From positions 1-64,000 of the forward strand of contig NZ_SKFH01000001.1 of assembly GCF_004343705.1 (NCBI RefSeq): a stretch of DNA of 64,000 nt. Direction: 5' to 3'. The notes under the pieces are model-generated. The model ran no database searches. It saw only the letters and a program-made list of their open reading frames with translations, and was not told the origin of the DNA. This document shows positions 1-64,000 of the stretch, piece after piece. How positions within the stretch are numbered: the stretch's first letter is position 1; each line of letters begins with the position of its first letter. The position numbers were made by a program, and so were the translations under genes. The DNA comes from Flaviaesturariibacter aridisoli (lineage in GTDB: Bacteria > Bacteroidota > Bacteroidia > Chitinophagales > Chitinophagaceae).

Positions 1-1411
1 CGTGCCGTTGCGACCAAGGGCGCCTGCGCCCGCCCGCAGCGAGGACCTGCGGTCCTCTTTTTTTCGCCTGCGGCGGATCGCGGCGGCACGACGACATGGC
101 GGCACAACGGGCCCAGTTGAATGCAAAACGTAGGTAGCAGCGCTTTCCAAAAACGTCGCGTCGTTGCGCCGCCGTGCCGTTGCGACCAAGGGCGCCTGCG
201 CCCGCCCGCAGCGAGGACCTGCGGTCCTCTTTTTTTCGCCTGCGGCGGATCGCGGCGGCACGACGACATGGCGGCACAACGGGCCCAGTTGAATGCAAAA
301 CGTAGGTAGCAGCGCTTTCCAAAAACGTCGCGTCGTTGCGCCGCCGTGCCGTTGCGACCAAGGGCGCCTGCGCCCGCCCGCAGCGAGGACCTGCGGTCCT
401 CTTTTTTTCGCCTGCGGCGGATCGCGGCGGCACGACGACATGGCGGCACAACGGGCCCAGTTGAATGCAAAACGTAGGTAGCAGCGCTTTCCAAAAACGT
501 CGCGTCGTTGCGCCGCCGTGCCGTTGCGACCAAGGGCGCCTGCGCCCGCCCGCAGCGAGGACCTGCGGTCCTCTTTTTTTCGCCTGCGGCGGATCGCGGC
601 GGCACGACGACATGGCGGCACAACGGGCCCAGTTGAATGCAAAACGTAGGTAGCAGCGCTTTCCAAAAACGTCGCGTCGTTGCGCCGCCGTGCCGTTGCG
701 ACCAAGGGCGCCTGCGCCCGCCCGCAGCGAGGACCTGCGGTCCTCTTTTTTTCGCCTGCGGCGGATCGCGGCGGCACGACGACATGGCGGCACAACGGGC
801 CCAGTTGAATGCAAAACGTAGGTAGCAGCGCTTTCCAAAAACGTCGCGTCGTTGCGCCGCCGTGCCGTTGCGACCAAGGGCGCCTGCGCCCGCCCGCAGC
901 GAGGACCTGCGGTCCTCTTTTTTTCGCCTGCGGCGGATCGCGGCGGCACGACGACATGGCGGCACAACGGGCCCAGTTGAATGCAAAACGTAGGTAGCAG
1001 CGCTTTCCAAAAACGTCGCGTCGTTGCGCCGCCGTGCCGTTGCGACCAAGGGCGCCTGCGCCCGCCCGCAGCGAGGACCTGCGGTCCTCTTTTTTTCGCC
1101 TGCGGCGGATCGCGGCGGCACGACGACATGGCGGCACAACGGGCCCAGTTGAATGCAAAACGTAGGTAGCAGCGCTTTCCAAAAACGTCGCGTCGTTGCG
1201 CCGCCGTGCCGTTGCGACCAAGGGCGCCTGCGCCCGCCCGCAGCGAGGACCTGCGGTCCTCTTTTTTTCGCCTGCGGCGGATCGCGGCGGCACGACGACA
1301 TGGCGGCACAACGGGCCCAGTTGAATGCAAAACGTAGGTAGCAGCGCTTTCCAAAAACGTCGCGTCGTTGCGCCGTCGTGCCGTTGCGACCAAGGGCGCC
1401 TGCGCCCGCCC
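1..1411. repeat. 172-bp tandem repeat array (8.2 copies, cut by window start)
   Basis: Eight units of exactly 172 bp follow each other (units start at 1, 173, 345, 517, 689, 861, 1033, 1205) and a ninth breaks off near 1411, where unique sequence leading to rluF begins. The units look identical to the base except for one C-to-T change at the end of the eighth, which suggests recent amplification or strong homogenisation. Each unit holds two hairpins, GGGCG-CCTG-CGCCC and GAGGACC-TGC-GGTCCTC, the second followed by seven T. The array probably continues to the left of the window. The 62-codon open frame in each unit overlaps the next by 17 bp, and since 172 is not a multiple of 3 the frame shifts every unit, so I do not call it a gene. 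Confidence 0.97.
41..64 (+). terminator. Terminator-like hairpin repeated in each 172-bp unit
   Basis: A perfect 7-bp stem, GAGGACC-TGC-GGTCCTC, is followed at once by seven T, the form of a Rho-independent terminator on the plus strand. The same element recurs at 213, 385, 557, 729, 901, 1073 and 1245. Together these would insulate rluF from transcription entering from the left. Confidence 0.7.
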
Positions 1412-1426
1412 CCGCCCGCCAGTTGC

Positions 1427-1434
1427 TATCTTCG
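1427..1434 (+). promoter_or_regulatory. Candidate -7 box for rluF
   Basis: TATCTTCG differs from the Bacteroidetes -7 consensus TAnnTTTG at one position. It ends only 5 nt before the rluF ATG, so transcription would start at or very near the start codon. Confidence 0.45.
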
Positions 1435-1439
1435 CAGCC

Positions 1440-2174
1440 ATGGACACGAGTCTCAACAAATACATCTCCGACACGGGCTTCTGCAGTCGCCGCGAAGCAG
1501 ACCAGTACATCGAGCAGGCCCGCGTGACGGTCAATGGCGAGCTCGGGTGGAAAGGCAGCCGCGTAAAACCCGGCGACAAGGTGCTGGTGGACGGCGAGCC
1601 CCTGCCAAAGAAAAAGGCGCCCGTGTACCTGATGCTCAACAAGCCCAAGGGCATCACCTGCACCACCGACCGCCAGGACAAGACCAACATCATCGACTTC
1701 GTCAACTACAAGCAGCGGATCTTCCCGATCGGGCGCCTCGACAAACTGTCGGAAGGCCTCATCTTCCTCACCTCCGATGGCGACATCGTCAACAAGATCC
1801 TGCGCTCGGGCAACGGTCACGAAAAGGAATACATGGTGACCACCGACCGCCCCTTCGACCTCGACTTCCTGAAACAAATGCGCGCCGGCGTCCGCATTCC
1901 CGACGGAATGACCAAACCCTGCTTCGTGAAGCAGGAGGCGCCGAACCGCTTCCGCATCATCCTCACCCAGGGCATGAACCGCCAGATCCGCCGGATGTGC
2001 GAAGCCCTCGGCTACCGCGTGACGGCGCTGAAGCGCGTGCGGATCATGAACATCACCCTCACCGGCCTTCCGCCGGGAAAGTGGCGCTTTTTTACGCCCG
2101 CCGAGCTCGCGTCGCTGCAGGCGCTGGTGGAAGGAAGCAGCAAGACCGCCGACGGCGATGGGATGGGCGAATGA
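1440..2174 (+). CDS. rluF: 23S rRNA pseudouridine synthase RluF
   Basis: A 244-residue RluF-type pseudouridine synthase, expected to act on U2604 of 23S rRNA. An S4 RNA-binding domain occupies about residues 3-55. The catalytic domain follows, with the NKPKG motif near 67 and the GRLD motif whose aspartate (about D101) is the nucleophile. The stretch from IIDFVNY through GRLDKLSEGLIFLT to the HEKEY motif closely matches RluF rather than RsuA or RluB. I chose the ATG at 1440 because upstream in-frame codons lie in the tandem repeat and because a -7 box sits just before it. The C-terminal tail is short and polar. An inverted-repeat element starts at the stop codon. Confidence 0.93.
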   Translation: MDTSLNKYISDTGFCSRREADQYIEQARVTVNGELGWKGSRVKPGDKVLVDGEPLPKKKAPVYLMLNKPKGITCTTDRQDKTNIIDFVNYKQRIFPIGRLDKLSEGLIFLTSDGDIVNKILRSGNGHEKEYMVTTDRPFDLDFLKQMRAGVRIPDGMTKPCFVKQEAPNRFRIILTQGMNRQIRRMCEALGYRVTALKRVRIMNITLTGLPPGKWRFFTPAELASLQALVEGSSKTADGDGMGE

Positions 2175-2212
2175 TCCCACCCCACCCCCGGCCCCTCCCC
2201 GGGAGGGGGGGA
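2173..2212. repeat. Family B inverted repeat (CCCCTTCCC type)
   Basis: C-rich and G-rich arms face each other around CCGGGAGG. It fills the gap between the rluF stop and the stop of the convergent DUF559 gene. Related copies lie near 2707, 12592, 28794, 49829 and 49918. Confidence 0.7.
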
Positions 2213-2215
2213 CGG

Positions 2216-2620
2216 CTACTGTGCCAGCGTGACACCCAGTTGGGCGGCTATTCTCGCCAGCACGGAGGGCATGTCGGTCAGTACTTCTTCATTGGTGAAA
2301 TCCAGTACCGTGAAGCCACTGTCCCGCAGGTCTGATGAGCGCTCCGCATCGCGCTGCGGCTGATCCCCTTCCAAATGATAACCACCGTTGACTTCCAGGA
2401 CCAGCTTTTGCTCCAGGCACACAAAGTCGACAATGTACCGGCCAATGATATGTTGGCGCCTGAACTTGTGCCCACCAAGCTGGCGTTTACGCACCCTTTG
2501 CCAAAGCGCGCTTTCGGCCGGAGTCATCGCTCGCCGGTTGGACCGGGCAAAATTGATTTTTCTCCAATACTGCTCCTCGCTCGCGTGGAAGCAAAGACGT
2601 CTCCGGGTTTCATCTTTCAT
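2216..2620 (-). CDS. DUF559 family nuclease-like protein
   Basis: A 134-residue protein of the DUF559 family, distantly related to very-short-patch-repair (Vsr) and restriction endonuclease folds. The family pattern is visible: the basic N-terminal block ending MTPAESALWQRVR, then LGGHKFRRQHIIGRYIVDFVC, then LVLEVNGGYH, which supply the D...ExN/D core of a PD-(D/E)XK-like site. The length is typical. Activity of the family is not established experimentally as far as I know, so a DNA-processing role is inferred. The gene is flanked on both sides by family B inverted repeats. Confidence 0.85.
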   Translation of the reverse strand: MKDETRRRLCFHASEEQYWRKINFARSNRRAMTPAESALWQRVRKRQLGGHKFRRQHIIGRYIVDFVCLEQKLVLEVNGGYHLEGDQPQRDAERSSDLRDSGFTVLDFTNEEVLTDMPSVLARIAAQLGVTLAQ

Positions 2621-2706
2621 TGAACGAAGGAACGATTGCCTTCAAAGGAGACCCGGTGAGAAACACCAGACTTTAATGGGATTTTTCTGGCCAGATAATG
2701 CTGTTT

Positions 2707-2793
2707 AACACACCCTCTCCGTCCCGGAAGGGCCGGGGGTAAGATGGAGGGCGAGGCATTCCCCTTCCCTCCCGGGGAAGGGGTTAGGGGATG
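2707..2793. repeat. Family B inverted repeat, two hairpins
   Basis: Two G/C-rich half-palindromes, around CCCGGAAGGGCC and CCCTCCCGGGGAAGGGG, form the same element seen near 2173 and four other places. It lies upstream of the barrel-protein promoter. Confidence 0.65.
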
Positions 2794-2854
2794 GGGTTTG
2801 TCCGGGAAAAAGCCCCTTTCGTACAACGTTTTTCCCTTCCTTTCCCCGGTTTTC

Positions 2855-2862
2855 TAGGTTTG
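2855..2862 (+). promoter_or_regulatory. -7 box (TAGGTTTG) of the outer-membrane barrel gene
   Basis: TAGGTTTG is an exact TAnnTTTG match. The inferred start is near 2867, giving a leader of about 38 nt. I see no clear -33 TTTG at the usual spacing. Confidence 0.55.
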
Positions 2863-2904
2863 TGCCCGTTCCGCCAAGGAGCATTAACCAGAAAATCAGT
2901 TGTT

Positions 2905-5355
2905 ATGAGAAGCGTACTCCTTTCTTCCCTCTTCACACTCGGCGCCTTTGCCGCCAACGCACAGGTGGCAGGCCGCGTACAGGACGAGTCCGGCAAAGCC
3001 ATCGCCGGCGTCACCGTATCGCTGCTGCGCGATTCGGCTACCGTCAAGCTGGCCGTCAGCAGCGCCGATGGCTCCTTTGCCTTCCCGGCGCCGCCCTCGG
3101 GCCGCTACCGCGTGCAGGCCTCCCACGTCGGCTTCGCGCCGGCCGCTTCCGCCCCCTTTGAAATCGCCCAGTCGCCGGTGCAGCTGCCGGCCTTCCGTCT
3201 TTCCGCCGCTTCCGCCGAGCTGAAGGGCGTCACCGTCGCCGCGCGCAAGCCCGTGGTGGAGGTGCGTGCCGACAAGATGGTGGTCAACGTGGAAGGCACC
3301 ATCAACGCCACCGGCAACGACGCCCTCGAGCTGCTCCGCAAGAGCCCCGGCGTGCAGGTGGACAAAGACGACAACCTCGCCCTCGCCGGCAAGAACGGCG
3401 TGCAGGTATATATCGACGGCCGTCCCACGCCGCTCACCGGCACCGACCTGTCCAACTACCTGAAGACGCTGCAGTCGAACCAGATCGAAAGCATCGAGAT
3501 CATCACCAACCCCTCGGCCCGCTACGAAGCCGCCGGCAACGCAGGCATCATCAACATCCGCCTGAAGAAGAACAAGAACTTCGGCACCAACGGCTCGGTG
3601 AACGCCGGCTACAGCGTGGCCTATTACTCGAAGTACAACGGCGGCCTGTCGCTCAACTACCGCAACAAGGCCGTGAACCTGTACGGCAACTATAACTACA
3701 ACTACAGCCGCAACCACAACACGCTGTCGCTGTACCGCAGCATCCCCGACACGATCTTCGACCAGCAGGGCCGCACGCAGTTCAGCAACCAGAGCCACGG
3801 CTTCAAGGCCGGCGCCGACCTCACCCTCAGCAAGCGCCACTCCGTAGGCCTGATGGTGAACGGCAACCTCGCCGCCCCGTCTATCGACATGAACGGCAGC
3901 ACCCCCATCATCGTCAGCAACAGCGGCGTCGTGAACCGCATCCTCGCGTCGGAAAGCCACAACGAGATGAAGCGCAACAACATCAACGCCAACGGCAACT
4001 ACACCTACACCGGCACCAAAGGCCGCAGCCTCGTGGTGAATGCCGACTATGGTTACTACGACATCAGCACCGACCAGCGCCAGCCCAACTGGACTTATGC
4101 GCCCGACGGCAAGACGCTGCGTAGCTACTCGGCCATCCACTCCATCTCGCCCACGCGCATCGACATCTCCTCGCTGAAGGCCGACTGGGAACAGGACCTG
4201 TACAAGGGTAAACTGGGTGTGGGCGGCAAAACGGCCTTCACCACCTCGGACAACGACTTCCGCCGCTACGACGCCAGCACCGCCACCGAGCAATACGACT
4301 ACAACCGCAGCAACCGCTTCCGCTACGAGGAGCAGATCCACGCGGGTTATGTGACCTACAACCGCCAGCTGAAAGGCGTTATGGTACAGGGCGGACTGCG
4401 TGTGGAGCATACCGCCGGCACCGGCCGCTCGGAAGGCCGCACGCCTGCCAGCGGTGGCTACCTGCCCACGCACTCGGAGTTCTCGCGTAACTACACCGAC
4501 TTCTTCCCGAGCGCTGCCGTTACCTTCAACAAGAACCCGATGAAGGTGTGGAACGTGACCTACAGCCGCCGCATCGACCGCCCGGCCTACCAGGACCTGA
4601 ACCCCTTCGAATTCCAGCTCGACTCGTTCAGCTACTCGAAAGGCAACATCAACCTGCGCCCGCAATACACCAACAGCGTCGGCATCAGCCATACGTATCA
4701 TTACAAGCTGACCGCCGCCCTCAACTACAGCCACGTTACCGACATGCTGGCCCAGCAGATCGACCGGAAAGGATCGGCTTCCTACATGACGAAGCAGAAC
4801 CTCGCCACGCAGGACGTCGTGTCGCTCAACGTCAGCTATCCCTTCATGTATAAGAGCTTCATGTCGTTCGTGAACGTGAGCTCCAACTACTCGAAGTACC
4901 ACAGCCCCGCCACGGCTAGCGGCCCCGCCGTTTCGCTCGACGCCTTCGGCCTCACGGCCTTTGCGCAGAACAGCCTCAAATTCGGCAAGAAGAAAGACTG
5001 GACCGGCGAGGTGACTGCCTTCTACAATGCCCCGACCGTGTACCAGGGTCTCTTCCGCGCCCGCGCCATGGGTTCCGCCGACATCGGTGTGCAGAAGACG
5101 ATCCTGAAAGGCCAGGGCACGGTAAAAGCTTCCGTGAGCGACGTGTTCCGCACCCTGCAGTTCCGCGGCTACAGCGATTATAACGGCCAGCGTACCGACG
5201 TGGCCGCCCGCTGGGAAAGCCGTCAGTTCAAGCTGAACCTGACCTGGCGCTTCGGCAACAACCAGGTGAAAGCTGCCAAGCAGCGCGCCGGTGGTGCCGA
5301 AGAAGAACTGAAGCGCACGCAGAGCGGCAACGGAGGCATGGGTATCGGCGGCTAA
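2905..5355 (+). CDS. Outer-membrane beta-barrel protein with carboxypeptidase-regulatory N-domain
   Basis: An 816-residue TonB-receptor-like outer-membrane protein of the Bacteroidetes OMP_b-brl type. It has a signal peptide (MRSVLLSSLFTLGAFAANA), a carboxypeptidase-regulatory-like domain at about residues 20-105, a plug-like region (VQVYIDGRPTPLTG and IITNPSARYEAAGNAGIINI) and a long Asn/Tyr-rich barrel. The C-terminus ends in a polar tail after the strand LNLTWRFGNN. The ATG at 2905 was preferred over an upstream in-frame ATG at 2791 because it begins the signal peptide and follows the -7 box. Substrate unknown. It stands alone, upstream of the LytS/LytTR pair but separated by a terminator. 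Confidence 0.88.
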   Translation: MRSVLLSSLFTLGAFAANAQVAGRVQDESGKAIAGVTVSLLRDSATVKLAVSSADGSFAFPAPPSGRYRVQASHVGFAPAASAPFEIAQSPVQLPAFRLSAASAELKGVTVAARKPVVEVRADKMVVNVEGTINATGNDALELLRKSPGVQVDKDDNLALAGKNGVQVYIDGRPTPLTGTDLSNYLKTLQSNQIESIEIITNPSARYEAAGNAGIINIRLKKNKNFGTNGSVNAGYSVAYYSKYNGGLSLNYRNKAVNLYGNYNYNYSRNHNTLSLYRSIPDTIFDQQGRTQFSNQSHGFKAGADLTLSKRHSVGLMVNGNLAAPSIDMNGSTPIIVSNSGVVNRILASESHNEMKRNNINANGNYTYTGTKGRSLVVNADYGYYDISTDQRQPNWTYAPDGKTLRSYSAIHSISPTRIDISSLKADWEQDLYKGKLGVGGKTAFTTSDNDFRRYDASTATEQYDYNRSNRFRYEEQIHAGYVTYNRQLKGVMVQGGLRVEHTAGTGRSEGRTPASGGYLPTHSEFSRNYTDFFPSAAVTFNKNPMKVWNVTYSRRIDRPAYQDLNPFEFQLDSFSYSKGNINLRPQYTNSVGISHTYHYKLTAALNYSHVTDMLAQQIDRKGSASYMTKQNLATQDVVSLNVSYPFMYKSFMSFVNVSSNYSKYHSPATASGPAVSLDAFGLTAFAQNSLKFGKKKDWTGEVTAFYNAPTVYQGLFRARAMGSADIGVQKTILKGQGTVKASVSDVFRTLQFRGYSDYNGQRTDVAARWESRQFKLNLTWRFGNNQVKAAKQRAGGAEEELKRTQSGNGGMGIGG

Positions 5356-5386
5356 TCGGTCGTGCAGTATGAATCGTCCCTGAAGA

Positions 5387-5428
5387 ATGCGCCTTCGGTA
5401 GCTCCCCCAGCCCGAAGGCGCATTTATT
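5387..5428 (+). terminator. Rho-independent terminator
   Basis: Stem ATGCGCCTTCGG paired with CCGAAGGCGCAT around a 12-nt loop, followed by TTATT. It ends the barrel-protein transcript. Confidence 0.75.
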
Positions 5429-5484
5429 CCATCGATGGCCCCGGCCAGCGCTCTTTTGTTTTTCCTCCCTAATTTCCGTCACTT

Positions 5485-6558
5485 ATGAAATCTGAAAAGC
5501 GGTTCCAGTTCTGGAAGGTGTTTTGGGTCGTGCTCGCGCTTTACCTGGTCATGATGATCCTGGGGTTGCTGGCGATCTACATGTCGCCGCAGGCCAAGCC
5601 GATCAACTGGAGCAAGAAGCTTACCTTTCCCTACATCCTGGAACATGTGTATTCGCTGGCCTTCGGCGTATTGTATTACTACGTAACGCTCAACGGCTTT
5701 TACCAGCGTTACCTGCAGCGCAAGTCTTTTTTCAGCTTCCTGAAATACTGCGTGCTGATCGTGCTGGCGCTCATCGCCAACTTCGTGCTGGGCTATTACA
5801 TTTCCACCGAGCGGATGGAGCGCGACAAGATGGGAACGGGCATGCTCGTCTTTTCCTACGCGTTCGTCACCTTTTTCTACCTGGCCATCTCGCTCGTTTT
5901 TGCCTACTTCGTGTACCTGCGCGACGAGCGCAAGCAGCGCAAGATCCTCGAAGAGCAGAAGATGCAGCTGGAATACGAAAAGTCGCAGGCCAACTTCAAC
6001 TTCCTGAAGGCGCAGATCAACCCGCACTTCCTGCACAACACGCTCAACTTTCTCTATGCAAAGGCACTGCCCCTGTCGGAGGAGCTCTCCGAGGGCATCC
6101 TCACGCTCAGCGACATCATGCGCTACGCCCTCAGCCAGGGCAATACCCGCGACGGGAAGGCCTTGCTGAAAGATGAAGTGGAACACGTGCGCAACGTGAT
6201 CAAGATCAACCAGCTGCGCTACAGCAACAAGCTCAACGTGCGCTTCGACGTGGAGGGCATCATGAACGGCGCGGAGATCATTCCCTTCGTGCTCATCACC
6301 ATCGTGGAGAATGCCTTCAAGCACGGCGACTTCAAAAGCGAGGAGCATCCCATCACCATCCTGCTGCGCGTGGGCCGCAACGGCATCTTCTTTTCCTGCT
6401 CCAACCGCAAGAAGTCGGGACCAAAGGAACTCAGCACCGGCATCGGTCTCGAAAACATCCGAAAGCGCCTCGAGCTGGCCTACGACGATAAATTTCGCTT
6501 CGATGTGAAGGAAGACGCCGTAACTTATACCACCGAACTAACCATCTACCAATTATGA
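5485..6558 (+). CDS. LytS/YehU-type sensor histidine kinase
   Basis: A 357-residue sensor kinase of the His_kinase (PF06580) class. Four membrane helices occupy about residues 12-32, 50-70, 85-106 and 120-145. A coiled-coil linker (147-172) leads to the phosphoacceptor motif QINPHFLHN with H181. An ATPase region follows with N-box (VENAFKHGD) and the glycine motif GIGLENIRKRL. The stop overlaps the start of the LytTR regulator by four bases, so the two are translationally coupled. There is no extracytoplasmic sensor domain, so the signal is probably sensed in the membrane. Confidence 0.92.
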   Translation: MKSEKRFQFWKVFWVVLALYLVMMILGLLAIYMSPQAKPINWSKKLTFPYILEHVYSLAFGVLYYYVTLNGFYQRYLQRKSFFSFLKYCVLIVLALIANFVLGYYISTERMERDKMGTGMLVFSYAFVTFFYLAISLVFAYFVYLRDERKQRKILEEQKMQLEYEKSQANFNFLKAQINPHFLHNTLNFLYAKALPLSEELSEGILTLSDIMRYALSQGNTRDGKALLKDEVEHVRNVIKINQLRYSNKLNVRFDVEGIMNGAEIIPFVLITIVENAFKHGDFKSEEHPITILLRVGRNGIFFSCSNRKKSGPKELSTGIGLENIRKRLELAYDDKFRFDVKEDAVTYTTELTIYQL

Positions 6559-7274
6559 TCCGTTGTATGATCATCGACGATGAGCAGCATGCCATCGACA
6601 TCCTGGAGCATTACGTGAAGCAGGCACCTTACCTGGAGCTGGTGGGCACGAGCACGCATCCCATCGAGGCGCTGCAGGAAGTGGCGTCGGGCAAGGTCGA
6701 CCTCGTGTTCCTCGACATCCAGATGCCCGAGCTTTCCGGTCTCGACTTCATCAAGGCCATCAACGGCAAGGCCAAGGTGATTCTCACTACCGCCTACCCC
6801 GAGTTTGCCCTCGAAGGTTACGAGCTCGACGTGGTGGATTACCTGCTGAAGCCCGTGCGCCTGCCCCGCTTCCTGCAGGCCGTGCAAAAGGCGATGACCG
6901 CCGTGCAGCCCGCACCCGCAGCGGCCGCGACCGACGTAGAAGACGACTACCTGTTTGTCAAGACCGAGTCGAAGGGCAAGCTGCTCAAGATCAACCTGGA
7001 CGATATCGATTACATCGAGGGCATGAAGAACTACGTGGCCATTCACCGCGGAGCGCAGAAGACGCTGGTGTATACCAGCATGAAAGAGCTCGAGGAGCGC
7101 CTGCCGCAGCGCCGCTTCCTGCGCGTGCACAAATCCTTCATCATCCCGCTGGGCCGCATCACCGGCATCGAAGGCAACCTCGTGCGGCTGCAGGGCGTGC
7201 AGGCGGAGATCCTTATCGGCGACAACTACAAGGCCGAGCTCATGGAACTGATCCGGAACAAGATGATCCGGTGA
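6555..7274 (+). CDS. LytTR family response regulator
   Basis: A 239-residue response regulator, partner of the kinase just upstream. The receiver domain (1-120) has acidic D8/D9, phosphoacceptor D54 in FLDIQMPE, and K99 in LLKPV. A short Ala/Pro linker (about 116-130) precedes a LytTR DNA-binding domain (about 137-235), with the typical KLLKINLDDIDYIEGMKNYV and RFLRVHKSFI motifs. Its target genes are not apparent from the sequence. Confidence 0.93.
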   Translation: MIRCMIIDDEQHAIDILEHYVKQAPYLELVGTSTHPIEALQEVASGKVDLVFLDIQMPELSGLDFIKAINGKAKVILTTAYPEFALEGYELDVVDYLLKPVRLPRFLQAVQKAMTAVQPAPAAAATDVEDDYLFVKTESKGKLLKINLDDIDYIEGMKNYVAIHRGAQKTLVYTSMKELEERLPQRRFLRVHKSFIIPLGRITGIEGNLVRLQGVQAEILIGDNYKAELMELIRNKMIR

Positions 7275-7301
7275 TCGTTTGCGGAACGACTACTGCCATA
7301 C

Positions 7302-7330
7302 GAAAGCCCCTGCACTGTGCGGGGGCTTTC
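7302..7330. terminator. Hairpin after the LytTR gene
   Basis: GAAAGCCCC pairs with GGGGCTTTC. No long T-run follows, so termination strength is uncertain. It lies between convergent genes. Confidence 0.55.
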
Positions 7331-7368
7331 CTGTTGTGAGTCAGCACTGCGACAGAATAACAAATTTG

Positions 7369-7926
7369 TCAGTACCCCCCGGAGCTGTTGTCCATCGGGC
7401 GTGCCGGTTTGCTGCGGTCTTTGTTGTGCTTGATCTTCGACTTGCCTGCCTTTTCCTTCACCTTTACTTCCTTATCGCCCGGATTGATGTTGCGGTTCAT
7501 TACCGGCGCCATTGTGCTGTCGCTCCGCGCCTGGTTGTTGCCGCTGCTGTTCATGTTCGTCGGCATGTTGTTCATGCCGCTGCTGTCAGACTTTATTCCC
7601 GAACGGTCCATGGTGTCGGTCACGGGCATGTTGTCCCAATTGCCGCGGGCCGTATCGGTCATGGGCATGTTGTTGTCGCGGTTCATCTTGGCGCTGTCGG
7701 GCATAGCCATATTGCTCTGATTGCTCTGCATGTTGCCACTCATCGCCGTGTCGGCCATATTCCTGTTGTTGGTGGCGGCCGAATCCATCCTGTTGATGCG
7801 CTGCGTGCGCGGGTGCTGCTCCGTTTTCGTTTTCGTCTTGTTCGTCGTCGACTTCGTCTTGGTGTCCTGTGCATCGGCACAGACCACGGCCAACAGGGCC
7901 GCCAGGACTAAAAGATGTTTTTTCAT
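7369..7926 (-). CDS. Secreted low-complexity Asn/Met/Asp-rich protein
   Basis: A 185-residue exported protein of unknown function. A signal peptide (MKKHLLVLAALLAVVCADAQ) is followed by Thr/Lys-rich, then Asn/Met/Ser/Asp-rich sequence with loose repeats such as NMPMTDTA and NMPVTDT. A basic segment (EVKVKEKAGKSKIKHNKDRSK) lies near the C-terminus. No domain is recognisable and most of the chain is probably disordered. I chose the ATG at 7926 for the signal peptide. An upstream in-frame ATG at 8019 would add 31 residues with no signal character. A near-consensus -7 box on the minus strand is at 7958-7965. Confidence 0.7.
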   Translation of the reverse strand: MKKHLLVLAALLAVVCADAQDTKTKSTTNKTKTKTEQHPRTQRINRMDSAATNNRNMADTAMSGNMQSNQSNMAMPDSAKMNRDNNMPMTDTARGNWDNMPVTDTMDRSGIKSDSSGMNNMPTNMNSSGNNQARSDSTMAPVMNRNINPGDKEVKVKEKAGKSKIKHNKDRSKPARPMDNSSGGY

Positions 7927-8016
7927 GATGTGTTTTTTGTGGTTCCTTTTCTTGCCGCAAATACAGCGCCCCGTCCTGCCACGGCACACCTTCAGGAGGG
8001 ATAAAATTTTGCCACA

Positions 8017-8042
8017 CAAAAAAGCCCCGCACGAAGCGGGGC
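8017..8042 (-). terminator. Rho-independent terminator (minus strand)
   Basis: On the minus strand GCCCCGC-TTCGT-GCGGGGC is followed by a run of T. It terminates the gene that ends at 8064. Confidence 0.85.
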
Positions 8043-8063
8043 CTTACAAAGGGAAAGGTTTCC

Positions 8064-8705
8064 TTACTGGTGAAAAAAGCGTTGCTGCAGCCGCAGCCCG
8101 GGGGCGCATACGACGGCGATATAGGAGCCGGAGCGCAGCCCGGAGATGTCGATCGACTGGCTGGAGCTGCCCTTGACGAGCTGGATGATACGGCGCTGCA
8201 TTACGCGGCCCTGCAGGTCGAGGATGTGGAGCTCGGCTTCACCGTCTTCGGTGCCTTCCACCATCAGGGGCAGGCTGCTGCGCACGACGTTGGGCTGGAT
8301 GGACAGTTGGGCCTCACCGCTTTCATCGAAGCGCAGCAGGAAGGTCTTGCTGTACAGCATGCGGCCGTTATTGATGGCGATGGCGAGCCGGTAGTAAACA
8401 ACACGTCCGTGCAATCCAGCGTTGCGGTCGGTGAAGCTGTATTGGTAGCGGTCCTGGGCCGTATCGTGGCTGGCCTCCAGGCTGCCGACGGTTTCGAAGT
8501 CGATGCCGTTGCGGCTTTGCTGTACGTTGAAGTGGGTGATGGAGAGTTCCTGGATTGTTTCCCAGCTGATGATTGCGTTCTGGCGGCTGGCGCGGCCGTT
8601 GAGGCTCAGGAAGCCATAGGAGCTTTGCTGTTGCTGGGCGCCGGCGGGCAGGCAACAGGCGGCTGCCAGCAGGCATAGAAGCAGGGTCGGTACGGAGAGG
8701 CGCAT
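8064..8705 (-). CDS. Secreted protein with C-terminal T9SS-type sorting domain
   Basis: A 213-residue exported protein. A signal peptide (residues 1-24, ending AGAQ) leads to a beta-sandwich-like region with FNVQQSRNGIDFETVGSLEA and YYRLAI, common in Bacteroidetes secreted proteins. The C-terminal 75 residues resemble a type A T9SS sorting domain (IQPNVV, AELHILDLQGRVMQR, LRSGSYIAVV, final Gln-Arg-Phe-Phe strand). It would be carried through the T9SS pore. The sorting-domain match is moderate, because the usual PNP is replaced by PNV. Confidence 0.75.
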   Translation of the reverse strand: MRLSVPTLLLCLLAAACCLPAGAQQQQSSYGFLSLNGRASRQNAIISWETIQELSITHFNVQQSRNGIDFETVGSLEASHDTAQDRYQYSFTDRNAGLHGRVVYYRLAIAINNGRMLYSKTFLLRFDESGEAQLSIQPNVVRSSLPLMVEGTEDGEAELHILDLQGRVMQRRIIQLVKGSSSQSIDISGLRSGSYIAVVCAPGLRLQQRFFHQ

Positions 8706-8780
8706 ACGGATTCGTTTAAAGCGTTGATGAATGCTTCACGGGAATTGGAGGCCTCAAGAGGATACAGGGACGGAAACGGG

Positions 8781-8850
8781 TTTCAGGGGATAGTGGGTGC
8801 GGATTCCAGGAGGATAGGGGATGGGAATTCCAGGGGGATAGTGGGGCGGA
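8781..8850. repeat. Three 23-24 bp degenerate tandem repeats
   Basis: Units starting at 8781, 8804 and 8828 share the pattern TTCCAGGGGGATAGTGGG plus GCGGA. They lie upstream of the minus-strand secreted protein gene. Confidence 0.65.
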
Positions 8851-8933
8851 GCCGGCGCTAAAGTACACCTATTTTCGAAAAAGAGAAAGGCCGCCGGCAC
8901 TTTTTTCCGGCATGGAATTTACCGGATTTCGGT

Positions 8934-9140
8934 ATGCGAAGCAGAGACCATAACGAGCGGAACGAGGCGGCAAGGCCGCAGCGTCCGCAGGAAGAACGGG
9001 GCCGGCGCAGCGGCGCGGCCGATTTCTGGGACCGGATCGCCGACGACGCCGCCTCGGGCTACGGCGCGCAGCGGGGTCGCGACCGCAACATCCTCAACCC
9101 CGACCAGGAACCCGACGACGCCCGCCGGGGCGATGAGTAG
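8934..9140 (+). CDS. Hypothetical small Arg/Asp-rich protein
   Basis: A possible 68-residue, highly charged cytoplasmic protein (many Arg, Asp, Glu, Pro), with no signal peptide or membrane segment. A near-consensus -7 box (TATTTTCG) lies at 8870-8877. The stop codon at 9138-9140 directly abuts an inverted-repeat element, a position where such elements often sit here, which mildly supports a real gene. No family is recognised. Confidence 0.45.
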   Translation: MRSRDHNERNEAARPQRPQEERGRRSGAADFWDRIADDAASGYGAQRGRDRNILNPDQEPDDARRGDE

Positions 9141-9210
9141 CAAGTGCTTACATACGAAGTCGGAAGTGGAAAATAGTTGGCGGTACTTCCCACTTCCGAC
9201 TTCCCACTTG
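9141..9210. repeat. Family D inverted repeat (GAAGTCGGAAGTGG type)
   Basis: Arms built from AAGTCGGAAGTGG and CCACTTCCGACTTCCC face each other, with CAAGTG and CACTTG at the ends. A second copy is at 15167-15239. Confidence 0.75.
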
Positions 9211-9351
9211 TTTCCAACGGTGTTGTACCAGCGAAAAGACTCGTCGACGCCGGGCCGGTATTGGACGGTCAAAAAAATCTTTCCGCCTATTTGGTGTTCT
9301 AAAAAGATTTTTCTTTCTTTATGTTCATCCTGCCAAAACAATTTGTTCAGG

Positions 9352-9567
9352 ATGAATCCAAAATCCAAAAACTACGTTCCTATGAACCTGCAAAATGGTC
9401 AACTCCATTCCGAGTTCGAGCTTTCTTATTATGAGCATCAGCCCGAGCCCGATGTACGCCGCGATCCCAACTACGTATTATTGTTGTTCCTCGTCCTGAT
9501 CGGCCTCTTCGTGCTGGCGATGGGCGCTATCTTCCTGACCAACGGTCAGCTGCCCTTCGTGAATTAA
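9352..9567 (+). CDS. Small single-pass membrane protein
   Basis: A 71-residue protein (61 residues if the ATG at 9382 is used). The N-terminal 40 residues are polar and acidic (ELSYYEHQPEPD). One membrane helix (about 41-62, YVLLLFLVLIGLFVLAMGAIFL) is followed by a short tail ending LPFVN. The function is unknown. Neither ATG has a clear ribosome binding site, as is common in Bacteroidetes. Confidence 0.6.
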   Translation: MNPKSKNYVPMNLQNGQLHSEFELSYYEHQPEPDVRRDPNYVLLLFLVLIGLFVLAMGAIFLTNGQLPFVN

Positions 9568-9588
9568 GCCGAAATGCCGCGGGGAATG

Positions 9589-9616
9589 CCGCCCGGCCGC
9601 TCAAACGGCCGGGCGG
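9589..9616 (+). terminator. Strong GC hairpin downstream of the small membrane protein
   Basis: CCGCCCGGCCG pairs perfectly with CGGCCGGGCGG around CTCAAA. The T-rich stretch 6 bases later is also the -7 box of the next gene, so termination and initiation signals are packed together. Confidence 0.6.
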
Positions 9617-9621
9617 AACCC

Positions 9622-9629
9622 TATTTTTG
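9622..9629 (+). promoter_or_regulatory. -7 box (TATTTTTG) of the barrel protein gene
   Basis: An exact TAnnTTTG match 17 nt before the ATG at 9647. Confidence 0.6.
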
Positions 9630-9646
9630 CAGCAATTCGGAAAAAC

Positions 9647-10168
9647 ATGAAATACAGCATCCGCATCGCCTGCCTCTCGGCAGCCGCTTTCCTGTGCGCT
9701 CCCCGGGTGGAGGCACAAGTAAAGCCCTTCTCCTTTGGCGTTTATGCCGAAGCCGGGTTCCCTACCGGTAGTATGTCGAACAGCAATACGACCGGCTATG
9801 GCGCCGGTATCAACGCCGAGGTAAAGCTGCCCGCCAGTTTATCGGCCACGGCATCTTTCGGCCTTATGCATTTCGGAGGTAGCGACGTGGTGATCAACGG
9901 CGTCAATGCGCAGTATCCTGCCCTCAACGCCTTCCCGCTCCGTGTGGGTGCCAAGTACCGCCTCAAAGTTTTCTACGTTGCACTCGAAACAGGTGCTGTT
10001 TTTTCCAGCCTCCCCGATAAGAACGACTTTTCCAAGGACCGCACGACCGGGCTGCTCGCGCCCGCTATCGGCGTGCGTTTCGCCAATATCGACATCCGGG
10101 GCAAATACGAGTCATGGCTGGACGCCAACGGCCAGTTCTGGGGCCTCCAGGCTTCACTCAAGTTTTAA
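9647..10168 (+). CDS. Small outer-membrane beta-barrel protein
   Basis: A 173-residue predicted outer-membrane barrel. A signal peptide (1-24, ending VEAQ) is followed by alternating strands ([70 protein letters not shown]) and a final strand ending in Phe ([10 protein letters not shown]), the usual barrel C-terminal signal. No specific family is assigned. Confidence 0.75.
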
Positions 10169-10218
10169 CCCGCCTGCTGATCTGTTGGCTTACCAATAGA
10201 CCCATAAATTATTTCCAT

Positions 10219-11406
10219 ATGAACGACAAATTCGTAGCGCGCCTTCGCGCCGAAATCGAAGAGATCAAAACCTCGGGGCTTTATAAGAACGAGCGCATCA
10301 TCAGCTCGCCGCAGGGACCGGAGATCGAGGTCAACGGCCAGCGTGTGCTGAACTTCTGCGCCAATAATTACCTGGGCCTTTCCTCGCATCCCAAAACCCT
10401 GGAGGCGGCGCACCGCTACCTCGATTCGCACGGGTACGGCATGTCGTCCGTGCGCTTTATCTGCGGTACGCAGGACATCCACAAAGAGCTGGAGCAGAAG
10501 CTCGCCCAATTTCTCGGCACTGAAGACACGATCCTTTACGTGGCTGCCTTCGACGCCAACGGCGGCGTGTTCGAGCCCCTGTTCAACGAGCAGGACGCGA
10601 TCATTTCCGACTCGCTCAACCACGCATCCATTATCGACGGTGTGCGTCTTTGCAAAGCCCAGCGCTTCCGCTACGAGAACAACAACATGGAAGACCTCGA
10701 GGCGAAGCTGAAGGAAGCCGCCGGCGCCCGCAGCCGCATCATCGTCACCGACGGCGTATTCTCCATGGATGGCACCGTGGCCCAGCTCGATAAGATCTGC
10801 GACCTCGCCGACCAGTACGACGCCATCGTTATGGTGGACGAAAGCCACGCGTCGGGCTTCATGGGCAAGACGGGCCGCGGCACCCACGAGCTGAAAGGCG
10901 TGCTGGGCCGCATCGACATCATCACAGGTACCCTGGGCAAGGCCCTCGGCGGCGCATCGGGCGGCTTTACTTCCGGCCGCAAGGAGATCATCGAACTGCT
11001 GCGTCAGCGCAGCCGCCCCTACCTCTTTTCCAACACCTTGGCGCCCTCTATCGTGGGCGCCTCCATCGCCGTGCTCGACCTCCTGAGCGAGACGACCGAG
11101 CTGCGCGACAAGCTGGAAGACAGTACGAAGTATTTCCGCGCAAAGATGACCGAAGCCGGCTTCGACATCAAGCCGGGCGAGCACCCTATTGTACCGATCA
11201 TGCTCTACGACTCGGTACTGGCATCGAAGTTTGCCGACGCACTGCTTGCCGAAGGCGTATATGTCATCGGCTTCTTCTTCCCCGTGGTGCCGAAGGGCCT
11301 CGCGCGCATCCGCGTGCAGCTTTCCGCCGGCCACGAGCGGGAGCACCTCGACCGCGCCATTGCTGCTTTCACGAAAGTGGGCAAGGAATTAGGTGTGCTC
11401 AAATAA
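10219..11406 (+). CDS. kbl: Glycine C-acetyltransferase (2-amino-3-ketobutyrate CoA ligase)
   Basis: A 395-residue PLP enzyme of the alpha-oxoamine synthase family, converting 2-amino-3-oxobutanoate and CoA to glycine and acetyl-CoA in threonine breakdown. The PLP lysine is K241 in [13 protein letters not shown]. The family motifs CANNYLGL (47-54), FICGTQ (80-85), DGVFSMDG (178-185) and DESHASGF (207-214) are present. The closely related AONS/BioF and SPT are less likely, because length and motif details match Kbl. The threonine dehydrogenase gene is not adjacent. The start at 10219 removes an upstream read-through from the previous gene's frame. Confidence 0.95.
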
Positions 11407-11430
11407 CGGACGTATCGATTGCTTGTATAA

Positions 11431-11460
11431 GACAGAACCCCGCGAATGCGGGGTTCTGTC
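11431..11460. terminator. Bidirectional terminator
   Basis: A 13-bp perfect stem, GACAGAACCCCGC and GCGGGGTTCTGTC around GAAT, between kbl (plus) and the transketolase subunit gene (minus). Confidence 0.75.
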
Positions 11461-11592
11461 ATTGTGAACGCAGCGTCCCGAGGCCTCGGGAAAAACTCCT
11501 CCGTTACGCGGGTACTCCTGCCTTATAAGAGTTTCGATAGGAAGCGCTTGAAAAGCAGGCACAGCCTTCGGCTTATTCGATTCGTGATGATC

Positions 11593-12552
11593 TTATTTCT
11601 TCTTCCGCTCCATAGCCTTTTCAGCGGCCGCAACAATATGCTCGGGTGTCAGTCCGTATTTCTTCAGCAGCTGGTCGGGGGTGCCACTTTCGCCGAAGGT
11701 ATCGTTGGTGCCTACAAACTCGATGGGTATGGGAAAGTGGCGGGAAGCTACCTGCGCTACGGCGTCGCCCATGCCGCCCAGCACGTTGTGCTCTTCGGCG
11801 GTAACGGCGCAACCGGTTTTGCGGATCGACCTCAGGATCGCCTCTTCGTCGAGGGGCTTGATGGTGTGGAGGTTGATCACTTCCACCGAGAGGCCGCGCT
11901 CTTCGAGCTGCACGCCCGCCTGGATGGCCTGCCATACCATGTGGCCGCAGGCGAAGATGGATACGTCGGTACCTTCGGAGAACTGCTGCGCCTTGCCCAG
12001 CACGAAGTCTTCCTCTTTCGTGAAAATGGGCCAGGCGGGTCGGCCGAACCGTAGATATACGGGGCCTTCATAATCCGCGATGGCCATCGTGGCGGCTTTG
12101 GTCTGCGCATAGTCGCAGGGCACCACGACGGTCATTCCCGGGAGCATCTTCATCATGCCGATGTCTTCGAGGATCTGGTGGGTAGCGCCGTCCTCGCCGA
12201 GCGTAACGCCGGCGTGCGAGGCGCAGATCTTCACGTTCTTGTTGCTGTAGGCCACGCTCTGGCGGATCTGGTCGTACACCCGGCCCGTAGAGAAGTTGGC
12301 GAACGTGGTGGTGTAGGGGATCTTGCCACCAATGGTGAGGCCGGCCGCAATGCCGATCATGTTGGCCTCCGCGATACCTACCTGCACGAAGCGCTCGGGA
12401 AATTCCTTGATGAATTGCTGGAGCTTGAGCGAGCCGGCGAGGTCGGCGGTAAGGGCCACCACGTTTTCGTTGCTGCGGGCCACTTCCACGATGCCGTCAC
12501 CGAAGCCGCTGCGGGTATCTTTCTTGCCGGTAGGTTGTATGTCTTTAAGCAT
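11593..12552 (-). CDS. Transketolase family protein, C-terminal subunit
   Basis: A 319-residue protein matching the C-terminal half of a split transketolase (Transket_pyr about 12-165, Transketolase_C about 190-305). The pyrimidine-binding domain shows the glutamate motif GIAEANMIGIAAGL and the HAGVTLGEDGATHQ segment. The partner subunit with the TPP diphosphate-binding domain is not next to it and not elsewhere in the window, whereas split transketolases are often encoded side by side. A near -7 box (TACCTTCG on the minus strand) lies at 12576-12583. Confidence 0.9.
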   Translation of the reverse strand: MLKDIQPTGKKDTRSGFGDGIVEVARSNENVVALTADLAGSLKLQQFIKEFPERFVQVGIAEANMIGIAAGLTIGGKIPYTTTFANFSTGRVYDQIRQSVAYSNKNVKICASHAGVTLGEDGATHQILEDIGMMKMLPGMTVVVPCDYAQTKAATMAIADYEGPVYLRFGRPAWPIFTKEEDFVLGKAQQFSEGTDVSIFACGHMVWQAIQAGVQLEERGLSVEVINLHTIKPLDEEAILRSIRKTGCAVTAEEHNVLGGMGDAVAQVASRHFPIPIEFVGTNDTFGESGTPDQLLKKYGLTPEHIVAAAEKAMERKKK

Positions 12553-12591
12553 GATGCTGGGGTTATTTTCGGGGGCGAAGGTACGGAATCG

Positions 12592-12690
12592 GGCCCACCC
12601 CTTACCCCTCCCGAAGGGAGGGGAATTTCAATCTTGAGTGAAGTCTTGATGGTGTTTACGCTCCCTTCCTTTCGGGAAGGTCCGGTGATG
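12592..12690. repeat. Family B inverted repeat
   Basis: Two hairpin cores, CCCCTCCCGAAGGGAGGGG and CTTCCTTTCGGGAAGG, separated by an A/T-richer loop. It fills the space between the galE stop and the promoter of the next gene. Confidence 0.7.
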
Positions 12691-12692
12691 GG

Positions 12693-13748
12693 CTAGTTCA
12701 GTGCGGCATCCGGCTTCGTAAACAGTTCTTTATCGTCGCGGAGGCGCTGCTCCCATGCCCAGGCGGTACGCATCATGTCGTCGATGCCATATTGCGGGTT
12801 CCAGCCAAGCTCGTTGCGGGCTTTGTCGTTGTTGGCGTAGATAGCCACCACATCGCCGGGGCGGCGCGGGCCGAGCTCGTAATTCAGTTTTTGGCCCGAA
12901 ACCTTCTCGAAAGCGTTGATCGCTTCCAGCACCGTCACGCCATTTCCGGTACCGAGGTTGAAGATCTCGGTACCCGCCTTTTGGCGGCCGTCCTGCAGGT
13001 ACTTAATGGCCAGGGTATGGGCGTGTGCGATGTCGGACACGTGGATGAAGTCGCGGATGCAGGAGCCGTCGCGCGTGGGGTAGTCGGTGCCGAACACGGT
13101 CATTTTGGGCAGCTTCCCGATGGCGGTCTGCGTGATGGCCGGCACGAGGTTCTGCGGGCGGCCGATAGGCAGCTCGCCGATCTGGTTGGAGGGATGTGCA
13201 CCCACCGGGTTGAAATAGCGCAGCAGGATGCATTGTGCCTTACTGCTCTTCTGGAAGTCGGTGAGCACGCGTTCGCCCATTTGTTTCGTGGCGCCGTAGG
13301 GGCTCTCGGCGGGCTTCTGCGGTGTTTCTTCGGTCACCAGCTGCTCATCGGGATTGCCATACACGGTGCAGCTCGAGGAGAACACGAACCAGGGAACGTT
13401 GAACTCCTGCACGCATTTGAGCAGGTTGATCAGCGAGGTCATGTTGTTCTCGTAATACATCAGCGGCTTCTCCACCGATTCGCCTACGGCCTTGAAGGCG
13501 GCGAAGTGGATGATGCCCTGGATATCGCGGTTCTCCTGGAAGATCGCGCAGGTATCGTCGTAAGAGCAGAGGTCTACCTTGTAATTCTTGACCGGCTTGC
13601 CGGTGATGCGTTCCACTCCTTCGAGGATGGCGGGATTGGAGCGCACGTTGTTGTCGACGCACAGCACGTCGTATCCGTTCTCGATCAGGTCTACTACCGT
13701 GTGGGAGCCGATGTAGCCGCAGCCGCCGGTAACCAGGATTTTTGCCAT
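12693..13748 (-). CDS. galE: UDP-glucose 4-epimerase
   Basis: A 351-residue extended short-chain dehydrogenase that interconverts UDP-glucose and UDP-galactose. The NAD-binding glycine motif GGCGYIGSH is at 8-16, the catalytic serine is in FSSSCTVYG, and the YxxxK pair is Y151/K155 in SPYGATK. RYFNPVGAHPSNQIGE and the RDGSCIRDFIHVSD motif are typical of GalE. I chose the ATG at 13748. A longer frame would run into the inverted repeat, and a perfect -7 box lies 6 nt upstream. Confidence 0.96.
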   Translation of the reverse strand: MAKILVTGGCGYIGSHTVVDLIENGYDVLCVDNNVRSNPAILEGVERITGKPVKNYKVDLCSYDDTCAIFQENRDIQGIIHFAAFKAVGESVEKPLMYYENNMTSLINLLKCVQEFNVPWFVFSSSCTVYGNPDEQLVTEETPQKPAESPYGATKQMGERVLTDFQKSSKAQCILLRYFNPVGAHPSNQIGELPIGRPQNLVPAITQTAIGKLPKMTVFGTDYPTRDGSCIRDFIHVSDIAHAHTLAIKYLQDGRQKAGTEIFNLGTGNGVTVLEAINAFEKVSGQKLNYELGPRRPGDVVAIYANNDKARNELGWNPQYGIDDMMRTAWAWEQRLRDDKELFTKPDAALN

Positions 13749-13754
13749 AAGAAG

Positions 13755-13762
13755 CAAAAGTA
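13755..13762 (-). promoter_or_regulatory. -7 box of galE
   Basis: On the minus strand TACTTTTG is an exact TAnnTTTG match ending 6 nt before the galE start codon, implying a very short leader. Confidence 0.55.
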
Positions 13763-13769
13763 AGGCGGA

Positions 13770-13892
13770 AGCGTGAGCCGTGAGCCGTCCGCCGTGAGCA
13801 CGCAATACGCGGCAAAAAAAAACGAATGCCAGAGGCATCCGTTCTACTATGGTACGATGTCAGCGCGCACGCTTCACGGCGGACGGCTCACG
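13770..13892. repeat. Family C inverted repeat (GTGAGCCGTGAGCC type)
   Basis: A left arm made of GTGAGCCGTGAGCCGTCCG words and a right arm of the complementary CACGGCGGACGGCTCACG words enclose about 65 nt. The loop contains the pit gene's terminator. Related elements are at 29860-30112 and 31166-31256. Confidence 0.8.
13814..13843 (-). terminator. Rho-independent terminator of the pit gene
   Basis: On the minus strand AACGGATGCC-TCT-GGCATTCGTT is followed by a run of T. It lies inside the loop of the family C repeat. Confidence 0.8.
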
Positions 13893-13895
13893 TTC

Positions 13896-15125
13896 TTATA
13901 CAAACAGGTGCACGATGAAATACACCAGCGCGGCCAGCAGGGCGCTCACGGGGATGGTGAGGATCCAGGCCCAGAGCAGGTTGATGGTCACACCCCAGCG
14001 AACCGCCGAGAGGCGCTTCGTGGCACCTACGCCGATAATGGCGCCGGTGATGGTGTGCGTGGTACTTACCGGGATCTTCAGCGATTCGGTCACAAAGAGG
14101 GTGATGGCGCCGGCGGTTTCCGCAGCCACACCTTCAAAGGGGGTTACTTTAGTGATGCGGGTGCCCATCGTCTTGATGATCTTCCAGCCACCCGAGATGG
14201 TGCCGAGCGCAATGGCGCTGTAGCACGCCAGCGGCACCCAGAATTCCATGTGATCGAGGTGAAAGCGGGTGGGATCGTAGGCCACCAGCGCGGCCATGAT
14301 GATACCCATCACCTTCTGGGCGTCGTTGCCGCCGTGGCCGATCGAAAAGGCTGCCGAAGACACCAGCTGCAGGCGCTTGAACCAGATCGTTCCTTTGTTG
14401 GCGTTGAGCGATTGCAGAAAGAAGGTGAAGCAGGCCATGATGGTCAGGATGAATGCCAGCAGCACCCACTTGAAGTTCTTCGAATAAAAGATCACCTGTG
14501 CGGCATACGAGTCGTAGTGCGTGCCTTTGGCCAGCACGGCGCGGTCGGTAACCAGGTTGGATTTGAGGAACCAGGCCACCAGCACCAGCACCAGGATGGA
14601 GATAAGGCGGGGCAGTAGTCCTTTGCGGAAAGAATAAAGGAACCAGAGCGAAATCGTGAAGGCCATCAGGAAGCCAACCAGCGGCGCAATAAAGATGAAG
14701 CCGGCGGTGGTAAGGATGTTGGGCGAGTTGCTCATGTTGATGGCGCCGAAGCCGGCCGCCGCAATGCCCGCGCCGGCAAAGCCGCCGATGAGCGTGTGCG
14801 ACGAAGAAGAGGGAATGCCGAACCACCAGGTGAGCAGGTTCCACATGATGGCGGCGACGAGCCCGGAGAACACTACCCGCAGCATGTTGATGCCTTCGAG
14901 CGCGTCGGGCTTGACGGTCTTGGCCACCGTATTGGCCACGCCGTGGTCCTTGAAAATGAAGTAGGCGGCGAAGTTGAACACCGCGGCCCAGACCACCGCC
15001 TGGAACGGGGTGAGTACTTTGGTGGAAACTACGGTGGCGATGGAGTTGGCAGCATCGTGGAAGCCGTTGATGTAGTCGAAGATGATCGCCAGGGCTATGA
15101 TGACAATGAGAAAGGTCATAAGCAA
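13896..15125 (-). CDS. pit: Inorganic phosphate transporter (PHO4/Pit family)
   Basis: A 409-residue inner-membrane Pi transporter. Both family signatures are present: GFHDAANSIAT near residue 21 and the duplicated GGNDAQKVMG around 260, with about ten hydrophobic helices and IPSSSSHTLIGG / IPVSTTHTITGAIIG. A second ATG at 15119 is an equally good start. It lies downstream of the DUF47 gene on the same strand, and such pairs form the common Pit/DUF47 uptake unit. An inverted repeat separates the two. Confidence 0.93.
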   Translation of the reverse strand: MLMTFLIVIIALAIIFDYINGFHDAANSIATVVSTKVLTPFQAVVWAAVFNFAAYFIFKDHGVANTVAKTVKPDALEGINMLRVVFSGLVAAIMWNLLTWWFGIPSSSSHTLIGGFAGAGIAAAGFGAINMSNSPNILTTAGFIFIAPLVGFLMAFTISLWFLYSFRKGLLPRLISILVLVLVAWFLKSNLVTDRAVLAKGTHYDSYAAQVIFYSKNFKWVLLAFILTIMACFTFFLQSLNANKGTIWFKRLQLVSSAAFSIGHGGNDAQKVMGIIMAALVAYDPTRFHLDHMEFWVPLACYSAIALGTISGGWKIIKTMGTRITKVTPFEGVAAETAGAITLFVTESLKIPVSTTHTITGAIIGVGATKRLSAVRWGVTINLLWAWILTIPVSALLAALVYFIVHLFV

Positions 15126-15166
15126 ATAAGTAGTGAAGCAAAAGAGGCTTCGGGAAAGAAGTGGTT

Positions 15167-15239
15167 AAGTTTGAAGTGGGAAGTCGGAAGCAGCGCAACC
15201 ATGCGTTTCACTTCCCACTTCCCACTTCCGACTTGCTTA
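15167..15239. repeat. Family D inverted repeat between DUF47 and pit genes
   Basis: Arms AAGTGGGAAGTCGGAAG and CTTCCCACTTCCGACTT enclose about 20 nt. It ends 3 bases from the DUF47 stop codon, inside the apparent operon. Confidence 0.75.
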
Positions 15240-15242
15240 CTT

Positions 15243-15890
15243 TTAGGCATACTTGACAATGATGGACTCAATCACATTTGCGGCGTCTTCGCATTTGTCG
15301 GTCACGTCTTCCATCACCTGGTACACTTCGCGCTTCTTGATGATCTCGCGGGCGTCGGGCTCCATGCTGAAAAGGCGCTCGATGAACATGTCGGCGATGT
15401 CGTCGGCCTGGTTTTCGAGCGAGTTGATCCGCACAAGCGAGTCCGTGATCTTGCGGATGTTCTTCATGTCGCGCAGCTCCATTACGGCGGTCTTTACTTC
15501 GCTGGTCGATTGCACGATGATCTCGGAAAGGCGCTGGATACCTTCGTCGGTGGGGTTAACGTGGTAGAGCTTGATCTTTTTGGCCGAGGCGAAAATATAG
15601 TCGGCGATGTCGTCGAGCGCAGAGGCCATAAAGTGAATGTCTTCGCGGTCGAAGGGCGTGATGAAGTTGCGGCCCAGCTCGGTGAAGATCTTGTGGGTGA
15701 GCTCATCCGAAGCATGCTCGAGGTCCTCGATGGGCTTGACCATGTTCTGACGCTTGGAAATATCGGTCTCCGCTACGATGGCAGCCAGCTTCTGTGCCAT
15801 GATGTGCCCGTTATTCGCCACTTCTTCAAATAATCCGTAAAACACTTTATCCTTGGGACTGAACAGCTTCATGAAAGAGGTGAGTGCCAT
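15243..15890 (-). CDS. DUF47 family (PhoU-like) phosphate transport partner
   Basis: A 215-residue, all-helical DUF47/PhoU_div protein, cytoplasmic, known as the partner or modulator of Pit-type transporters. The typical acidic, helix-forming segments are seen: IEDLEHASDELTHKIFTEL, DREDIHFMASALDDIADYI and ENQADDIADMF, which in PhoU-like proteins bind metal clusters. It is upstream of pit, and the two likely share the promoter at 15914-15921. Confidence 0.92.
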   Translation of the reverse strand: MALTSFMKLFSPKDKVFYGLFEEVANNGHIMAQKLAAIVAETDISKRQNMVKPIEDLEHASDELTHKIFTELGRNFITPFDREDIHFMASALDDIADYIFASAKKIKLYHVNPTDEGIQRLSEIIVQSTSEVKTAVMELRDMKNIRKITDSLVRINSLENQADDIADMFIERLFSMEPDAREIIKKREVYQVMEDVTDKCEDAANVIESIIVKYA

Positions 15891-15913
15891 AATCTGTTTG
15901 GGGTATTGGGGAG

Positions 15914-15921
15914 CAAAAATA
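15914..15921 (-). promoter_or_regulatory. -7 box of the DUF47-pit operon
   Basis: TATTTTTG on the minus strand, an exact TAnnTTTG match, 23 nt before the DUF47 ATG. Confidence 0.55.
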
Positions 15922-16004
15922 CTACCATGGGCGCGCCGGCCTTGCCGTAACGCAGATTTAATACTAAGTTAATATAGTCGATCTTTGTGGCGCAACCCGC
16001 AATC

Positions 16005-17333
16005 ATGAGGCATATCCACAACCACCGACCGTATTTCTACCGGCACTTTCGCCTGGCGCTCGCCGCTTTGTTGCTGTTGGGGTGTTCGGTCCAGGCTTCC
16101 GCGCAGCGCTTCCTATCCGATTATGATTCAACGCTTTTTGTACGCGATACGCTGCGCCCGCTCGTAAACCGCTTCGAGAACCTCCACTTCAGCGGCTACA
16201 TACAACCGCAGTTTCAATGGGCGGAAACGGAAGGAGCCTTCGGCTTCGAGGGCGGCGGTTTTTCGGAGCACAGCGACAGCCGGTTCCAGCTGCGCCGCGC
16301 GCGGGTGCGGGTCGACTACCAGATGCCGCTACGCGACCTGCCGCTGCCGCTGGCGCTGTTTACGTTCCAGGTAGACGTTACCGAGCGCGGCTCCATCGTG
16401 CGCGACATGTTCGCCAAGGTATACCTGCCGGTCAACCAGGCGCTCTCCGGCACCTTTGGGCTTTTTGCACGGCCGTTTGGTTATGAAGTCAACCTGTCCT
16501 CGGCGTACCGTGAAAGCCCCGAGCGGGCGCGGGCCTCGCAGGTGCTGATGCCCGGCGAGCGCGACCTCGGCCTCATGTTTTCCTACGAGCCACTACACAC
16601 TACGAACGGTCCCGCGCTGAAGTTTGATGCGGGCCTCTTCAACGGGCCGGGCGTTAACGCCAGCACCGATTTCGACTCCTATAAAGACCTCGCCGGCCGC
16701 CTGGCCCTCAAGCCCTGGAAAGTTTCCAAGACACTGACGCTGTCGGCGGGCTTGTCGGCACTCCGTGGCGGCTGGCGGCAAGACACCCGCTACCGCTGGG
16801 AAATGGATCTTTCGAAAGGTGCCTTCACCGTCGATTCCACGGCCTCTAACGAAGGTGCCAAGGCGCCGCGCCACTACTACGGCGGCGACGCGCAACTGGC
16901 CTGGCAGGGCGGCCTTGGCAAGACCGAGCTGCGCGGCGAATTCTGGCAGGGCACGCAACCCGGCACTGCCGGCAGCACGCTCAACCCGAGCACACAGCCG
17001 CAGGGCCCCACCTACCTGCGGCCTTTCAACGCCGGTATCTTTTATTTCCTGCAGCAACTCGGTAGCGAACGCTGGGAGCTGGGTCTCAAATACGACTGGT
17101 ACGATCCGAACCGCAGGACCGCAGGCACTGCCATCGGCGCTGCCGGCAACAACCTTACGGTCGCCGATATCCGCTACGACACCTGGAGCGCGGGCCTCAC
17201 CTGGTACGTGTCGAAAAACCTCAAGGTGCTGGGCTGGTACACGCATCCCGTGAACGAGCGGACCGCGCTGGCCGGCTTTACCCAGGACGTGCCCGACGAC
17301 GTGCTGACGCTGCGCACACAGCTGCGGTTTTAG
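16005..17333 (+). CDS. OprP/OprO-like phosphate-selective porin
   Basis: A 442-residue outer-membrane porin of the phosphate-selective porin O/P family. It has a signal peptide (about 1-34, ending ASAQ), the start of the barrel at LHFSGYIQPQFQWAE and FQLRRARVRVDYQ, and a terminal aromatic strand (LTLRTQLRF). Its divergent position next to the DUF47-pit genes supports phosphate or anion uptake. The ATG at 16005 was chosen over a GTG at 15987 that lies inside a near -7 box (GATCTTTG, 15980-15987). Confidence 0.88.
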   Translation: MRHIHNHRPYFYRHFRLALAALLLLGCSVQASAQRFLSDYDSTLFVRDTLRPLVNRFENLHFSGYIQPQFQWAETEGAFGFEGGGFSEHSDSRFQLRRARVRVDYQMPLRDLPLPLALFTFQVDVTERGSIVRDMFAKVYLPVNQALSGTFGLFARPFGYEVNLSSAYRESPERARASQVLMPGERDLGLMFSYEPLHTTNGPALKFDAGLFNGPGVNASTDFDSYKDLAGRLALKPWKVSKTLTLSAGLSALRGGWRQDTRYRWEMDLSKGAFTVDSTASNEGAKAPRHYYGGDAQLAWQGGLGKTELRGEFWQGTQPGTAGSTLNPSTQPQGPTYLRPFNAGIFYFLQQLGSERWELGLKYDWYDPNRRTAGTAIGAAGNNLTVADIRYDTWSAGLTWYVSKNLKVLGWYTHPVNERTALAGFTQDVPDDVLTLRTQLRF

Positions 17334-17376
17334 GGTGCCGCGGCTTTGCCGTAATTTGTCGGCACATCCCTGCACC

Positions 17377-20088
17377 ATGAGAAAGATCCTGCTTGCCCTG
17401 TTCGCGGCGACCGTATTTCTACAAGCGCCCGCACAAAGCCTTCCCTCACCCAAGGAACACTTCGGCTTCGACATCGGCGACGACTATATGCTCGCCAACT
17501 ATACGCAGACCGAAGCGTACTTCAAAAAGCTGGCGGCCGTATCCAGGCGCGTCCGGCTTGTCGAGATCGGGCTCACCGAAGAAGGCCGGCACCAATACAT
17601 GCTCCTCGTGTCGGCACCGGAAAACCTTGCCCATTACACCGATTTCAAGGAAATTTCGCAGCAGCTGGCCCGCGCCGAAGACCGCAACGGGCGGCTGCTG
17701 TCCGACTCCGCGGCCCGCCTGCTCGCACAGGAAGGAAAAGCCGTAGTATGGATCGACGGCGGCCTCCACGCTACCGAGACCGTTGGTGCGCACCAGCTCA
17801 TCGAAACGATCTGGCAGTTCGTAAGCCGCAACGATGCCGAAACGCAGCGGATCCTGAAAGAAGCCATCATCCTGTTTGTGCACGCCAACCCCGACGGGCA
17901 GGAACTGGTGGCGAACTGGTACATGCGCAACGCCGACCCGAAGGCACGCTCGTACCGGGCTTTGCCGCGGCCTTACCAGAAGTATGTGGGCCACGACAAC
18001 AACCGCGACTTCTACATGATGAACATGAAAGAGTCGCAGAACATGAGCAGCCAGCTGTACGTGGACTGGCTGCCGCAGATCGTGTACAACCACCACCAGG
18101 CGGGCCCCGCCGGATCGGTGCTTGCCGGGCCACCCTATCGCGACCCCTTCAACTATGTGTACGACCCGCTGCTCGTGACCAGTCTCGACGCCATCGGCGC
18201 CGCCATGAATAACCGGCTCAACACCGAAGGCAAGCCGGGGTATACGCAACGCGCCGGGTCGGTGTTCTCCACCTGGTGGAACGGCGGCCTTCGGACAACG
18301 CCCTACTTTCACCACGCCATCGGCATCCTCACCGAGATCATCGGCGACCCGACGCCGTCGAAAGTGCCGCTGGTGCCGTCGCGCCTGCTGCCCAACGGCG
18401 CCACACCCAACCCCATAACGCCGCAGGAGTGGCACTTTCGCCGCTCGATCGACTACTCGGTATCGCTTAACTATGCGGTGCTTGATTACGCCGTGCGGCA
18501 CAAAGACGAGCTGCTCTACAACCGCTATGTAATGGCCCGGCGCAGCATCGAGGCCGGCAGCGGCGATCACTGGACGCTGTCGCCGCGGCTGATCGATTCC
18601 GTATCGAACGCTTACCGTAAAGACAAAGGGTTGGCCCGCAGCGCGCCGCTGCAGGCAGACACGTTGCCGGCGCTCTACTTCGACAAGGTGTTCCGCGACC
18701 TTTCGCTCCGCGACACGAGGGTGTACCTCCTTCCGTACGACCAGCCCGACATCGCCTCGGTATACCGCCTGGTCAATGCCTTGCAATGGAGTGGCGTGCA
18801 GGTGCTGCGGGCCACGGCTCCTTTTGAAGCGGGTGGTACATCCTACCCGGCCGGGTCCTTCGTATTGCGCACGGCACAGGCCTTCCGTCCGCACCTCATG
18901 GACCTCTTCGAGCCGCAGGATCATCCCAACGACTTTCAGTACCCGGGCGGGCCGCCGGTGCCGCCCTATGATGCCGCCGGCTGGACGCCGGCCTATACCA
19001 TGGGTATCCGATTCGACCGCCTGCAGGAAGACGTGCAGGGCCGCTTCACGCCGATACCCTACGGCACGATCGAGGGCGCGCCCTCCCTGCTGGGCACCGG
19101 CGGGTCGGCGGGCTTCGTGCTTCATCCCGCCAACAACGAGCATTACCGCGTAGTGAACGACCTCCTGCAAAGCGGCGCCGAGGTATACCGCGCGGGTGCT
19201 GATGGTACCTTCTTTATTCCGAAGAAAGAATACCGGCGCCTGAAAACGCTGAAGCTGGAGGGTGTGCGTGCCGAAGCGGCCGCGCAGCGTCCCGCCGGCC
19301 TTCAGCGCGTAAAGCGCCTGCGCATCGGGCTCTTCGAGCCTTATGGAGGCGTGGAGCCCGCCGGATGGGCGCGCTGGATCCTGGAAGAATTTCATTACCC
19401 GGCCGAGCCGGTGTACGTGGCCGATATCAACAAGGGTAATCTTGGTGAGCGCTTCGATGTGCTGCTCTTTGCCTCGGGCACCGTGCCGCCAACAGGCGCA
19501 CGACGCCCCAGCGGGCCGGCGCCGGAAAGTATCCCCGCCGAATTCCGGAACCGCCTCGGCCGTATTTCTACGGATACAACGCTGCCGGCGCTGCGGCGCT
19601 TTCTCGAAGCAGGCGGACGGATCGTGGCCATCGGCTCGGCCAACGAGCTGGCCTATGCCCTGAAGCTTCCGGTGCGCAATGCGCTGACCGAAGTGGTAAA
19701 CGGGGAGGAACGGCCGCTGCCTGCCGAAAAGTTTTACATCCCCGGCTCCGTGCTGCGGATGCAGGTGGCCCCCGGCACGCCCGCCACCTGGGGGCTGGCC
19801 GATACGCTGGATGTGGTGTTTGCGCGGAGCCCGGCCTTCAGCGCCGACCCGGCTGCGCTGGCCGCGGGCCGGCTCCGGGCGCTGGCCTGGTACCCGGGCG
19901 GACCGCTGCTGCGCAGCGGCTGGGCCTGGGGGCCGAAATACCTCGAGGGCGCGCTGGCGGCCTACGAGGCGCCGGTGGGCGCGGGTAGCTTTTACGGCTT
20001 CGGACCGGAGATCCTTTTTCGCGGCCAGGCGCAGGGTTCCTTCCGCCTTCTGTTCAACCAATTGTACCGCATGCGGCCGGCACCTTAA
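17377..20088 (+). CDS. Secreted M14-family zinc metallocarboxypeptidase-like protein
   Basis: A 903-residue exported M14 peptidase. A signal peptide occupies 1-20 (ending APAQ). The zinc ligands HATE (H131, E134) and the third histidine in YNHHQAG (H239 or H240) are present, with GHDNNRDF giving the substrate-binding Asn-Arg. A catalytic glutamate is likely in GILTEI near 325. The second half (about 450-900) has no recognised catalytic motif and resembles the long C-terminal extensions of Bacteroidetes M14 proteins. It follows the porin by 43 bases and is followed by a lipoprotein gene 9 bases later. A periplasmic or surface peptidase role is inferred. Confidence 0.88.
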   Translation: MRKILLALFAATVFLQAPAQSLPSPKEHFGFDIGDDYMLANYTQTEAYFKKLAAVSRRVRLVEIGLTEEGRHQYMLLVSAPENLAHYTDFKEISQQLARAEDRNGRLLSDSAARLLAQEGKAVVWIDGGLHATETVGAHQLIETIWQFVSRNDAETQRILKEAIILFVHANPDGQELVANWYMRNADPKARSYRALPRPYQKYVGHDNNRDFYMMNMKESQNMSSQLYVDWLPQIVYNHHQAGPAGSVLAGPPYRDPFNYVYDPLLVTSLDAIGAAMNNRLNTEGKPGYTQRAGSVFSTWWNGGLRTTPYFHHAIGILTEIIGDPTPSKVPLVPSRLLPNGATPNPITPQEWHFRRSIDYSVSLNYAVLDYAVRHKDELLYNRYVMARRSIEAGSGDHWTLSPRLIDSVSNAYRKDKGLARSAPLQADTLPALYFDKVFRDLSLRDTRVYLLPYDQPDIASVYRLVNALQWSGVQVLRATAPFEAGGTSYPAGSFVLRTAQAFRPHLMDLFEPQDHPNDFQYPGGPPVPPYDAAGWTPAYTMGIRFDRLQEDVQGRFTPIPYGTIEGAPSLLGTGGSAGFVLHPANNEHYRVVNDLLQSGAEVYRAGADGTFFIPKKEYRRLKTLKLEGVRAEAAAQRPAGLQRVKRLRIGLFEPYGGVEPAGWARWILEEFHYPAEPVYVADINKGNLGERFDVLLFASGTVPPTGARRPSGPAPESIPAEFRNRLGRISTDTTLPALRRFLEAGGRIVAIGSANELAYALKLPVRNALTEVVNGEERPLPAEKFYIPGSVLRMQVAPGTPATWGLADTLDVVFARSPAFSADPAALAAGRLRALAWYPGGPLLRSGWAWGPKYLEGALAAYEAPVGAGSFYGFGPEILFRGQAQGSFRLLFNQLYRMRPAP

Positions 20089-20097
20089 TTTTAGGCG

Positions 20098-20595
20098 ATG
20101 AAACCGAAAAGCACCCTGGCCCTTCTGCTCCTGCTGCTGTTGCTGGGCGCCTGTGTAAAAAGCGAATACTACCGCACTACTTCGTGGCTGATCAACCGCT
20201 CGACGCACCGGATCTTCATCACCCCGTATCAACGCGATTCGGCCTACCGCTTCCAGCTGGTGACCATCGACCCGGGCGATACCGCGGTGGTGTACGAGGG
20301 CAGCGGTGCCGGCAAGGACGGCGCTACCACCTGGGGCTTCCAGGTGCGCAACTTCGATTCGCTGCACATCGTGTATGCCGATACGAACGCGTTGCAGCCG
20401 CACGATACGGCGCATATCGGGCACATCCGCGCGGGGCTTGCCGTTTCCTATACACACCACATTCCCTACAGCAGTCCCCGTTCGCTTTACAACCCGGCCA
20501 ACTGGGAGAGCGCCCCCGATGAAGAAACGAGGTACATGCGGCGCAACCACTTCTGGTACACCTTCACGGAGCAGGATTACCTCGACGCGCGCTAG
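20098..20595 (+). CDS. Lipoprotein of unknown function
   Basis: A 165-residue lipoprotein with lipobox LLGAC (C19). The mature part is polar and beta-rich, with no recognised domain. TAATTTTA at 20086-20093 resembles a -7 box and ends 4 nt before the ATG, overlapping the stop of the peptidase gene. It could therefore have its own leaderless transcript or be read with the peptidase. Its 3' end overlaps the convergent TMEM175-like gene by 4 bases. Confidence 0.8.
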   Translation: MKPKSTLALLLLLLLLGACVKSEYYRTTSWLINRSTHRIFITPYQRDSAYRFQLVTIDPGDTAVVYEGSGAGKDGATTWGFQVRNFDSLHIVYADTNALQPHDTAHIGHIRAGLAVSYTHHIPYSSPRSLYNPANWESAPDEETRYMRRNHFWYTFTEQDYLDAR

Positions 20596-21242
20596 GAATT
20601 TTTTTCCGCCACCTTTTCGGCCAGCCGTTCGTTGTCGATACCGACCGGGATGAAGAAGATAACCGGCGGTATGAGGCAAAGGCAGTACGACAGGTGCAGG
20701 TTGACCCAGGCCAGCGGCACGGCGCCGGCATAACAGCACATCCCGATCAGTGATTTGTGCCGCGCTTTTTTCGACACCAGTGTGATCGTGCGCGTCAGCT
20801 CGGGATCACGGTCTTTATGGAGCAGTTTTTTCTTCAGCGTATAATGCCGCATCAGGAAAAACGAAGCGCTCGTAAGGAGCAGCAAACCGCCGTAGAGCGC
20901 TGCCGACAGCGGTAGCCAGGGATTGGCGCCGACAAGGACCGTGGTGAGCGGGATAAGGCTCAACAGGAACAGGAACAGGAAGTTTTGCCACACCAGCTGC
21001 GTGTCGGTATGCTCCAGCAGGTGAAACAGGTGGTGGTGGTTGGTCCAGTAGATGCCGATCATCATGAAGCTGAACGCGTAGGTGATAAAGTAGGGGAGCA
21101 GCTTGTGCAGGTGGTGGATGATCTGCGCGGCGGTATGGTGGCCGTCTACTTCGGGGAGGCGCATCTGCAGCACCATCACGGTGATCAGGATGGCCACGAC
21201 CCCGTCGGTAAAGGTCTCCAGCCGCGTGGTAGTGATCTTCAT
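20592..21242 (-). CDS. TMEM175-like (DUF1211) membrane protein
   Basis: A 216-residue inner-membrane protein of the TMEM175 family, whose characterised members are potassium channels. The family signature RLETFTDGVVAILITVMVL (pattern RxxxF[ST]DG) opens the protein, followed by about five or six hydrophobic helices and NHHHLFH between helices. The length equals one TMEM175 repeat as in other bacterial members. Ion selectivity is inferred from the family only. Confidence 0.87.
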   Translation of the reverse strand: MKITTTRLETFTDGVVAILITVMVLQMRLPEVDGHHTAAQIIHHLHKLLPYFITYAFSFMMIGIYWTNHHHLFHLLEHTDTQLVWQNFLFLFLLSLIPLTTVLVGANPWLPLSAALYGGLLLLTSASFFLMRHYTLKKKLLHKDRDPELTRTITLVSKKARHKSLIGMCCYAGAVPLAWVNLHLSYCLCLIPPVIFFIPVGIDNERLAEKVAEKNS

Positions 21243-21293
21243 AATTTACTTATCTTGGCAAGGCCTGCAAAAGCAGCGCCACGCCCATCCCTT

Positions 21294-21842
21294 ATGCAGC
21301 CAACAGGTCCCAAAACCATCCGTGTGCTCGCCATCATCCTCGCCTCCCTCGGCGGGTTATTGTTCCTGACCAACTCGCTGCTGGCGATGGCCTTCGGGGC
21401 TTTCGACATCCCGGGCAAGATCGAGCGGGCGATCCAACGCGACGGGACGCCGCACCCACCGCCGCACGCCTTCTTCCAGATGATGAAGCTGATGGTGCCC
21501 GTGGCCGCCATCACCGCCCTGCTCAGCCTGCTGCTTTGCCTGGGGTCCATCTTCATGGTGTCTTTCCGGCAATGGGCGCGGGTGCTGGTGTGTATTGTTC
21601 TGGCCCTGATGCTGCTGGGTGTATGGACCCTGCCTTTCGTGATGCAGCCCTACCTGCAGGAAGCGATGCAACAGATGGATGCCGAACGCATAGCGCGGCA
21701 CTTTCCCATCGGCCGCCTGATGCTGGCCGGCCAGGTAGCCAAAGCATTCGTTTATTCGCTGCCGCTGGCAACGGTGCTGTTCCTGTTCGCGCGCAAAAGC
21801 ACCGGCGCGCTCTTTCACCCACCAGGGCGTCAGCCTTCGTAA
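21294..21842 (+). CDS. Four-helix membrane protein, unknown function
   Basis: A 182-residue integral membrane protein with hydrophobic segments at about 10-33, 66-92, 97-122 and 147-168. A Pro/His-rich loop (GTPHPPPHAFFQMMK) follows the first helix. No family recognised. Its 3' end overlaps the convergent RluE-like gene by 13 bases. TATCTTGG at 21251-21258 is a possible -7 box. Confidence 0.75.
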   Translation: MQPTGPKTIRVLAIILASLGGLLFLTNSLLAMAFGAFDIPGKIERAIQRDGTPHPPPHAFFQMMKLMVPVAAITALLSLLLCLGSIFMVSFRQWARVLVCIVLALMLLGVWTLPFVMQPYLQEAMQQMDAERIARHFPIGRLMLAGQVAKAFVYSLPLATVLFLFARKSTGALFHPPGRQPS

Positions 21843-22468
21843 TCGATCTCCAGCCCGGTAAAGAAATCCGTTTCGGAAAGTTCGCGGACGCCGCCCGGCG
21901 GCAGGTCGCCGAGCTCGAGGCCGCTGATGCTCGTGCGCAGCAGGCGCACGCAGGGATGCCCCACGAGCCGCACCATCTTGCGCACCTGGTGAAACTTGCC
22001 TTCGGTGAGCGACATCCGGAGCCAGCTGTAGGTGAGGTAGGGATTGTGGGTATACGGGGAGGGAAACGGGTGCGGCGGGCCGGCCACGCGCTCCACGTCG
22101 CAGGGCGCCGAGGTATAGTCGCGACCGCCGTGAACGAGGAAGGAGACACCGGCGCGCAGGCGCTCCGCTTCTTCGGCCGACACGATACCTTTCACCTCCA
22201 CGTAGTACGTGCGCGGGTGCGGCTTCAGCCCCTGGAACAACAGGCGCGTTACTTTGGAATTTGTCGTGAGCAGCAGCAGTCCTTCCGAATGCAGGTCGAG
22301 GCGGCCGATGGCGTGCGTGCCCTCGGGGAAGTCGAAGCCCAGGTCGCCGAGCAGGCGCTGCGGGTAGGGACTGACGAACTGCGACAGCACATCGTAGGGC
22401 TTGTGGAGCAGGAAATAGCGGTGCGGCACGCCGCGAAGGTAGTCCGGCCGACCCCGTATCTTTAGCAC
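21830..22468 (-). CDS. rluE: RluE/RsuA-type 23S rRNA pseudouridine synthase
   Basis: A 212-residue pseudouridine synthase without an S4 domain, like RluE. The active-site motif is IGRLDLHSEG with D58. LLHKPYDVLSQF, the KxYxVEV segment (TYYVEVKG) and KFHQVRKM are family hallmarks. I infer a GTG start at 22468 because the frame further upstream runs antisense to the neighbouring lipoprotein gene. That GTG is immediately back to back with the ATG of the divergent gene. RluE identity is likely but not certain. Confidence 0.85.
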   Translation of the reverse strand: MLKIRGRPDYLRGVPHRYFLLHKPYDVLSQFVSPYPQRLLGDLGFDFPEGTHAIGRLDLHSEGLLLLTTNSKVTRLLFQGLKPHPRTYYVEVKGIVSAEEAERLRAGVSFLVHGGRDYTSAPCDVERVAGPPHPFPSPYTHNPYLTYSWLRMSLTEGKFHQVRKMVRLVGHPCVRLLRTSISGLELGDLPPGGVRELSETDFFTGLEIDYEG

Positions 22469-22993
22469 ATGCGTCAAATTTGGCTTTTCCCTTTTTGCAT
22501 CCTCCTCGCCTGTTCCTGCACGGCGCCGGAAGCCTCCGACGAGCGGCGCGACCCTGCCGCCGACAGCAGCACCCTGGCGGGTATGGTGCGGGAACGCGAA
22601 GCCGCGATGAAAGCCCGTAACCTTGACGCCGTGATGGCGCCCTTCGACAGCGCGGCCACCTTCATCAACGGCGGCGGCTATTACTACAAGGGCGCCGCCG
22701 CCATCCGCGCGTTCCACGAAGCCATGTTCCGCAATGACAGCCTGCAATACACCTACAAGGCGGGCCATGTAACAGTCGATGCCGTGCGCCCGCGTGTGGC
22801 GCTGGTATATTACCCGTGGCAGCAGGACTGGACGCTGAAGACGCCGGGCTCCGACACGCTCCACGAAACGGGCCTGATGACGATCGTGGCCGTGAAGACC
22901 GGCGGCAAGTGGCATTGGCGGTCCATTACCAACCAACGCACGAAAGAATTCTTTGAAGACCTGCCGGGACATACGGCGCCGGCGGTACGATAA
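22469..22993 (+). CDS. SnoaL/DUF4440-like lipoprotein
   Basis: A 174-residue lipoprotein (lipobox ILLAC, C15) whose mature part looks like a small NTF2-fold DUF4440 domain: helix AGMVREREAAMKARNLDAVMAPF, then FINGGGYYYKGAAAIRAFHEAMF and the closing strand WHWRSITNQR. The ligand or activity is unknown. A near -7 box, TATCTTTA, at 22457-22464 ends 4 nt before the ATG. Confidence 0.8.
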   Translation: MRQIWLFPFCILLACSCTAPEASDERRDPAADSSTLAGMVREREAAMKARNLDAVMAPFDSAATFINGGGYYYKGAAAIRAFHEAMFRNDSLQYTYKAGHVTVDAVRPRVALVYYPWQQDWTLKTPGSDTLHETGLMTIVAVKTGGKWHWRSITNQRTKEFFEDLPGHTAPAVR

Positions 22994-22994
22994 A

Positions 22995-23024
22995 AAAAGA
23001 CCCTTCTGCAAGGAAGGGTCTTTT
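22995..23024. terminator. Bidirectional terminator
   Basis: AAAAGACCCTTC pairs with GAAGGGTCTTTT around TGCAAG, with A and T tracts on both sides, between convergent genes. Confidence 0.85.
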
Positions 23025-23045
23025 CATTTCCGGGAAAAGCCAGGA

Positions 23046-23780
23046 TCAGGCGCTGGTTGCGGGTGCTTCGCTGCGCGCTTCTTTTTCGGTCATTTCATCC
23101 ACCAGCTCGTTCATGCGGGCGGCGAGCTTGGCGAAGGGGCCGGTGCCGCGGGCCATTTTGCCGGCGCCGTCGAGCATGTCGATGAGGTCGTCGTAGCATT
23201 CCTTTCCTTCCTTCCGCTTCGCCAGCATTTTGAAGGGGAGTTTCGCATCGGCCGTATTGCGGGTACGCTGCTGGTGCACCGTTTCAAATTCTTCGTTGGC
23301 CGCAGCGATCGCATCGATCCAGGCGGTAAGTCCGAGCGCTTCCAGCGCTGCCCGCAGCGCGGGCTTTTCGCGGCAATCGGTGATGAAGTTTTCCAGCTTG
23401 GTCGTTTCGGTATCGTAATCACAGCGGATCAGGTCCCTCACGCCGCCATAGACGGTAAAGTGCCGCAGCAGCGCATTTGCGAACGGGTATTTGCTTTCCT
23501 CCGGGCCACGGCTATAACCGGTGCACATGTCGTGCAGGCTGCTGGCGAGGCGGTCGCGGCGGCTGTCGGCGAATTCGAGCACATCGGTGAGCCCGGAAGC
23601 CGGGTCGTTGAGAAACAGGGTTTCCATCGCTTCTGCAATGGAAAGCAGGTGCCCGGTTTCATCCACGATGGCAGCCGGGAGTTCGTCCGTTTCGTTGATC
23701 AGGATTGCCGTGCGTTTGAAAAAGCGGATGGCCACCGCATTGGTGAGCCGGGAGAGAACGATACGTTGATACATATGCAA
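23046..23780 (-). CDS. DUF6261-like hypothetical protein
   Basis: A 244-residue, mostly helical cytoplasmic protein resembling the uncharacterised Bacteroidetes DUF6261 proteins (an assignment from memory, moderate certainty). Features include RLTNAVAIRFFKRT at the start, YDTETTKLENFITDCREKPALRAALEALGLTAW in the middle and a low-complexity C-terminus. There is no signal peptide and no known function. The protein encoded at 50987-51712 has a similar size and helical style but I see no clear homology. Confidence 0.7.
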   Translation of the reverse strand: MHMYQRIVLSRLTNAVAIRFFKRTAILINETDELPAAIVDETGHLLSIAEAMETLFLNDPASGLTDVLEFADSRRDRLASSLHDMCTGYSRGPEESKYPFANALLRHFTVYGGVRDLIRCDYDTETTKLENFITDCREKPALRAALEALGLTAWIDAIAAANEEFETVHQQRTRNTADAKLPFKMLAKRKEGKECYDDLIDMLDGAGKMARGTGPFAKLAARMNELVDEMTEKEARSEAPATSA

Positions 23781-23916
23781 ATTGATTTGACAGTAAGGTC
23801 GGCATTGTGAGCGATCCCTGCAATAGGCCGGGGCCGGTTGTGGATATTGTGTGCGGAGTGAAAAAAGGGCTGCCCAAGCCGTTTTCTAAGTCATTGAAAA
23901 TCTTGTTTTTATCGTA

Positions 23917-24097
23917 GCCGTCAGTGGCGGCAGCGGAAAAAACGCGTTTGCGGGGGTGCCGTCAGTGACAGCAGGCTAAAAAACACGTTTGCAGGGGCGC
24001 CGGCACCGGCGGCAGGGGAAAAAACGGATTTGAAAGGGCGCCGTCACCGGCGCCGGGGCGAAAAACGCGTTTGCGGGGATGCCGCGCCGTGCGCGCA
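23917..24097. repeat. 41-bp tandem repeat, about 4.4 copies
   Basis: Units begin at 23917, 23958, 23999 and 40 40 pattern continues at 24040 and partly 24081, exactly 41 bp apart. Each holds GCCGTCA-type and GGCGGCAGG words followed by an A-tract (GGAAAAAACGCG) and TTTGCGGGG. The copies differ by several substitutions. The rest of the gap, 23781-24387, holds a family F repeat but no gene I can support. Confidence 0.85.
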
Positions 24098-24220
24098 GGC
24101 ATGGCTGGCGTTCGCGACGGGCGCATGCCTGGATCATCCAACCGGGCGCATTCAACCTGGGATTGCATCCCGGGCTACCAAGCTTGCATCCCTACGGGAT
24201 GCGGACGTGCCATCACCCCA

Positions 24221-24290
24221 TCCTTCGGCTACGCTCAGGAGGACAAAGCGGCCCTGTCGCGCTGAGCGGAGTCGAAGCGCCATTATCCCC
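24221..24290. repeat. Family F inverted repeat (CTTCGGCTACGCTCAGGA type)
   Basis: CCTTCGGCTACGCTCAG and CTGAGCGGAGTCGAAG form facing arms. A close copy is between atpF and atpH at 43221-43280, and both are followed by CATTAyCCCC or TATTACCCC. Confidence 0.8.
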
Positions 24291-24387
24291 ACCGTCGCGC
24301 TGGTTAACAATGCGGTAATAATGCCTTCACGCACCGGTAATGGCGGCGTAACACCGGCATAACACGGGGGGCGGAGCTTTGCGGCAA

Positions 24388-27222
24388 ATGCGGAAACAAA
24401 TGAAATCGCGGTCTGCTTTTCTTCTGCTCTTCTTCCTTGGCTTCACCCTCCTTACCTACGGTCAAAGCACCCGCATTGCCGGGCGCGTGGTCAACGACAA
24501 GAACGAGCCCCTGCCCGGGATCAGCATCCAGGCCAACGGGGCCGGCGGCACCAGCACGGGCGTAGACGGCACCTTTATCCTCAACCTCACGGCCGGCAAG
24601 ACCTACACCCTGACGATCTCGGGCGTGGGTTATGCGCCGCGCAGCATCGCCAACTTCGACCCGGCGAAAGAGCCCGAGCTGACGGTGTCGCTCGAAACCG
24701 CCGCCCGCGCCCTCGAAGGCGTGGTGGTAACCGGCACGAGCAACCGCCGCCGCGAAACGATCTCCTCGATGATCGCCTACCAGAAGAACAGCAGCACCGT
24801 GGCCCAGGTGGTGTCGGCCGAAGCGATCCGCCGCTCGCCCGACAAGAACACGGGTGAAGTGCTGCGCCGCGTGCCCGGCACCTCCATCCTCGAAGGCAAG
24901 TACCTCGTGGTGCGCGGCCTCGCCGACCGCTACAACCAGACGATGCTCAACGGGCAGCTGCTTTCCTCCACCGAACCCGATCGCAAAACGTTTTCGTACG
25001 ACATCTTTCCCGCCAACCTGCTCGACAACATGGTCATCAACAAGGCCTTCGTGCCCGAGCTCCCGGGCGAGTGGGCCGGCGGCCTCGTGCAGATCAACAC
25101 CAAAGACATTCCCGCCAACAACTTCCTCAACGTGCAGGTCGGCACGGGCTTCAACACCCAGACCGCCGGCAAGCCGTTTTACTCCTACAAGGGCGGTGGC
25201 CTCGATGCCCTCGGCATCGACAACGGCTTCCGCGCCATCCCCACGGCCATCGGCACCAAGACCGACTTCGCCGGTGGCAGCCAGGTGCAGCAGGCCGCCC
25301 TCGGCCGCCAGTTCCGCAACATCTGGACGCCCGACCAAACGGCCCTGCTGCCCAACCACAGCGTGCAGCTGAGCGGCGGCTTCAATACGCGCCTCTTCGG
25401 CAAGCGTCTCGGCAGCGTGCTGGCCCTGACCTACAACCGCGCCTTCCGCCGCATCGATTACACGAACACGTTCATCTCGAACATACAGGGCGACAAAGAT
25501 TTCATCTATGAGAACCAGAAGTACAACCAGGACGTGCTCGCCGGCGCCATGGCCAACTTCACGCTGCAGCTGAACGGCAATAACAAGATCTCGGTGCGCA
25601 ACCTGATCAACGTCAACGCCCAGAAGTATGTGCTCGACCGCAGCGCCGGCTCCGACTACATCCTCGGCGGCGGTAATGCCCAGCCGATCCGCGGCACCGA
25701 GCTCGGGCTGCGCCAGAACGTGTTCTTCAACACGCAGGTGCAGGGCGACCACAGCCTGTTTGGCCACAACGGCGTAAAGCTCCAGTGGCGCGGCGGCTTC
25801 AACATCCTCGACCAGTACATCCCCGACCAGCGCCGCCTGCTGTACACCGAAGACACGACCGGCGGCAGCAAGCAATGGGTGGCCCTCGTTGGCGGCGGCA
25901 ACTCGCAAAAGAGCGGCTCGCGCTTCTTCTCAATGCTGAGCGACTATATCTACAACGCGGGTGCAGATGTTTCGAAATCCTTCCGCTGGATGGGTCAGAA
26001 CCAGACCGTCAAAGCCGGCTACCTGCTGCAGGTGAAAGACCGCCTCTTCGACAGCCGCCCCTTCTTCTACGGCATCCAGCGCGACCCGTCGGGACGCCTC
26101 GTGCACCTGCCGGCTGACCAGATCTTCGCACCCGAAAACATCACGGGGCAGGACGGCGGCATCGTGTTCGGCGAGCTCGAAGGCGGGCAGTACCGCTACA
26201 TGGCCAACACCATCCTCAACGCCGGCTACATTCAATTCGACAATGCTTTTAGTGAAAAGCTCCGCGCCGTGTGGGGGCTGCGCTACGAAGACTTCGACCA
26301 GCTGATCGGCTCGGTGCATACCAGCGACCCGCGCCACCTGCGCACCGTGCAGGGCGACTGGCTGCCGGGAGTGAACATCACGTACAAACTGAACCCGCGC
26401 ACCAACATCCGCCTGTCGGGCTCGCAAACGGTGGTGCGTCCGGAATTCCGCGAGCTGAGCGACTTCGCCTTCTACGACTTCGAGCTGGGCGCCACTATCG
26501 TGGGCAACCGCCGCCTCGTGCGCACCAAGGTGACGAACCTCGACCTCCGCTGGGAGCTGTACCCGCGCTCCGGCGAGCTGTTCACGTTCGGCGTGTTTTA
26601 CAAGTATTTCAAGAACCCCATCGAGCTGTACTTCAATACCTCGGGCGCCGGGTCTTCGAACACCTTCAACTTCGCCAACATCGAGCAGGCGCAGAACTAC
26701 GGCGTGGAATTCGAAGCCCGCAAGAAGCTCGATTTCGCGCCCGCCCTGCGCAACTTCACCCTGACGGGCAACCTGTCGTACATCTTCAGCCAGGTGAGCG
26801 GATCGGACATCACGGCCCGCACCAACGCCGCCTCGCTCGACCGTGCCATGCAGGGCCAGAGCCCCTACCTGCTCAACTTTGGCCTGCAGTACGACCTGGA
26901 GAAATACGGGTTGACGAGCACGCTGCTGTTCAACCGCATCGGCCGCCGCATCCTCTTCGTGGGCAACCTCCAGCAAAGCACCGGTGTCGGTGTGCCCGAG
27001 ATCTGGGAGAACCCCCGCTCGCTGCTCGACTTCCAGGTAACGAAGAAAGTGCTGCGCAACAAGGGCGAGCTGCGCTTCTCGATCTCCGACCTGCTCAACC
27101 AGCCCGTGCTCTTCTACCACGACCTCGACAACAACGGCCGCCGCAGCAACGGCGACGTGGATGCCATCCGCCGCAACTATGGTTCGGCGGTAGGACTGAC
27201 GTTCGCGTATTCGATTAAATGA
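24388..27222 (+). CDS. TonB-dependent receptor with carboxypeptidase-regulatory domain
   Basis: A 944-residue outer-membrane receptor (941 if the ATG at 24400 is used). It has a signal peptide ending LTYGQ, a carboxypeptidase-regulatory-like domain (about 29-105, with the GxVxDxxxxPLPGxSI motif and GVDGTFILNL), then a plug with EGVVVTGTSNRRRET and LRRVPGTSILEGKYLVVRGLADRYNQ, and a 22-strand-type barrel ending in an aromatic strand. The plug wording resembles Bacteroidetes receptors paired with a beta-helix lipoprotein rather than SusC. The next gene is such a lipoprotein, so the two probably make one uptake or binding unit. Substrate unknown. Confidence 0.9.
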   Translation: MRKQMKSRSAFLLLFFLGFTLLTYGQSTRIAGRVVNDKNEPLPGISIQANGAGGTSTGVDGTFILNLTAGKTYTLTISGVGYAPRSIANFDPAKEPELTVSLETAARALEGVVVTGTSNRRRETISSMIAYQKNSSTVAQVVSAEAIRRSPDKNTGEVLRRVPGTSILEGKYLVVRGLADRYNQTMLNGQLLSSTEPDRKTFSYDIFPANLLDNMVINKAFVPELPGEWAGGLVQINTKDIPANNFLNVQVGTGFNTQTAGKPFYSYKGGGLDALGIDNGFRAIPTAIGTKTDFAGGSQVQQAALGRQFRNIWTPDQTALLPNHSVQLSGGFNTRLFGKRLGSVLALTYNRAFRRIDYTNTFISNIQGDKDFIYENQKYNQDVLAGAMANFTLQLNGNNKISVRNLINVNAQKYVLDRSAGSDYILGGGNAQPIRGTELGLRQNVFFNTQVQGDHSLFGHNGVKLQWRGGFNILDQYIPDQRRLLYTEDTTGGSKQWVALVGGGNSQKSGSRFFSMLSDYIYNAGADVSKSFRWMGQNQTVKAGYLLQVKDRLFDSRPFFYGIQRDPSGRLVHLPADQIFAPENITGQDGGIVFGELEGGQYRYMANTILNAGYIQFDNAFSEKLRAVWGLRYEDFDQLIGSVHTSDPRHLRTVQGDWLPGVNITYKLNPRTNIRLSGSQTVVRPEFRELSDFAFYDFELGATIVGNRRLVRTKVTNLDLRWELYPRSGELFTFGVFYKYFKNPIELYFNTSGAGSSNTFNFANIEQAQNYGVEFEARKKLDFAPALRNFTLTGNLSYIFSQVSGSDITARTNAASLDRAMQGQSPYLLNFGLQYDLEKYGLTSTLLFNRIGRRILFVGNLQQSTGVGVPEIWENPRSLLDFQVTKKVLRNKGELRFSISDLLNQPVLFYHDLDNNGRRSNGDVDAIRRNYGSAVGLTFAYSIK

Positions 27223-27345
27223 CGCTACGGCTGCGTCTCCACAGCACAAAAATTGGCATCGATCAAGGAGACGCATAGGATGCGTCTCTACGGGCCCACC
27301 CAATAAAACAATTGTACAGACGCACCATGTGCGTCTCCGGATAAA
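27221..27345. repeat. Family A repeat: three GAGACGC palindromes
   Basis: Three short palindromes, GACGC-TACGGCT-GCGTC, GAGACGCATAGGATGCGTCTC and GACGCACCATGTGCGTC, are spread over the gap between the TonB receptor and its lipoprotein. The first overlaps the receptor's stop codon. Confidence 0.8.
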
Positions 27346-27364
27346 CCCATTCAAAACCCATAAC

Positions 27365-28783
27365 ATGAAACGCATCCTTCTTTTCGCCATGGCCTCGACA
27401 CTGGTCTTTGCATCCTGCCGTAAGATCCAGGTGGACGGCGACGGCAGCAGCAACAACAGCGGCGGCGGCACGGTGGTGACGCCCGGCTCCACGATCCTGT
27501 CGGGCACCATCGGCACCGATATGACCCTCCGCAGCGGCACGACGTATACGCTGCGCGGCATTGTGTATGTGGCCAACGGCGCCCAGCTCACGATCGAGCC
27601 CGGTGTGACGATCCTCGGCGACAAGGGCTCGCGCGGAACGCTCGTGATCACGCGCGGCTGCCGCATCAACGCCTCCGGCACCGCCGCCAGCCCGATCGTA
27701 TTCACGTCGAGCGAAGGCGCCAACGCCCGCTCCGGCGACTGGGGCGGCATCGTGATCCTGGGCCGCGCCAAAACCAACGCCACCTACAACGGCCAGGCCG
27801 GCCTCGGTGAAGCCGAAGGCGGCATCAACAACGGCGACGGCTACGGCCTCTTCGGCGGCACCGACGACAACGACAACAGCGGCACCCTGAAATACGTGCG
27901 CATCGAATACGCTGGCTACGCCTTCCTGCCCGACAAGGAGCTGAACGGCATCGGCCTCTATGCCGTGGGCAAAGGCACCACGATCTCTTATGTGCAGGTG
28001 GCCTGGGCGGCCGACGACTCCTTCGAGTGGTTCGGCGGCTCGGTGAACGCCGATCACCTCATTGCCTACAAAGGCCTCGACGACGACTTCGACACCGACA
28101 ACGGCTTCGCCGGCAAGGTGCAGTTCGCCATCGCCATCCGCGACTCCTCGGTGGCCGACGTGTCGGGCTCCAACGGCTTTGAAAGCGACAACGACGCCGC
28201 CGGCTCTATGCTGACGCCGCAAACGAGCGCCGTATTCGCCAACGTGACCTCGGTAGGTCCGAAGGAGACCGTCACCAGCATCGGTAACACCTATTACCGC
28301 AACGCGGCACAGATCCGCCGCAATTCCTCGCTGTCGGTGATCAACTCGGTATTTCTCGGCTGGAACAACGGCCTGCTGATCGATGCCTCCACCGGCCGCC
28401 CGACCGACCTCAACATCGCCGGGGCAACGCCCACACTGTGGTGGCGCGGCAACATCATCGCGGGTGTGCCCTCGGTATCCAACCAGGTGAAGTATTCGGC
28501 CAGCACCGCGCAGCCTACCGGCTGGACCGCCGCCGACGCACTGGCCTGGCACAATACGCCTTCCTTCAACAACCTGTTGCTGGCTACCAACAGCGCGGTA
28601 GGCTATGCCGCTGCCTTCAACTACAGCAATCCCGACCTGGCGCCCGCCGCCACCTCGCCGCTGCTCACCGGCGCTTATACCTCCGCCGATGCGCGCCTTA
28701 GCGGCCTGCAGGCCGTGACCTACCGCGGCGCTGTTGGTCCGAACGATAACTGGTACAAAGGGTGGACGCGCTACGGCAATTAA
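27365..28783 (+). CDS. Beta-helix-like surface lipoprotein paired with the TonB receptor
   Basis: A 472-residue lipoprotein (lipobox VFASC, C18) followed by a short Gly/Ser/Asn linker. The rest looks like a right-handed beta-helix, with repeated short strands and turn motifs: QLTIEPGVTILGDKG, SGDWGGIVILGRA, YGLFGGTDDNDNSGTLKYVRIEYAG, ISYVQVAWAADDSFEWFGGSVNADHLIAYKGLDDDFDTDNGF. The Asp-rich loops could bind calcium. It ends NDNWYKGWTRYGN. It sits 142 bases after the TonB receptor with only a repeat between them, so it is probably co-transcribed and takes the place SusD has in Sus systems. Confidence 0.8.
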   Translation: MKRILLFAMASTLVFASCRKIQVDGDGSSNNSGGGTVVTPGSTILSGTIGTDMTLRSGTTYTLRGIVYVANGAQLTIEPGVTILGDKGSRGTLVITRGCRINASGTAASPIVFTSSEGANARSGDWGGIVILGRAKTNATYNGQAGLGEAEGGINNGDGYGLFGGTDDNDNSGTLKYVRIEYAGYAFLPDKELNGIGLYAVGKGTTISYVQVAWAADDSFEWFGGSVNADHLIAYKGLDDDFDTDNGFAGKVQFAIAIRDSSVADVSGSNGFESDNDAAGSMLTPQTSAVFANVTSVGPKETVTSIGNTYYRNAAQIRRNSSLSVINSVFLGWNNGLLIDASTGRPTDLNIAGATPTLWWRGNIIAGVPSVSNQVKYSASTAQPTGWTAADALAWHNTPSFNNLLLATNSAVGYAAAFNYSNPDLAPAATSPLLTGAYTSADARLSGLQAVTYRGAVGPNDNWYKGWTRYGN

Positions 28784-28793
28784 GCCCTGCCAG

Positions 28794-28828
28794 CCCATCC
28801 CCTAACCCCTTCCCGGGGGGAAGGGGAA
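28794..28828. repeat. Family B inverted repeat
   Basis: CCCCTTCCCGGGGGGAAGGGG, 10 bases after the lipoprotein stop and directly before a terminator. The same order is found after the gene ending at 49827. Confidence 0.75.
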
Positions 28829-28830
28829 CA

Positions 28831-28864
28831 AAAGCCCGGATCATAGGAGGATCCGGGCTTTTTT
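28831..28864. terminator. Rho-independent terminator
   Basis: AAAGCCCGGATC pairs perfectly with GATCCGGGCTTT, followed by TTTT. It serves the lipoprotein gene. Confidence 0.9.
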
Positions 28865-28901
28865 ATTGGGGTCTGTTTTACGGGTAAAGCTGGGATGGCT
28901 G

Positions 28902-29348
28902 CTACCTGCCTCCGGCGGCGGGCGGCGCGCTGGGGCCGGAGCTTTTCTGCCGCGCCATCATCAGCAGCACGCCGGCGATCGCTTCGAGGGAAGCTTCGGG
29001 CGCCAGGGGCCAGTCGGACGCGAGCGGGCCATCGGGGCCGGAGAGTACCAGTTGGTCGCCTTCCTGCCGGAAGCGGAACTTCCGGTCTTCCCAGCGCAGC
29101 GATCCGCGCAGCGGGCGGGTATCGTCGAAGCTGCAGGAGCCGCAGCGGAGGCCATACTCGTTGAAGAGGGCCACTTTGCGGGTATGCGCGGGGGAGGATT
29201 CGAGCAGGTACACGCGGCGTTCGTCGCCGGTCTGCACCCGCATAGAGTGCAGCAGCTCGTTGTAGCGGAGCGATACGGGCGGGAGGCCCGGGTGCTGCCA
29301 TTCGAAGTGCCCGGCCTGCGTGGGGTCGGGGCTGATCCGGTTTGCCAT
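28902..29348 (-). CDS. Hypothetical cytoplasmic protein
   Basis: A 148-residue protein without signal peptide. The strand-rich sequence (HFEWQHPGLPPVSLRYNELLHSMRVQ, RVYLLESSP, RKVALFNEYGLRCGSCSF, LRWEDRKFRFRQEGDQLVL) suggests a small beta-sandwich. A C-terminal helix is followed by a Pro/Ala/Gly tail. Two cysteines form a CGSC motif. No family recognised. I chose the ATG at 29348, six codons inside the longest frame. Confidence 0.6.
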   Translation of the reverse strand: MANRISPDPTQAGHFEWQHPGLPPVSLRYNELLHSMRVQTGDERRVYLLESSPAHTRKVALFNEYGLRCGSCSFDDTRPLRGSLRWEDRKFRFRQEGDQLVLSGPDGPLASDWPLAPEASLEAIAGVLLMMARQKSSGPSAPPAAGGR

Positions 29349-29436
29349 GACTTTAAGGTCGCACAAATCCGGCCCGAATGCTACGCGTAAGGCCTTTGGC
29401 CAATATTAAATTTAGGTTATCCAGCCCGGCCGTAGG

Positions 29437-29697
29437 CTAGGGCGCCACGCTGAAACGGTGGGGCAGGGGCGCGGAGCGCTGGCCCAGCAGGCGGCCTACC
29501 TGGTGGCGTACCGAAGGATCTTCGGTGCCTTCCACGAGCCATCCGTTTCCGGCGGCACGGGCGGTCAATTCGGGGTAAGCGGGGCGTCCGAAGCCGGCCG
29601 GGTGGGGCGCGGGGCGGAAGCGGACACGGTCTCCGTCTTCGGAAACCGCATAGCCACAAGGGCTTTCATCAAAGAAAAGGACGACGGCGTAGTTCAT
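29437..29697 (-). CDS. Hypothetical small protein
   Basis: A possible 86-residue cytoplasmic protein beginning MNYAVVLFFDESPCGYAVSEDGD, with a Pro/Ala-rich middle and an EGTEDPSVRHQVGRLLGQR segment. The N-terminal strand pattern looks like real protein. No family recognised. The upstream neighbour on this strand is unrelated. Confidence 0.5.
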   Translation of the reverse strand: MNYAVVLFFDESPCGYAVSEDGDRVRFRPAPHPAGFGRPAYPELTARAAGNGWLVEGTEDPSVRHQVGRLLGQRSAPLPHRFSVAP

Positions 29698-29859
29698 AGT
29701 ACCTCTGCTTATCCAAGGCGCGTGCCACTTTCAAGGGAAGGCTCCGATTGCTAACATTTCCGTAGCATCCCGTTCATGTTGCGGTCACAGCCGTGCCCGA
29801 CTTTTGGGTCTCTCCTCAAGCAGACTATTTCCCCGCCCTTGTTTCTACAGGGGCGTTTT

Positions 29860-29963
29860 TTCGTGAGGCGTGAGGCGTGAAGCGTGAGGCGTGAGAGGCA
29901 ATGCGCGGTCGGTTAAATCCTGCCAGGGGTTCGCCTCACGCTTCACGCCTGACGCTTCACGAT
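29860..29963. repeat. Family C inverted repeat (GTGAGGCGTGAAGCG type)
   Basis: Tandem GTGAGGCGTGAAGCGTGAGG words face CCTCACGCTTCACGCCTGACG words about 50 nt later. It belongs with the elements at 13770 and 31166. The rest of 29698-30110 holds no gene I can support. Confidence 0.8.
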
Positions 29964-30086
29964 TTGTTTTCCGGTCGGCGCAGGTGCTGGTGGAGCACTG
30001 AGGTCGTGAGCCGTCAGGGCGATTCGTTACGAAGAAGAGCGCGGCGTTTTAATAGAACCATTCCCGTGCTTTTGTTCACGGTTGAC

Positions 30087-30113
30087 ACCTCACGCCTCCC
30101 GCCTCCCGCCTCA
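30087..30113. repeat. Family C half element at the kinase stop codon
   Basis: CTCACGCCTCCCGCCTCCCGCCTCACGA overlaps the last codons and stop of the histidine kinase gene. A partner arm (GTCGTGAGCCGTCAGG) is at about 30003-30019. Confidence 0.6.
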
Positions 30114-31163
30114 CGACTTCCGGCCATCCAGCGTAAACCCGATGGTGGTGCCTACGTTCTCGGTGCTACGCACGTGGATGGTATGGCCGTGGGCTTCGAT
30201 GATGTGCTTGCAGATGGAGAGGCCGAGACCCGATCCGGTAACGTCGCGGCCGCGGCCGCCGGGCGTTCGGTAAAAGCGTTCGAACACGCGGGCCAGTGCG
30301 TCTTGGGGAATGCCCATGCCGTCGTCGGAGATCTCCACCAGGATGTTGCGGCCATCGGTATTGTAAATAGACGCAGTGATGGAGCCCTGCTGGCGGCCGT
30401 ATTTGATCGCGTTTTCCACCAGGTTGGTGAGCACCTGGCGGATCTTTTCTTCATCGGCCCACACCGTGAGCGGCGCCTCGCAGCCTTTCTTGATGTAGAG
30501 GCCGATCTGCGGCGGCTCGGCGAGCAGCGACAGGCTTTCGTATACCTCGCGCACGAGGTCCTGGATCACGAAGTTGCGGCGATGCAACTTCAGCTCGCCG
30601 CGCTCGAGGCGGGAGATCTCGTCGAGGTCCTGGATGAGGTGGGAGAGGCGCTCCACGTTCTTCTGCGCTTTTTGCAGGAAGCGTTCGCTGAGCTCGCGTT
30701 CTTCCATGGCGCCGCCGAGCAGCGTTTCGATATAGCCCTGGATGGCAAACACGGGCGTCTTGAATTCGTGCGACAGGTTTTGCAGGAATTCCTTGCGGAA
30801 GGTTTCGTTGCGCTTCAGCAGCTCGATCTCGCGGCGCTTCTGCTCGCCCCAGGCTTCCACGTCCTCGCGCACCTCGTCGATGCTCTTCTGCGGCAGGATG
30901 TATTTGTAATAGGTCTCCTGCTTCTTGGACGCTTTCGTTTGGTAGATGAACTTGTAAATGAGCTTCAGCTTGCGGTAGATGAAGCGCTGGAAGATGTAGG
31001 AAATGAGCGCGTAGGACCCGCCGAGGATGAGCACAAAGGAGGTCACCGCTTCTTTCCAGCTATGGCCGCCATAGGCGAAGAAGCCGATGCCGATGGGCAC
31101 CGACAGCACGATGGCGGTGAACAGGGCCAGTTGGCGGGGGGAAAGGTTTTTTTCTTTGAACAT
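30111..31163 (-). CDS. PhoR-type sensor histidine kinase
   Basis: A 350-residue membrane kinase. Two helices (about 10-32 and 38-58) have almost no periplasmic loop, followed by a coiled-coil linker, HisKA with the H-box FLQNLSHEFKTPVFAIQGYIE, and HATPase_c with the N-box LVENAIKYGRQQ, DDGMGIP, the F-box VFERFYRT and the G-box GSGLGLSICKHI. It lies downstream of the response regulator on the same strand. The 92-base gap holds a family C repeat. The start at 31163 removes a read-through into that repeat. Confidence 0.92.
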   Translation of the reverse strand: MFKEKNLSPRQLALFTAIVLSVPIGIGFFAYGGHSWKEAVTSFVLILGGSYALISYIFQRFIYRKLKLIYKFIYQTKASKKQETYYKYILPQKSIDEVREDVEAWGEQKRREIELLKRNETFRKEFLQNLSHEFKTPVFAIQGYIETLLGGAMEERELSERFLQKAQKNVERLSHLIQDLDEISRLERGELKLHRRNFVIQDLVREVYESLSLLAEPPQIGLYIKKGCEAPLTVWADEEKIRQVLTNLVENAIKYGRQQGSITASIYNTDGRNILVEISDDGMGIPQDALARVFERFYRTPGGRGRDVTGSGLGLSICKHIIEAHGHTIHVRSTENVGTTIGFTLDGRKS

Positions 31164-31165
31164 CT

Positions 31166-31256
31166 GGATTCGTGAAGCGTGAGGCGTCAGCCGTGAGCAA
31201 AAGCAACAACCGCTAAGCCGCTCACGGTTCACGGCTCACGGGTCACGGGTCACGGT
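31166..31256. repeat. Family C inverted repeat inside the two-component operon
   Basis: GTGAAGCGTGAGGCGTCAGCCGTGAG faces CTCACGGTTCACGGCTCACGGGTCACGG. The right arm abuts the stop codon of the response regulator gene. Confidence 0.8.
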
Positions 31257-31936
31257 CAAAGATCAAACTTATACCCGACGCCCTTTACCGTCGTGATACA
31301 ATCGATCCCGAGCTTCTGGCGGATCTTGCGGATGTGGACGTCGATGGTGCGGTCGCCGACAATGACGTCGTTGCCCCACACCTGGCTCAGGATCTCGTTG
31401 CGCAGGAATACCTTGCCGGGGCGGGAGGCGAGCAGGTGGAGGAGCTCGAATTCCTTTTTGGCGAGCACGAAGGAGGTGCCTTCGTATTGCACCTCAAAGC
31501 GCTCGGGATCAATGCGGAGGCCGCCGGCGTTGAGGGCCTTGTCGTCGGTGCGGGGGGTGGCGCGGCGCAGGAGGGCCTGTACCTTACTCACGAACACCTT
31601 CGGGGAGATGGGCTTGCTGATGTAGTCGTCGGCACCGGTGCCGAGCCCTTTGATCTGGGTGGCTTCGTCGCTGAGGGCGGTGAGGAAAATGATGAGCGTG
31701 TCTTTGAGCGCCGGCTGCGCCCGGAGGATCTCGCACACCTCTACGCCGGTCTTGCCGGGCATCATGATGTCGAGCACCACGAGGTCGGGGTGCAGCTGCT
31801 GCGCCTTCACGAGGGCTTCGTTGCCGTCCTGCGCCGTGACTACCTGGTAGCCGGCGCGTACCAGGTGAAACTCGAGCAGTTCGCGGATATCCGGCTCGTC
31901 GTCGGCGATCAGCACTTTCCAGGATCGATTCTCCAT
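31256..31936 (-). CDS. OmpR/PhoB-family response regulator
   Basis: A 226-residue regulator. The receiver has D13/D14 (ADDEPD), a phosphoacceptor aspartate in VVLDIMMPGKTG (about D55), and the conserved T and K in FLTALSD and YISKPI. A winged-helix DNA-binding domain (about 130-226) has FVLAKKEFELLHLLASRPGKVFLRNEIL and RTIDVHIRKIRQKLG, typical of PhoB/OmpR. It is first in the operon with the kinase downstream. Confidence 0.93.
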   Translation of the reverse strand: MENRSWKVLIADDEPDIRELLEFHLVRAGYQVVTAQDGNEALVKAQQLHPDLVVLDIMMPGKTGVEVCEILRAQPALKDTLIIFLTALSDEATQIKGLGTGADDYISKPISPKVFVSKVQALLRRATPRTDDKALNAGGLRIDPERFEVQYEGTSFVLAKKEFELLHLLASRPGKVFLRNEILSQVWGNDVIVGDRTIDVHIRKIRQKLGIDCITTVKGVGYKFDL

Positions 31937-31952
31937 GCAGCAATGATTGCCG

Positions 31953-31960
31953 CAAACCTA
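31953..31960 (-). promoter_or_regulatory. -7 box of the two-component operon
   Basis: TAGGTTTG on the minus strand, an exact TAnnTTTG match, 16 nt before the regulator ATG. Confidence 0.55.
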
Positions 31961-32016
31961 GGGCAAAGCGGGGTGGCGGCAAACAGTTTATAATTACTTA
32001 ACGAGCCGGAAGACTT

Positions 32017-32173
32017 GAAAGGTTTTGCCCCGGCTTTACCGGGAGACAGGTTTTGTCGGGTTTCGAAAAGAGGGGCAGCAGCATGGGATCCGGCGATGGC
32101 AATGCTGCGCTACGGGTATTAAGGAAACTTTCTCAAAACCTTCAGAACCCGAAAAACCTTCAAAACCTCTTTC
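32017..32173. repeat. Family G inverted repeat (AAAGGTTTTG type)
   Basis: The left arm has GAAAGGTTTTG, GACAGGTTTTGTCGGGTTTCG. The right arm has CAAAACCTTCAGAACCCGAAAAACCTTCAAAACC. They enclose about 50 nt and lie between divergent genes. Confidence 0.7.
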
Positions 32174-32187
32174 TTACGGTTGGGTAT

Positions 32188-32195
32188 TAAATTTG
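32188..32195 (+). promoter_or_regulatory. -7 box (TAAATTTG)
   Basis: An exact TAnnTTTG match ending 4 nt before the first ATG (32200) and 13 nt before the second (32209) of the next gene. Confidence 0.55.
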
Positions 32196-32199
32196 TGCT

Positions 32200-34404
32200 A
32201 TGCGGCCTATGACTGTGCTTTTACGTGTTTTGCTGGGAAGCGCCCTGACTGTGGCGCTGTGCGGGCCGGCGGCTGCCCAGAAGAGCGGCCCCGGCTGTAA
32301 GGTGCCCCAGAATCACCTGCTTTTTCACGATTACGTAGACCGCGAGCAGCGCAATGCGCTGAAGGCCGACGGCAAGGCCGACGCCGAATTCACCGGCGCG
32401 GCCAACGAGGAGGTCAACTACCACGTAACCCAGAACCTGACGCGCCGCGTGGACAACCTCCAGTGCGCCATCGAGTCCGATACCCTCGCCCGCGACCAGA
32501 AAAAAGTGGCCTACCTGCGCGGCCTGGAGCGCGTGCTGCGCAACTTCGGCACCGCCTACCGCGGCCGCCGCATCCTGGCCGGCCACCTGCCCGGCATCCT
32601 CGACGGCTACGAAGCCGCCATGGACCTCGACCGCCGCGGCGAGTCGATCGTGCCGCTGGTGCAGCGCTCGTCGTACGAAACGGGAGCCTACCTCGTGGCC
32701 TCCGAGGCATTCGACAACAACGCCGGCCGCGCCGAAGCGAAGAACATCGTGCTCAGCAAGTACCTCGCCCTTCACCCCGAGCGCATCTTCGCCACCCTCA
32801 AAGACAATCCCAACCTGCCCAACCGCGACTCGCTCATCCTGCTTGCCTCCTATAAATACCCCAAGCAGCTGTACGATTACGCTTCCGCCTCCAACACGCT
32901 CGCGTATGCTATCCGGAAGATGGAAGACCCGCTTGTGTCTACGGTGTCGAAGATGGCCACGAGCGGTGGCTCCGGGCAGATGCTCTTTCCCTTTCTTGAC
33001 AACCTCCTGAAGGGCCGCACAACGATCGAGCAGATCAATGCCGTGAAGGACGACCCGGTGAAATACTACAAGCTGCTGGTAAAGACCCGCATCGACTACG
33101 TCAACCGCAGCATCGACGGCAAAGACACCGTGCTCGGCATGGACGCGCTCTGGGCGCAGCTCCAGCGCAAGGCCCGCGATCCTTTTATCAATACCGTCAA
33201 CGCGCTCCACGAATCGCCCGACCCGAAGCGCTTCCGCATCCTCCAGGACCTGTCGGCGCAGGAGCTCTATTACCTCGCCGTGGCCGACGACCAGGAGCTT
33301 TATACCTCGAGCTATGTGCGCGGCATCTTCCCGCTGCTGATGCAGAAGGCCGGCAACCGCGGCGACTCGGTGCTGATGCTCGTGTCGTTCGACCGTTTCA
33401 AGAAATTCATCAAGCTGGCGGCGGGCTACAACACGCTGTCGGCCTTCCTCGGCTCCTTTCCCAACAAGGGCGACGCCGAGAAGCTCATGACCGCCTTCGT
33501 GAATGGCCTGGAGAAAACCACTACTCTTGAAGACGGCGTGGACGTGGCCGACTCCTATGCCTCCATCGTGGAGAACAACAAGGACCTCGCGGCCAAGATG
33601 CTTGAGAACGTGCAAAGCGGCTTGCAGCGCAACAGCAACCAGGGCAACGCCCGCGGTGCCCTGCTCTACCGCCTGCTCGACAAGCTCTTCCGCTCTGCCT
33701 CCGATTCCAGCATCGACCTTTCCAAGGAATTCGGTATCCCGCCGGTGTACAGCGTAAGCTACGAATCGCTGCTCGGTGACACGAACCGCGTGGTGGTGCA
33801 GAGTTTCATCTATGGCGACAAAGACGGTGTCAACAACTACAACATCCAGGTAGCCCAGCTGGGCAAAGGCTGGAAGAAGATCGAAGACACGAAGCAGTGG
33901 GTGGCCTATGCCACGACCACCGGCAAGCCCGTACTCCACTATTTCAACAAGCCCCTCGACGAGGAAAGCGGCGAGCTCGAAAAGGCCCAGGCTGCCCTGG
34001 TGGACCACCTCAACGAGAAGGGTCTTCCACCCACCGTGGTGCTGCACCGCGGCCACAGCTATTACGCCGGCTCCACCATCGAGCAGCTCCAGCCTTCGGC
34101 CCGGATCGTATTTCTCGGTTCCTGCGGCGGCTATCATTTAATTCATGACGTGCTGGAGCATACCCCCGATGCACACATCGTGGCTTCGAAGCAAACCGGC
34201 TTCAACAAGATCAACCAGAAGTTCATCGACCTGCTGTTGGAGAAACTGCGCGGCGGTAAGAACATCGAGTGGATCCCGTTCTGGCGCGACTTCAAAGCCG
34301 TGTCGGGCAAGGCCGATGGCTTCGACGACTACATCCCCCCGCACCGCAACCTCGGCGCGCTGTTCATCAAGGCCTACAACAGCCAGATGGGCGCACAGGA
34401 ATAA
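32200..34404 (+). CDS. Large secreted protein with possible clan CD peptidase-like C-terminal domain
   Basis: A 734-residue exported protein (731 if translation starts at the ATG at 32209, which fits the promoter better). A signal peptide ends AAAQ. Residues about 30-520 are helical with no family I recognise. The C-terminal part has HRGHSYYAG (H619) followed 22 residues later by VFLGSCGGYH (C642). A hydrophobic strand ending G-S-C-G-G after an upstream G-H is the layout of clan CD cysteine peptidases (caspase, gingipain, CHAT). The following VASKQTGFNKINQKFIDLLLEKL would fit the next strand and helix. The His-Cys distance is shorter than usual, so this is a hypothesis. No T9SS domain is seen. 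Confidence 0.75.
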   Translation: MRPMTVLLRVLLGSALTVALCGPAAAQKSGPGCKVPQNHLLFHDYVDREQRNALKADGKADAEFTGAANEEVNYHVTQNLTRRVDNLQCAIESDTLARDQKKVAYLRGLERVLRNFGTAYRGRRILAGHLPGILDGYEAAMDLDRRGESIVPLVQRSSYETGAYLVASEAFDNNAGRAEAKNIVLSKYLALHPERIFATLKDNPNLPNRDSLILLASYKYPKQLYDYASASNTLAYAIRKMEDPLVSTVSKMATSGGSGQMLFPFLDNLLKGRTTIEQINAVKDDPVKYYKLLVKTRIDYVNRSIDGKDTVLGMDALWAQLQRKARDPFINTVNALHESPDPKRFRILQDLSAQELYYLAVADDQELYTSSYVRGIFPLLMQKAGNRGDSVLMLVSFDRFKKFIKLAAGYNTLSAFLGSFPNKGDAEKLMTAFVNGLEKTTTLEDGVDVADSYASIVENNKDLAAKMLENVQSGLQRNSNQGNARGALLYRLLDKLFRSASDSSIDLSKEFGIPPVYSVSYESLLGDTNRVVVQSFIYGDKDGVNNYNIQVAQLGKGWKKIEDTKQWVAYATTTGKPVLHYFNKPLDEESGELEKAQAALVDHLNEKGLPPTVVLHRGHSYYAGSTIEQLQPSARIVFLGSCGGYHLIHDVLEHTPDAHIVASKQTGFNKINQKFIDLLLEKLRGGKNIEWIPFWRDFKAVSGKADGFDDYIPPHRNLGALFIKAYNSQMGAQE

Positions 34405-34407
34405 AAG

Positions 34408-34440
34408 AAAGAACCCCGCACCACTGCGGGGTTCTTTTTT
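34408..34440. terminator. Rho-independent terminator
   Basis: AAAGAACCCCGCA pairs perfectly with TGCGGGGTTCTTT around CCAC, followed by TTT, between convergent genes. Confidence 0.9.
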
Positions 34441-34455
34441 CGTCCTCCGGGATGA

Positions 34456-36618
34456 TCAGTCACCCTGGATCATCTTGCCGCTCACCATCAGGCTGCCGAT
34501 GCGGAGGCGGTACAGCTGCAGCGAGCGCAGCTTCTGGCGCGGTGTGTATTGCAGCACGCGCCTGGTGCCCGCGGTCACTTCACCGTAGCTGACGGCGGCG
34601 ATCTGCCGGCCGGTGTTGTCGAATATTTCCAGGCTCACTTTGCCCGAAACGGGCGCTGTAAACAAGAAGTTCACCGTATTGCGGAACGGGTTGGGAAATA
34701 CCTGCACCGACAGTTCGTCGGGTACCGGCACCAGCACCGGTAAGGAACGTGCTTCTTCCCGGGTTGCTGAAACGGCATTGCGCGTGGTGGTGGCGCAGGG
34801 CGAAGCCTGGCTGCAGCTGGTGCCGGTTGCCGCAACGCAGCCGGTGCTGCTGTCGCGCACGAGGATGCTCGGGTTGGAGGCCGGCGCTATGTTGGTGAAG
34901 CTGGCTTCCTTTTGCCAGTGCTGGCCGTTGTCGATGCTGTATTGATACGGTCCGCCGCTGGGGCTTGTTACGGTCAGCGTGCCGGTTGCGGGGCCGCACA
35001 TGCTCGGCTCCACGGCGCAAAGCGCGGGTGCATTGGGCCTGTTGCTCACCGTAACGGTAACGGGTTCCACATCGGCGCAGGTGGGGTTGCTGCCCAGGGC
35101 GGCTTTGATGTAATACGTGCCCGATGTTGCCGCGCCCGGTGTCGACAATGTGTTGGTGGCGGCGGCGTCGGTCCAATAAGATAGGGTCGTTCCCGCAGGC
35201 AGCGTACTGCCCGCTGTGACAGTCGAAGCTGTCAGGTTTACTTTGGAAGGTGCGCAGACGGCGCCCGGGGCCGTGATCAAGAGCACGGGTGTGGGCCGCA
35301 CCGTTGCTATGACCGACCTGATGTCGGAGCAAGCAGGCGTGGTGTTGGTCTGCGCCCGGATGTAATAGGTGCCGTCAACTGCGGCGGCCGGCGTGGTGTA
35401 GGACGACGAAGTCGCTGCCGCGTCCGTCCAATAAGTGAGCGTGGTGCCGGAGGGGAGGGTGCTGCCCGTGGTTACCGCGGCGTTGTTAAGCGCCACCGTG
35501 GATGGTGCGCAGACGGCCGACGGGTTCGTGATCGAAAGTGTCGGCTTCGCATGTACGGTTACTGTCACCCCCCGGATATCCTCGCAACTGGGATCTGAGC
35601 TGCTGTTTGCCTTGATGTAATAGGTGCCCGTGCCCAGGGCGCCGGGAGAGGTAAGCGATGTGCTGGTGTCGGCGCTGGTCCAGTACGATAGCCTCGTGCC
35701 AGCCGGCAGCGTGCTGCCCGTGGTTACCGCGCTTGCCGTAATGCTCACTGTGGCCGGTGCACACACAGGTGTGGGGTTGCTGATCGACAGCACCGGGCCG
35801 GCGAGCACCGTCAGTGTTACGGTGGCCGTGCTGTACACGGTGGAGTCGCCGCTGTTGGCCACCTTCGCGTACACCGTGGTGCTGACGGTGTTATAGGCGC
35901 CGGGCGTGCCGATGGAGCTGCTGAGGGCGCTGTTGCTGAACCAGCTGACGGTTGCGTTGGGTGCGTTGTTCGACACTTCGCCATTCAGTGCGGTCAGGTT
36001 GAAGGTAGCCCGGTTGCCGCCCACGGCGTCGGGGCAGCGGGAGCGGGAGGTGTTTTTGGCCATCGGTATTTCAATGGTGATGTATTGGCCGTCGGGTTGT
36101 GAATAGCATTTAGAAGGCGTGCCCGGGCAGCGGAAAGCGGCGTTGCTCTGGCAGAAATCGGTATTACCCGTGCCCCAGCCCAGGAATACGTTGGTAAGCA
36201 CGATGGGCATACCACAGGGCCAGCTGAAGGCGCCCGAAAACACCACCCTGTTGGTGGGTTGGTTGAGGGTTGTGCTGAAACATTCTTTCTTGGTGACCAG
36301 CGTGCTGCCGATGACGCCACCCGTAAAGTTTTTGACGTTGGCATATACCACCACGCCCACCCGGGGCGTATTGGTAGTCAGCTCCAGTGCCAGCTTAACC
36401 TTCACCGAACCGCTGCAGGCAACATTGCCGGTGAGGGGCTGCTGGGTGGCTGAATCGACCAGGTAAGCCCGCCTGATCTGTACGTCGTTGGAGGTGCAGC
36501 CCGTCTTGCAATCGGCAGGCGTCTGCGGCGTTTGTGCGAAGCCGCTATTCATTGCTGCGGCGCCCAGTATAAATACGGGACACAGGAACAGGATTTTGAG
36601 TAAGGAGCGTTTCTTCAT
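34456..36618 (-). CDS. T9SS-secreted protein with four near-identical Ig-like repeats
   Basis: A 720-residue exported protein. A signal peptide (ending SGFAQ) is followed by a Cys-containing N-terminal domain (about 30-200, with CSGSVKVKLALELTT and FSGAFSWPCGMPIVLTNVFLGWG) seen in Bacteroidetes surface proteins. Then come about four 78-80-residue Ig/PKD-like repeats sharing VCAPxTV, GSTLPAGTTLSYWTDAAAT, GTYYIKA and PxCxDIxxVTVTV. A last Ig-like unit and a type A sorting domain (VFPNPFRNTVNF, LEIFDNTGRQI) finish the chain. Repeat similarity suggests recent internal duplication. Probably a surface adhesin or structural protein. The ATG at 36618 begins the signal peptide. Confidence 0.88.
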   Translation of the reverse strand: MKKRSLLKILFLCPVFILGAAAMNSGFAQTPQTPADCKTGCTSNDVQIRRAYLVDSATQQPLTGNVACSGSVKVKLALELTTNTPRVGVVVYANVKNFTGGVIGSTLVTKKECFSTTLNQPTNRVVFSGAFSWPCGMPIVLTNVFLGWGTGNTDFCQSNAAFRCPGTPSKCYSQPDGQYITIEIPMAKNTSRSRCPDAVGGNRATFNLTALNGEVSNNAPNATVSWFSNSALSSSIGTPGAYNTVSTTVYAKVANSGDSTVYSTATVTLTVLAGPVLSISNPTPVCAPATVSITASAVTTGSTLPAGTRLSYWTSADTSTSLTSPGALGTGTYYIKANSSSDPSCEDIRGVTVTVHAKPTLSITNPSAVCAPSTVALNNAAVTTGSTLPSGTTLTYWTDAAATSSSYTTPAAAVDGTYYIRAQTNTTPACSDIRSVIATVRPTPVLLITAPGAVCAPSKVNLTASTVTAGSTLPAGTTLSYWTDAAATNTLSTPGAATSGTYYIKAALGSNPTCADVEPVTVTVSNRPNAPALCAVEPSMCGPATGTLTVTSPSGGPYQYSIDNGQHWQKEASFTNIAPASNPSILVRDSSTGCVAATGTSCSQASPCATTTRNAVSATREEARSLPVLVPVPDELSVQVFPNPFRNTVNFLFTAPVSGKVSLEIFDNTGRQIAAVSYGEVTAGTRRVLQYTPRQKLRSLQLYRLRIGSLMVSGKMIQGD

Positions 36619-37323
36619 GGTCAGTTTTTTTGTGTATGGGAATAGGTATGCCGGACGGCAGCGCGGGCGCCGTGCACAGGAAGGAGTAAAGGGGTGGGGA
36701 GTTGCGGGGGAGAGGAGTCTGCGCAGCGAAGGCAGACCCCGGAGCACACGGAAGTGCCGCCTGTGGGACGCAACTGCATAGAACGGTTTTATAGGTTAGC
36801 AACGCCGGGACATACGGGAAGGCCCGTACGATTCCGGGAAAGGACCCATCGGTCCCCGCCCGGCAGGGAAAAGAAGCGCAGAGGCGACTCTTCCCGTTAA
36901 GGGTAAAGGTTTCGGAACAGGTACAATTGCATAAGGTGTTTTTAGGTTGGTCGGTTAGCTGAAAAATGTCGTGACGGTGAGGAAACAAGTGCCGGGCGGC
37001 ACACAAATTCTAATACAATTTTTACACCGATACAAGGGTATTGTATTAATACGGTAGAGCCGCCGGAAATAGTGCCCGAACTGCAGCGTGGCTAAATACC
37101 TGTTCTTAAATCAATTGCCGCTCCGGACGCGCCCAAAGTTTTTCCCGGATTTTTTTCCATCGGCGCGATACGGTCCAGGCTGATCCGCGGCTCGTGCGGG
37201 ACGCCTTCCCCAAAAAAAAGGAGCAGCGCGGGTGCCGGCGGGGAGCGTGGGCCAGGTTCAAATCAGCAGGATCTGTGGAAGCGGCGTTCGTTCTGGCTAC
37301 CCCGGGGCTACTTTTGCATCCCG
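36619..37323. other. 705-bp intergenic region, no supported gene
   Basis: The divergent gap between the T9SS protein and the ABC exporter. An A/T-rich patch at about 37005-37055 contains the inverted repeat AATACAA...TTGTATT, and the exporter's -7 box is at its right end. I found no convincing minus-strand -7 box for the T9SS protein and no credible reading frame. Confidence 0.7.
37309..37316 (+). promoter_or_regulatory. -7 box (TACTTTTG) of the ABC exporter gene
   Basis: An exact TAnnTTTG match ending 7 nt before the ATG at 37324. Confidence 0.6.
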
Positions 37324-39087
37324 ATGGCTTCTCCGGACAAGAAAAGATCCTTTGACCTCGCCGTACTCCGCCGCGTGCTGGCCTTTGCCCGGCCGTACCG
37401 CGAGCGCCTCTACCTGTCGATCGCCCTGGCCATCGTGCTGGCGGTATTCACGCCGGTGCGCCCCTGGCTCATCGAGTACACCCTCCGCAACCCGGTGGCC
37501 AACAAGCTGCCCGACCTGCTCATCCGCATCACCGTGTACCAGATCCTTTTCCTGCTGCTGGAAACGGGCCTGCGCTTTTATTTTTCCTTTCTCACCTCCT
37601 GGCTGGGGCAGGCGGTGGTAAAAGACCTGCGTACCACCACCTACAAAAAGGTGCTGGGCCTCAACCTGCGCCAGTTCGACCGTACGCCTATCGGCACGCT
37701 CACCACCCGCACCGTGGACGACATCGAGCGGATCAACGACATCTTCTCCGACGGCCTAATTCCCATTCTCGCCGACCTGCTGTCGATCGTTTGTGTGCTG
37801 GCATACATGTTTTCCGCCAACCCGACGCTGACCCTCGTGTGCCTCATCCCGTTCCCGGTGCTCATCGTGGCCACTTATTATTTCAAGGAAAGCGTCAACA
37901 AGTCGTTTCACCGCGTGCGCAACGCCGTGTCGGAGCTGAACGCCTTCGTGCAGGAGCATCTGACCGGTATGTATATCGTGCAGGCATTTGCCGCCGAAGA
38001 GCGCGAGATGGACAAATTCAAGAAGATCAACAAGGAACACCGCGACGCCAACATCCACTCCATTTTCGCCTACTCGGTGTTTTTCCCGGTGGTGGAAATC
38101 ATCCTGGCCACGTCCACCGGCCTCATCGTGTGGTTCGTGGCGCACCCCAACGTGGACGCGGGCATCATCACCTCCTTCATCCTTTGCCTCAACCTGCTGT
38201 TTCGTCCGCTGCGCGTCATCGCCGACAAATTCAATGTGCTGCAGATGGGGCTCATCTCCTCAGAGCGCGTGTTCCGGGTGCTCGACAATGACGACTACAC
38301 CCGGGATACCGGAACCTTTGCGCCCACGGAAGTGCGGGGCGAGCTGGAGTTTGACCATGTTTCCTTCGGCTACGACGCGGAGCACCCGGTGCTGAAAGAC
38401 GTGTCGTTCCGCGTGCCGCCGGGCCAGACCCTGGCGATCGTGGGGCACACGGGTTCGGGCAAGACGACCATCATTTCGTTACTCAACAGGCTCTACGAAG
38501 CCGGCTCGGGCGCCATCCGCGTAGATGGCGTGCCGGTGGACGAGTGGCAGCTGGACACCCTGCGGGCCAATGTGGGCGTGGTGCTGCAGGACGTGTTCCT
38601 CTTCTCCGGCTCCGTGCGCGACAACCTCACCCTCCGCAACCCGGCGATAACGCAGGAGCGGGTGGAGGAGGCGGCGCGCCTCATCGGGATGCACGAGTTC
38701 ATTCTCCGCCTGCCGGGCGGCTACGATTATAACGTGATGGAGCGGGGCGCCACGCTTTCGCTCGGGCAGCGGCAGCTCCTGAGCTTTATCCGGGCCTTGC
38801 TCTACAACCCGGCCATCCTGGTACTCGACGAGGCCACCTCGTCCATCGATACCGAGAGCGAAGGGCTCATCGAGCACGCCATCCAGACGCTGGTGGCGGG
38901 CCGCACGAGCATCATCATCGCCCACCGCCTGTCTACCATCCAGCGGGCCGACCAGATCCTCGTGCTCGACAAGGGCGAAGTGAAGGAAACAGGCACCCAC
39001 GGAGAGCTGCTCCGTCACAGCGGATTCTATGCCCGCCTGTACGAAATGCAGTTCGAGCGGAAAATAAATTCGACAGCCGGGCGTTAA
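37324..39087 (+). CDS. MsbA-like ABC transporter (fused permease and ATPase)
   Basis: A 587-residue half-transporter. An N-terminal ABC membrane domain with six helices (about 25-310) is followed by an ATPase domain with Walker A GHTGSGKTT (374-382), Q-loop VLQDVFLFSG, a signature variant LSLGQRQL, Walker B ILVLDEATSSID and the H-loop IIIAHRLS. It works as a dimer in the inner membrane. Substrate assignment (lipid A-like or other lipid) is by family only. The signature LSLGQ replaces the usual LSGGQ, a common variant in this subfamily. Confidence 0.92.
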   Translation: MASPDKKRSFDLAVLRRVLAFARPYRERLYLSIALAIVLAVFTPVRPWLIEYTLRNPVANKLPDLLIRITVYQILFLLLETGLRFYFSFLTSWLGQAVVKDLRTTTYKKVLGLNLRQFDRTPIGTLTTRTVDDIERINDIFSDGLIPILADLLSIVCVLAYMFSANPTLTLVCLIPFPVLIVATYYFKESVNKSFHRVRNAVSELNAFVQEHLTGMYIVQAFAAEEREMDKFKKINKEHRDANIHSIFAYSVFFPVVEIILATSTGLIVWFVAHPNVDAGIITSFILCLNLLFRPLRVIADKFNVLQMGLISSERVFRVLDNDDYTRDTGTFAPTEVRGELEFDHVSFGYDAEHPVLKDVSFRVPPGQTLAIVGHTGSGKTTIISLLNRLYEAGSGAIRVDGVPVDEWQLDTLRANVGVVLQDVFLFSGSVRDNLTLRNPAITQERVEEAARLIGMHEFILRLPGGYDYNVMERGATLSLGQRQLLSFIRALLYNPAILVLDEATSSIDTESEGLIEHAIQTLVAGRTSIIIAHRLSTIQRADQILVLDKGEVKETGTHGELLRHSGFYARLYEMQFERKINSTAGR

Positions 39088-39174
39088 ACTATTCGTAATA
39101 TTACGGGTCCTAGTGGCGTCCCGGCAGGGACCGCCTCACTAACCCATGAACCTGAACACTTTAGACCTCACTAT

Positions 39175-40818
39175 ATGAAGCTGAAGCTCCGTCCGTCACT
39201 GGCCTTGCCGGTTGTTATTTTCCTGCTCCTGTTATCGGCCTGCCGGCGTGAAGAGAGCCTTGAAACCGGCTACACCTCCGCTTATTCGCTGCAAGACACC
39301 TTCGGCATCTGTTATACCAGCAACGTGGTTGGTGCGTACCGTGCGGGGCAGGTGCTGGGCGACAGCAGCTACCTGGAGCTGAGCCTTTTCGTGAATGTAC
39401 CCGGCCGCTATTCTATCAATACCGACCTGCAGAACGGCTTTTCCTTCACCGGCACCGGCACTTTCAACGATACCGGGATGACCACGATCCGTATTCCCGC
39501 CCGCGGCACCCCGGTGCAGGAAGGCGTCACGACGCTGCGCCTCGTGCAGGACAGCAGCTATTGCGAGATCAACGTGACTGTGCTGGGCGCGGGGCCAATC
39601 AACGGCGGCGGCACCTGCAACGCCACGGTGGCCGGCAACTTCAAAAAAGACACGGCCCTCACGGCCGCCAACACTGTGACCCTGCAGCACAACTTCGCGG
39701 CTGCCGGCACCTATTCGGTGACCACCGACACAGTGAACGGCTACTATTTCAATAAGACCGTGACCGTAACCACGGCGGGCAACCAGACCATTACCCTCGA
39801 CGGCTTCGGTACGCCGGCCGCCACGGGCGCCAACAACTTCAGCGTCCGCTTCGGCGACGGCACCTCCTGCGGCTTCCCGATCACGGTGGTGGCCGGCAGC
39901 ACCGGTGGTGGTGGCGGCTGCGGTACGGTGAACGGTACCTTCACGGCAGGAACGGCTACCACGTCGGCCAATACATTTACGAGCACCGTTCATACGTACG
40001 CGACTTCCGGTACCTATAATGTCGTAGTCACTCCCACGGCCCCGGGCCTCAGTGCTTCCACGGTTTCCGTAACGGCCACCAGCGCCGGCTCAGCGCCCGC
40101 CATCACGGTTCCGCTGTCGGGCACACCAACGACGGCCGGCACTTATACTGCAAATGTTGACTTTGGCGACGGCACTACCTGCTCGCTGTCGCTGACGGTT
40201 CTGCCCGCCGGAACGACGCCTCCTCCCGGCGGCGACTACTTCCCGCTGGGCGCCAACAGTTACTGGACCTACGACGATGGAACGAGCGGCGACACCGTGA
40301 AACGTGTCAACGAGGCCTCGGCTACGCTGGGGACCACCACCTACCGCCTGTTCCGTCAATACAACAACATCGGCAACCAGGAAGATTCCTTCTATTTCCG
40401 CAAGGACGCCGGCACGACCTACATGGCGCAGTCGCTGGAAGACCTGGGCTTCGCGCTCAATGTGACCTTCCCGGCGGGCTCCTACGGCGAGCTGCCGATC
40501 GTTAAGGACGCCCTGACCACCGGGGCCACCTGGCTTTCGGCCGCTTATACCGGCTCCGGATCAAGCAGCAGCACGCAGCTGCGCGTGCAATTCACCTGTG
40601 TGAGCAACAATGCCACGCTGACGCTGAACGGCCACACCTTTACGAACGTGTACCAGGTAAGCGCGCAGATGCAATTTAATATGATGAACACGGGCTGGCA
40701 GAACATGCCCTTCGGCGGAGACCTCGGCACGTCCTGGTATGCCCCGGGCGTAGGCCTGATCCAGGCACAGGCCCCCGGAAGCTCCACCAGCTCGATCCGC
40801 TACTGGAGCATCCAGTAA
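39175..40818 (+). CDS. Lipoprotein with three PKD/Ig-like repeats
   Basis: A 547-residue lipoprotein (lipobox LLLSAC, C23). Three successive repeats of roughly 100 residues carry the shared pattern NGTFTAGTATTSANT / GTYSVTTDT / GFGTPAATGANNFSVRFGDGTSC, joined by Gly-rich linkers (GGGGGC, PPPGG). A C-terminal domain of about 185 residues starts DYFPLGANSYWTYDDGTSGDTVKR. The Ig-like repeats suggest a surface display role. Function unknown. An 87-base gap separates it from the exporter, and a strong terminator follows. Confidence 0.78.
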   Translation: MKLKLRPSLALPVVIFLLLLSACRREESLETGYTSAYSLQDTFGICYTSNVVGAYRAGQVLGDSSYLELSLFVNVPGRYSINTDLQNGFSFTGTGTFNDTGMTTIRIPARGTPVQEGVTTLRLVQDSSYCEINVTVLGAGPINGGGTCNATVAGNFKKDTALTAANTVTLQHNFAAAGTYSVTTDTVNGYYFNKTVTVTTAGNQTITLDGFGTPAATGANNFSVRFGDGTSCGFPITVVAGSTGGGGGCGTVNGTFTAGTATTSANTFTSTVHTYATSGTYNVVVTPTAPGLSASTVSVTATSAGSAPAITVPLSGTPTTAGTYTANVDFGDGTTCSLSLTVLPAGTTPPPGGDYFPLGANSYWTYDDGTSGDTVKRVNEASATLGTTTYRLFRQYNNIGNQEDSFYFRKDAGTTYMAQSLEDLGFALNVTFPAGSYGELPIVKDALTTGATWLSAAYTGSGSSSSTQLRVQFTCVSNNATLTLNGHTFTNVYQVSAQMQFNMMNTGWQNMPFGGDLGTSWYAPGVGLIQAQAPGSSTSSIRYWSIQ

Positions 40819-40836
40819 GGCAGGCTAACCTGCAAG

Positions 40837-40864
40837 AAAAGACGCCCCCCGGGGGCGTCTTTTC
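40837..40864. terminator. Rho-independent terminator
   Basis: AAAAGACGCCCCC faces GGGGGCGTCTTTT with almost no loop, and T-rich sequence follows. Confidence 0.8.
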
Positions 40865-40902
40865 TATTTCGATTTCTTCCCGGTTATTTGGCACCCCACC
40901 CT

Positions 40903-40910
40903 TATCTTTG
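40903..40910 (+). promoter_or_regulatory. -7 box (TATCTTTG) of the atp operon
   Basis: An exact TAnnTTTG match 21 nt before the atpB ATG. A TTTG at 40887-40890 is too close to be a standard -33 element. Confidence 0.6.
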
Positions 40911-40931
40911 CGCCAAATTTCGGGTACTGTT

Positions 40932-42176
40932 ATGACGATCAAACGTGTCAAATCCTTGTTGGTAGCGGTTTTCAGCCTGTTTTCGGTGCTGTCCTTCGCC
41001 CAGCCGCAGCAAGAGCATACGCCTGACGGCCATCCGCATTCGGAGGAGCCCACAACGGAAGCAACAGAGCATGGCGGCGGTAAGAAAAAAAGCTTCGACG
41101 CCAACGAGGTGATCTTCGGACACGTACTCGACGCCCACCAGTTTCACTTCTTTTCCATTGGCGACCACCACTACGGCCTCAGCCTGCCCGTGATCCTTTA
41201 CGACAAAGAAGCCGGCGGCCTGAAGGTTTTCAGCTCGGGCAAGTTCGAGCACGGCCATGCCATCGCCGAAGGTCGCTACCAGCTGGTAACGGAGCACTAC
41301 CGCGAGGAGCTGAAGCACAAGGGTTACGACGAACCCTACCTCAAGACCCTCCGCAACGAGAACATTATCGCCGTCAACCCCGACGGTACGCCGATCCGCG
41401 ACGCGCATGTATATGACTTTTCCCTCACCCGCAACGTGGTACAAATGATGCTGGCGCTGATCGTGCTGTGCTGGATCATGCTCGGCGTGGCCAAGCGCTA
41501 CAAGAACGGCGAAGGCGTGACCACCGCCCCCAAGGGTATGCAGAATGCCATCGAGCCGGTGATCACCTTTGTGCGCGACGAAGTAGCCAAGCCGAACCTC
41601 GGCCACAACTACAAGAAGTACCTGCCCCTGCTGCTGACGATCTTCTTCTTTATCCTGATCAACAACCTGTTCGGCCTCATCCCGGGTTCGGCCAACGTTA
41701 CGGGCAACATCGCCTTTACCGCCGTGCTGGGCATCGTGTCGGCCCTCGTGATCAACTTCTCCGGCAACAAGCACTATTGGGGTCACATCTTCAACCCCCC
41801 GGTTCCCTTCGGTATCAAGTTTATCATGGTGCCGGTGGAGATCCTCTCGATCCTGACGAAGCCCTTCGCCCTGATCATCCGTCTGTTTGCCAACATGCTG
41901 GCAGGCCACATCATCATCATCTGTCTCATCTCCCTCATCTTTATTTTCGGATCGCTGAGCAAGGGTGCCGGCTGGGGCTTCATGCCCGTGTCGATCGCCT
42001 TCTCGGTATTCATTTTCGTGATCGAAGTGCTGGTTGCCTTTATCCAGGCCTTCATCTTCACCAACCTGACCGCGGTATTCCTCGGCCAGTCGACGGAAGA
42101 ACACCATCACCACGAAGAAGAGGCGAAGATTGTGGGGCACAACGGCCACCCGGCCACTGAACCTGTGATCATCTGA
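40932..42176 (+). CDS. atpB: ATP synthase F0 subunit a
   Basis: A 414-residue subunit a of the proton channel. The C-terminal two thirds carry the five-helix core with the essential arginine R317 in ALIIRLFANMLAGH and the motif INNLFGLIPGSANVTGN. The first 165 residues are extra compared with most bacteria: a signal-peptide-like start (ending SFAQ), a His/Glu-rich stretch and a periplasmic beta-rich region. Such an extension is usual in Bacteroidetes. The C-terminus is His-rich (STEEHHHHEEE). The first gene of the operon. Confidence 0.95.
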   Translation: MTIKRVKSLLVAVFSLFSVLSFAQPQQEHTPDGHPHSEEPTTEATEHGGGKKKSFDANEVIFGHVLDAHQFHFFSIGDHHYGLSLPVILYDKEAGGLKVFSSGKFEHGHAIAEGRYQLVTEHYREELKHKGYDEPYLKTLRNENIIAVNPDGTPIRDAHVYDFSLTRNVVQMMLALIVLCWIMLGVAKRYKNGEGVTTAPKGMQNAIEPVITFVRDEVAKPNLGHNYKKYLPLLLTIFFFILINNLFGLIPGSANVTGNIAFTAVLGIVSALVINFSGNKHYWGHIFNPPVPFGIKFIMVPVEILSILTKPFALIIRLFANMLAGHIIIICLISLIFIFGSLSKGAGWGFMPVSIAFSVFIFVIEVLVAFIQAFIFTNLTAVFLGQSTEEHHHHEEEAKIVGHNGHPATEPVII

Positions 42177-42290
42177 TGATTTCAGATTCCGGATTTCAGA
42201 TTGAAAGCCGGGTCTGGGTCAAAACAAACCGATTTTAGCTTTCAGGCAGGTATCGATAAATCTGAAATCTGCGATCTGAAATCTGAAATA
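42177..42290. repeat. Family E inverted repeat between atpB and atpE
   Basis: ATTTCAGATTCCGGATTTCAGATT and the complementary AATCTGAAATCTGCGATCTGAAATCTGAAAT words face each other across about 55 nt. The left arm begins at the atpB stop codon. Confidence 0.85.
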
Positions 42291-42300
42291 AAAACTGTGA

Positions 42301-42576
<276 letters not shown>

Positions 42577-42601
42577 GACGAACCGCTCGCAAAAGAAGTT
42601 T

Positions 42602-42722
42602 CCGCGCCCGACGCACAGGGCCGAGGGCGCGGTTTCTTAATTTCAGATTTCAGATTTAGGAGCTCAGATTCTAAATCGCGAAGTCTGGAATCTCAAATCC
42701 GAAATCAAAAATCTGAAATCTC
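42602..42722. repeat. GC hairpin plus family E inverted repeat between atpE and atpF
   Basis: CCGCGCCC pairs with GGGCGCGG (42602-42632), followed by TTTCTTAATTT, terminator-like. Then TTTCAGATTTCAGATTTAGG faces AATCCGAAATCAAAAATCTGAAATC. Confidence 0.8.
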
Positions 42723-42725
42723 TAT

Positions 42726-43220
42726 ATGGATCTCTTATTACCTGGACCCGGCCTATTCTTCTGGACCCTGCTGGCCTTCCTGATCGTATTCTTCCTGCTG
42801 CGCAAGTTTGCGTGGGGACCCATCCTGTCTTCGCTGAACGCCCGCGAGCAGGGTATTGCCGAATCGCTCGAAAGCGCCCAGCGCGTGAAGGCCGAGATGG
42901 CCGAGCTGAAGAATGAGAACGAGTCGCTGCTGGCCAAGGCCCGCGAAGAGCGTGCCCAGCTCCTGAAGGAAGCCCGCGAAACGCGCGACAAGATGGTGAA
43001 CGAAGCCAAGGACCAAGCCAAGGTGGAAGCCAACAAGATCATCGCTGAAGCCCAGGCCGCGATCAACGCCCAGAAGATGGCCGCCCTCACCGAGGTGAAA
43101 AACCAGGTGGGCAAGCTGGTCATCGAAGTGACCGAGAAAGTGCTGCGTAAGGAGCTCTCCGGCCAGCAGGCGCAGGAAGCCCACATCAACGGCCTCGTGA
43201 ACGAAATCAAACTTAATTAA
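42726..43220 (+). CDS. atpF: ATP synthase F0 subunit b
   Basis: A 164-residue peripheral stalk subunit. One N-terminal membrane helix (about 7-25, GLFFWTLLAFLIVFFLL) leads to RKFAWGPIL. A long charged helix (30-150) then forms the right-handed coiled coil with delta. The length is normal. Confidence 0.95.
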   Translation: MDLLLPGPGLFFWTLLAFLIVFFLLRKFAWGPILSSLNAREQGIAESLESAQRVKAEMAELKNENESLLAKAREERAQLLKEARETRDKMVNEAKDQAKVEANKIIAEAQAAINAQKMAALTEVKNQVGKLVIEVTEKVLRKELSGQQAQEAHINGLVNEIKLN

Positions 43221-43280
43221 TCCTTCGACTTCGCTCAGGATGACAAAGCCTTTTGTCACGCTGAGCGCAGCCGAAGCGCT
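43221..43280. repeat. Family F inverted repeat between atpF and atpH
   Basis: CCTTCGACTTCGCTCAGGATGACA faces TGTCACGCTGAGCGCAGCCGAAG. It begins at the base after the atpF stop. The second copy is at 24221. Confidence 0.85.
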
Positions 43281-43296
43281 ATTACCCCATTAGAAT

Positions 43297-43860
43297 ATGC
43301 CTAATCCCCGTTTAGCCGGCCGCTACGCCAAATCCCTGCTGGACCTCGCCGTGGAGCGCGGGCAGCTGGAGGCGGTTTATGCCGACATGCAATACCTGCG
43401 CGAGCTGCTGCGCCAGAGCCGCGACCTTGCCGTGATGCTGAAAAGCCCGGTGGTTTCGGCCGACAAAAAGCAGACGGTGCTCAACGCTGTGGTCGGCAAC
43501 AACGTCAGCGAGCTGACGATGGCTTTTGCCCGCCTGCTGGTGGGTAAGCACCGCGAGGGCGAGCTGGTGGAGATCATCCCCGCCTTCCTGCAGCAGTACC
43601 GCCAGCACAAAGGCATTCACACGGTAAAGCTCACCACGGCCGCTCCCATCTCCGAGGAAACGAAGAACCGCATCATGGCCCAGGTGAAAAGCAGCGGCCA
43701 CCTCGACCTCATCGAGCTCGAAACCAGCGTGAACCCCGACCTCATCGGCGGCTTCGTGCTGCAAACGGGCGACAAGCTGGTGGACGCCTCCGTTGCCTAT
43801 GAGCTGCAGGAGATCGGCCGGCAGTTCGAAAAGAATGACTATCTCTACAAAATCGTATAA
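43297..43860 (+). CDS. atpH: ATP synthase F1 subunit delta
   Basis: A 187-residue OSCP/delta subunit linking the b stalk to the alpha3beta3 head. The N-terminal helical domain starts PRLAGRYAKSLLDLAVE. The C-terminal signature is VNPDLIGGFVLQTGDKLVDASV. It is 28 bases from atpA. Confidence 0.94.
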   Translation: MPNPRLAGRYAKSLLDLAVERGQLEAVYADMQYLRELLRQSRDLAVMLKSPVVSADKKQTVLNAVVGNNVSELTMAFARLLVGKHREGELVEIIPAFLQQYRQHKGIHTVKLTTAAPISEETKNRIMAQVKSSGHLDLIELETSVNPDLIGGFVLQTGDKLVDASVAYELQEIGRQFEKNDYLYKIV

Positions 43861-43887
43861 CAACTACAATCATCTAAATCAGCAAAT

Positions 43888-45465
43888 ATGCCTGAAATAA
43901 AGCCCGATGAGATTAGTGCCATCCTTCGCCAGCAACTGAGCGGTGCGCAAACCACTGCCGAACTGGAAGAAGTGGGAACCGTTCTTCAGATCGGTGATGG
44001 TATCGCCCGCGTTTACGGCCTCGGCAACGTCCGCGCCGGTGAACTCGTGGAATTTGAAAACGGTGTGCAGGGTATCGCCCTCAACCTCGAAGAAGACAAC
44101 GTAGGTGTGGTTCTGATGGGTGAAACCGGAACGCTCAACGAAGGCGCCAAGGTGCGCCGCACCGGCCAGATCGCCTCCATCAAAGTGGGCGAAGGCATGG
44201 TGGGCCGCGTGGTGAACACCCTCGGCGAACCCATCGACGGCAAAGGCCCCATCGCCGGCGAGCGCTACGAAATGCCCCTGGAGCGTAAAGCCCCCGGTGT
44301 GATCTACCGCCAGCCCGTAACCGAGCCGCTGCAAACCGGTATCAAGGCCATCGACGCCATGATCCCCATCGGCCGCGGCCAGCGCGAGCTCGTGATCGGT
44401 GACCGCCAGACCGGCAAGACCGCCATCTGCATCGACACCATCATCAACCAGAAAGAATTCTTTGCAGCCGGCAAGCCCGTGTACTGCATCTACGTAGCCA
44501 TCGGCCAGAAGGCTTCCACCATCGCAGGTGTGATGAAAACCCTGCAGGAAGCCGGCGCCATGGAATACACCGTGATCGTAGCCGCCTCGGCTTCGGAGCC
44601 CGCGCCGCTGCAGTTCTACGCTCCCTTCGCGGGTGCCGCCATCGGTGAGTTCTTCCGCGACACCGGACGTGCCGCCCTCATCATCTACGATGACCTCTCG
44701 AAGCAGGCCGTGGCCTACCGCGAGGTATCGCTGCTGCTGCGCCGTCCCCCGGGCCGCGAAGCCTACCCCGGTGACGTATTCTACCTCCACAGCCGCCTGC
44801 TGGAGCGCGCCGCCAAAGTGATCAACAACGACGCCATCGCCCGCCAGATGAACGACCTGCCCGACAGCATCAAGCACCTCGCCAAAGGCGGCGGCTCGCT
44901 GACGGCCCTCCCGATCATCGAAACCCAGGCCGGCGACGTATCCGCTTACATCCCCACCAACGTGATCTCGATCACCGACGGCCAGATCTTCCTCGAATCC
45001 AACCTGTTCAACGCCGGTATCCGTCCCGCCATCAACGTGGGTATCTCGGTTAGCCGCGTGGGTGGTTCGGCCCAGATCAAGTCGATGAAGAAGGTTGCCG
45101 GTACCCTCAAGCTCGACCAGGCCCTCTACCGCGAGATGGAAGCCTTCTCGAAGTTCGGTGGCGACCTCGATGCCGCTACCAAGCTCGTAATCGACAAAGG
45201 TGCCCGTAACGTGGAGATCCTGAAGCAGCCCCAGTACTCGCCGGTTCCGGTGGAGAAGCAGGTGGCCATCATCTACCTCGGTACCCAGGGCCTCATCCGC
45301 GACGTACCCGTGCGCCGCGTGAAGGAATTCGAAGAGCAACTGCTGCTCGAACTCGAAAACAAGCACCCCGAAGTGCTGGCCGAGTTCAAGAAAGGCGGTC
45401 TCTCCGACGAGGCGATCAAGAAGCTGACGGACCTGTCCAACAGCCTCATCCCCCAGTTCAAGTAA
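43888..45465 (+). CDS. atpA: ATP synthase F1 subunit alpha
   Basis: A 525-residue alpha subunit, nucleotide-binding but non-catalytic. Beta-barrel N-domain (about 25-95), Walker A GDRQTGKT (171-178), [32 protein letters not shown] and the arginine-finger region [10 protein letters not shown] are all present. The last gene of the operon: a strong terminator begins 20 bases after its stop. The gamma subunit gene that usually follows is absent, and beta and epsilon are not in the window. Confidence 0.97.
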
Positions 45466-45484
45466 GCGCAACGCTTCCCGATAC

Positions 45485-45520
45485 AAAGGCCCCCGTAGAA
45501 ATACGGGGGCTTTTTATTTT
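45485..45520. terminator. Rho-independent terminator of the atp operon
   Basis: GCCCCCGTA pairs with TACGGGGGC around GAAA, followed by TTTTTATTTT. Confidence 0.92.
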
Positions 45521-45675
45521 AACGTGCAACCGGTTTTCGCGGGCGCACTCCGTATTAATACTGCGGCGGATCTCCGAAATATTAATAGTGACAAAAGGCT
45601 GAATTGGTATATTAGCTTAAGGTTGAGCTTCCTGTACCGCGAACTCATTTCCCCGTAACACGCTAAAACGAAACC

Positions 45676-48600
45676 ATGACACTGCTTATTTCCCGTGCCG
45701 GACTCCGGCTGCGCGCCCGTTTTCTGCGGGTGGTTGTGCTCCACTCTATGTCCCTCCTGCTTTTTGCCAATGCTGCCTGCGCACAGGCCGGCACCCTCGA
45801 CCTGGCCTTCAATACCGGCGACGTCGGCAACGGCGATGGCGCTAACAATACAGTAACCTCTGTGCTGGCCCTGCCGGGTGGTAAAACGATGGTCGCCGGC
45901 TCATTTCTTCAGTTTAACGGAATTTCCCGGCGTGGCCTGGTGCGGTTACTTGCTGACGGCACGGTCGATAATACATTCGCAACGGCGACCCAAGCTACGG
46001 GTATCAGCGTGATGGCAGCGCAAAGTGACGGCCGGCTGCTCATCGCCGGTTCCTTCAGCAACTATAACGGAACTACGATCCGTTTTCTTGCCCGGCTGAA
46101 TACCGATGGCACCCTGGACAACAGCTTCCTTTCCGGCACCGGTCCGAACAACTCCGTGACCGGTATGGTGGTAGGCAGCAACGATAAGATCTACCTGGTG
46201 GGCAACTTTACGCAATACAATGGCGTGCCGCGCAACCGGATAGCGGTGTTAAACAACGACGGCACCCTGGACCTTTCCTTTGACCCCTTAGGAGGCTTGA
46301 ACAACCTGGTGAGCGCTGTAGCCCTGCAGGGCGATGGCAAGATCCTGGCTGCCGGCAACTTCACCACTTACAATGGCGCTTCAGCTACCCGCATCGTGCG
46401 GGTCAACGCCGATGGAACCATGGATGGCACCTTCAGCGCGGGTACGGGTTTCAACCTGTCGGCAGGCACGATTGCGTGGCGCCCCGACGGCAGCATCATC
46501 GTGGGGGGCAGCTTCAGCAGCTATAAGGGCGCAACCGCCAATCGCCTGGTCAAGCTGGATGCATCGGGAAACCTCGACGCAACCTTTGCCACCAATATCG
46601 GTTCGGGCCCCATCAGTGCCGTCAACAGCATCGGACTGAGGGCTGACGGTGCTCTGTATGTATCCGGAGGCTTTACCGCGTTCAACGGCGTCACCTCCGG
46701 GCGTATCGTATGCCTTGCACCGGATGGCCAGCTTCAGCCAGGCTTCGCCAGCGGTACGGGGTTTCAGAATACGGTCAACTCCATTTCCGTACAGGCAGAC
46801 GGCAAATTGGTAGCCGGCGGTATGTTCTTCAGCTATCAAAACCGTTTCGCCTCCCGTGTAGCCCGGGTGAACGGCGACGGAAGCATCGATGCCCAATTCA
46901 ATGCGACCACGGGCGCCAGCAGCACGGTCAATGCAGTTGCGCAGCAAAGCGACGGCAAGTACCTTATCGCCGGTCTTTTTTCGTATTACAACGGTCAGGA
47001 ATTTGAGCGGATCGTGCGTACCGATGCCAGTGGCGCTGCAGACCCAAGCTTTGCAACCGGTGCCGGATTCAACAATACAGTGCGTACGGTGTTGCAGCAG
47101 CCAGACGGAAAGATCCTGGTGGGTGGTGACTTTACCACCTATAACGGCATCCCGGCCAACCGCATCATACGGCTCAACAGCGACGGCAGCGCCGATGCGG
47201 CCTTCCTGCTGCCGGGCGGCACGGACCATAACGTACACAGCATCCGGTTGTGTGCCGACGGGAAGATCATCGTTGCCGGTAACTTCAGCAACTATGGGGG
47301 CGTAGCTACCAGCCGCCTCATCCGACTGAACAGCGACGGTACGCTCGACAATACCTTCCAGGCGCCCGCGATCGACAATGTTGTCCAGGTTGTTGCGATT
47401 CAAAGTGACGGAAAGGTGCTCGCCGGCGGCGACTTCACCAGCCCGGCAACCCGCCTGTTTCGGGTGAACAGCGACGGGAGCTTCGACAACAGCCTGAATA
47501 CTGGCTTCGGTTTCGACTTTACGGTGGACGCCCTGGCGCAGCAAGCGGATGGCAAACTGCTGGTCGGAGGCGGGTTTTCGAGCTACGATGTGGAGTCGAT
47601 CGGCTTCCTGGTGCGGCTGAACGCCAATGGCACCCGTGATCAAACGTTCAACCCCGGCCTGGATTCCTGGGTGTATGCCATCGCCGTGCAGCCGGATACC
47701 AAGATCCTGCTGGGCGGTGTTTTCGGCAATGCCGGTGGAGCGGCCAGCAAAGGCATCGCGCGCCTCGAAGCCAGCGGTGTTGCCGACGCCTCCTTTACAA
47801 TAGGTAGCGGGATCACGGGGGACGTGCGTTCGCTGCAACTGCTTTCCGACAATAAGATCCTGGCAGGTGGCGGGTTTGTTGGCTACAACGGCGTGCGCCG
47901 CAACCGTGTATTGCGCTTGCTGGGCGACCCGGGCGGGCAGACCATTGTACCCGGAACGATGCCCGCCCAGATCTGTGGCGGTGCCGCGCTTTCCATACCG
48001 TTTACCGTCTCCGGCACGTTCACCACGGGTAATGTGTTCACCGCGCAGTTGAGTGATGCTTCCGGTTCTTTCGCCAGCCCGGTATCCATCGGAACGCTGA
48101 GCGGCACCGGCGCCGGCACCATCACAACGAGCATTCCTGCGGGCACGGGGGCCGGAAGCGGCTACCTCGTGCGCATCGTAGCCAGTATTCCTGCCGTGAC
48201 CGGTACGCCGGGCAGCGCCTTCACGATCAACGCCGCCCCGTTGGCCACCAGCTTTTCGTACACGGGGTCGCCCTACTGTACTTCTACGGGGACCGGCAAC
48301 GTATTTTTCTCGGGTAGCACCGGCGGCAGCTTCAGCGCTGCTCCTGCCGGCCTGGTACTTAACGCGGGCACGGGTTCGGTCAACATCGGCAGCAGCGCTG
48401 CGGGCAGCTACGTGGTCACCTATTCGGTCACGGCCGGTGCCTGCCCGGTGAGCACTACAGCCCCGGTGGTCATTCGTCCCGACCTGGGTACTGTAACGGG
48501 CAACCGCCTCGTATGCGGCGGCAGCACCACCAGCCCGATCGGATTCAACCCCGCCCCGGGCCTCACCTTCAACTGGACCAACGACAACCCGGCGATCGGG

Positions 48601-49827
48601 CTTGCTTCCAACGGCAGTGGCGACCTGCCCCCGTTTGCCGCAGTCAATAACGGCAGCACGAATGCACTTGCCAACATCCGCGCGGTGCCGAGCGGAGGCA
48701 CCGGCTGCTCTGCATCAGTCAACGTATTCCGCATTACCGTAAAGCCCGAACCGCGCGTGGATGCCGTGCCTAACCAGGCGTTTTGTGTCGGCGGCACCAG
48801 CGCTGCGATCAACTTTACCGGCTTCGCGGCCGTCTACTCCTGGACGAACAACAACACCAGTGTCGGACTAATCGGTGCGGGCAGCGGCAACATTGCGGCT
48901 TTTCAACCCACCCAGGCCGGTGTGGCTTCGATTACGGTGACACCTGTTGCCGCGGGCTGCAGTGGCCTGTCCCGGACCTTTACCATTACATCGTCGCCGT
49001 CGGCGGGCACGCTCCGTTACCCGCAACCCAGCTACTGCCGCATTCCCGGAACCGCCGTGCCCATTTCTACCGGGAGCACCGGGGGACTCTACCTGTCTAG
49101 CCCCAGTGGGCTGAGCATCCACCCGGTCACGGGCGTCATCGATATTGGCGGCTCGCAGGCCGGCTTTTACCTGGTGCGGTACGTAGTATCCGGCCTGGCC
49201 AGCTGTAGCGCCGAAGCCTGGGCGCCGGTTGAAATAAAGGCATTGGAAGTGATAACGCCCCTGGGCAACCAGAATTATTGCAGTGGAATCGTGACGTCGG
49301 CAATACCCTTTACCGGGTCGAGCGGCATTTATACATGGACCAACGACAACCCTTCCATCGGGCTGGCTGCTTCGGGCACGGGCAATAGCCTGCCGTCATT
49401 TACCACGGTGAATGCGGGCCCCGGTGTAGCCTATGCGTATGTGCACGTTACGGCTTTGGGCACGCTCAATACCTGTGAAAGCAAAGCGATGTGCTTCCGC
49501 ATCGCGGTCAATCCCTGCGGCCCGGTAACCCAAAGCGGCGGTACGCAAAGCGACCCCGCCACGATGCGGGCGGCCCTCGCGGCGCAGTTCGAGGCGGGGC
49601 CCAACCCGGCCCGCAGCAACGTGCTGCTGCGCTACACAGGTGCCGAACAAAGTCCCTTTACAGTGCAGTTGCTGTCGCAATACGGTCAGCCCGTCGGACG
49701 GGTGTTCTCCTTCACCGGCACCACCTATACCCTCGACCTCTCCAACGTGACGCCCGGTGCTTACTCGCTCCAGGTAACGCATGTGAAGAGTGGCGTGGTG
49801 TTCAACAAGCAGGTGATCAAGCTCTAA
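45676..49827 (+). CDS. T9SS-secreted delta-60 repeat protein with Ig-like domains
   Basis: A 1383-residue exported protein. A long signal sequence (ending NAACAQ) is followed by about 14 delta-60-type repeats up to residue 755, marked by the recurrent [LAVMI]D-x-[STA]F motif (LDNTF, MDGTF, ADPSF) and GKILVGGDFTTYNG. These probably form beta-propellers. Several Ig/PKD-like domains follow (about 770-1285; YTWTNDNPSIGLAASGTGN is one repeated unit). The C-terminus is a type A sorting domain (GPNPARSNVLLRY, GQPVGRVFSFTG, LSNVTPGAYSLQV). Likely surface anchored or released; function unknown. Confidence 0.9.
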   Translation: MTLLISRAGLRLRARFLRVVVLHSMSLLLFANAACAQAGTLDLAFNTGDVGNGDGANNTVTSVLALPGGKTMVAGSFLQFNGISRRGLVRLLADGTVDNTFATATQATGISVMAAQSDGRLLIAGSFSNYNGTTIRFLARLNTDGTLDNSFLSGTGPNNSVTGMVVGSNDKIYLVGNFTQYNGVPRNRIAVLNNDGTLDLSFDPLGGLNNLVSAVALQGDGKILAAGNFTTYNGASATRIVRVNADGTMDGTFSAGTGFNLSAGTIAWRPDGSIIVGGSFSSYKGATANRLVKLDASGNLDATFATNIGSGPISAVNSIGLRADGALYVSGGFTAFNGVTSGRIVCLAPDGQLQPGFASGTGFQNTVNSISVQADGKLVAGGMFFSYQNRFASRVARVNGDGSIDAQFNATTGASSTVNAVAQQSDGKYLIAGLFSYYNGQEFERIVRTDASGAADPSFATGAGFNNTVRTVLQQPDGKILVGGDFTTYNGIPANRIIRLNSDGSADAAFLLPGGTDHNVHSIRLCADGKIIVAGNFSNYGGVATSRLIRLNSDGTLDNTFQAPAIDNVVQVVAIQSDGKVLAGGDFTSPATRLFRVNSDGSFDNSLNTGFGFDFTVDALAQQADGKLLVGGGFSSYDVESIGFLVRLNANGTRDQTFNPGLDSWVYAIAVQPDTKILLGGVFGNAGGAASKGIARLEASGVADASFTIGSGITGDVRSLQLLSDNKILAGGGFVGYNGVRRNRVLRLLGDPGGQTIVPGTMPAQICGGAALSIPFTVSGTFTTGNVFTAQLSDASGSFASPVSIGTLSGTGAGTITTSIPAGTGAGSGYLVRIVASIPAVTGTPGSAFTINAAPLATSFSYTGSPYCTSTGTGNVFFSGSTGGSFSAAPAGLVLNAGTGSVNIGSSAAGSYVVTYSVTAGACPVSTTAPVVIRPDLGTVTGNRLVCGGSTTSPIGFNPAPGLTFNWTNDNPAIGLASNGSGDLPPFAAVNNGSTNALANIRAVPSGGTGCSASVNVFRITVKPEPRVDAVPNQAFCVGGTSAAINFTGFAAVYSWTNNNTSVGLIGAGSGNIAAFQPTQAGVASITVTPVAAGCSGLSRTFTITSSPSAGTLRYPQPSYCRIPGTAVPISTGSTGGLYLSSPSGLSIHPVTGVIDIGGSQAGFYLVRYVVSGLASCSAEAWAPVEIKALEVITPLGNQNYCSGIVTSAIPFTGSSGIYTWTNDNPSIGLAASGTGNSLPSFTTVNAGPGVAYAYVHVTALGTLNTCESKAMCFRIAVNPCGPVTQSGGTQSDPATMRAALAAQFEAGPNPARSNVLLRYTGAEQSPFTVQLLSQYGQPVGRVFSFTGTTYTLDLSNVTPGAYSLQVTHVKSGVVFNKQVIKL

Positions 49828-49828
49828 A

Positions 49829-49870
49829 CCACCCCATCCCCTGACCCCTTCCCCGGGAGGGAAGGGGAAC
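49829..49870. repeat. Family B inverted repeat
   Basis: CCCCTGACCCCTTCCCCGGGAGGGAAGGGG, placed between the stop codon and terminator of the delta-60 gene. Confidence 0.75.
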
Positions 49871-49871
49871 G

Positions 49872-49905
49872 AAAAAGCCCCGACGCAGGCGTCGGGGCTT
49901 TTTAT
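49872..49905. terminator. Rho-independent terminator
   Basis: AAAAAGCCCCGACGC pairs with GCGTCGGGGCTTTTT around AG. Confidence 0.92.
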
Positions 49906-49917
49906 TGAGCCTTCTCT

Positions 49918-49962
49918 ATTCCCCTTCCCTTCGGGAAGGGGTCAGGGGTTGGGCCGGGGATG
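49918..49962. repeat. Family B inverted repeat supplying a stop codon
   Basis: CCCCTTCCCTTCGGGAAGGGG plus TCAGGGGTTGGG. On the minus strand it provides the last codons and TGA of the small gene ending at 49942. Confidence 0.65.
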
Positions 49963-50139
49963 GGTCGGCGCCGGCAGCAGTAGGTGGATGTTCGCGAACT
50001 CCTTACAACGTTCCACGTCGCCGGGATACTCTATGGCCACGCCGTGGCCCGCCACGTGGCAGGCCCGGTCTACGGCGATGCGGGCATCGCTGGCGTCGTT
50101 GCGGTCCTCTTTCGTGTCTTTGCGGAAAATAATTGGCAT
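49942..50139 (-). CDS. Hypothetical small protein ending in a repeat element
   Basis: A possible 65-residue cytoplasmic protein (MPIIFRKDTKEDRND, then ARIAVDRACHVAGHGVAIEYPGDVERCKEFANIHLLLPAP). The body looks like genuine protein with a mixed alpha/beta pattern and two cysteines. The Pro-rich end and stop come from the family B repeat, so the original C-terminus may have been replaced. No family recognised. Confidence 0.5.
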   Translation of the reverse strand: MPIIFRKDTKEDRNDASDARIAVDRACHVAGHGVAIEYPGDVERCKEFANIHLLLPAPTHPRPNP

Positions 50140-50213
50140 GGAAGAACAGGAGTTTAGTAAATTTCCCATGCCGGCTAGTAAATTTACGCGGCCTACCCCT
50201 ATTTACCCGTATT

Positions 50214-50405
50214 ATGAACCCTTTTGAACGCACACCCCTGTCCCCCTATGTCCAATTACAGGAGTTGGAGGACGCCTATGCGGAATGCCTCATCGAAGAG
50301 GATGTTCGCCTGCTGGGCCAGCTTTGGAAAGAGATTCGCGAGTTGCGCACGCAGCTTTCACTGCCCATTTACGATTTCGTGACGCCGGCCGAACAGCGGA
50401 TGTAA
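50214..50405 (+). CDS. Hypothetical small acidic helical protein
   Basis: A 63-residue protein: MNPFERTPLSPYVQLQELE, then a helical, charged region (DAYAECLIEEDVRLLGQLWKEIRELRTQL) and the tail YDFVTPAEQRM. The composition is typical of a real cytoplasmic protein. No family known to me. It lies between a divergent small gene and a receiver-domain gene on its own strand, 100 bases upstream of the latter. Confidence 0.55.
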   Translation: MNPFERTPLSPYVQLQELEDAYAECLIEEDVRLLGQLWKEIRELRTQLSLPIYDFVTPAEQRM

Positions 50406-50505
50406 AACTGCTCCAAACAAACATTTTTTTCCCGCCAGCAGGGTTTGCAGCGATCATGATTTCCCCCCAGGCCTAAATTAGTACCCTAATATAACACCCG
50501 TATCC

Positions 50506-50925
50506 ATGCACAAGCCCAACGTAATCCTATATGCCGACGACGACGCCGATGACCGGGAAATGCTTCATGACGTTTTCCTGGAGTGTTCGAATTATTCCAT
50601 CGTCGCCTTTGCCACCGGCGATGAGCTGATTGATTTCCTGGGTAAGCACCGGGACGAAATCTGCGCCGTCATCCTGGACATCAACATGCCGCCCAAGAGC
50701 GGCATCCAGGTGCTTAAAGAGATCCGTCAGGACGAAAGTCTGGACAAGCTCCCGGTGGTCATTTATACCACCGCCAGCAACCCCCTGGAGCGCAAGGTGA
50801 TCGAACAGCTCGATGCGCTCATCCTGAAAAAGCCGACCAGCTGTCCGGCCATGAAAGAGATCGTTCAGCGCGTGCTGGAATATTGCGCCGCATTCCAGGC
50901 GCAGCATCCCTTGTCCTCTTTGTAA
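50506..50925 (+). CDS. Single-domain response regulator (receiver only)
   Basis: A 139-residue stand-alone receiver. Acidic triad DDDADD near 11-16, phosphoacceptor aspartate in AVILDINMPPKSG (about D58), VVIYTTASN and the lysine in ALILKKPT. It has no output domain, so it acts by protein contact or as a phosphorelay member. Its kinase is not adjacent. The PAS-only protein at 52445 is a possible sensory relative, but that link is speculative. Confidence 0.9.
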   Translation: MHKPNVILYADDDADDREMLHDVFLECSNYSIVAFATGDELIDFLGKHRDEICAVILDINMPPKSGIQVLKEIRQDESLDKLPVVIYTTASNPLERKVIEQLDALILKKPTSCPAMKEIVQRVLEYCAAFQAQHPLSSL

Positions 50926-50937
50926 CAGCGAACGCAA

Positions 50938-50963
50938 AAGGCCGGACCCTGCGGTCCGGCCTT
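50938..50963. terminator. Bidirectional terminator
   Basis: AAGGCCGGACC pairs with GGTCCGGCCTT, between convergent genes. Confidence 0.75.
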
Positions 50964-50986
50964 CGCGGTATCCGTGTGTGTCGCAG

Positions 50987-51712
50987 CTATGCGTTGGCGG
51001 CGGCCGTAGTGGCCGGCACGGCACCGGCGGGCACATCGGCCTCCGCCTTTTTGCGGCCCTTCGGCAGCAGGAGGCGCGGCTTAAAGAATCCCTCCCCTTT
51101 CTTCGGTTCTTTCTTGTACTTCTTGCCTACTTCGTGGAGGGCGTCGATGAGCACCCATTCGAGCTCCAGGCGCGCTTCGTCGCGCTCGTTGCGGTTGCCA
51201 TCGAGGTTTTCGAGGGTGGTCTTCTGCCCGGCCCGCAGGGCCGTCCAGCCAGTCTCGATAGAGGCCAGGGCTGTCCGTATATCGGCGGAAAGGCCGGCCC
51301 CGTAGGTGGCCAGGCTGTCGGTTACGCGCTTGTACACGAGCGGTGCCTTTTCGCGCGACAGCTCGCCGAACCCATAGCCGCTGAGGCCGTCGGGGTAAAA
51401 GGCGCGGAAGCCCTCCGAATCTTCACCGCCGGTGGCTACGGCGATATGTGCCCTGTGTTTTTTCATCATTGAATGGGCCTTCTTGATGTATGCGTCCACC
51501 GCGTCGGTGTCACTACTGCCCTTGGTTCTGCCGGTAGCTACCCGGGTGAGGGTCACCAGCACGAGCTCTACGCGATCGTTGATCAGCACGGCGAGCTCCG
51601 CGAATTCGCCTTTGAGGGCTTCGGAGGCGTCCTGCGCGAACTGCACGAGGCGGAGGTTGGTGATGCGGGCATCGTTGAAGGGATTGCCGAGGAAAAGCCT
51701 GATCTTTTTCAT
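50987..51712 (-). CDS. Hypothetical helical protein with Lys/Ala-rich tail
   Basis: A 241-residue cytoplasmic protein of unknown function. It is mostly helical (LRLVQFAQDASEALKGEFAELAVLINDRVELVLVTLTRVA), with a central AFYPDGLSGYGFGEL segment and a basic, then Ala-rich low-complexity C-terminus (KKYKKEPKKGEGFFKPRLLLPKGRKKAE). I chose the ATG at 51712 (MKKIRLFLG) over an upstream ATG at 51757. Confidence 0.65.
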   Translation of the reverse strand: MKKIRLFLGNPFNDARITNLRLVQFAQDASEALKGEFAELAVLINDRVELVLVTLTRVATGRTKGSSDTDAVDAYIKKAHSMMKKHRAHIAVATGGEDSEGFRAFYPDGLSGYGFGELSREKAPLVYKRVTDSLATYGAGLSADIRTALASIETGWTALRAGQKTTLENLDGNRNERDEARLELEWVLIDALHEVGKKYKKEPKKGEGFFKPRLLLPKGRKKAEADVPAGAVPATTAAANA

Positions 51713-51849
51713 TGTTGTTCCGGTTTTTGGGGTTATACAAATAAAAAATACACGCAATCAAGGGGTGCGTCATAGGCAGTTCCGCGGCCCCTAAGTCATT
51801 GACGGAGGGGTACTTGCGGGCGGTGGGCGATGCGTTTCGCAGGCAGCGG

Positions 51850-52055
51850 TCGCATAGGCGATTCCTACAAGCCACTGTACACTTTAGGAGTACCTGCAGG
51901 AAGTTCCTATAAGGCCTTGTTGCTTTTGACATAAGCCTGTAGGAAGGTCCTATAAGCCGATGTACGGTTTAAGGCTGTTTGTAGGAGGTTCCTATAACCG
52001 TCTGTACGATTTACGGGGTCTTGTAGGAGGTTCCTATAACGGCGTACAGGAAGGA
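51850..52055. repeat. 42-bp tandem repeat with TAGGA-N3-TCCTA palindromes
   Basis: Clear units begin at 51938, 51980 and 52022, exactly 42 bp apart. A weaker one is at 51895, and a further degenerate copy is near 51850. Each holds an inverted repeat of the form TAGGA-N3-TCCTA (TAGGAGGTTCCTA) and then a TGTAC palindrome. The whole non-coding gap 51713-52444 shows nothing else I can support. Confidence 0.85.
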
Positions 52056-52433
52056 AAAGAGGTTGTAGGAATCCCGGGGCTGCGGAGTTGTTTGAAAGAG
52101 CAGTGAAAGGGGTGCTTTGGGAGGTTGCAATGGTTTAGGAAGGATGCGGTGGATTCGGTAAGACTAATTTAAGCCGGCACCTTGAATAAAGAAAAAAATG
52201 TTTCCAGTTTTATGGACTTAGTGGCAACAATTGCAGTGGCAATGCGCTCTGCGTGAAAAAAGAGATCCTGATTCAGCCCAGGCCCATCTATTTCCGAAAC
52301 CTTGGTTGCAGAAATGCAAACGGGATTTAAAAATAGAAGGAGTACGTCCTGTTCGCTGTTTTGCCTCCACGGGCCGTGCTGATGGTCCGTTTCCTGGCCC
52401 TGTCCGTGCTTACTGTCCTTGCAGGCAGGGCGG

Positions 52434-52441
52434 TACCTTTG
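52434..52441 (+). promoter_or_regulatory. -7 box (TACCTTTG) of the PAS gene
   Basis: An exact TAnnTTTG match ending 3 nt before the ATG at 52445. Confidence 0.5.
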
Positions 52442-52444
52442 TAT

Positions 52445-52831
52445 ATGGAAAAAAAGGAACTGCTTGAGCTCCTGCATCAGCGAATGATTGAAGAGGTGCA
52501 GGACTATGCCATTATTTTAATGGATATCGACGGAACCATTCTCACCTGGAATAAGGGGGCAGAACTCATTAAGGGGTACCGGGCAGAACAAATCATTGGT
52601 CAGAATTTCCGGCTTTTTTACCTGCCCCAACACCGCGAGCAGCAACTCCCGGAGCAACTGCTGCAACAGGCCGTCCGCGAAGGCCGCCTGCGGCATATCG
52701 GCCAGCGGGTGCGCAAAAACGGCACCACGTTCTGGGGCAGCGTGCTGATCACGGCTTTGCACGACGACGAGAACAGGGTTGTGGGATTCACGAAGCTGAC
52801 CAGAGAGCTACGCGACAACGAAATCGCCTGA
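52445..52831 (+). CDS. Stand-alone PAS domain protein
   Basis: A 128-residue protein that is essentially one PAS domain: AIILMDIDGTILTWNKGAELIKGYRAEQIIGQNF, the linker helix, then RHIGQRVRKNGTTFWGSVLITALHDDENRVVGFTKLTREL. The RVRKNGTxFWxxV and VVGFTKLTRDL-type ending is typical of PAS domains attached to histidine kinases. Here no kinase follows, so it may be a remnant or a small sensor working in trans. If the -7 box is used, a second ATG at 52484 is also possible. Confidence 0.85.
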   Translation: MEKKELLELLHQRMIEEVQDYAIILMDIDGTILTWNKGAELIKGYRAEQIIGQNFRLFYLPQHREQQLPEQLLQQAVREGRLRHIGQRVRKNGTTFWGSVLITALHDDENRVVGFTKLTRELRDNEIA

Positions 52832-52942
52832 GAGGCGACAGCGCGACCGTTGATTTCGATTGGTCAATGGGTGGGTTATCACTAATCCCAACCCCGTTTT
52901 TATCTGGTACGATCATTGAAACTGTTTCTGGAAAACACAGAT

Positions 52943-53137
52943 ATGAAAACAGCCGTAACAATCCTGCTGACCGGTGCTGCCGTTGCCGGCCTCGTTTATT
53001 ATTTCCGCGATAAAGAACCTGTGCGTAAGGTGCTCGACCGCAGCAACGACCTGCTGGCGAATGCTTCCGACCTCGTGAAGGAGCAATACGGAAAGCTGGC
53101 CAAGAAAGGCCAGGACAACGTAGCCGAAATGGCGTAA
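52943..53137 (+). CDS. Small YtxH-like membrane-anchored protein
   Basis: A 64-residue protein with one N-terminal membrane helix (MKTAVTILLTGAAVAGLVYYF) and a charged helical tail (RKVLDRSNDLLANASDLVKEQYGKLAKKGQ), the general form of YtxH-type stress proteins. Homology is suggested by form only. It is followed by a terminator. Confidence 0.7.
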   Translation: MKTAVTILLTGAAVAGLVYYFRDKEPVRKVLDRSNDLLANASDLVKEQYGKLAKKGQDNVAEMA

Positions 53138-53160
53138 GGCCGTCACCGACCAATGCATGA

Positions 53161-53187
53161 GGCCACCCGGAAGGGTGGCTTTTTTAT
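53161..53187. terminator. Rho-independent terminator
   Basis: GCCACCC-GGAA-GGGTGGC followed by TTTTTT. Confidence 0.9.
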
Positions 53188-53206
53188 TAAGCATCCGCTT
53201 CGATTT

Positions 53207-53659
53207 TTACTCCACGATCTCGTCTACGGTCAGGCTGCGGAGCAGTGATGCTTTATCGGGCTCGAGAAAGCTGCCGATGCTGTTGTTGGTAAGGATAGCG
53301 CGTATGTGTTCCTGCACCTGACTGAAGTGCGGATGCAGCGGGCAGGGCTGTTTGCTGTCGCAGGAGCGCAGGCGGAGCACGCAGGTATGAAAGATCGCGA
53401 GCCCGTCGGTGGCCGCCAGCAGCTCAATGAGCGGCCTCTCCAGCACGGAGGGCGGCACCGAAAAGCCGCCGCGCTGCCCTTTGGAGGAATGAAGAAAGCC
53501 TTGCCGGCTCAGGGTTTTAAGCACTTTGCCCAAAAAATGTCGCGGTACGCCCAGCTCCGCCGCGAGGCTGTCGGTCTGTACGAACGCCTGCTGCTCCCTG
53601 CAGGCGGCGATGTACAAAATTCCCCGCAACGCATACCCGAACGACTTCGAAAAAAACAT
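53207..53659 (-). CDS. Rrf2-family (NsrR/IscR-like) Fe-S regulator
   Basis: A 150-residue Rrf2 winged-helix regulator. The start FFSKSFGYALRGILYIA, the recognition region SLAAELGVPRHFLGKVLKTLSRQGFLHSSKGQRGGF and three cysteines C93, C100 and C106 (spacing 6 and 5) match the cluster-binding pattern of NsrR and IscR. It is divergent from nosZ and is the obvious candidate to sense NO or Fe-S status and control the cluster. The exact class (NsrR or another) cannot be decided from the spacing alone. Confidence 0.88.
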   Translation of the reverse strand: MFFSKSFGYALRGILYIAACREQQAFVQTDSLAAELGVPRHFLGKVLKTLSRQGFLHSSKGQRGGFSVPPSVLERPLIELLAATDGLAIFHTCVLRLRSCDSKQPCPLHPHFSQVQEHIRAILTNNSIGSFLEPDKASLLRSLTVDEIVE

Positions 53660-53681
53660 AGGGTGGCTTTCTTTTTCCCTG

Positions 53682-53689
53682 CAAAAATA
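53682..53689 (-). promoter_or_regulatory. -7 box of the Rrf2 gene
   Basis: TATTTTTG on the minus strand, an exact TAnnTTTG match 22 nt before the ATG. Confidence 0.6.
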
Positions 53690-53704
53690 GCCCCCGTATT
53701 AAAG

Positions 53705-53718
53705 AGACAAGGCTGTCT
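53705..53718. promoter_or_regulatory. Candidate operator AGACA-N4-TGTCT
   Basis: A perfect 5-bp palindrome with a 4-bp spacer, lying about 16 bp upstream of the Rrf2 -7 box. Its GGCTGTCT half is repeated as the inverted AGACAGCC near 53810-53817 in the nosZ leader. Confidence 0.4.
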
Positions 53719-53738
53719 GATTTCAATCATCTTTCGCT

Positions 53739-53752
53739 TTGACGCCGCTCAA
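53739..53752. promoter_or_regulatory. CRP/FNR-type site TTGA-N6-TCAA
   Basis: A perfect TTGA-CGCCGC-TCAA palindrome, the core consensus of CRP/FNR family sites (FNR, DNR). Its centre, 53745.5, is about 41.5 bases before the transcription start predicted from the nosZ -7 box, the classic class II activator position. Confidence 0.55.
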
Positions 53753-53774
53753 CCGCCGCCGCGGGCGGCACAGA

Positions 53775-53782
53775 TAGCTTTG
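53775..53782 (+). promoter_or_regulatory. -7 box (TAGCTTTG) of nosZ
   Basis: An exact TAnnTTTG match. The inferred start is near 53787, giving a leader of about 64 nt. No -33 TTTG is seen at the normal spacing, which fits a promoter dependent on an activator. Confidence 0.6.
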
Positions 53783-53801
53783 TTGCGAAACAAACCAAAA
53801 C

Positions 53802-53829
53802 GTCTGAAAAGACAGCCTCTCCGGTCTTT
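53802..53829. promoter_or_regulatory. Palindromes in the nosZ leader (GTCT-N4-AGAC; AAAGAC-N10-GTCTTT)
   Basis: Two overlapping inverted repeats share AAGAC words with the operator-like palindrome at 53705. They lie downstream of the inferred nosZ start, where a bound repressor could block transcription. Confidence 0.35.
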
Positions 53830-53850
53830 CTCACCATCAAACAACACGTT

Positions 53851-55848
53851 ATGTTTTCCCGATCTATTTTAACCCAAGTTGGCGTCGCCGCCGTAGCGGT
53901 GGCCACGCTGGTTGGCTGCAAGCCCAAAGGCACGGCGGCTGCCGTAACGGGCGACGCGGCCTCCAAAGTGTACGTGGCGCCCGGCAAATACGATGAGTTT
54001 TACAGCATCGTATCGGGCGGCTTCAACGGCCAGATGTCGGTATACGGCATCCCTTCCGGTCGCCTCTTCCGCATCATCCCGGTATTCTCGCAATTTCCCG
54101 AAAACGGCTGGGGCTTCAGCGAAGAGACGAAGCCGATGCTCACTACCTCGCACGGCTTTGTGCCCTGGGACGACCTGCACCACATCGCCCTGTCTACCAC
54201 GGCCGGCGTGCACGACGGCCGCTGGGCCTTCGGCAATGCCAACAATACGCCGCGCATCGCCCGCATCAACCTTTCCACCTTCCGCACCGAGGAGATCCTC
54301 GAGATCCCCAACAGCGCCGGCAACCACTCCTCGCCGTTCATCACCGAGAACACCGAGTACGTGATCGCGGGTACCCGCTTTTCGGTGCCCCTCGACAACC
54401 AGAACGGCGACGTGCCGATCAGCACCTACAAACAGAATTTCAAGGGCACCGTCTCCTTTATTAAAGTGGATACAAGCGGGCATATGAACATCGCCTTCCA
54501 GCTGCGCCTGCCGGGCATCAACTTCGACCTGGCCCGCGCCGGTAAAGGCAAGTCGCACGGCTGGTTCTTCTTCTCCTGCTACAATTCCGAGAAGGCCAAC
54601 ACGCTGCTGGAAGTGAACGCGTCGGCCAAAGACAAAGACTTCATCATGGCCGTGAACTGGAAAAAGGCCGAAGAGTATGCCCGCAGCGGCAAAGGCGTGA
54701 AAGAAGCCGTTCGCTACGCGCACAATACCTATAGCGACAAAACGCACAACGCCACTTCCACCATGGAAAACTCCGTGCTGGTGCTCGATCCGAAAGATTG
54801 CCCCGACATGGTGTATTTCATCCCCTGCCCGAAATCGCCGCACGGCTGCGATGTAAGCCCCGACGGCGAAAGCATCGTAGGCTCGGGCAAGCTGGCCGCG
54901 GTGATCCCGGTTTTTTCGTTCGACAAGATCCAGAACGCGATCGCGCAAAAGCAGTTTGACGGCAACTACGACGGCATCCCCGTGATCAAGTATGAAGCTG
55001 CCCTTCGCGGCGAGGTGCAGAAGCCGGGCCTCGGACCCCTGCACACCGAGTTCGACGACAAGGGCAATGCCTACACTTCGTTCTTCGTATCGTCGGAGAT
55101 CGTGAAGTGGAGCGTGAAAGACCTGAAGGTGCTCGACCGCGTGCCGACCTACTATTCGATCGGTCACCTGTCGGTGCCCGGCGGCCCGACGGCGAAGCCC
55201 TGGGGTAAGTATGTGATCGCGTACAACAAGATCACCAAGGACCGCTACCTGCCCACGGGTCCCGAGCTGACCCAGAGCGCGCAGTTGTATTCCATCGAGG
55301 GCGACAAGATGAAGCTGCTGCTCGACTTCCCCACCGTGGGTGAGCCGCACTACGCCGAAGCGATCCCGGCCGAGCTCCTCAACAAGAAAAGCCAGAAGAT
55401 CTTCCGCATCGAAGAAAACGGCAGCCCCTACGCGGCTAAAGGCGACGCCAATGCCAAGGTGGAACGTAAGGGCAACGAAGTGCACGTGTATATGACCGCC
55501 ATCCGCTCGCACTTTACACCCGACAACATCGAAGGCGTGAAGATGGGCGATGTGGTGTACTTCCACGTTACCAACCTGGAGCAGGATTGGGACGTTCCGC
55601 ACGGCTTCGCGGTGAAGGGCGCCAACAACGCCGAGATCCTTGTGATGCCTGGTGAAACCCAAACCCTGAAGTGGACCCCCGAGCGGGTAGGCATCTTCCC
55701 GATCTACTGCACCGACTTCTGCTCGGCACTGCACCAGGAAATGCAAGGCTACGTAAGGGTATCGCCAACCGGGTCTAACGTGCCGATCTCGTTCAGCACC
55801 GGTAAAACAAGCCCCGAGCCGGCACCTGTGGCCAGCCTCGAAAAATGA
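53851..55848 (+). CDS. nosZ: Nitrous-oxide reductase, clade II (Sec-type)
   Basis: A 665-residue copper enzyme reducing N2O to N2 in the periplasm. The N-terminus is a short Sec-type signal with a lipobox-like LVGC (C23) and no twin-arginine motif, the mark of clade II NosZ. The propeller domain has PWDDLHHIALS, HDGRWAFGNANNTPRIARI, GNHSSPFITENTEYV and KSPHGCDVSPDGE, which supply CuZ histidines. The C-terminal cupredoxin domain has the CuA motif C620-x3-C624-x3-H628-x2-M631 (YCTDFCSALHQEM) and WDVPHGF. All key ligands appear intact. First gene of the cluster, divergent from the Rrf2 regulator. Confidence 0.97.
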   Translation: MFSRSILTQVGVAAVAVATLVGCKPKGTAAAVTGDAASKVYVAPGKYDEFYSIVSGGFNGQMSVYGIPSGRLFRIIPVFSQFPENGWGFSEETKPMLTTSHGFVPWDDLHHIALSTTAGVHDGRWAFGNANNTPRIARINLSTFRTEEILEIPNSAGNHSSPFITENTEYVIAGTRFSVPLDNQNGDVPISTYKQNFKGTVSFIKVDTSGHMNIAFQLRLPGINFDLARAGKGKSHGWFFFSCYNSEKANTLLEVNASAKDKDFIMAVNWKKAEEYARSGKGVKEAVRYAHNTYSDKTHNATSTMENSVLVLDPKDCPDMVYFIPCPKSPHGCDVSPDGESIVGSGKLAAVIPVFSFDKIQNAIAQKQFDGNYDGIPVIKYEAALRGEVQKPGLGPLHTEFDDKGNAYTSFFVSSEIVKWSVKDLKVLDRVPTYYSIGHLSVPGGPTAKPWGKYVIAYNKITKDRYLPTGPELTQSAQLYSIEGDKMKLLLDFPTVGEPHYAEAIPAELLNKKSQKIFRIEENGSPYAAKGDANAKVERKGNEVHVYMTAIRSHFTPDNIEGVKMGDVVYFHVTNLEQDWDVPHGFAVKGANNAEILVMPGETQTLKWTPERVGIFPIYCTDFCSALHQEMQGYVRVSPTGSNVPISFSTGKTSPEPAPVASLEK

Positions 55849-55859
55849 ATCAACCGGAT

Positions 55860-55893
55860 GGGCCGGCCCGCGCTGGCGGTGCCGGCCCTTTCT
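55860..55893 (+). terminator. GC hairpin after nosZ (attenuator-like)
   Basis: GGGCCGGC pairs with GCCGGCCC, then TTTCTC. The weak T-tract suggests partial termination or 3' stabilisation of nosZ mRNA. Confidence 0.5.
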
Positions 55894-55908
55894 CTAAAAC
55901 CCACTGAT

Positions 55909-56469
55909 ATGAAAAAACGTTTCTTCTTTGCCACGGCCACCGTACTGGCCCTTGGCATGATCTCCTGCCAGAGCGCCGAAGCACCCAAAGTGGCCGATGC
56001 CACCGAAGCGACCGCAACCGCCGGCCAGTCGGCGGTACAGGATGATGATTCGCAGAAAGACGTGGTGAAAGTAGCCGCCAGCTCGAAAGACCACAGCACG
56101 CTCGTTGCCGCCGTCAAAGCGGGCGAGCTGGTGGATGCGCTTTCGAATGCCGGACCGTTTACTGTGTTCGCGCCCACCAATGCCGCCTTCGACAAGCTGC
56201 CGAAGGGCACGGTGGAAGACCTGCTGAGGCCCGAGAACAAGGCGAAGCTGCAGGACATCCTGCAATACCACGTGTATGTGGGCAGCCTCAAAACCGACCT
56301 GATGCAGGACGGGCAAACGCTCAACCAGGTGAACGGCGGCAATATCAGCATCACGAAGAAAGACGGCAAGGTGCTGATCAACAACAGCGCGGTGATCATC
56401 GCATCGATACCGGCCTCCAACGGCATCATCCACGTCATCGACGCGGTACTGCTGCCGCCTTCTAAATAA
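55909..56469 (+). CDS. Fasciclin-domain lipoprotein in the nos cluster
   Basis: A 186-residue lipoprotein (lipobox GMISC, C20). An Ala/Thr-rich linker leads to one FAS1 domain (about 60-186) with the H1 motif GPFTVFAPTNAAFDKLP, the YH motif YHVYVGSL and the H2-like end ASNGIIHVIDAVLLPP. FAS1 domains mediate protein or surface contact. Its place between nosZ and nosL suggests a periplasmic helper for NosZ, but that is inferred from position only. Confidence 0.92.
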   Translation: MKKRFFFATATVLALGMISCQSAEAPKVADATEATATAGQSAVQDDDSQKDVVKVAASSKDHSTLVAAVKAGELVDALSNAGPFTVFAPTNAAFDKLPKGTVEDLLRPENKAKLQDILQYHVYVGSLKTDLMQDGQTLNQVNGGNISITKKDGKVLINNSAVIIASIPASNGIIHVIDAVLLPPSK

Positions 56470-56580
56470 AGAAAAGCTGCGCTTGCTCAGGCCGGGAACG
56501 CCGAAAGATCAGTTCGCGCCCGCAGCGTGCTCAGTCCATTTGCAGCTCTTTTTGGTTCTTTTTGCTTATGTGGTTCCGAA

Positions 56581-56604
56581 GCGGCCCGCGTTCGTGCGGG
56601 CCGC
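56581..56604. repeat. GC hairpin before the nosL fusion gene
   Basis: GCGGCCCGC pairs perfectly with GCGGGCCGC around GTTCGT. No T-run, so probably an mRNA processing or stability element. Confidence 0.6.
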
Positions 56605-56628
56605 CCCCCGGGATCGAAAATTCAAGTT

Positions 56629-57654
56629 ATGCAACCCAAGATGCGCCCCCTTTCCCGGATCCTGATCGCGCTGGCAGCGCTTTCCCTCGGCCTGACCTTC
56701 GTGCTGCCGGTATGGTTCATTTTCCTGATGGCGCCGCAATACCCCGAAGGACTTACGATGTACATCTGGCTCGACCGCCTGAGCGGGCAGGTAGACATCA
56801 TCAACGGACTCAACCACTACATCGGGATGAAGCACATCAATGAAAAGATGTTTCCCGAATTTCATTACCTCGGCACCATCGTGGGCGTGTTCATCGCGCT
56901 CGGCCTACTGGTAGCCGCGAGCGGGCGCCGCAAGCACCTGTTTGCCTACCTGCTGCTGCTGCTCGCCGCCGCCGGTACCGCGATGTACGACTTCTACCAG
57001 TGGGGCTACGACTACGGGCACCACCTCGATCCGCACGCCGCCATCCAGGTGCCGGGGCTGTTTTACCAGCCGCCGCTCCTGGGCCACAAGCAACTGCTCA
57101 ACTTCGATGCCTATTCCTACCCCGATACCGGTGGCTGGATCGTTATTGGCGCTGGTCTCCTGTGCTTCGCCGTATGGGGCTGGGAGCGCTTCCTGCGCCG
57201 GGGGGTGCGGCCGCAGGCAGCGGTACGGTTGCCACAGCCGGGGGCACTGGCCGCCTGCGTACTTGTAGCTGCCGCGCTGAGCGCCTGCAGCAGCGGACCG
57301 AAGCCGTTTGTGGCCGGCCGAGATGCCTGCGACGATTGCCGGATGACGATCGTGGATACGCACTATGGTGCGGAGCTCATCACCCGCAAGGGCCGCCTCT
57401 ACAAGTTCGACGACCTGCACTGCCTCGCCCGCTTCCGTAAATCGAACCCCGATGCCGCAAAGGACGCGCAGCTCTATTTCGCCGATTATACCAGCGGCAA
57501 CCTGCTGCCGGCGGCCGCGGCCTGGAGCCTGACCGACTCTTTTTATAAAACACCCATGAACAGCCACAGCGTTTCCTTCGCCAGCCGCGCCGCTGCCCTC
57601 GCCGAAGGAAAAGGCACACCGACACAAGGCGCGGAGCTGCTCGGCAAACTGTAA
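56629..57654 (+). CDS. nosL: Membrane protein (NosB-like?) fused to NosL copper chaperone
   Basis: A 341-residue fusion. Residues 1-200 are a membrane protein with helices at about 10-34, 82-98, 103-121 and 168-186, and conserved-looking stretches (APQYPEGLTMYIWL, LNHYIGMKHI, YDFYQWGYDYGHHLDP). This may correspond to the extra membrane protein NosB of clade II clusters. After a helix at 205-219 comes LSAC (C220), exactly where a separate NosL would have its lipobox. It continues into a full NosL domain with C234-x2-C237-R-M239 and the later MNSHSVSFAS motif, which deliver Cu(I) to NosZ. The ATG at 56629 begins the first helix. Confidence 0.88.
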   Translation: MQPKMRPLSRILIALAALSLGLTFVLPVWFIFLMAPQYPEGLTMYIWLDRLSGQVDIINGLNHYIGMKHINEKMFPEFHYLGTIVGVFIALGLLVAASGRRKHLFAYLLLLLAAAGTAMYDFYQWGYDYGHHLDPHAAIQVPGLFYQPPLLGHKQLLNFDAYSYPDTGGWIVIGAGLLCFAVWGWERFLRRGVRPQAAVRLPQPGALAACVLVAAALSACSSGPKPFVAGRDACDDCRMTIVDTHYGAELITRKGRLYKFDDLHCLARFRKSNPDAAKDAQLYFADYTSGNLLPAAAAWSLTDSFYKTPMNSHSVSFASRAAALAEGKGTPTQGAELLGKL

Positions 57655-57657
57655 GTT

Positions 57658-58899
57658 ATGCGTCTCCTGACCCTGCTTGTATTTCTACTGTCGGCCGCCA
57701 TCGCGCGCGCCCGCACTATCGAGGTGGGTCCGGGCCTCCCTGTGCGCACACTGCGCGAAGGCATCGCCCTTGCCCGCAACGGCGACACGGTGCGCCTGCA
57801 CGCCGGCACCTACCGCGAAGGGAATATCGTGCTGCGCAAATCCATTACCCTGCTGGGTGTGGGCGGGCCGCTGCTGGACGGCGAAGGCCGCTTCGAGCAA
57901 CTGACACTGTCGGGCGCTTTTATCCGCGTGCAGGGCCTTCGCTTTACCGGCACCGGCTTTTCGAGCCTGAACGACAATGCGGCGATCAGCGTCATCGACG
58001 CCCACGACGTGGTGCTGGCCGGCAACGAGATCCGCAATGCCTTCTTCGCCATCCACGTGGCCAACGCACGCAACTGCATTATCGCCGGCAACCGCATCGC
58101 TGGCATCGCCCGCACGGAGCAAACATCCGGCAACGGCATCCACCTCTGGAAGTGCGACCGCATGCAGGTGTTGAGCAATGATGTGCAGGGCCATCGCGAC
58201 GGGATATACTTCGAGTTCGTAACCAATTCGGCTATCCGCAGCAACGTCAGCCACCACAACATCCGCTACGGGCTGCACTTCATGTTTTCCAACAACGACA
58301 GCTACGTGGGCAACACCTTCTCCGCCAACGGCGCGGGCGTGGCGGTGATGTATTCGCACCACGTGCGTATGGAGCGGAACGTATTCCAGCGCAACTGGGG
58401 CGCCAATGCCTACGGACTGCTGCTGAAGGAGATCTCCGACGCGCAGATCGGCGGAAACCGCTTCGAAGCGAACACGGCCGGCATCCTGATGGAAAGCACC
58501 AACCGCATCGATGTGGTGGCCAACATCTTCCGGGCCAACGGCTGGGGCCTGCGCATCTCGGCATCGTGCAACGACAATACCGTGCGGCAGAACAACTTTC
58601 TGGGCAACACGTTCGATGTGGCCACCAACGGCGAACTGATGCTGAACCGCTTTTACAACAACTACTGGGACAAATACGACGGCTATGACCTCAACCGCGA
58701 CGGCACCGGCGACGTGCCCTACCACCCGGTGAGCCTTTACTCGATGATCATCGAACGCAACCCGCAGTCGGTGATCCTGCTCCGCAGCTTCATGGTGACG
58801 CTGCTCGACAAAGCGGAGAAAGCCATGCCCAGTCTCACGCCGAACGGGATGGCCGACAGCACCCCGCTCATGAAACCGTACCACAATGATCCACATTAA
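57658..58899 (+). CDS. nosD: NosD periplasmic copper-site maturation protein
   Basis: A 413-residue periplasmic protein with signal peptide (1-18, ending ARA) and a right-handed beta-helix built of CASH/NosD repeats: VLAGNEIRNAFFAIHVANARNCIIAGN, YGLHFMFSNNDSYVGNTFSANGAGVAVMYSHHV, GILMESTNRIDVVANIFRANGWGLRI. The typical C-terminal NNYWDKYDGYDLNRDGTGDVPY is present. NosD works with NosF and NosY to build the CuZ centre. It is 3 bases after nosL and overlaps nosF by 14. Confidence 0.95.
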   Translation: MRLLTLLVFLLSAAIARARTIEVGPGLPVRTLREGIALARNGDTVRLHAGTYREGNIVLRKSITLLGVGGPLLDGEGRFEQLTLSGAFIRVQGLRFTGTGFSSLNDNAAISVIDAHDVVLAGNEIRNAFFAIHVANARNCIIAGNRIAGIARTEQTSGNGIHLWKCDRMQVLSNDVQGHRDGIYFEFVTNSAIRSNVSHHNIRYGLHFMFSNNDSYVGNTFSANGAGVAVMYSHHVRMERNVFQRNWGANAYGLLLKEISDAQIGGNRFEANTAGILMESTNRIDVVANIFRANGWGLRISASCNDNTVRQNNFLGNTFDVATNGELMLNRFYNNYWDKYDGYDLNRDGTGDVPYHPVSLYSMIIERNPQSVILLRSFMVTLLDKAEKAMPSLTPNGMADSTPLMKPYHNDPH

Positions 58900-59641
58900 C
58901 AACATCAGCAAGCGCTTTCGCAAGCTTGTTGCTCTCGACGCCATCAGCACCGCCTTTGCCGCCGGCCGGGTGGTAGCGCTCGTGGGCCCCAACGGCTCGG
59001 GCAAGACTACCCTGATCAAAACGATTCTCGGGCTCGTGCGCCCGGACAGCGGCGTGGTGACGTTCGACGGGCAACCGGTGGCCGGCGACAGCGCCTACCG
59101 GAGCCGCATCGGCTACATGCCGCAGATCGGCCGCTACCCCGACAACATGACCATCGGCCAGCTGTTTCGCATGATCCGCGACCTGCGCGGAAGCGAAGCG
59201 CGCATCGACGAAGAGCTGTATTACCAGTATAAGCTCGACACCCTGTGCGACAAGCCGATGCGCGGACTTTCGGGTGGCACGCGCCAGAAGGTGAGCGCGG
59301 CGCTCGCCTTTCTCTTCGATCCACCGGTGCTCATCCTCGACGAGCCCACCGCCGGCCTCGACCCGCTGGCGAGTGAAGTGCTGAAGAAAAAGATCCTGCG
59401 CGAAAAAGCGAAGGGCAAACTGATCCTGATCACGTCGCACGTGCTCTCCGACCTGGAGGAAGTAACTACCGACGTGCTCTTTCTGCAGGACGGCCGCATC
59501 CTGTTCCAGGAAACCGTGGGTGCCCTGCAGCGCCTGACCGGCGAGCTGCGCCTGGGCAAAGCCGTGGCCCACCTGATGCAGCACGGACTGCAGGGGGCCA
59601 GCCACGAATTTCTTTACGTCAAAATTTCGAACGGATCATGA
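58886..59641 (+). CDS. nosF: NosF ABC transporter ATPase
   Basis: A 251-residue ATPase with Walker A GPNGSGKTT (34-42), signature LSGGTRQKV (G-T in place of G-Q, usual for NosF), Walker B VLILDEPTAGLDP and the H-loop ITSHV. With NosY it forms the ATP-driven complex that acts on NosD. It overlaps both neighbours, indicating coupled translation. Confidence 0.95.
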   Translation: MIHINNISKRFRKLVALDAISTAFAAGRVVALVGPNGSGKTTLIKTILGLVRPDSGVVTFDGQPVAGDSAYRSRIGYMPQIGRYPDNMTIGQLFRMIRDLRGSEARIDEELYYQYKLDTLCDKPMRGLSGGTRQKVSAALAFLFDPPVLILDEPTAGLDPLASEVLKKKILREKAKGKLILITSHVLSDLEEVTTDVLFLQDGRILFQETVGALQRLTGELRLGKAVAHLMQHGLQGASHEFLYVKISNGS

Positions 59642-60405
59642 TGAAGATATCCCGCTATGTGTTGTACGACATCCTGCGCAACAAGGTGGTGCTGGCCTAT
59701 ACGGCCTTCCTGCTACTGGTGTCGCTTAGCCTGTTCCAGCTCGAGGAAGATTCCTCCAAAGCGGTGCTCAGCCTGCTGAACATCATCCTGATCGTGGTGC
59801 CGCTGGTGAGCATGGTCTTCGCTACCATACACTGGTACAACTCCTACGAGTTTCTCGAGTTGCTGCTGACGCAGCCCCTGAGTCGCGGCAAAGTGTTTCT
59901 GTCGGAATGGGCGGGGATCTCGTCGTCGCTGCTGGTAGCTTTCCTCGTAGGCGTGGGCATCCCGGTACTTATTTACAACGGCAACGCCACGGGGCTGTCG
60001 CTGCTGCTGGTCGGCAGCCTGCTCACACTGGTGTTTACCTCGCTGGCCTTTCTCGCCTCGGCGCGCAGCCGCGACAAGGCCCGTGGCATCGGCGCTGCGT
60101 TGCTCATCTGGTTTTATTGTGCGCTGATCTACGACGGCCTGTTGCTGCTGTTGCTTTTCGCCTTCGCCGACTACCCGATGGAGACGCCGACGCTCGTGCT
60201 TTCCTGCCTCAATCCCGTGGACCTGGGGCGGATCTATATCATGCTCCACCTCGACGTGAGCGCTCTTATGGGCTATACCGGCGCGCTGTACAAAGACTTT
60301 CTCGGAACCGCCGCCGGCACGGTGCTCACACTCGGTGTGCTGGTGCTTTGGGTGCTGCTCCCGCTGTACTGGGCGTTGCGCATCTTCAGGAAAAAAGACC
60401 TCTGA
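59638..60405 (+). CDS. nosY: NosY ABC transporter permease
   Basis: A 255-residue inner-membrane protein with six hydrophobic helices. It opens with ISRYVLYDILRNKVVLAYTAFLLLVS, has the NSYEFLELLLTQPLSRGKVFLSEW motif typical of ABC-2/NosY permeases, and LNPVDLGRIYIML. The start overlaps the nosF stop by 4 bases. Confidence 0.94.
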   Translation: MMKISRYVLYDILRNKVVLAYTAFLLLVSLSLFQLEEDSSKAVLSLLNIILIVVPLVSMVFATIHWYNSYEFLELLLTQPLSRGKVFLSEWAGISSSLLVAFLVGVGIPVLIYNGNATGLSLLLVGSLLTLVFTSLAFLASARSRDKARGIGAALLIWFYCALIYDGLLLLLLFAFADYPMETPTLVLSCLNPVDLGRIYIMLHLDVSALMGYTGALYKDFLGTAAGTVLTLGVLVLWVLLPLYWALRIFRKKDL

Positions 60406-60441
60406 CGCAGACAAAACACATCACATGTTGAATCGGGATTT

Positions 60442-60807
60442 ATGGTACGGGTACTGATCGCTTTATGCCTGCTGGCAGCTTATGCGGGCTACAGTGCGCT
60501 GGTCTATACCCGCGGCACTGACGCGCCGGCGGCGCCACCGGTGTGGACGGCGGAGGCCGCCGCGGGGAAGCGGCTTTTCCAAAAACACAACTGCACCGCT
60601 TGTCACCAGCTCTTTGGCCTGGGCGGCTACCTCGGTCCCGACCTGACCACGGCCTGGAGCGACTCCACGCGCGGCCCTGCTTACCTGCGGGCCCTGCTCC
60701 AATCGGGGGGCAGCCGCATGCCGAATTTTCATTTCACACCCGGAGAGGTAGAAAGCCTGCTGGCCTACCTGCGCTCCATAGATGCTTTCGCACATGAGCA
60801 ACCCTGA
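60442..60807 (+). CDS. NorC-like membrane-anchored cytochrome c
   Basis: A 121-residue monoheme cytochrome. An N-terminal membrane helix (3-22) is followed by heme motif C51-T-A-C54-H55 and a distal methionine, probably M93 in SRMPNFHFT. The pattern CHQLFGLGGYLGPDLT and MPNFHFTPGEVESLLAYLRSID is that of NorC, the cytochrome subunit of NO reductase. Its reading frame overlaps the NorB-like gene. It would carry electrons to the partner or on to NosZ. Confidence 0.9.
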   Translation: MVRVLIALCLLAAYAGYSALVYTRGTDAPAAPPVWTAEAAAGKRLFQKHNCTACHQLFGLGGYLGPDLTTAWSDSTRGPAYLRALLQSGGSRMPNFHFTPGEVESLLAYLRSIDAFAHEQP

Positions 60808-62206
60808 CGCTCTTTATCGACGCTCCGACCGCATCGCGCTGGCCTTTGTGGCCCTGGCACTCTGTTACCTGCTGCTCGGCCTCAGCTTCGGCTTGCTCGG
60901 CGGATTGCAGTACGTGCTGCCTGCCTTCCTGCGCACGCAGCTGGCCTTTCAGAAAACGCGGCCGCTGCATGTATACCTTGCGACTTCCTGGATCTTCACG
61001 GCGGCGCAGGCGGGACTGTATTTCTACGTGCCCCGCGTGGCGGGCCGGCCGCTACGCTGGCCAAAAGGGGGCTGGCTCCACTTCGCACTGCAGGTAGTGA
61101 GCTCGCTTCTCATCATCGGCTGCTTCTTCGCCGGCCGCTTCGGCGGGCGCGAGTACCTGGAATTTCCACCGGCCCTTGGGATGCTCATCGCCCTTTCGTG
61201 GCTGCCACTCGCTGTCAACTTCTTCGCTACGCTGCGTCCTCGCTTCCGCAGGGCGCCGGTTTATTATTTCAGCTGGACAGCCGGGCTCCTGTTCTTCTTC
61301 ATCACCCTATCGGAAAGCTACCTGTGGGTGTCCGACTACTTTTTCGGCAACCCGGTGCGCGACGTGACGGTGCAGTGGAAGGCCCTCGGCTCGATGGTCG
61401 GCAGCTGGAACATGCTGATCTATGGTTGCAGCCTGTACGTGATGCAACAATTGAACGGCGACAAGAAACTGGCGCAGGGACGGACCGCTTTCTTCTTTTT
61501 CTTCCTTGGGTTTACCAACCTGCTGTTCAACTGGGGGCACCATACCTACGTGGTGCCGGCTGCGCCGTGGGTGCGCAGCGTGTCGTATGCCATCAGCATG
61601 ACTGAGCTACTCCTGCTGGCGCAATTGCTGTTCAAATTCCGGCGCACAATGAGCGAAGCGCGGCGCCGCTTTCACAGCCTCACGTTCCGGTTGCTGTCGC
61701 TGGCCGACGGCTGGATCCTGCTGAACCTCGTGCTCGCGATCGCGCTGTCGGTGCCCGCCATCAACCGCTATACGCACGGTACGCACATCACCGTTGCCCA
61801 TGCCATGGGCGCCACCATCGGCATCAACTCGATGCTGCTACTCGCTTCTATCAGTTACATGCTTACGCGCGCCCGGCCGCAGGGTTTCGCCCGTGAAGAA
61901 ACGCGTATCAAGCTGGGCGTGTGGATCAGCAACGGGTCGCTGCTGCTGTTCTGGATCTCGCTGCTGGGGAGCGGACTGGTGAAGATCGCCGGGACCTCGT
62001 CGGGGCAGTCGTTCGCTACCATCATGCAACGCGCGGCGCCCCTGTTTCGCCTGTTTGCCGGCAGTGGTGCTTTTCTCTTTGCCGGCCTCGCGCTGATTGT
62101 GGTGTCCCTGTTGCGCGTGTTGTGGTGCCGCGAGCCGAAGACCGTGCAGGATCCGGTGGTTCGGAGCGTTGTGGTCGCAGAGCCCGCCGCAGGCATCCTG
62201 CGCTAG
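60794..62206 (+). CDS. NorB-like heme-copper protein with altered metal ligands
   Basis: A 470-residue membrane protein with about twelve helices, homologous to NorB/cbb3 subunit I. Recognised sites: H59 in helix II (RPLHVYLATSWIF), the FeB pair H249-H250 (WGHHTYVVPAAPWV) and H336 in helix X (THGTHITVAHAMGA). By eye, cNOR has HLWVEG in helix VI and AHGH in helix X. Here helix VI (KALGSMVGSWNMLIYG) has neither the histidine nor the glutamate, and the second helix X histidine is M338. So one FeB ligand, the catalytic glutamate and one low-spin heme ligand appear lost. The ATG at 60794 overlaps the cytochrome by 14 bases; an ATG at 60782 is possible. Confidence 0.85.
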   Translation: MSNPDALYRRSDRIALAFVALALCYLLLGLSFGLLGGLQYVLPAFLRTQLAFQKTRPLHVYLATSWIFTAAQAGLYFYVPRVAGRPLRWPKGGWLHFALQVVSSLLIIGCFFAGRFGGREYLEFPPALGMLIALSWLPLAVNFFATLRPRFRRAPVYYFSWTAGLLFFFITLSESYLWVSDYFFGNPVRDVTVQWKALGSMVGSWNMLIYGCSLYVMQQLNGDKKLAQGRTAFFFFFLGFTNLLFNWGHHTYVVPAAPWVRSVSYAISMTELLLLAQLLFKFRRTMSEARRRFHSLTFRLLSLADGWILLNLVLAIALSVPAINRYTHGTHITVAHAMGATIGINSMLLLASISYMLTRARPQGFAREETRIKLGVWISNGSLLLFWISLLGSGLVKIAGTSSGQSFATIMQRAAPLFRLFAGSGAFLFAGLALIVVSLLRVLWCREPKTVQDPVVRSVVVAEPAAGILR

Positions 62207-62298
62207 GCACGTGACCATTGTCATCCCGGGCGTTGAGGGGCGTTAGCCAAAGCCCCGCCTTGTTAATAAGACCTTTGTGTCTCAATAAAGAACTGCTC

Positions 62299-63186
62299 AT
62301 GAAACCGCTTTCCGTCCTGTTTTTACTGCTGGCCCTTTCAACCGCGCCGGCGCGCGCCTGCGACATATGCGGCTGCGGCGTGAGTTACTATAATCCCAAC
62401 CTGTTTCCGCACCTGTCGAAGAATTTCGTTGGCCTCAGTTACCTGCATCGTCTTTACCACACGGCGGGGCACGGGGGCAACGTGGGCACGGAACGATACA
62501 ACAGCTTATTGCTTACCGTGCAGTATGCAGCCGGCAAGCGTCTTAAGCTCGTGGCTTTGCTTCCCTGGCAATTCAATACGCTGCGCAATGACGCGGGGGC
62601 ACGCACGCTGAGCGGCGCCGGCGACGCAACGCTGCTGGCGCAATACCGCTTGTGGGATCGCAGCAGCGATAAGGGGGTGCGCCAGGTGTTCGTGGCCGGT
62701 GCGGGTGTGAAGCTTCCGTCGGGAAGCTATACCGCGGCCGCGGCGTCCAAGATCGAGGAACAAAACTTTCAGCTGGGTACGGGCAGTACCGATGTGCTGC
62801 TCAACGGCGTATACCGCCTCAGCGTGCGGCACTGGTCGCTGAGCGCCACCGGGTCGTATAAATACAATACGGTGAACCGGGACGGCTTTCGCTACGGCGA
62901 CGTACTCAACACGGGCGTACAGGCGGCCTTCCGCCGCGAGCGGCGCAACTGGTCGCTCACGCCTTACCTGCAGGCCAGCGGCGAATGGCAGCTGACCGAC
63001 GCCAGCAACCACGTACTTCAGCCCGACTCGGGCGGCGAGGTAGTGTATGCCGGCGGCGGCGTCGACTTCAATACCCGCAAAGTGTCGCTGGGTGTCAACT
63101 ACCAGGCGCCCATCGCCCAGCACCTGGCCGGTGGCCTCGTGCAGGTGAAGCCGGGCTTTTCGGTACGGACCACTTTTCTTTTCTGA
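62299..63186 (+). CDS. Outer-membrane transporter-like protein with CxxCxC start
   Basis: A 295-residue exported protein. A signal peptide (1-20, ending RA) is followed at once by C21-D-I-C24-G-C26, then a beta-barrel-like chain (FVGLSYLHRLYHTAGHGG, KLVALLPWQFNTL, GVKLPSGSY, GVNYQAPIAQHLAGGLVQVKPGFSVRTTFLF). The barrel resembles the phenol-degradation MetA-type/transporter group. The cysteine cluster and nearby histidines suggest metal binding, and the position after nos genes suggests copper, but this is inference. A near -7 box, GACCTTTG, is at 62270-62277. Confidence 0.75.
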   Translation: MKPLSVLFLLLALSTAPARACDICGCGVSYYNPNLFPHLSKNFVGLSYLHRLYHTAGHGGNVGTERYNSLLLTVQYAAGKRLKLVALLPWQFNTLRNDAGARTLSGAGDATLLAQYRLWDRSSDKGVRQVFVAGAGVKLPSGSYTAAAASKIEEQNFQLGTGSTDVLLNGVYRLSVRHWSLSATGSYKYNTVNRDGFRYGDVLNTGVQAAFRRERRNWSLTPYLQASGEWQLTDASNHVLQPDSGGEVVYAGGGVDFNTRKVSLGVNYQAPIAQHLAGGLVQVKPGFSVRTTFLF

Positions 63187-63200
63187 ACCAACCTACTTTT

Positions 63201-63608
63201 ATGAACTACAGAATGATCCTGCCTTCCGCGTTGCCCCTGCTGGCGCTGCTGGCCTGCACCCGTCACCAGGGCGATGTGCCTGCGCCGGCCACTACTGCTG
63301 GAACTGCTGTGCTGACAATTTTTGAGCCGGGTATCCAGGCGCAGTACCGATACGGCGACACGCTGCACCTCCGGGCAACAGCCACGGCTCCGGCCACGAT
63401 TCACGGTTATGAATGGTCGGTGTGCCCGGTCAACGACACGACAAGTCTTTACTCCGAGCACGTACACGATCACAACGATACGCTGCACATCGACCGGTAC
63501 TGGGTGAACGACCGGCCCACCCCGGTGGCCCTGGAGCTGCGTATCAAGCTCACGCTCGATCACGATGGGCATACGCTCCTGCGCACTGTTCCTTTCGAGG
63601 CGCGCTAG
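63201..63608 (+). CDS. His-rich lipoprotein of unknown function
   Basis: A 135-residue lipoprotein (lipobox ALLAC, C19). The mature part is beta-rich with a histidine/aspartate cluster (YSEHVHDHNDTLHIDRYW) and LTLDHDGHTLL. A periplasmic metal-binding or chaperone role near the copper enzyme is possible but unproven. It is 14 bases after the barrel gene and likely co-transcribed with it. Confidence 0.78.
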   Translation: MNYRMILPSALPLLALLACTRHQGDVPAPATTAGTAVLTIFEPGIQAQYRYGDTLHLRATATAPATIHGYEWSVCPVNDTTSLYSEHVHDHNDTLHIDRYWVNDRPTPVALELRIKLTLDHDGHTLLRTVPFEAR

Positions 63609-63664
63609 CCGGAGCTTGCGTCTTTCCACGTCCCTTTTTTATTTTTAACAATAAACCCATCATT

Positions 63665-64000
63665 ATGAGAAATGCGTTTCTGACCATGGCGCTGGGCGCC
63701 TGTAGTTTGCTCGCGGTTTCCTGCGGTTCGGACTCCGGCAATTCTGCGCCGGAAAGCTCGCCCCCCGCAACCACTACCACCGACGCGGGCAGCACGGGAA
63801 GCACTGAGGCCGCCGCCAGCAATCCCCACGGCATCGGGCCGGTAACCGAGGTTAAGCTGAACAATCCCCTCGACTCAAAACTCGTTGCCGGCGGCAAGAG
63901 CATTTATGAAGTGAAGTGCGGCTCCTGCCACAAACTCTCCGGCGAAAAGCTGGTGGGCCCGGGCTGGAAAGGCGTCACCGACCGCCGCAAGCCGGAGTGG
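63665..64000 (+). CDS. Lipoprotein c-type cytochrome (partial, runs off the window)
   Basis: The first 112 codons of a cytochrome c gene, open to the window end. A signal sequence with possible lipobox cysteines at C13 or C20 is followed by a Ser/Thr/Ala-rich linker. The heme domain begins NNPLDSKLVAGGKSIYEVKCGSCHKLSGEKLVGPGWKGVTDRR, with C85-x2-C88-H89. This form is common next to nosZ in Bacteroidetes and is a good candidate electron donor to NosZ. The distal methionine lies beyond the window. Confidence 0.85.
   Translation, partial: MRNAFLTMALGACSLLAVSCGSDSGNSAPESSPPATTTTDAGSTGSTEAAASNPHGIGPVTEVKLNNPLDSKLVAGGKSIYEVKCGSCHKLSGEKLVGPGWKGVTDRRKPEW

Follow-up and report, generated by a model that had tools for sequence, protein, structure and literature searches.

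What function is served by a NorC/NorB-like gene pair that closes a clade II nos operon, and whose NorB-like product lacks a His and a Glu thought essential for NO chemistry? The pair (positions 60442-62206) lies in a window of 64,000 nucleotides from Flaviaesturariibacter aridisoli (contig NZ_SKFH01000001.1), on the forward strand, as do all features described here except one regulator gene. The operon includes a clade II (Sec-type) nosZ (53851..55848; NCBIfam TIGR04246, 917.5 bits, cut-off 625), followed by genes encoding a fasciclin-domain protein (55858..56469; Pfam PF02469), with homologues in 8 of the 88 loci examined, and a protein with a Pfam NosL domain and, by its sequence, an N-terminal membrane part (56527..57654), which we take to be NosB-like. 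Next come nosD (57658..58899; TIGR04247, 414 bits, cut-off 300) and two genes named from their position, nosF (58886..59641; ABC ATPase, Pfam ABC_tran) and nosY (59638..60405; ABC-2 permease, Pfam ABC2_membrane_2). Divergent from nosZ, on the reverse strand, lies a gene encoding an Rrf2-family regulator (53207..53659; Pfam Rrf2), whose three clustered Cys make it a possible NO or Fe-S sensor.

The NorC-like ORF (60442..60807; 121 aa) starts 36 bases downstream of nosY, in agreement with the original prediction, and encodes a monoheme cytochrome c (Pfam Cytochrome_CBB3/Cytochrom_C) with an N-terminal hydrophobic anchor. Its heme c site (CTACH and Met93) corresponds to that of cNOR NorC, and the CxxCH and Met are present in 87 of 87 aligned rows, bearing out its description as NorC-like. 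The NorB-like ORF (60782..62206; 474 aa, with a possible alternative start at 60794) overlaps it by 26 bases; these are two separate overlapping genes, and not the translational fusion initially proposed. Further downstream, an ORF encoding a lipoprotein-like cytochrome c (63665..64000, continuing beyond the window to 64159; gene cluster 9) belongs to a family that occurs by nosZ elsewhere (cluster 9 is found in 16 of 80 loci), and its product is a likely electron partner.

Heme and iron ligands of the NorB-like protein

The NorB-like protein matches Pfam COX1 (PF00115; E 6.7e-37, 127.8 bits against a cut-off of 34.8), placing it in the heme-copper oxidoreductase subunit I fold. Its top PDB sequence matches are cNOR NorB (3o0r, E 2.3e-12) and then cbb3 oxidases, and the 3o0r match improves to E 7.2e-25 with a profile of the family. 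Residue conservation was assessed on a 95-row alignment containing the window protein twice and a few near-copies; counts refer to rows with a letter, one to three incomplete rows leaving gaps at any one column.

The FeB ligands of P. aeruginosa cNOR are His207, His258, His259 and Glu211. Helix VI of the NorB-like protein (VQWKALGSMVGSWNMLIYG; residues 191-215, 61352..61426) contains neither His nor Glu, so no alignment register can provide the ligands corresponding to His207 and Glu211. HMMER aligns His207 with Gly203 and sets Glu211 against a one-residue gap directly before Gly207, whereas MAFFT aligns them with position 202 (mostly Y, L, N or M) and Val206, respectively. The residues at or beside these lost positions, Gly203 and Gly207, are each present in 93 of 93 rows, and Trp199, Lys200 and Asn210 are likewise invariant. 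Thus, in place of the three His and one Glu of cNOR, only the other two FeB-type histidines are kept, His253-His254 (61538..61543; 93/93 rows each).

The low-spin heme b of cNOR is bis-His (His60/His349). In the NorB-like protein, His63, the predicted low-spin heme ligand, is kept (60968..60970; 93/93), and the position of the second His, in helix X, is occupied by Met342, which together with His340, a high-spin-type heme ligand, and Ala341 spans 61799..61807 (His340 and Met342, 92/92 each). Two acidic residues are also conserved: Glu275 (61604..61606; 94/94), which aligns with the Glu of the cNOR 'ALEP' motif and is absent from the aligned cbb3 rows shown, and Glu124 (92/93), which aligns with P. 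aeruginosa NorB Glu135. The latter is, in our reading, the Glu at the Ca site linking the two b hemes (PMC10256718, where the subunit wording is ambiguous).

Numbering from the internal Met5, the original prediction had listed H59, H249-H250 and H336 as kept (here His63, His253-His254 and His340), the helix VI His and Glu as missing, and Met338 (here Met342) as replacing the second helix X His. All of these readings hold; the outcome it named as refuting, a His and a Glu aligned into helix VI, was looked for with both HMMER and MAFFT and not found, which speaks against a normal FeB site. Since the ligand pattern is constant over the 95 rows, it belongs to the family as a whole and is no error of this one sequence. 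A Bacteroidota cNOR that decayed recently and locally was rejected on three grounds: the protein is far from the aligned Bacteroidota cNORs, it shares invariant family-specific residues, and there are 526 related stretches. Judged from these alignments, the missing-ligand protein is a conserved family and not a product of decay, and the invariance of His253-His254, Trp199 and Glu275 suggests continuing selection on some feature close to the second b heme.

Fold, phylogeny and relation to known families

We predicted the structure of the NorB-like protein with AlphaFold2 from a hand-picked 42-row alignment, leaving out three references with a stop codon (pLDDT 87.5, pTM 0.88). In Foldseek searches the predicted fold is that of NorB (3o0r_B, TMq 0.81, rmsd 2.9; 4xyd_A, rmsd 2.8), with cbb3 chains giving similarly good superpositions of the model (TMq 0.78-0.84, rmsd 3.1-3.9). 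In fact, the two lowest E-values and the top TM-score (0.84, 8smr_E) belong to cbb3 chains, and the comparison of folds does not separate cNOR from cbb3. A quick tree of 59 rows, from which locus L145 is absent, sets the family together with cNOR apart from cbb3 and aa3 (SH-aLRT 93); the family's own branch has a support of 74, and the long inner branches are saturated, leaving the order of the groups unsettled. An origin from an NO reductase, as first proposed, is conceivable on this tree, in which the family joins cNOR and not cbb3 but has modest support for its own branch and long branches that are saturated.

The sequence mixes cNOR-like and cbb3-like motifs. With cNOR (NorCB; 3o0r, 4xyd) the pair shares a heme c subunit, the NorB fold (rmsd 2.8-2.9), the THGT...AH motif of helix X, HHxY, Glu275 and the GRE motif of P. 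aeruginosa NorB. It differs in the absence of His207 and Glu211, in the Met at the second low-spin-heme ligand position, in an identity to 3o0r of 22% (Foldseek alignment) and in its separate quick-tree group. With cbb3 CcoN the NorB-like protein shares the fold, VQW in helix VI, RPLH in helix II and G-x-N after the helix X ligands; in contrast, it has Gly203 at the helix VI CuB His and Met at the low-spin position, and no CcoO or CcoP gene lies beside it among the neighbors examined. The ccoN model is matched by 40 of 42 family members (best E 8.9e-19), but the window protein scores 46.1 bits against a cut-off of 583.15 and falls outside cbb3. With respect to heme-copper catalysis in general, one of the three His positions of the second metal site lacks its His.

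NO dismutase has an additional N-terminal domain fused to its NorB core, and the 474 residues of the NorB-like protein leave no room for such a domain, which sets it apart from both NO dismutase and qNOR. The latter shares the NorB-like core but has chains of 708-754 residues including the fused domain, as described in PMC10256718, in contrast to the separate heme c gene found here. The suggestion that the protein might belong to one of the newer NOR families (eNOR, sNOR, gNOR, nNOR and bNOR) fits poorly. Several of them have variant active-site residues of their own (Table A4 of PMC8756737), but PMC11388526 relates these families to the B-family oxidases, and eNOR, sNOR and gNOR are described as having a cupredoxin second subunit (PMC8756737) where a heme c partner is present here, a separation drawn from the descriptions given in those sources. 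For nNOR and bNOR, likewise compared by description, the corresponding difference is that the best PDB matches of the NorB-like protein are cNOR and cbb3.

Distribution, gene neighborhoods and the Cloacibacterium genes

By score, the NorB-like gene is present in 62 of the 324 genomes of the family set (best E under 1e-60, with frames that contain stops or are of partial length scored as present), and its phylum-wide occurrence is patchy (8/395). Carriers are enriched in nosZ (52 of 62, against 124 of the 262 other genomes in the set), in counts that, like all co-occurrence counts here, ignore phylogeny. The gene is absent from 124 of the 176 NosZ genomes, indicating that NosZ does not require it, and ten carriers lack NosZ, six of which have NirK. 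A strict NosZ partner is ruled out by these figures; of the electron conduit to NosZ first proposed, a plausible role in electron transfer stands, and exclusivity to NosZ does not.

True cNOR/qNOR, defined by matches to a three-row cNOR profile (E 1e-60 or 1e-50) that distant qNORs may escape, was found in 9 of 62 carriers against 3 of 262 others. This coexistence exceeds expectation, and the NorB-like protein is thus no simple NOR replacement. No cNOR/qNOR was detected in the other 53 carriers; 45 carriers have neither a detected NOR nor NirK over its curated cut-off, and 41 combine NosZ with the absence of detectable NirK and cNOR/qNOR. NirK occurs in 16 of 62 carriers and 22 of 262 others (leaving out 12 genomes, four of them carriers, with weaker matches), and eight of those 16 lack another detected NOR. 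Part of the analysis, including the cNOR/qNOR search at E 1e-50, used 50 of the 80 loci. In the F. aridisoli genome itself no other NOR, NirK, NirS or NrfA was detected. The family was not seen on plasmids: plasmid records yielded 62 matches to the NorB-like protein, all under 60% identity, and the 12 listed have 24-25% identity and are named cbb3 oxidase or unannotated; one viral_contigs scan returned no relative.

The pair is nos-linked in 22 of 80 loci, in several gene orders, and at least 18 of the 62 carriers have the NorB-like gene within 16 kb of nosZ. Genes for Crp/Fnr, Rrf2 and RIC/ScdA are frequent in the flanks, which in some genomes also include NirK and a true cNOR. RIC/ScdA occurs in the flanks of 21 of 80 loci (within three genes in 8) and Rrf2 in those of 19 (within three genes in 14), both as raw counts with no background rate; RIC/ScdA, one Rrf2 and proline dehydrogenase were assigned by Pfam, and Crp/Fnr and part of the Rrf2 group (cluster 33) by eye. 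In at least four carriers the NorB-like gene shares a contig stretch with a true cNOR: genomes G504 and G578 hold it together with NirK and cNOR within about 11 kb, and G630 and G674 within 9 kb of cNOR. These flanks are compatible with a role in NO handling.

The NorB-like gene is also present in five of seven Cloacibacterium genomes, none of which gave a cNOR-like match. Strain CB-01 is said to carry cNor, yet to have 'minor NO reductase activity' (PMC11168931), and PMC11879220 distinguishes norB-bearing from norB-lacking branches of the genus, which our split of five against two resembles. The published 'cnorB', handled as an NO reductase gene in PMC11879220, PMC9239227 and PMC11168931, is very probably a member of the NorB-like family, judged from genomes of the genus. 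In some N2O-consuming bacteria, such genes have apparently been entered as ordinary NO reductases. The titles and abstracts that we searched, a set outside which most subscription papers fall, contain no description of the family.

Possible functions of the pair

Since key catalytic iron ligands are absent, in relatives too, the complex probably serves in electron transfer or deals with NO by some other route. We favor, with a probability of roughly 0.4, the view that the pair is no canonical NO reductase but an electron-transfer complex on a NorC/NorB scaffold, which supplies periplasmic N-oxide reductases, NosZ above all. By sequence, the complex keeps the heme c site, the high-spin-type heme His and one low-spin heme His, and the loss of FeB ligands amid conserved surroundings, with an invariant NorC-like heme c site, would suit this function. 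The position in the nos operon, the enrichment of nosZ and the 41 NosZ carriers with neither NirK nor NOR point in the same direction, as do the conserved Glu124, the coexistence with true NOR, the lack of other NOR, Nir or NrfA in the F. aridisoli genome and the 'minor' activity reported for CB-01 (PMC11168931). Against it, the invariant His253-His254, Trp199 and Glu275 would not obviously be needed by a pure wire, and the RIC/ScdA and Rrf2 flanks and nearby true cNORs fit NO equally well.

Under the electron-transfer reading, the low-spin heme would be ligated by His63 and Met342 and its potential raised, the FeB cavity would be shut by Gly203xxxGly207 packing, and the second b heme, possibly capped by His253 or His254, would no longer form a binuclear center. 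Quinol or a periplasmic donor would supply electrons to the b hemes, from which they would move to heme c and then to small periplasmic cytochromes; these would deliver them to N-oxide reductases, in most cases NosZ and at times NirK. More broadly, we tentatively propose that, on the cNOR/cbb3 side of the heme-copper superfamily, a lineage of its own may have lost its binuclear center and become a membrane electron-transfer complex (heme c, a His/Met heme b and a second heme b). In many Bacteroidota, where it has been counted as cnorB, this complex would serve N2O respiration and partly nitrite reduction.

The main rival, which we consider nearly as likely, is a non-canonical NO-handling enzyme, either a slow NO reductase or an NO detoxifier. 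In such an enzyme, a metal next to the high-spin-type heme could be held by His253, His254 and Glu275 as a 2-His-1-carboxylate site, at which NO would be reduced or captured with electrons from the NorC-like subunit. The invariance of these residues and of Trp199 and His340, the flanking RIC/ScdA, Rrf2 and Crp/Fnr genes, the higher frequency of NirK among carriers, with half of the NirK-bearing ones lacking another detected NOR, the four loci near cNOR (two of them also near NirK) and the existence of some activity, even if 'minor', in CB-01 (PMC11168931) all agree with such an enzyme. In contrast, it would have to dispense with both the His and the Glu of NORs, the latter called 'essential and fully conserved' in PMC10256718; the 45 carriers with neither NirK over its cut-off nor NOR would have no NirK-borne NO to act upon (NirS was searched in the F. 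aridisoli genome), and nine carriers already possess a true cNOR/qNOR.

A heme-based sensor binding NO or O2, or a factor for NosZ assembly or protection, in either case working without steady electron transfer, appears improbable. The pair adjoins the NosL, NosD, NosF and NosY genes and lies near regulators at other loci, and NO could bind to an open heme that lacks FeB, but the complete heme c partner is kept: a NorC-like match is found in 86 of 88 loci, immediately before the NorB-like gene in 63 of 80, and this retention of the full ligand set favors electron flow over sensing or assembly. Finally, an ordinary cNOR with a misaligned helix VI was rejected as extremely improbable, even though published work apparently refers to relatives as cnorB (PMC11879220) and cNOR ranks with the closest folds, since there is no His or Glu anywhere in helix VI and Met342 invariably occupies the low-spin His position.

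To our knowledge, how electrons reach clade II NosZ in Bacteroidota has not been settled, and a conserved non-canonical NorCB beside nosZ provides a concrete candidate for it. If the electron-transfer lineage is real, many supposed NO-reducing N2O sinks among the Bacteroidota, a phylum reported to make up 70.6% of clade II MAGs (PMC11409646) and 53% of 'terminators' (PMC12569097), would be unable to reduce NO. Genomes scored as norB-positive may then lack an NO reductase, shifting the counts of N2O producers and pure N2O sinks, and the same problem of reading genotypes extends to Cloacibacterium, which is under test for cutting farm N2O emissions (PMC11168931). Conversely, if the complex does reduce NO, it would perform this chemistry without the His and Glu thought essential.

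For the electron-transfer complex, we envisage induction at low O2, perhaps through Crp/Fnr- or Rrf2-type regulators, and Cloacibacterium 'cnorB' transcripts are reported to drop at high oxygen, as do those of nosZ (PMC11879220). Upstream of the NorC-like gene, one of 63 loci has the classical FNR box TTGA-N6-TCAA, with 0.6 expected; the less strict core TGA-N6-TCA is present in 29 of these 63 related loci, against 5.5 expected by mononucleotide shuffling.

Gene order and superfamily placement

The end of the window is occupied by a clade II nos cluster, as delineated by open reading frames and Pfam and NCBIfam matches, in which nosZ is followed by a fasciclin-domain gene (55858-56469; 8/88 examined loci have a homologue), a NosL gene bearing an additional N-terminal membrane part, nosD, nosF, nosY, and the genes for a NorC-like cytochrome (60442-60807) and a NorB-like protein (60782-62206). 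An Rrf2-type regulator with CVLRLRSCDSKQPC cysteines is encoded divergently from nosZ (53207-53659, minus strand), and the upstream region that the two genes share contains a TTGACGCCGCTCAA palindrome at 53739. The placement of the NorCB-like pair right after nosY was confirmed: the gap measures 36 bases and the two genes overlap by 26 bases, so that both look like members of the operon. Downstream lie an outer-membrane-like protein (62299-63186) with CDICGCG near its start, which had no match in a Pfam search and has a relative near NorCB-like genes at 5 other loci, and a cytochrome c lipoprotein-like frame extending beyond the window end. Just beyond the window, on the minus strand of its own contig C1, a 408-aa membrane protein (64213-65436; locus L158) belongs to a family whose representative matches COX1 (PF00115) below cut-off and contains an HAHSH motif; members of this family occur in the flanks of 15/80 loci, in many cases with nosZ on one side and the NorC-like gene on the other. 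A second hydrophobic protein (C1:65933-67138, minus strand), with a homologue also downstream in locus L022, has a HGNFMVNGFLASL-type helix that, by eye alone, we take to be reminiscent of NnrS.

Within the heme-copper superfamily, sequence matches ally the NorB-like protein with the cNOR/cbb3 side: it matches Pfam COX1 (E 6.7e-37), and its best solved-structure matches are cNOR (3o0r, 4xyd), then cbb3. Foldseek comparison of its AlphaFold2 model (pLDDT 87.5, pTM 0.88) with cNOR chains (rmsd 2.8-2.9, TMq 0.81) and cbb3 chains (rmsd 3.1-3.9, TMq 0.78-0.84, holding both lowest E-values) does not tell the two affinities apart for this predicted fold. A quick 59-row tree with saturated inner branches, which includes Bacteroidota cNOR (10 rows), cbb3 (6 rows) and aa3, has a branch that sets the family apart (SH-aLRT 74) and another that divides the family plus Bacteroidota cNOR from cbb3 plus aa3 (SH-aLRT 93). 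No NCBIfam model claims the family, the sole matches being two cbb3 models far below cut-off; one of these, ccoN, scores 46 bits (cut-off 583) with the window protein and is matched, below cut-off, by 40/42 family members.

Active-site residues and their conservation

The original prediction held that the helix VI FeB His and Glu are lacking and that Met replaces the second helix X His (AHAM, not AHGH), and it stands on both points. Neither a His nor a Glu occurs anywhere in helix VI. With the family profile, HMMER sets P. aeruginosa His207 against Gly203 and Glu211 against a one-residue gap just before Gly207, and MAFFT (three modes) sets His207 against position 202, Glu211 against Val206 and the cbb3 CuB His against Gly203; the His207-equivalent position of MAFFT is variable (Y 33, L 25, N 19, M 11, others 5). 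PMC10256718 describes a conserved Trp482 near the non-heme metal, 4 residues N-terminal to helix VI His486, and the invariant Trp199 fits a register in which Gly203 would replace the His and Gly207 the Glu. Whichever register is adopted, both FeB ligands are missing.

A genome-collection search with family patterns matched 554 stretches, 526 of which encode a relative, and 80 loci were kept (by title, 3 Proteobacteria MAGs and otherwise Bacteroidota or groups within). Among rows with a letter in a 95-row alignment, His63, Trp199, Lys200, Gly203, Gly207, Asn210, His253 and His254 are invariant (93/93), as are Glu275 (94/94), His340 (92/92) and Met342 (92/92), while Glu124 is found in 92/93; Glu124 aligns with P. 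aeruginosa NorB Glu135, which we assign as the putative glutamate of the Ca site lying between the two b hemes. The NorC-like partner, matched at 86/88 loci (a few 3-6 kb off, with other genes intervening), has CxxCH and Met93 in 87/87 aligned rows, and its gene directly precedes that of NorB in 63/80 loci. Genes for beta-eliminating lyases (tryptophanase-like) separate the two in L044, L100, L034 and similar loci; together with the proline dehydrogenase found immediately after NorB in 13/80 loci, they point to a link with amino-acid catabolism.

By sequence, the NorCB-like pair lacks two features that define cNOR, a three-His-plus-Glu FeB site and a bis-His low-spin heme, and should thus not be filed as cNOR, despite its cNOR-like build. 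Membership in a variant NOR-like family was not borne out for sNOR, gNOR and eNOR, since these, by their descriptions, carry a cupredoxin partner, which the pair does not fit. A literature search of titles and abstracts found no description of the family.

Genomic distribution and proposed function

Occurrence across the phylum is patchy (8/395 genomes, counting the host); in the host family, 62/324 genomes carry the gene (E < 1e-60). With p-values uncorrected for kinship, carriers more often have NosZ (52/62 vs 124/262 others; Fisher p 9e-8), NirK above cut-off (16/62 vs 22/262; p 6e-4) and cNOR/qNOR (9/62 vs 3/262; p 3e-5). NosZ without NirK or NOR is found in 41/62 carriers, neither NirK nor NOR in 45/62, and NosZ or NirK in 58/62; the gene lies within 16 kb of nosZ in at least 18/62. 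Four genomes (G504, G578, G630, G674) have the gene and a true cNOR no more than 9 kb apart on one contig, and in two of these (G504 contig C53, G578 contig C2) true cNOR, NirK and the pair fall within ~11 kb, indicating that variant and canonical enzyme coexist. Among the 50 of 80 collection loci checked for other enzymes, NosZ was found in 38 genomes and a cNOR/qNOR match in 3. At 95.7% completeness, the host genome encodes three proteins that match the COX1 family, the NorB-like protein and two others, presumably one aa3 and one cbb3 type; searches for cNOR/qNOR, NirK, NirS and NrfA gave no match, so that the host looks like an N2O-only reducer.

Flanks, often cut by contig ends, contain nos genes at 22/80 loci, in at least three gene orders. 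As raw counts without a background rate (within three genes in brackets), they also contain Crp/Fnr at 30/80 loci (20), RIC/ScdA di-iron protein at 21 (8), Rrf2 at 19 (14), proline dehydrogenase at 16 (16) and B12-dependent ribonucleotide reductase at 15 (8), the Crp/Fnr and reductase identities being our own assumption. Upstream of the NorC-like gene, 29/63 loci, which are related, have the palindromic core TGA-N6-TCA, vs 5.5 expected.

Retained in the pair are the site for heme c, a single ligand of the low-spin heme, the His of the high-spin-type heme, and Glu124; the second metal has lost its helix VI His and Glu, and a His of the low-spin heme has become Met. The simplest reading, which we hold tentatively (probability about 0.42), is a three-heme electron-transfer complex through which electrons would run to periplasmic N-oxide reductases, chiefly NosZ; in it, Gly203 and Gly207 might close off the metal cavity, with His253 or His254 perhaps capping the second heme. 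The main alternative, nearly as likely, is that His253, His254 and Glu275 assemble into a new metal site at which NO chemistry would proceed slowly, and it stays close because of the NO-stress and denitrification neighbour genes and the two invariant histidines.

Published Cloacibacterium cnorB

According to PMC11879220, one Cloacibacterium branch has cnorB and clade II nosZ with no nitrate or nitrite reductase genes, norB is missing from the other (sp002337005, C. rupense), and cnorB transcripts are below 2 TPM at high oxygen. The NorB-like family is present in 5/7 Cloacibacterium genomes, and the remaining matches were frames of 575-762 residues only, while a similar profile (A1) recovers true cNOR of ~450 residues in other genomes; C. 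normanense has NosZ and gave no cNOR/qNOR match at 1e-50. The published cnorB is therefore very probably a NorB-like family protein, as judged from genomes of the genus rather than the papers' own sequences. By extension, Bacteroidota surveys such as PMC11409646 may have counted the NorB-like family among norB genes; PMC12569097 reports leaving out sequences that lack conserved ligand-binding domains.
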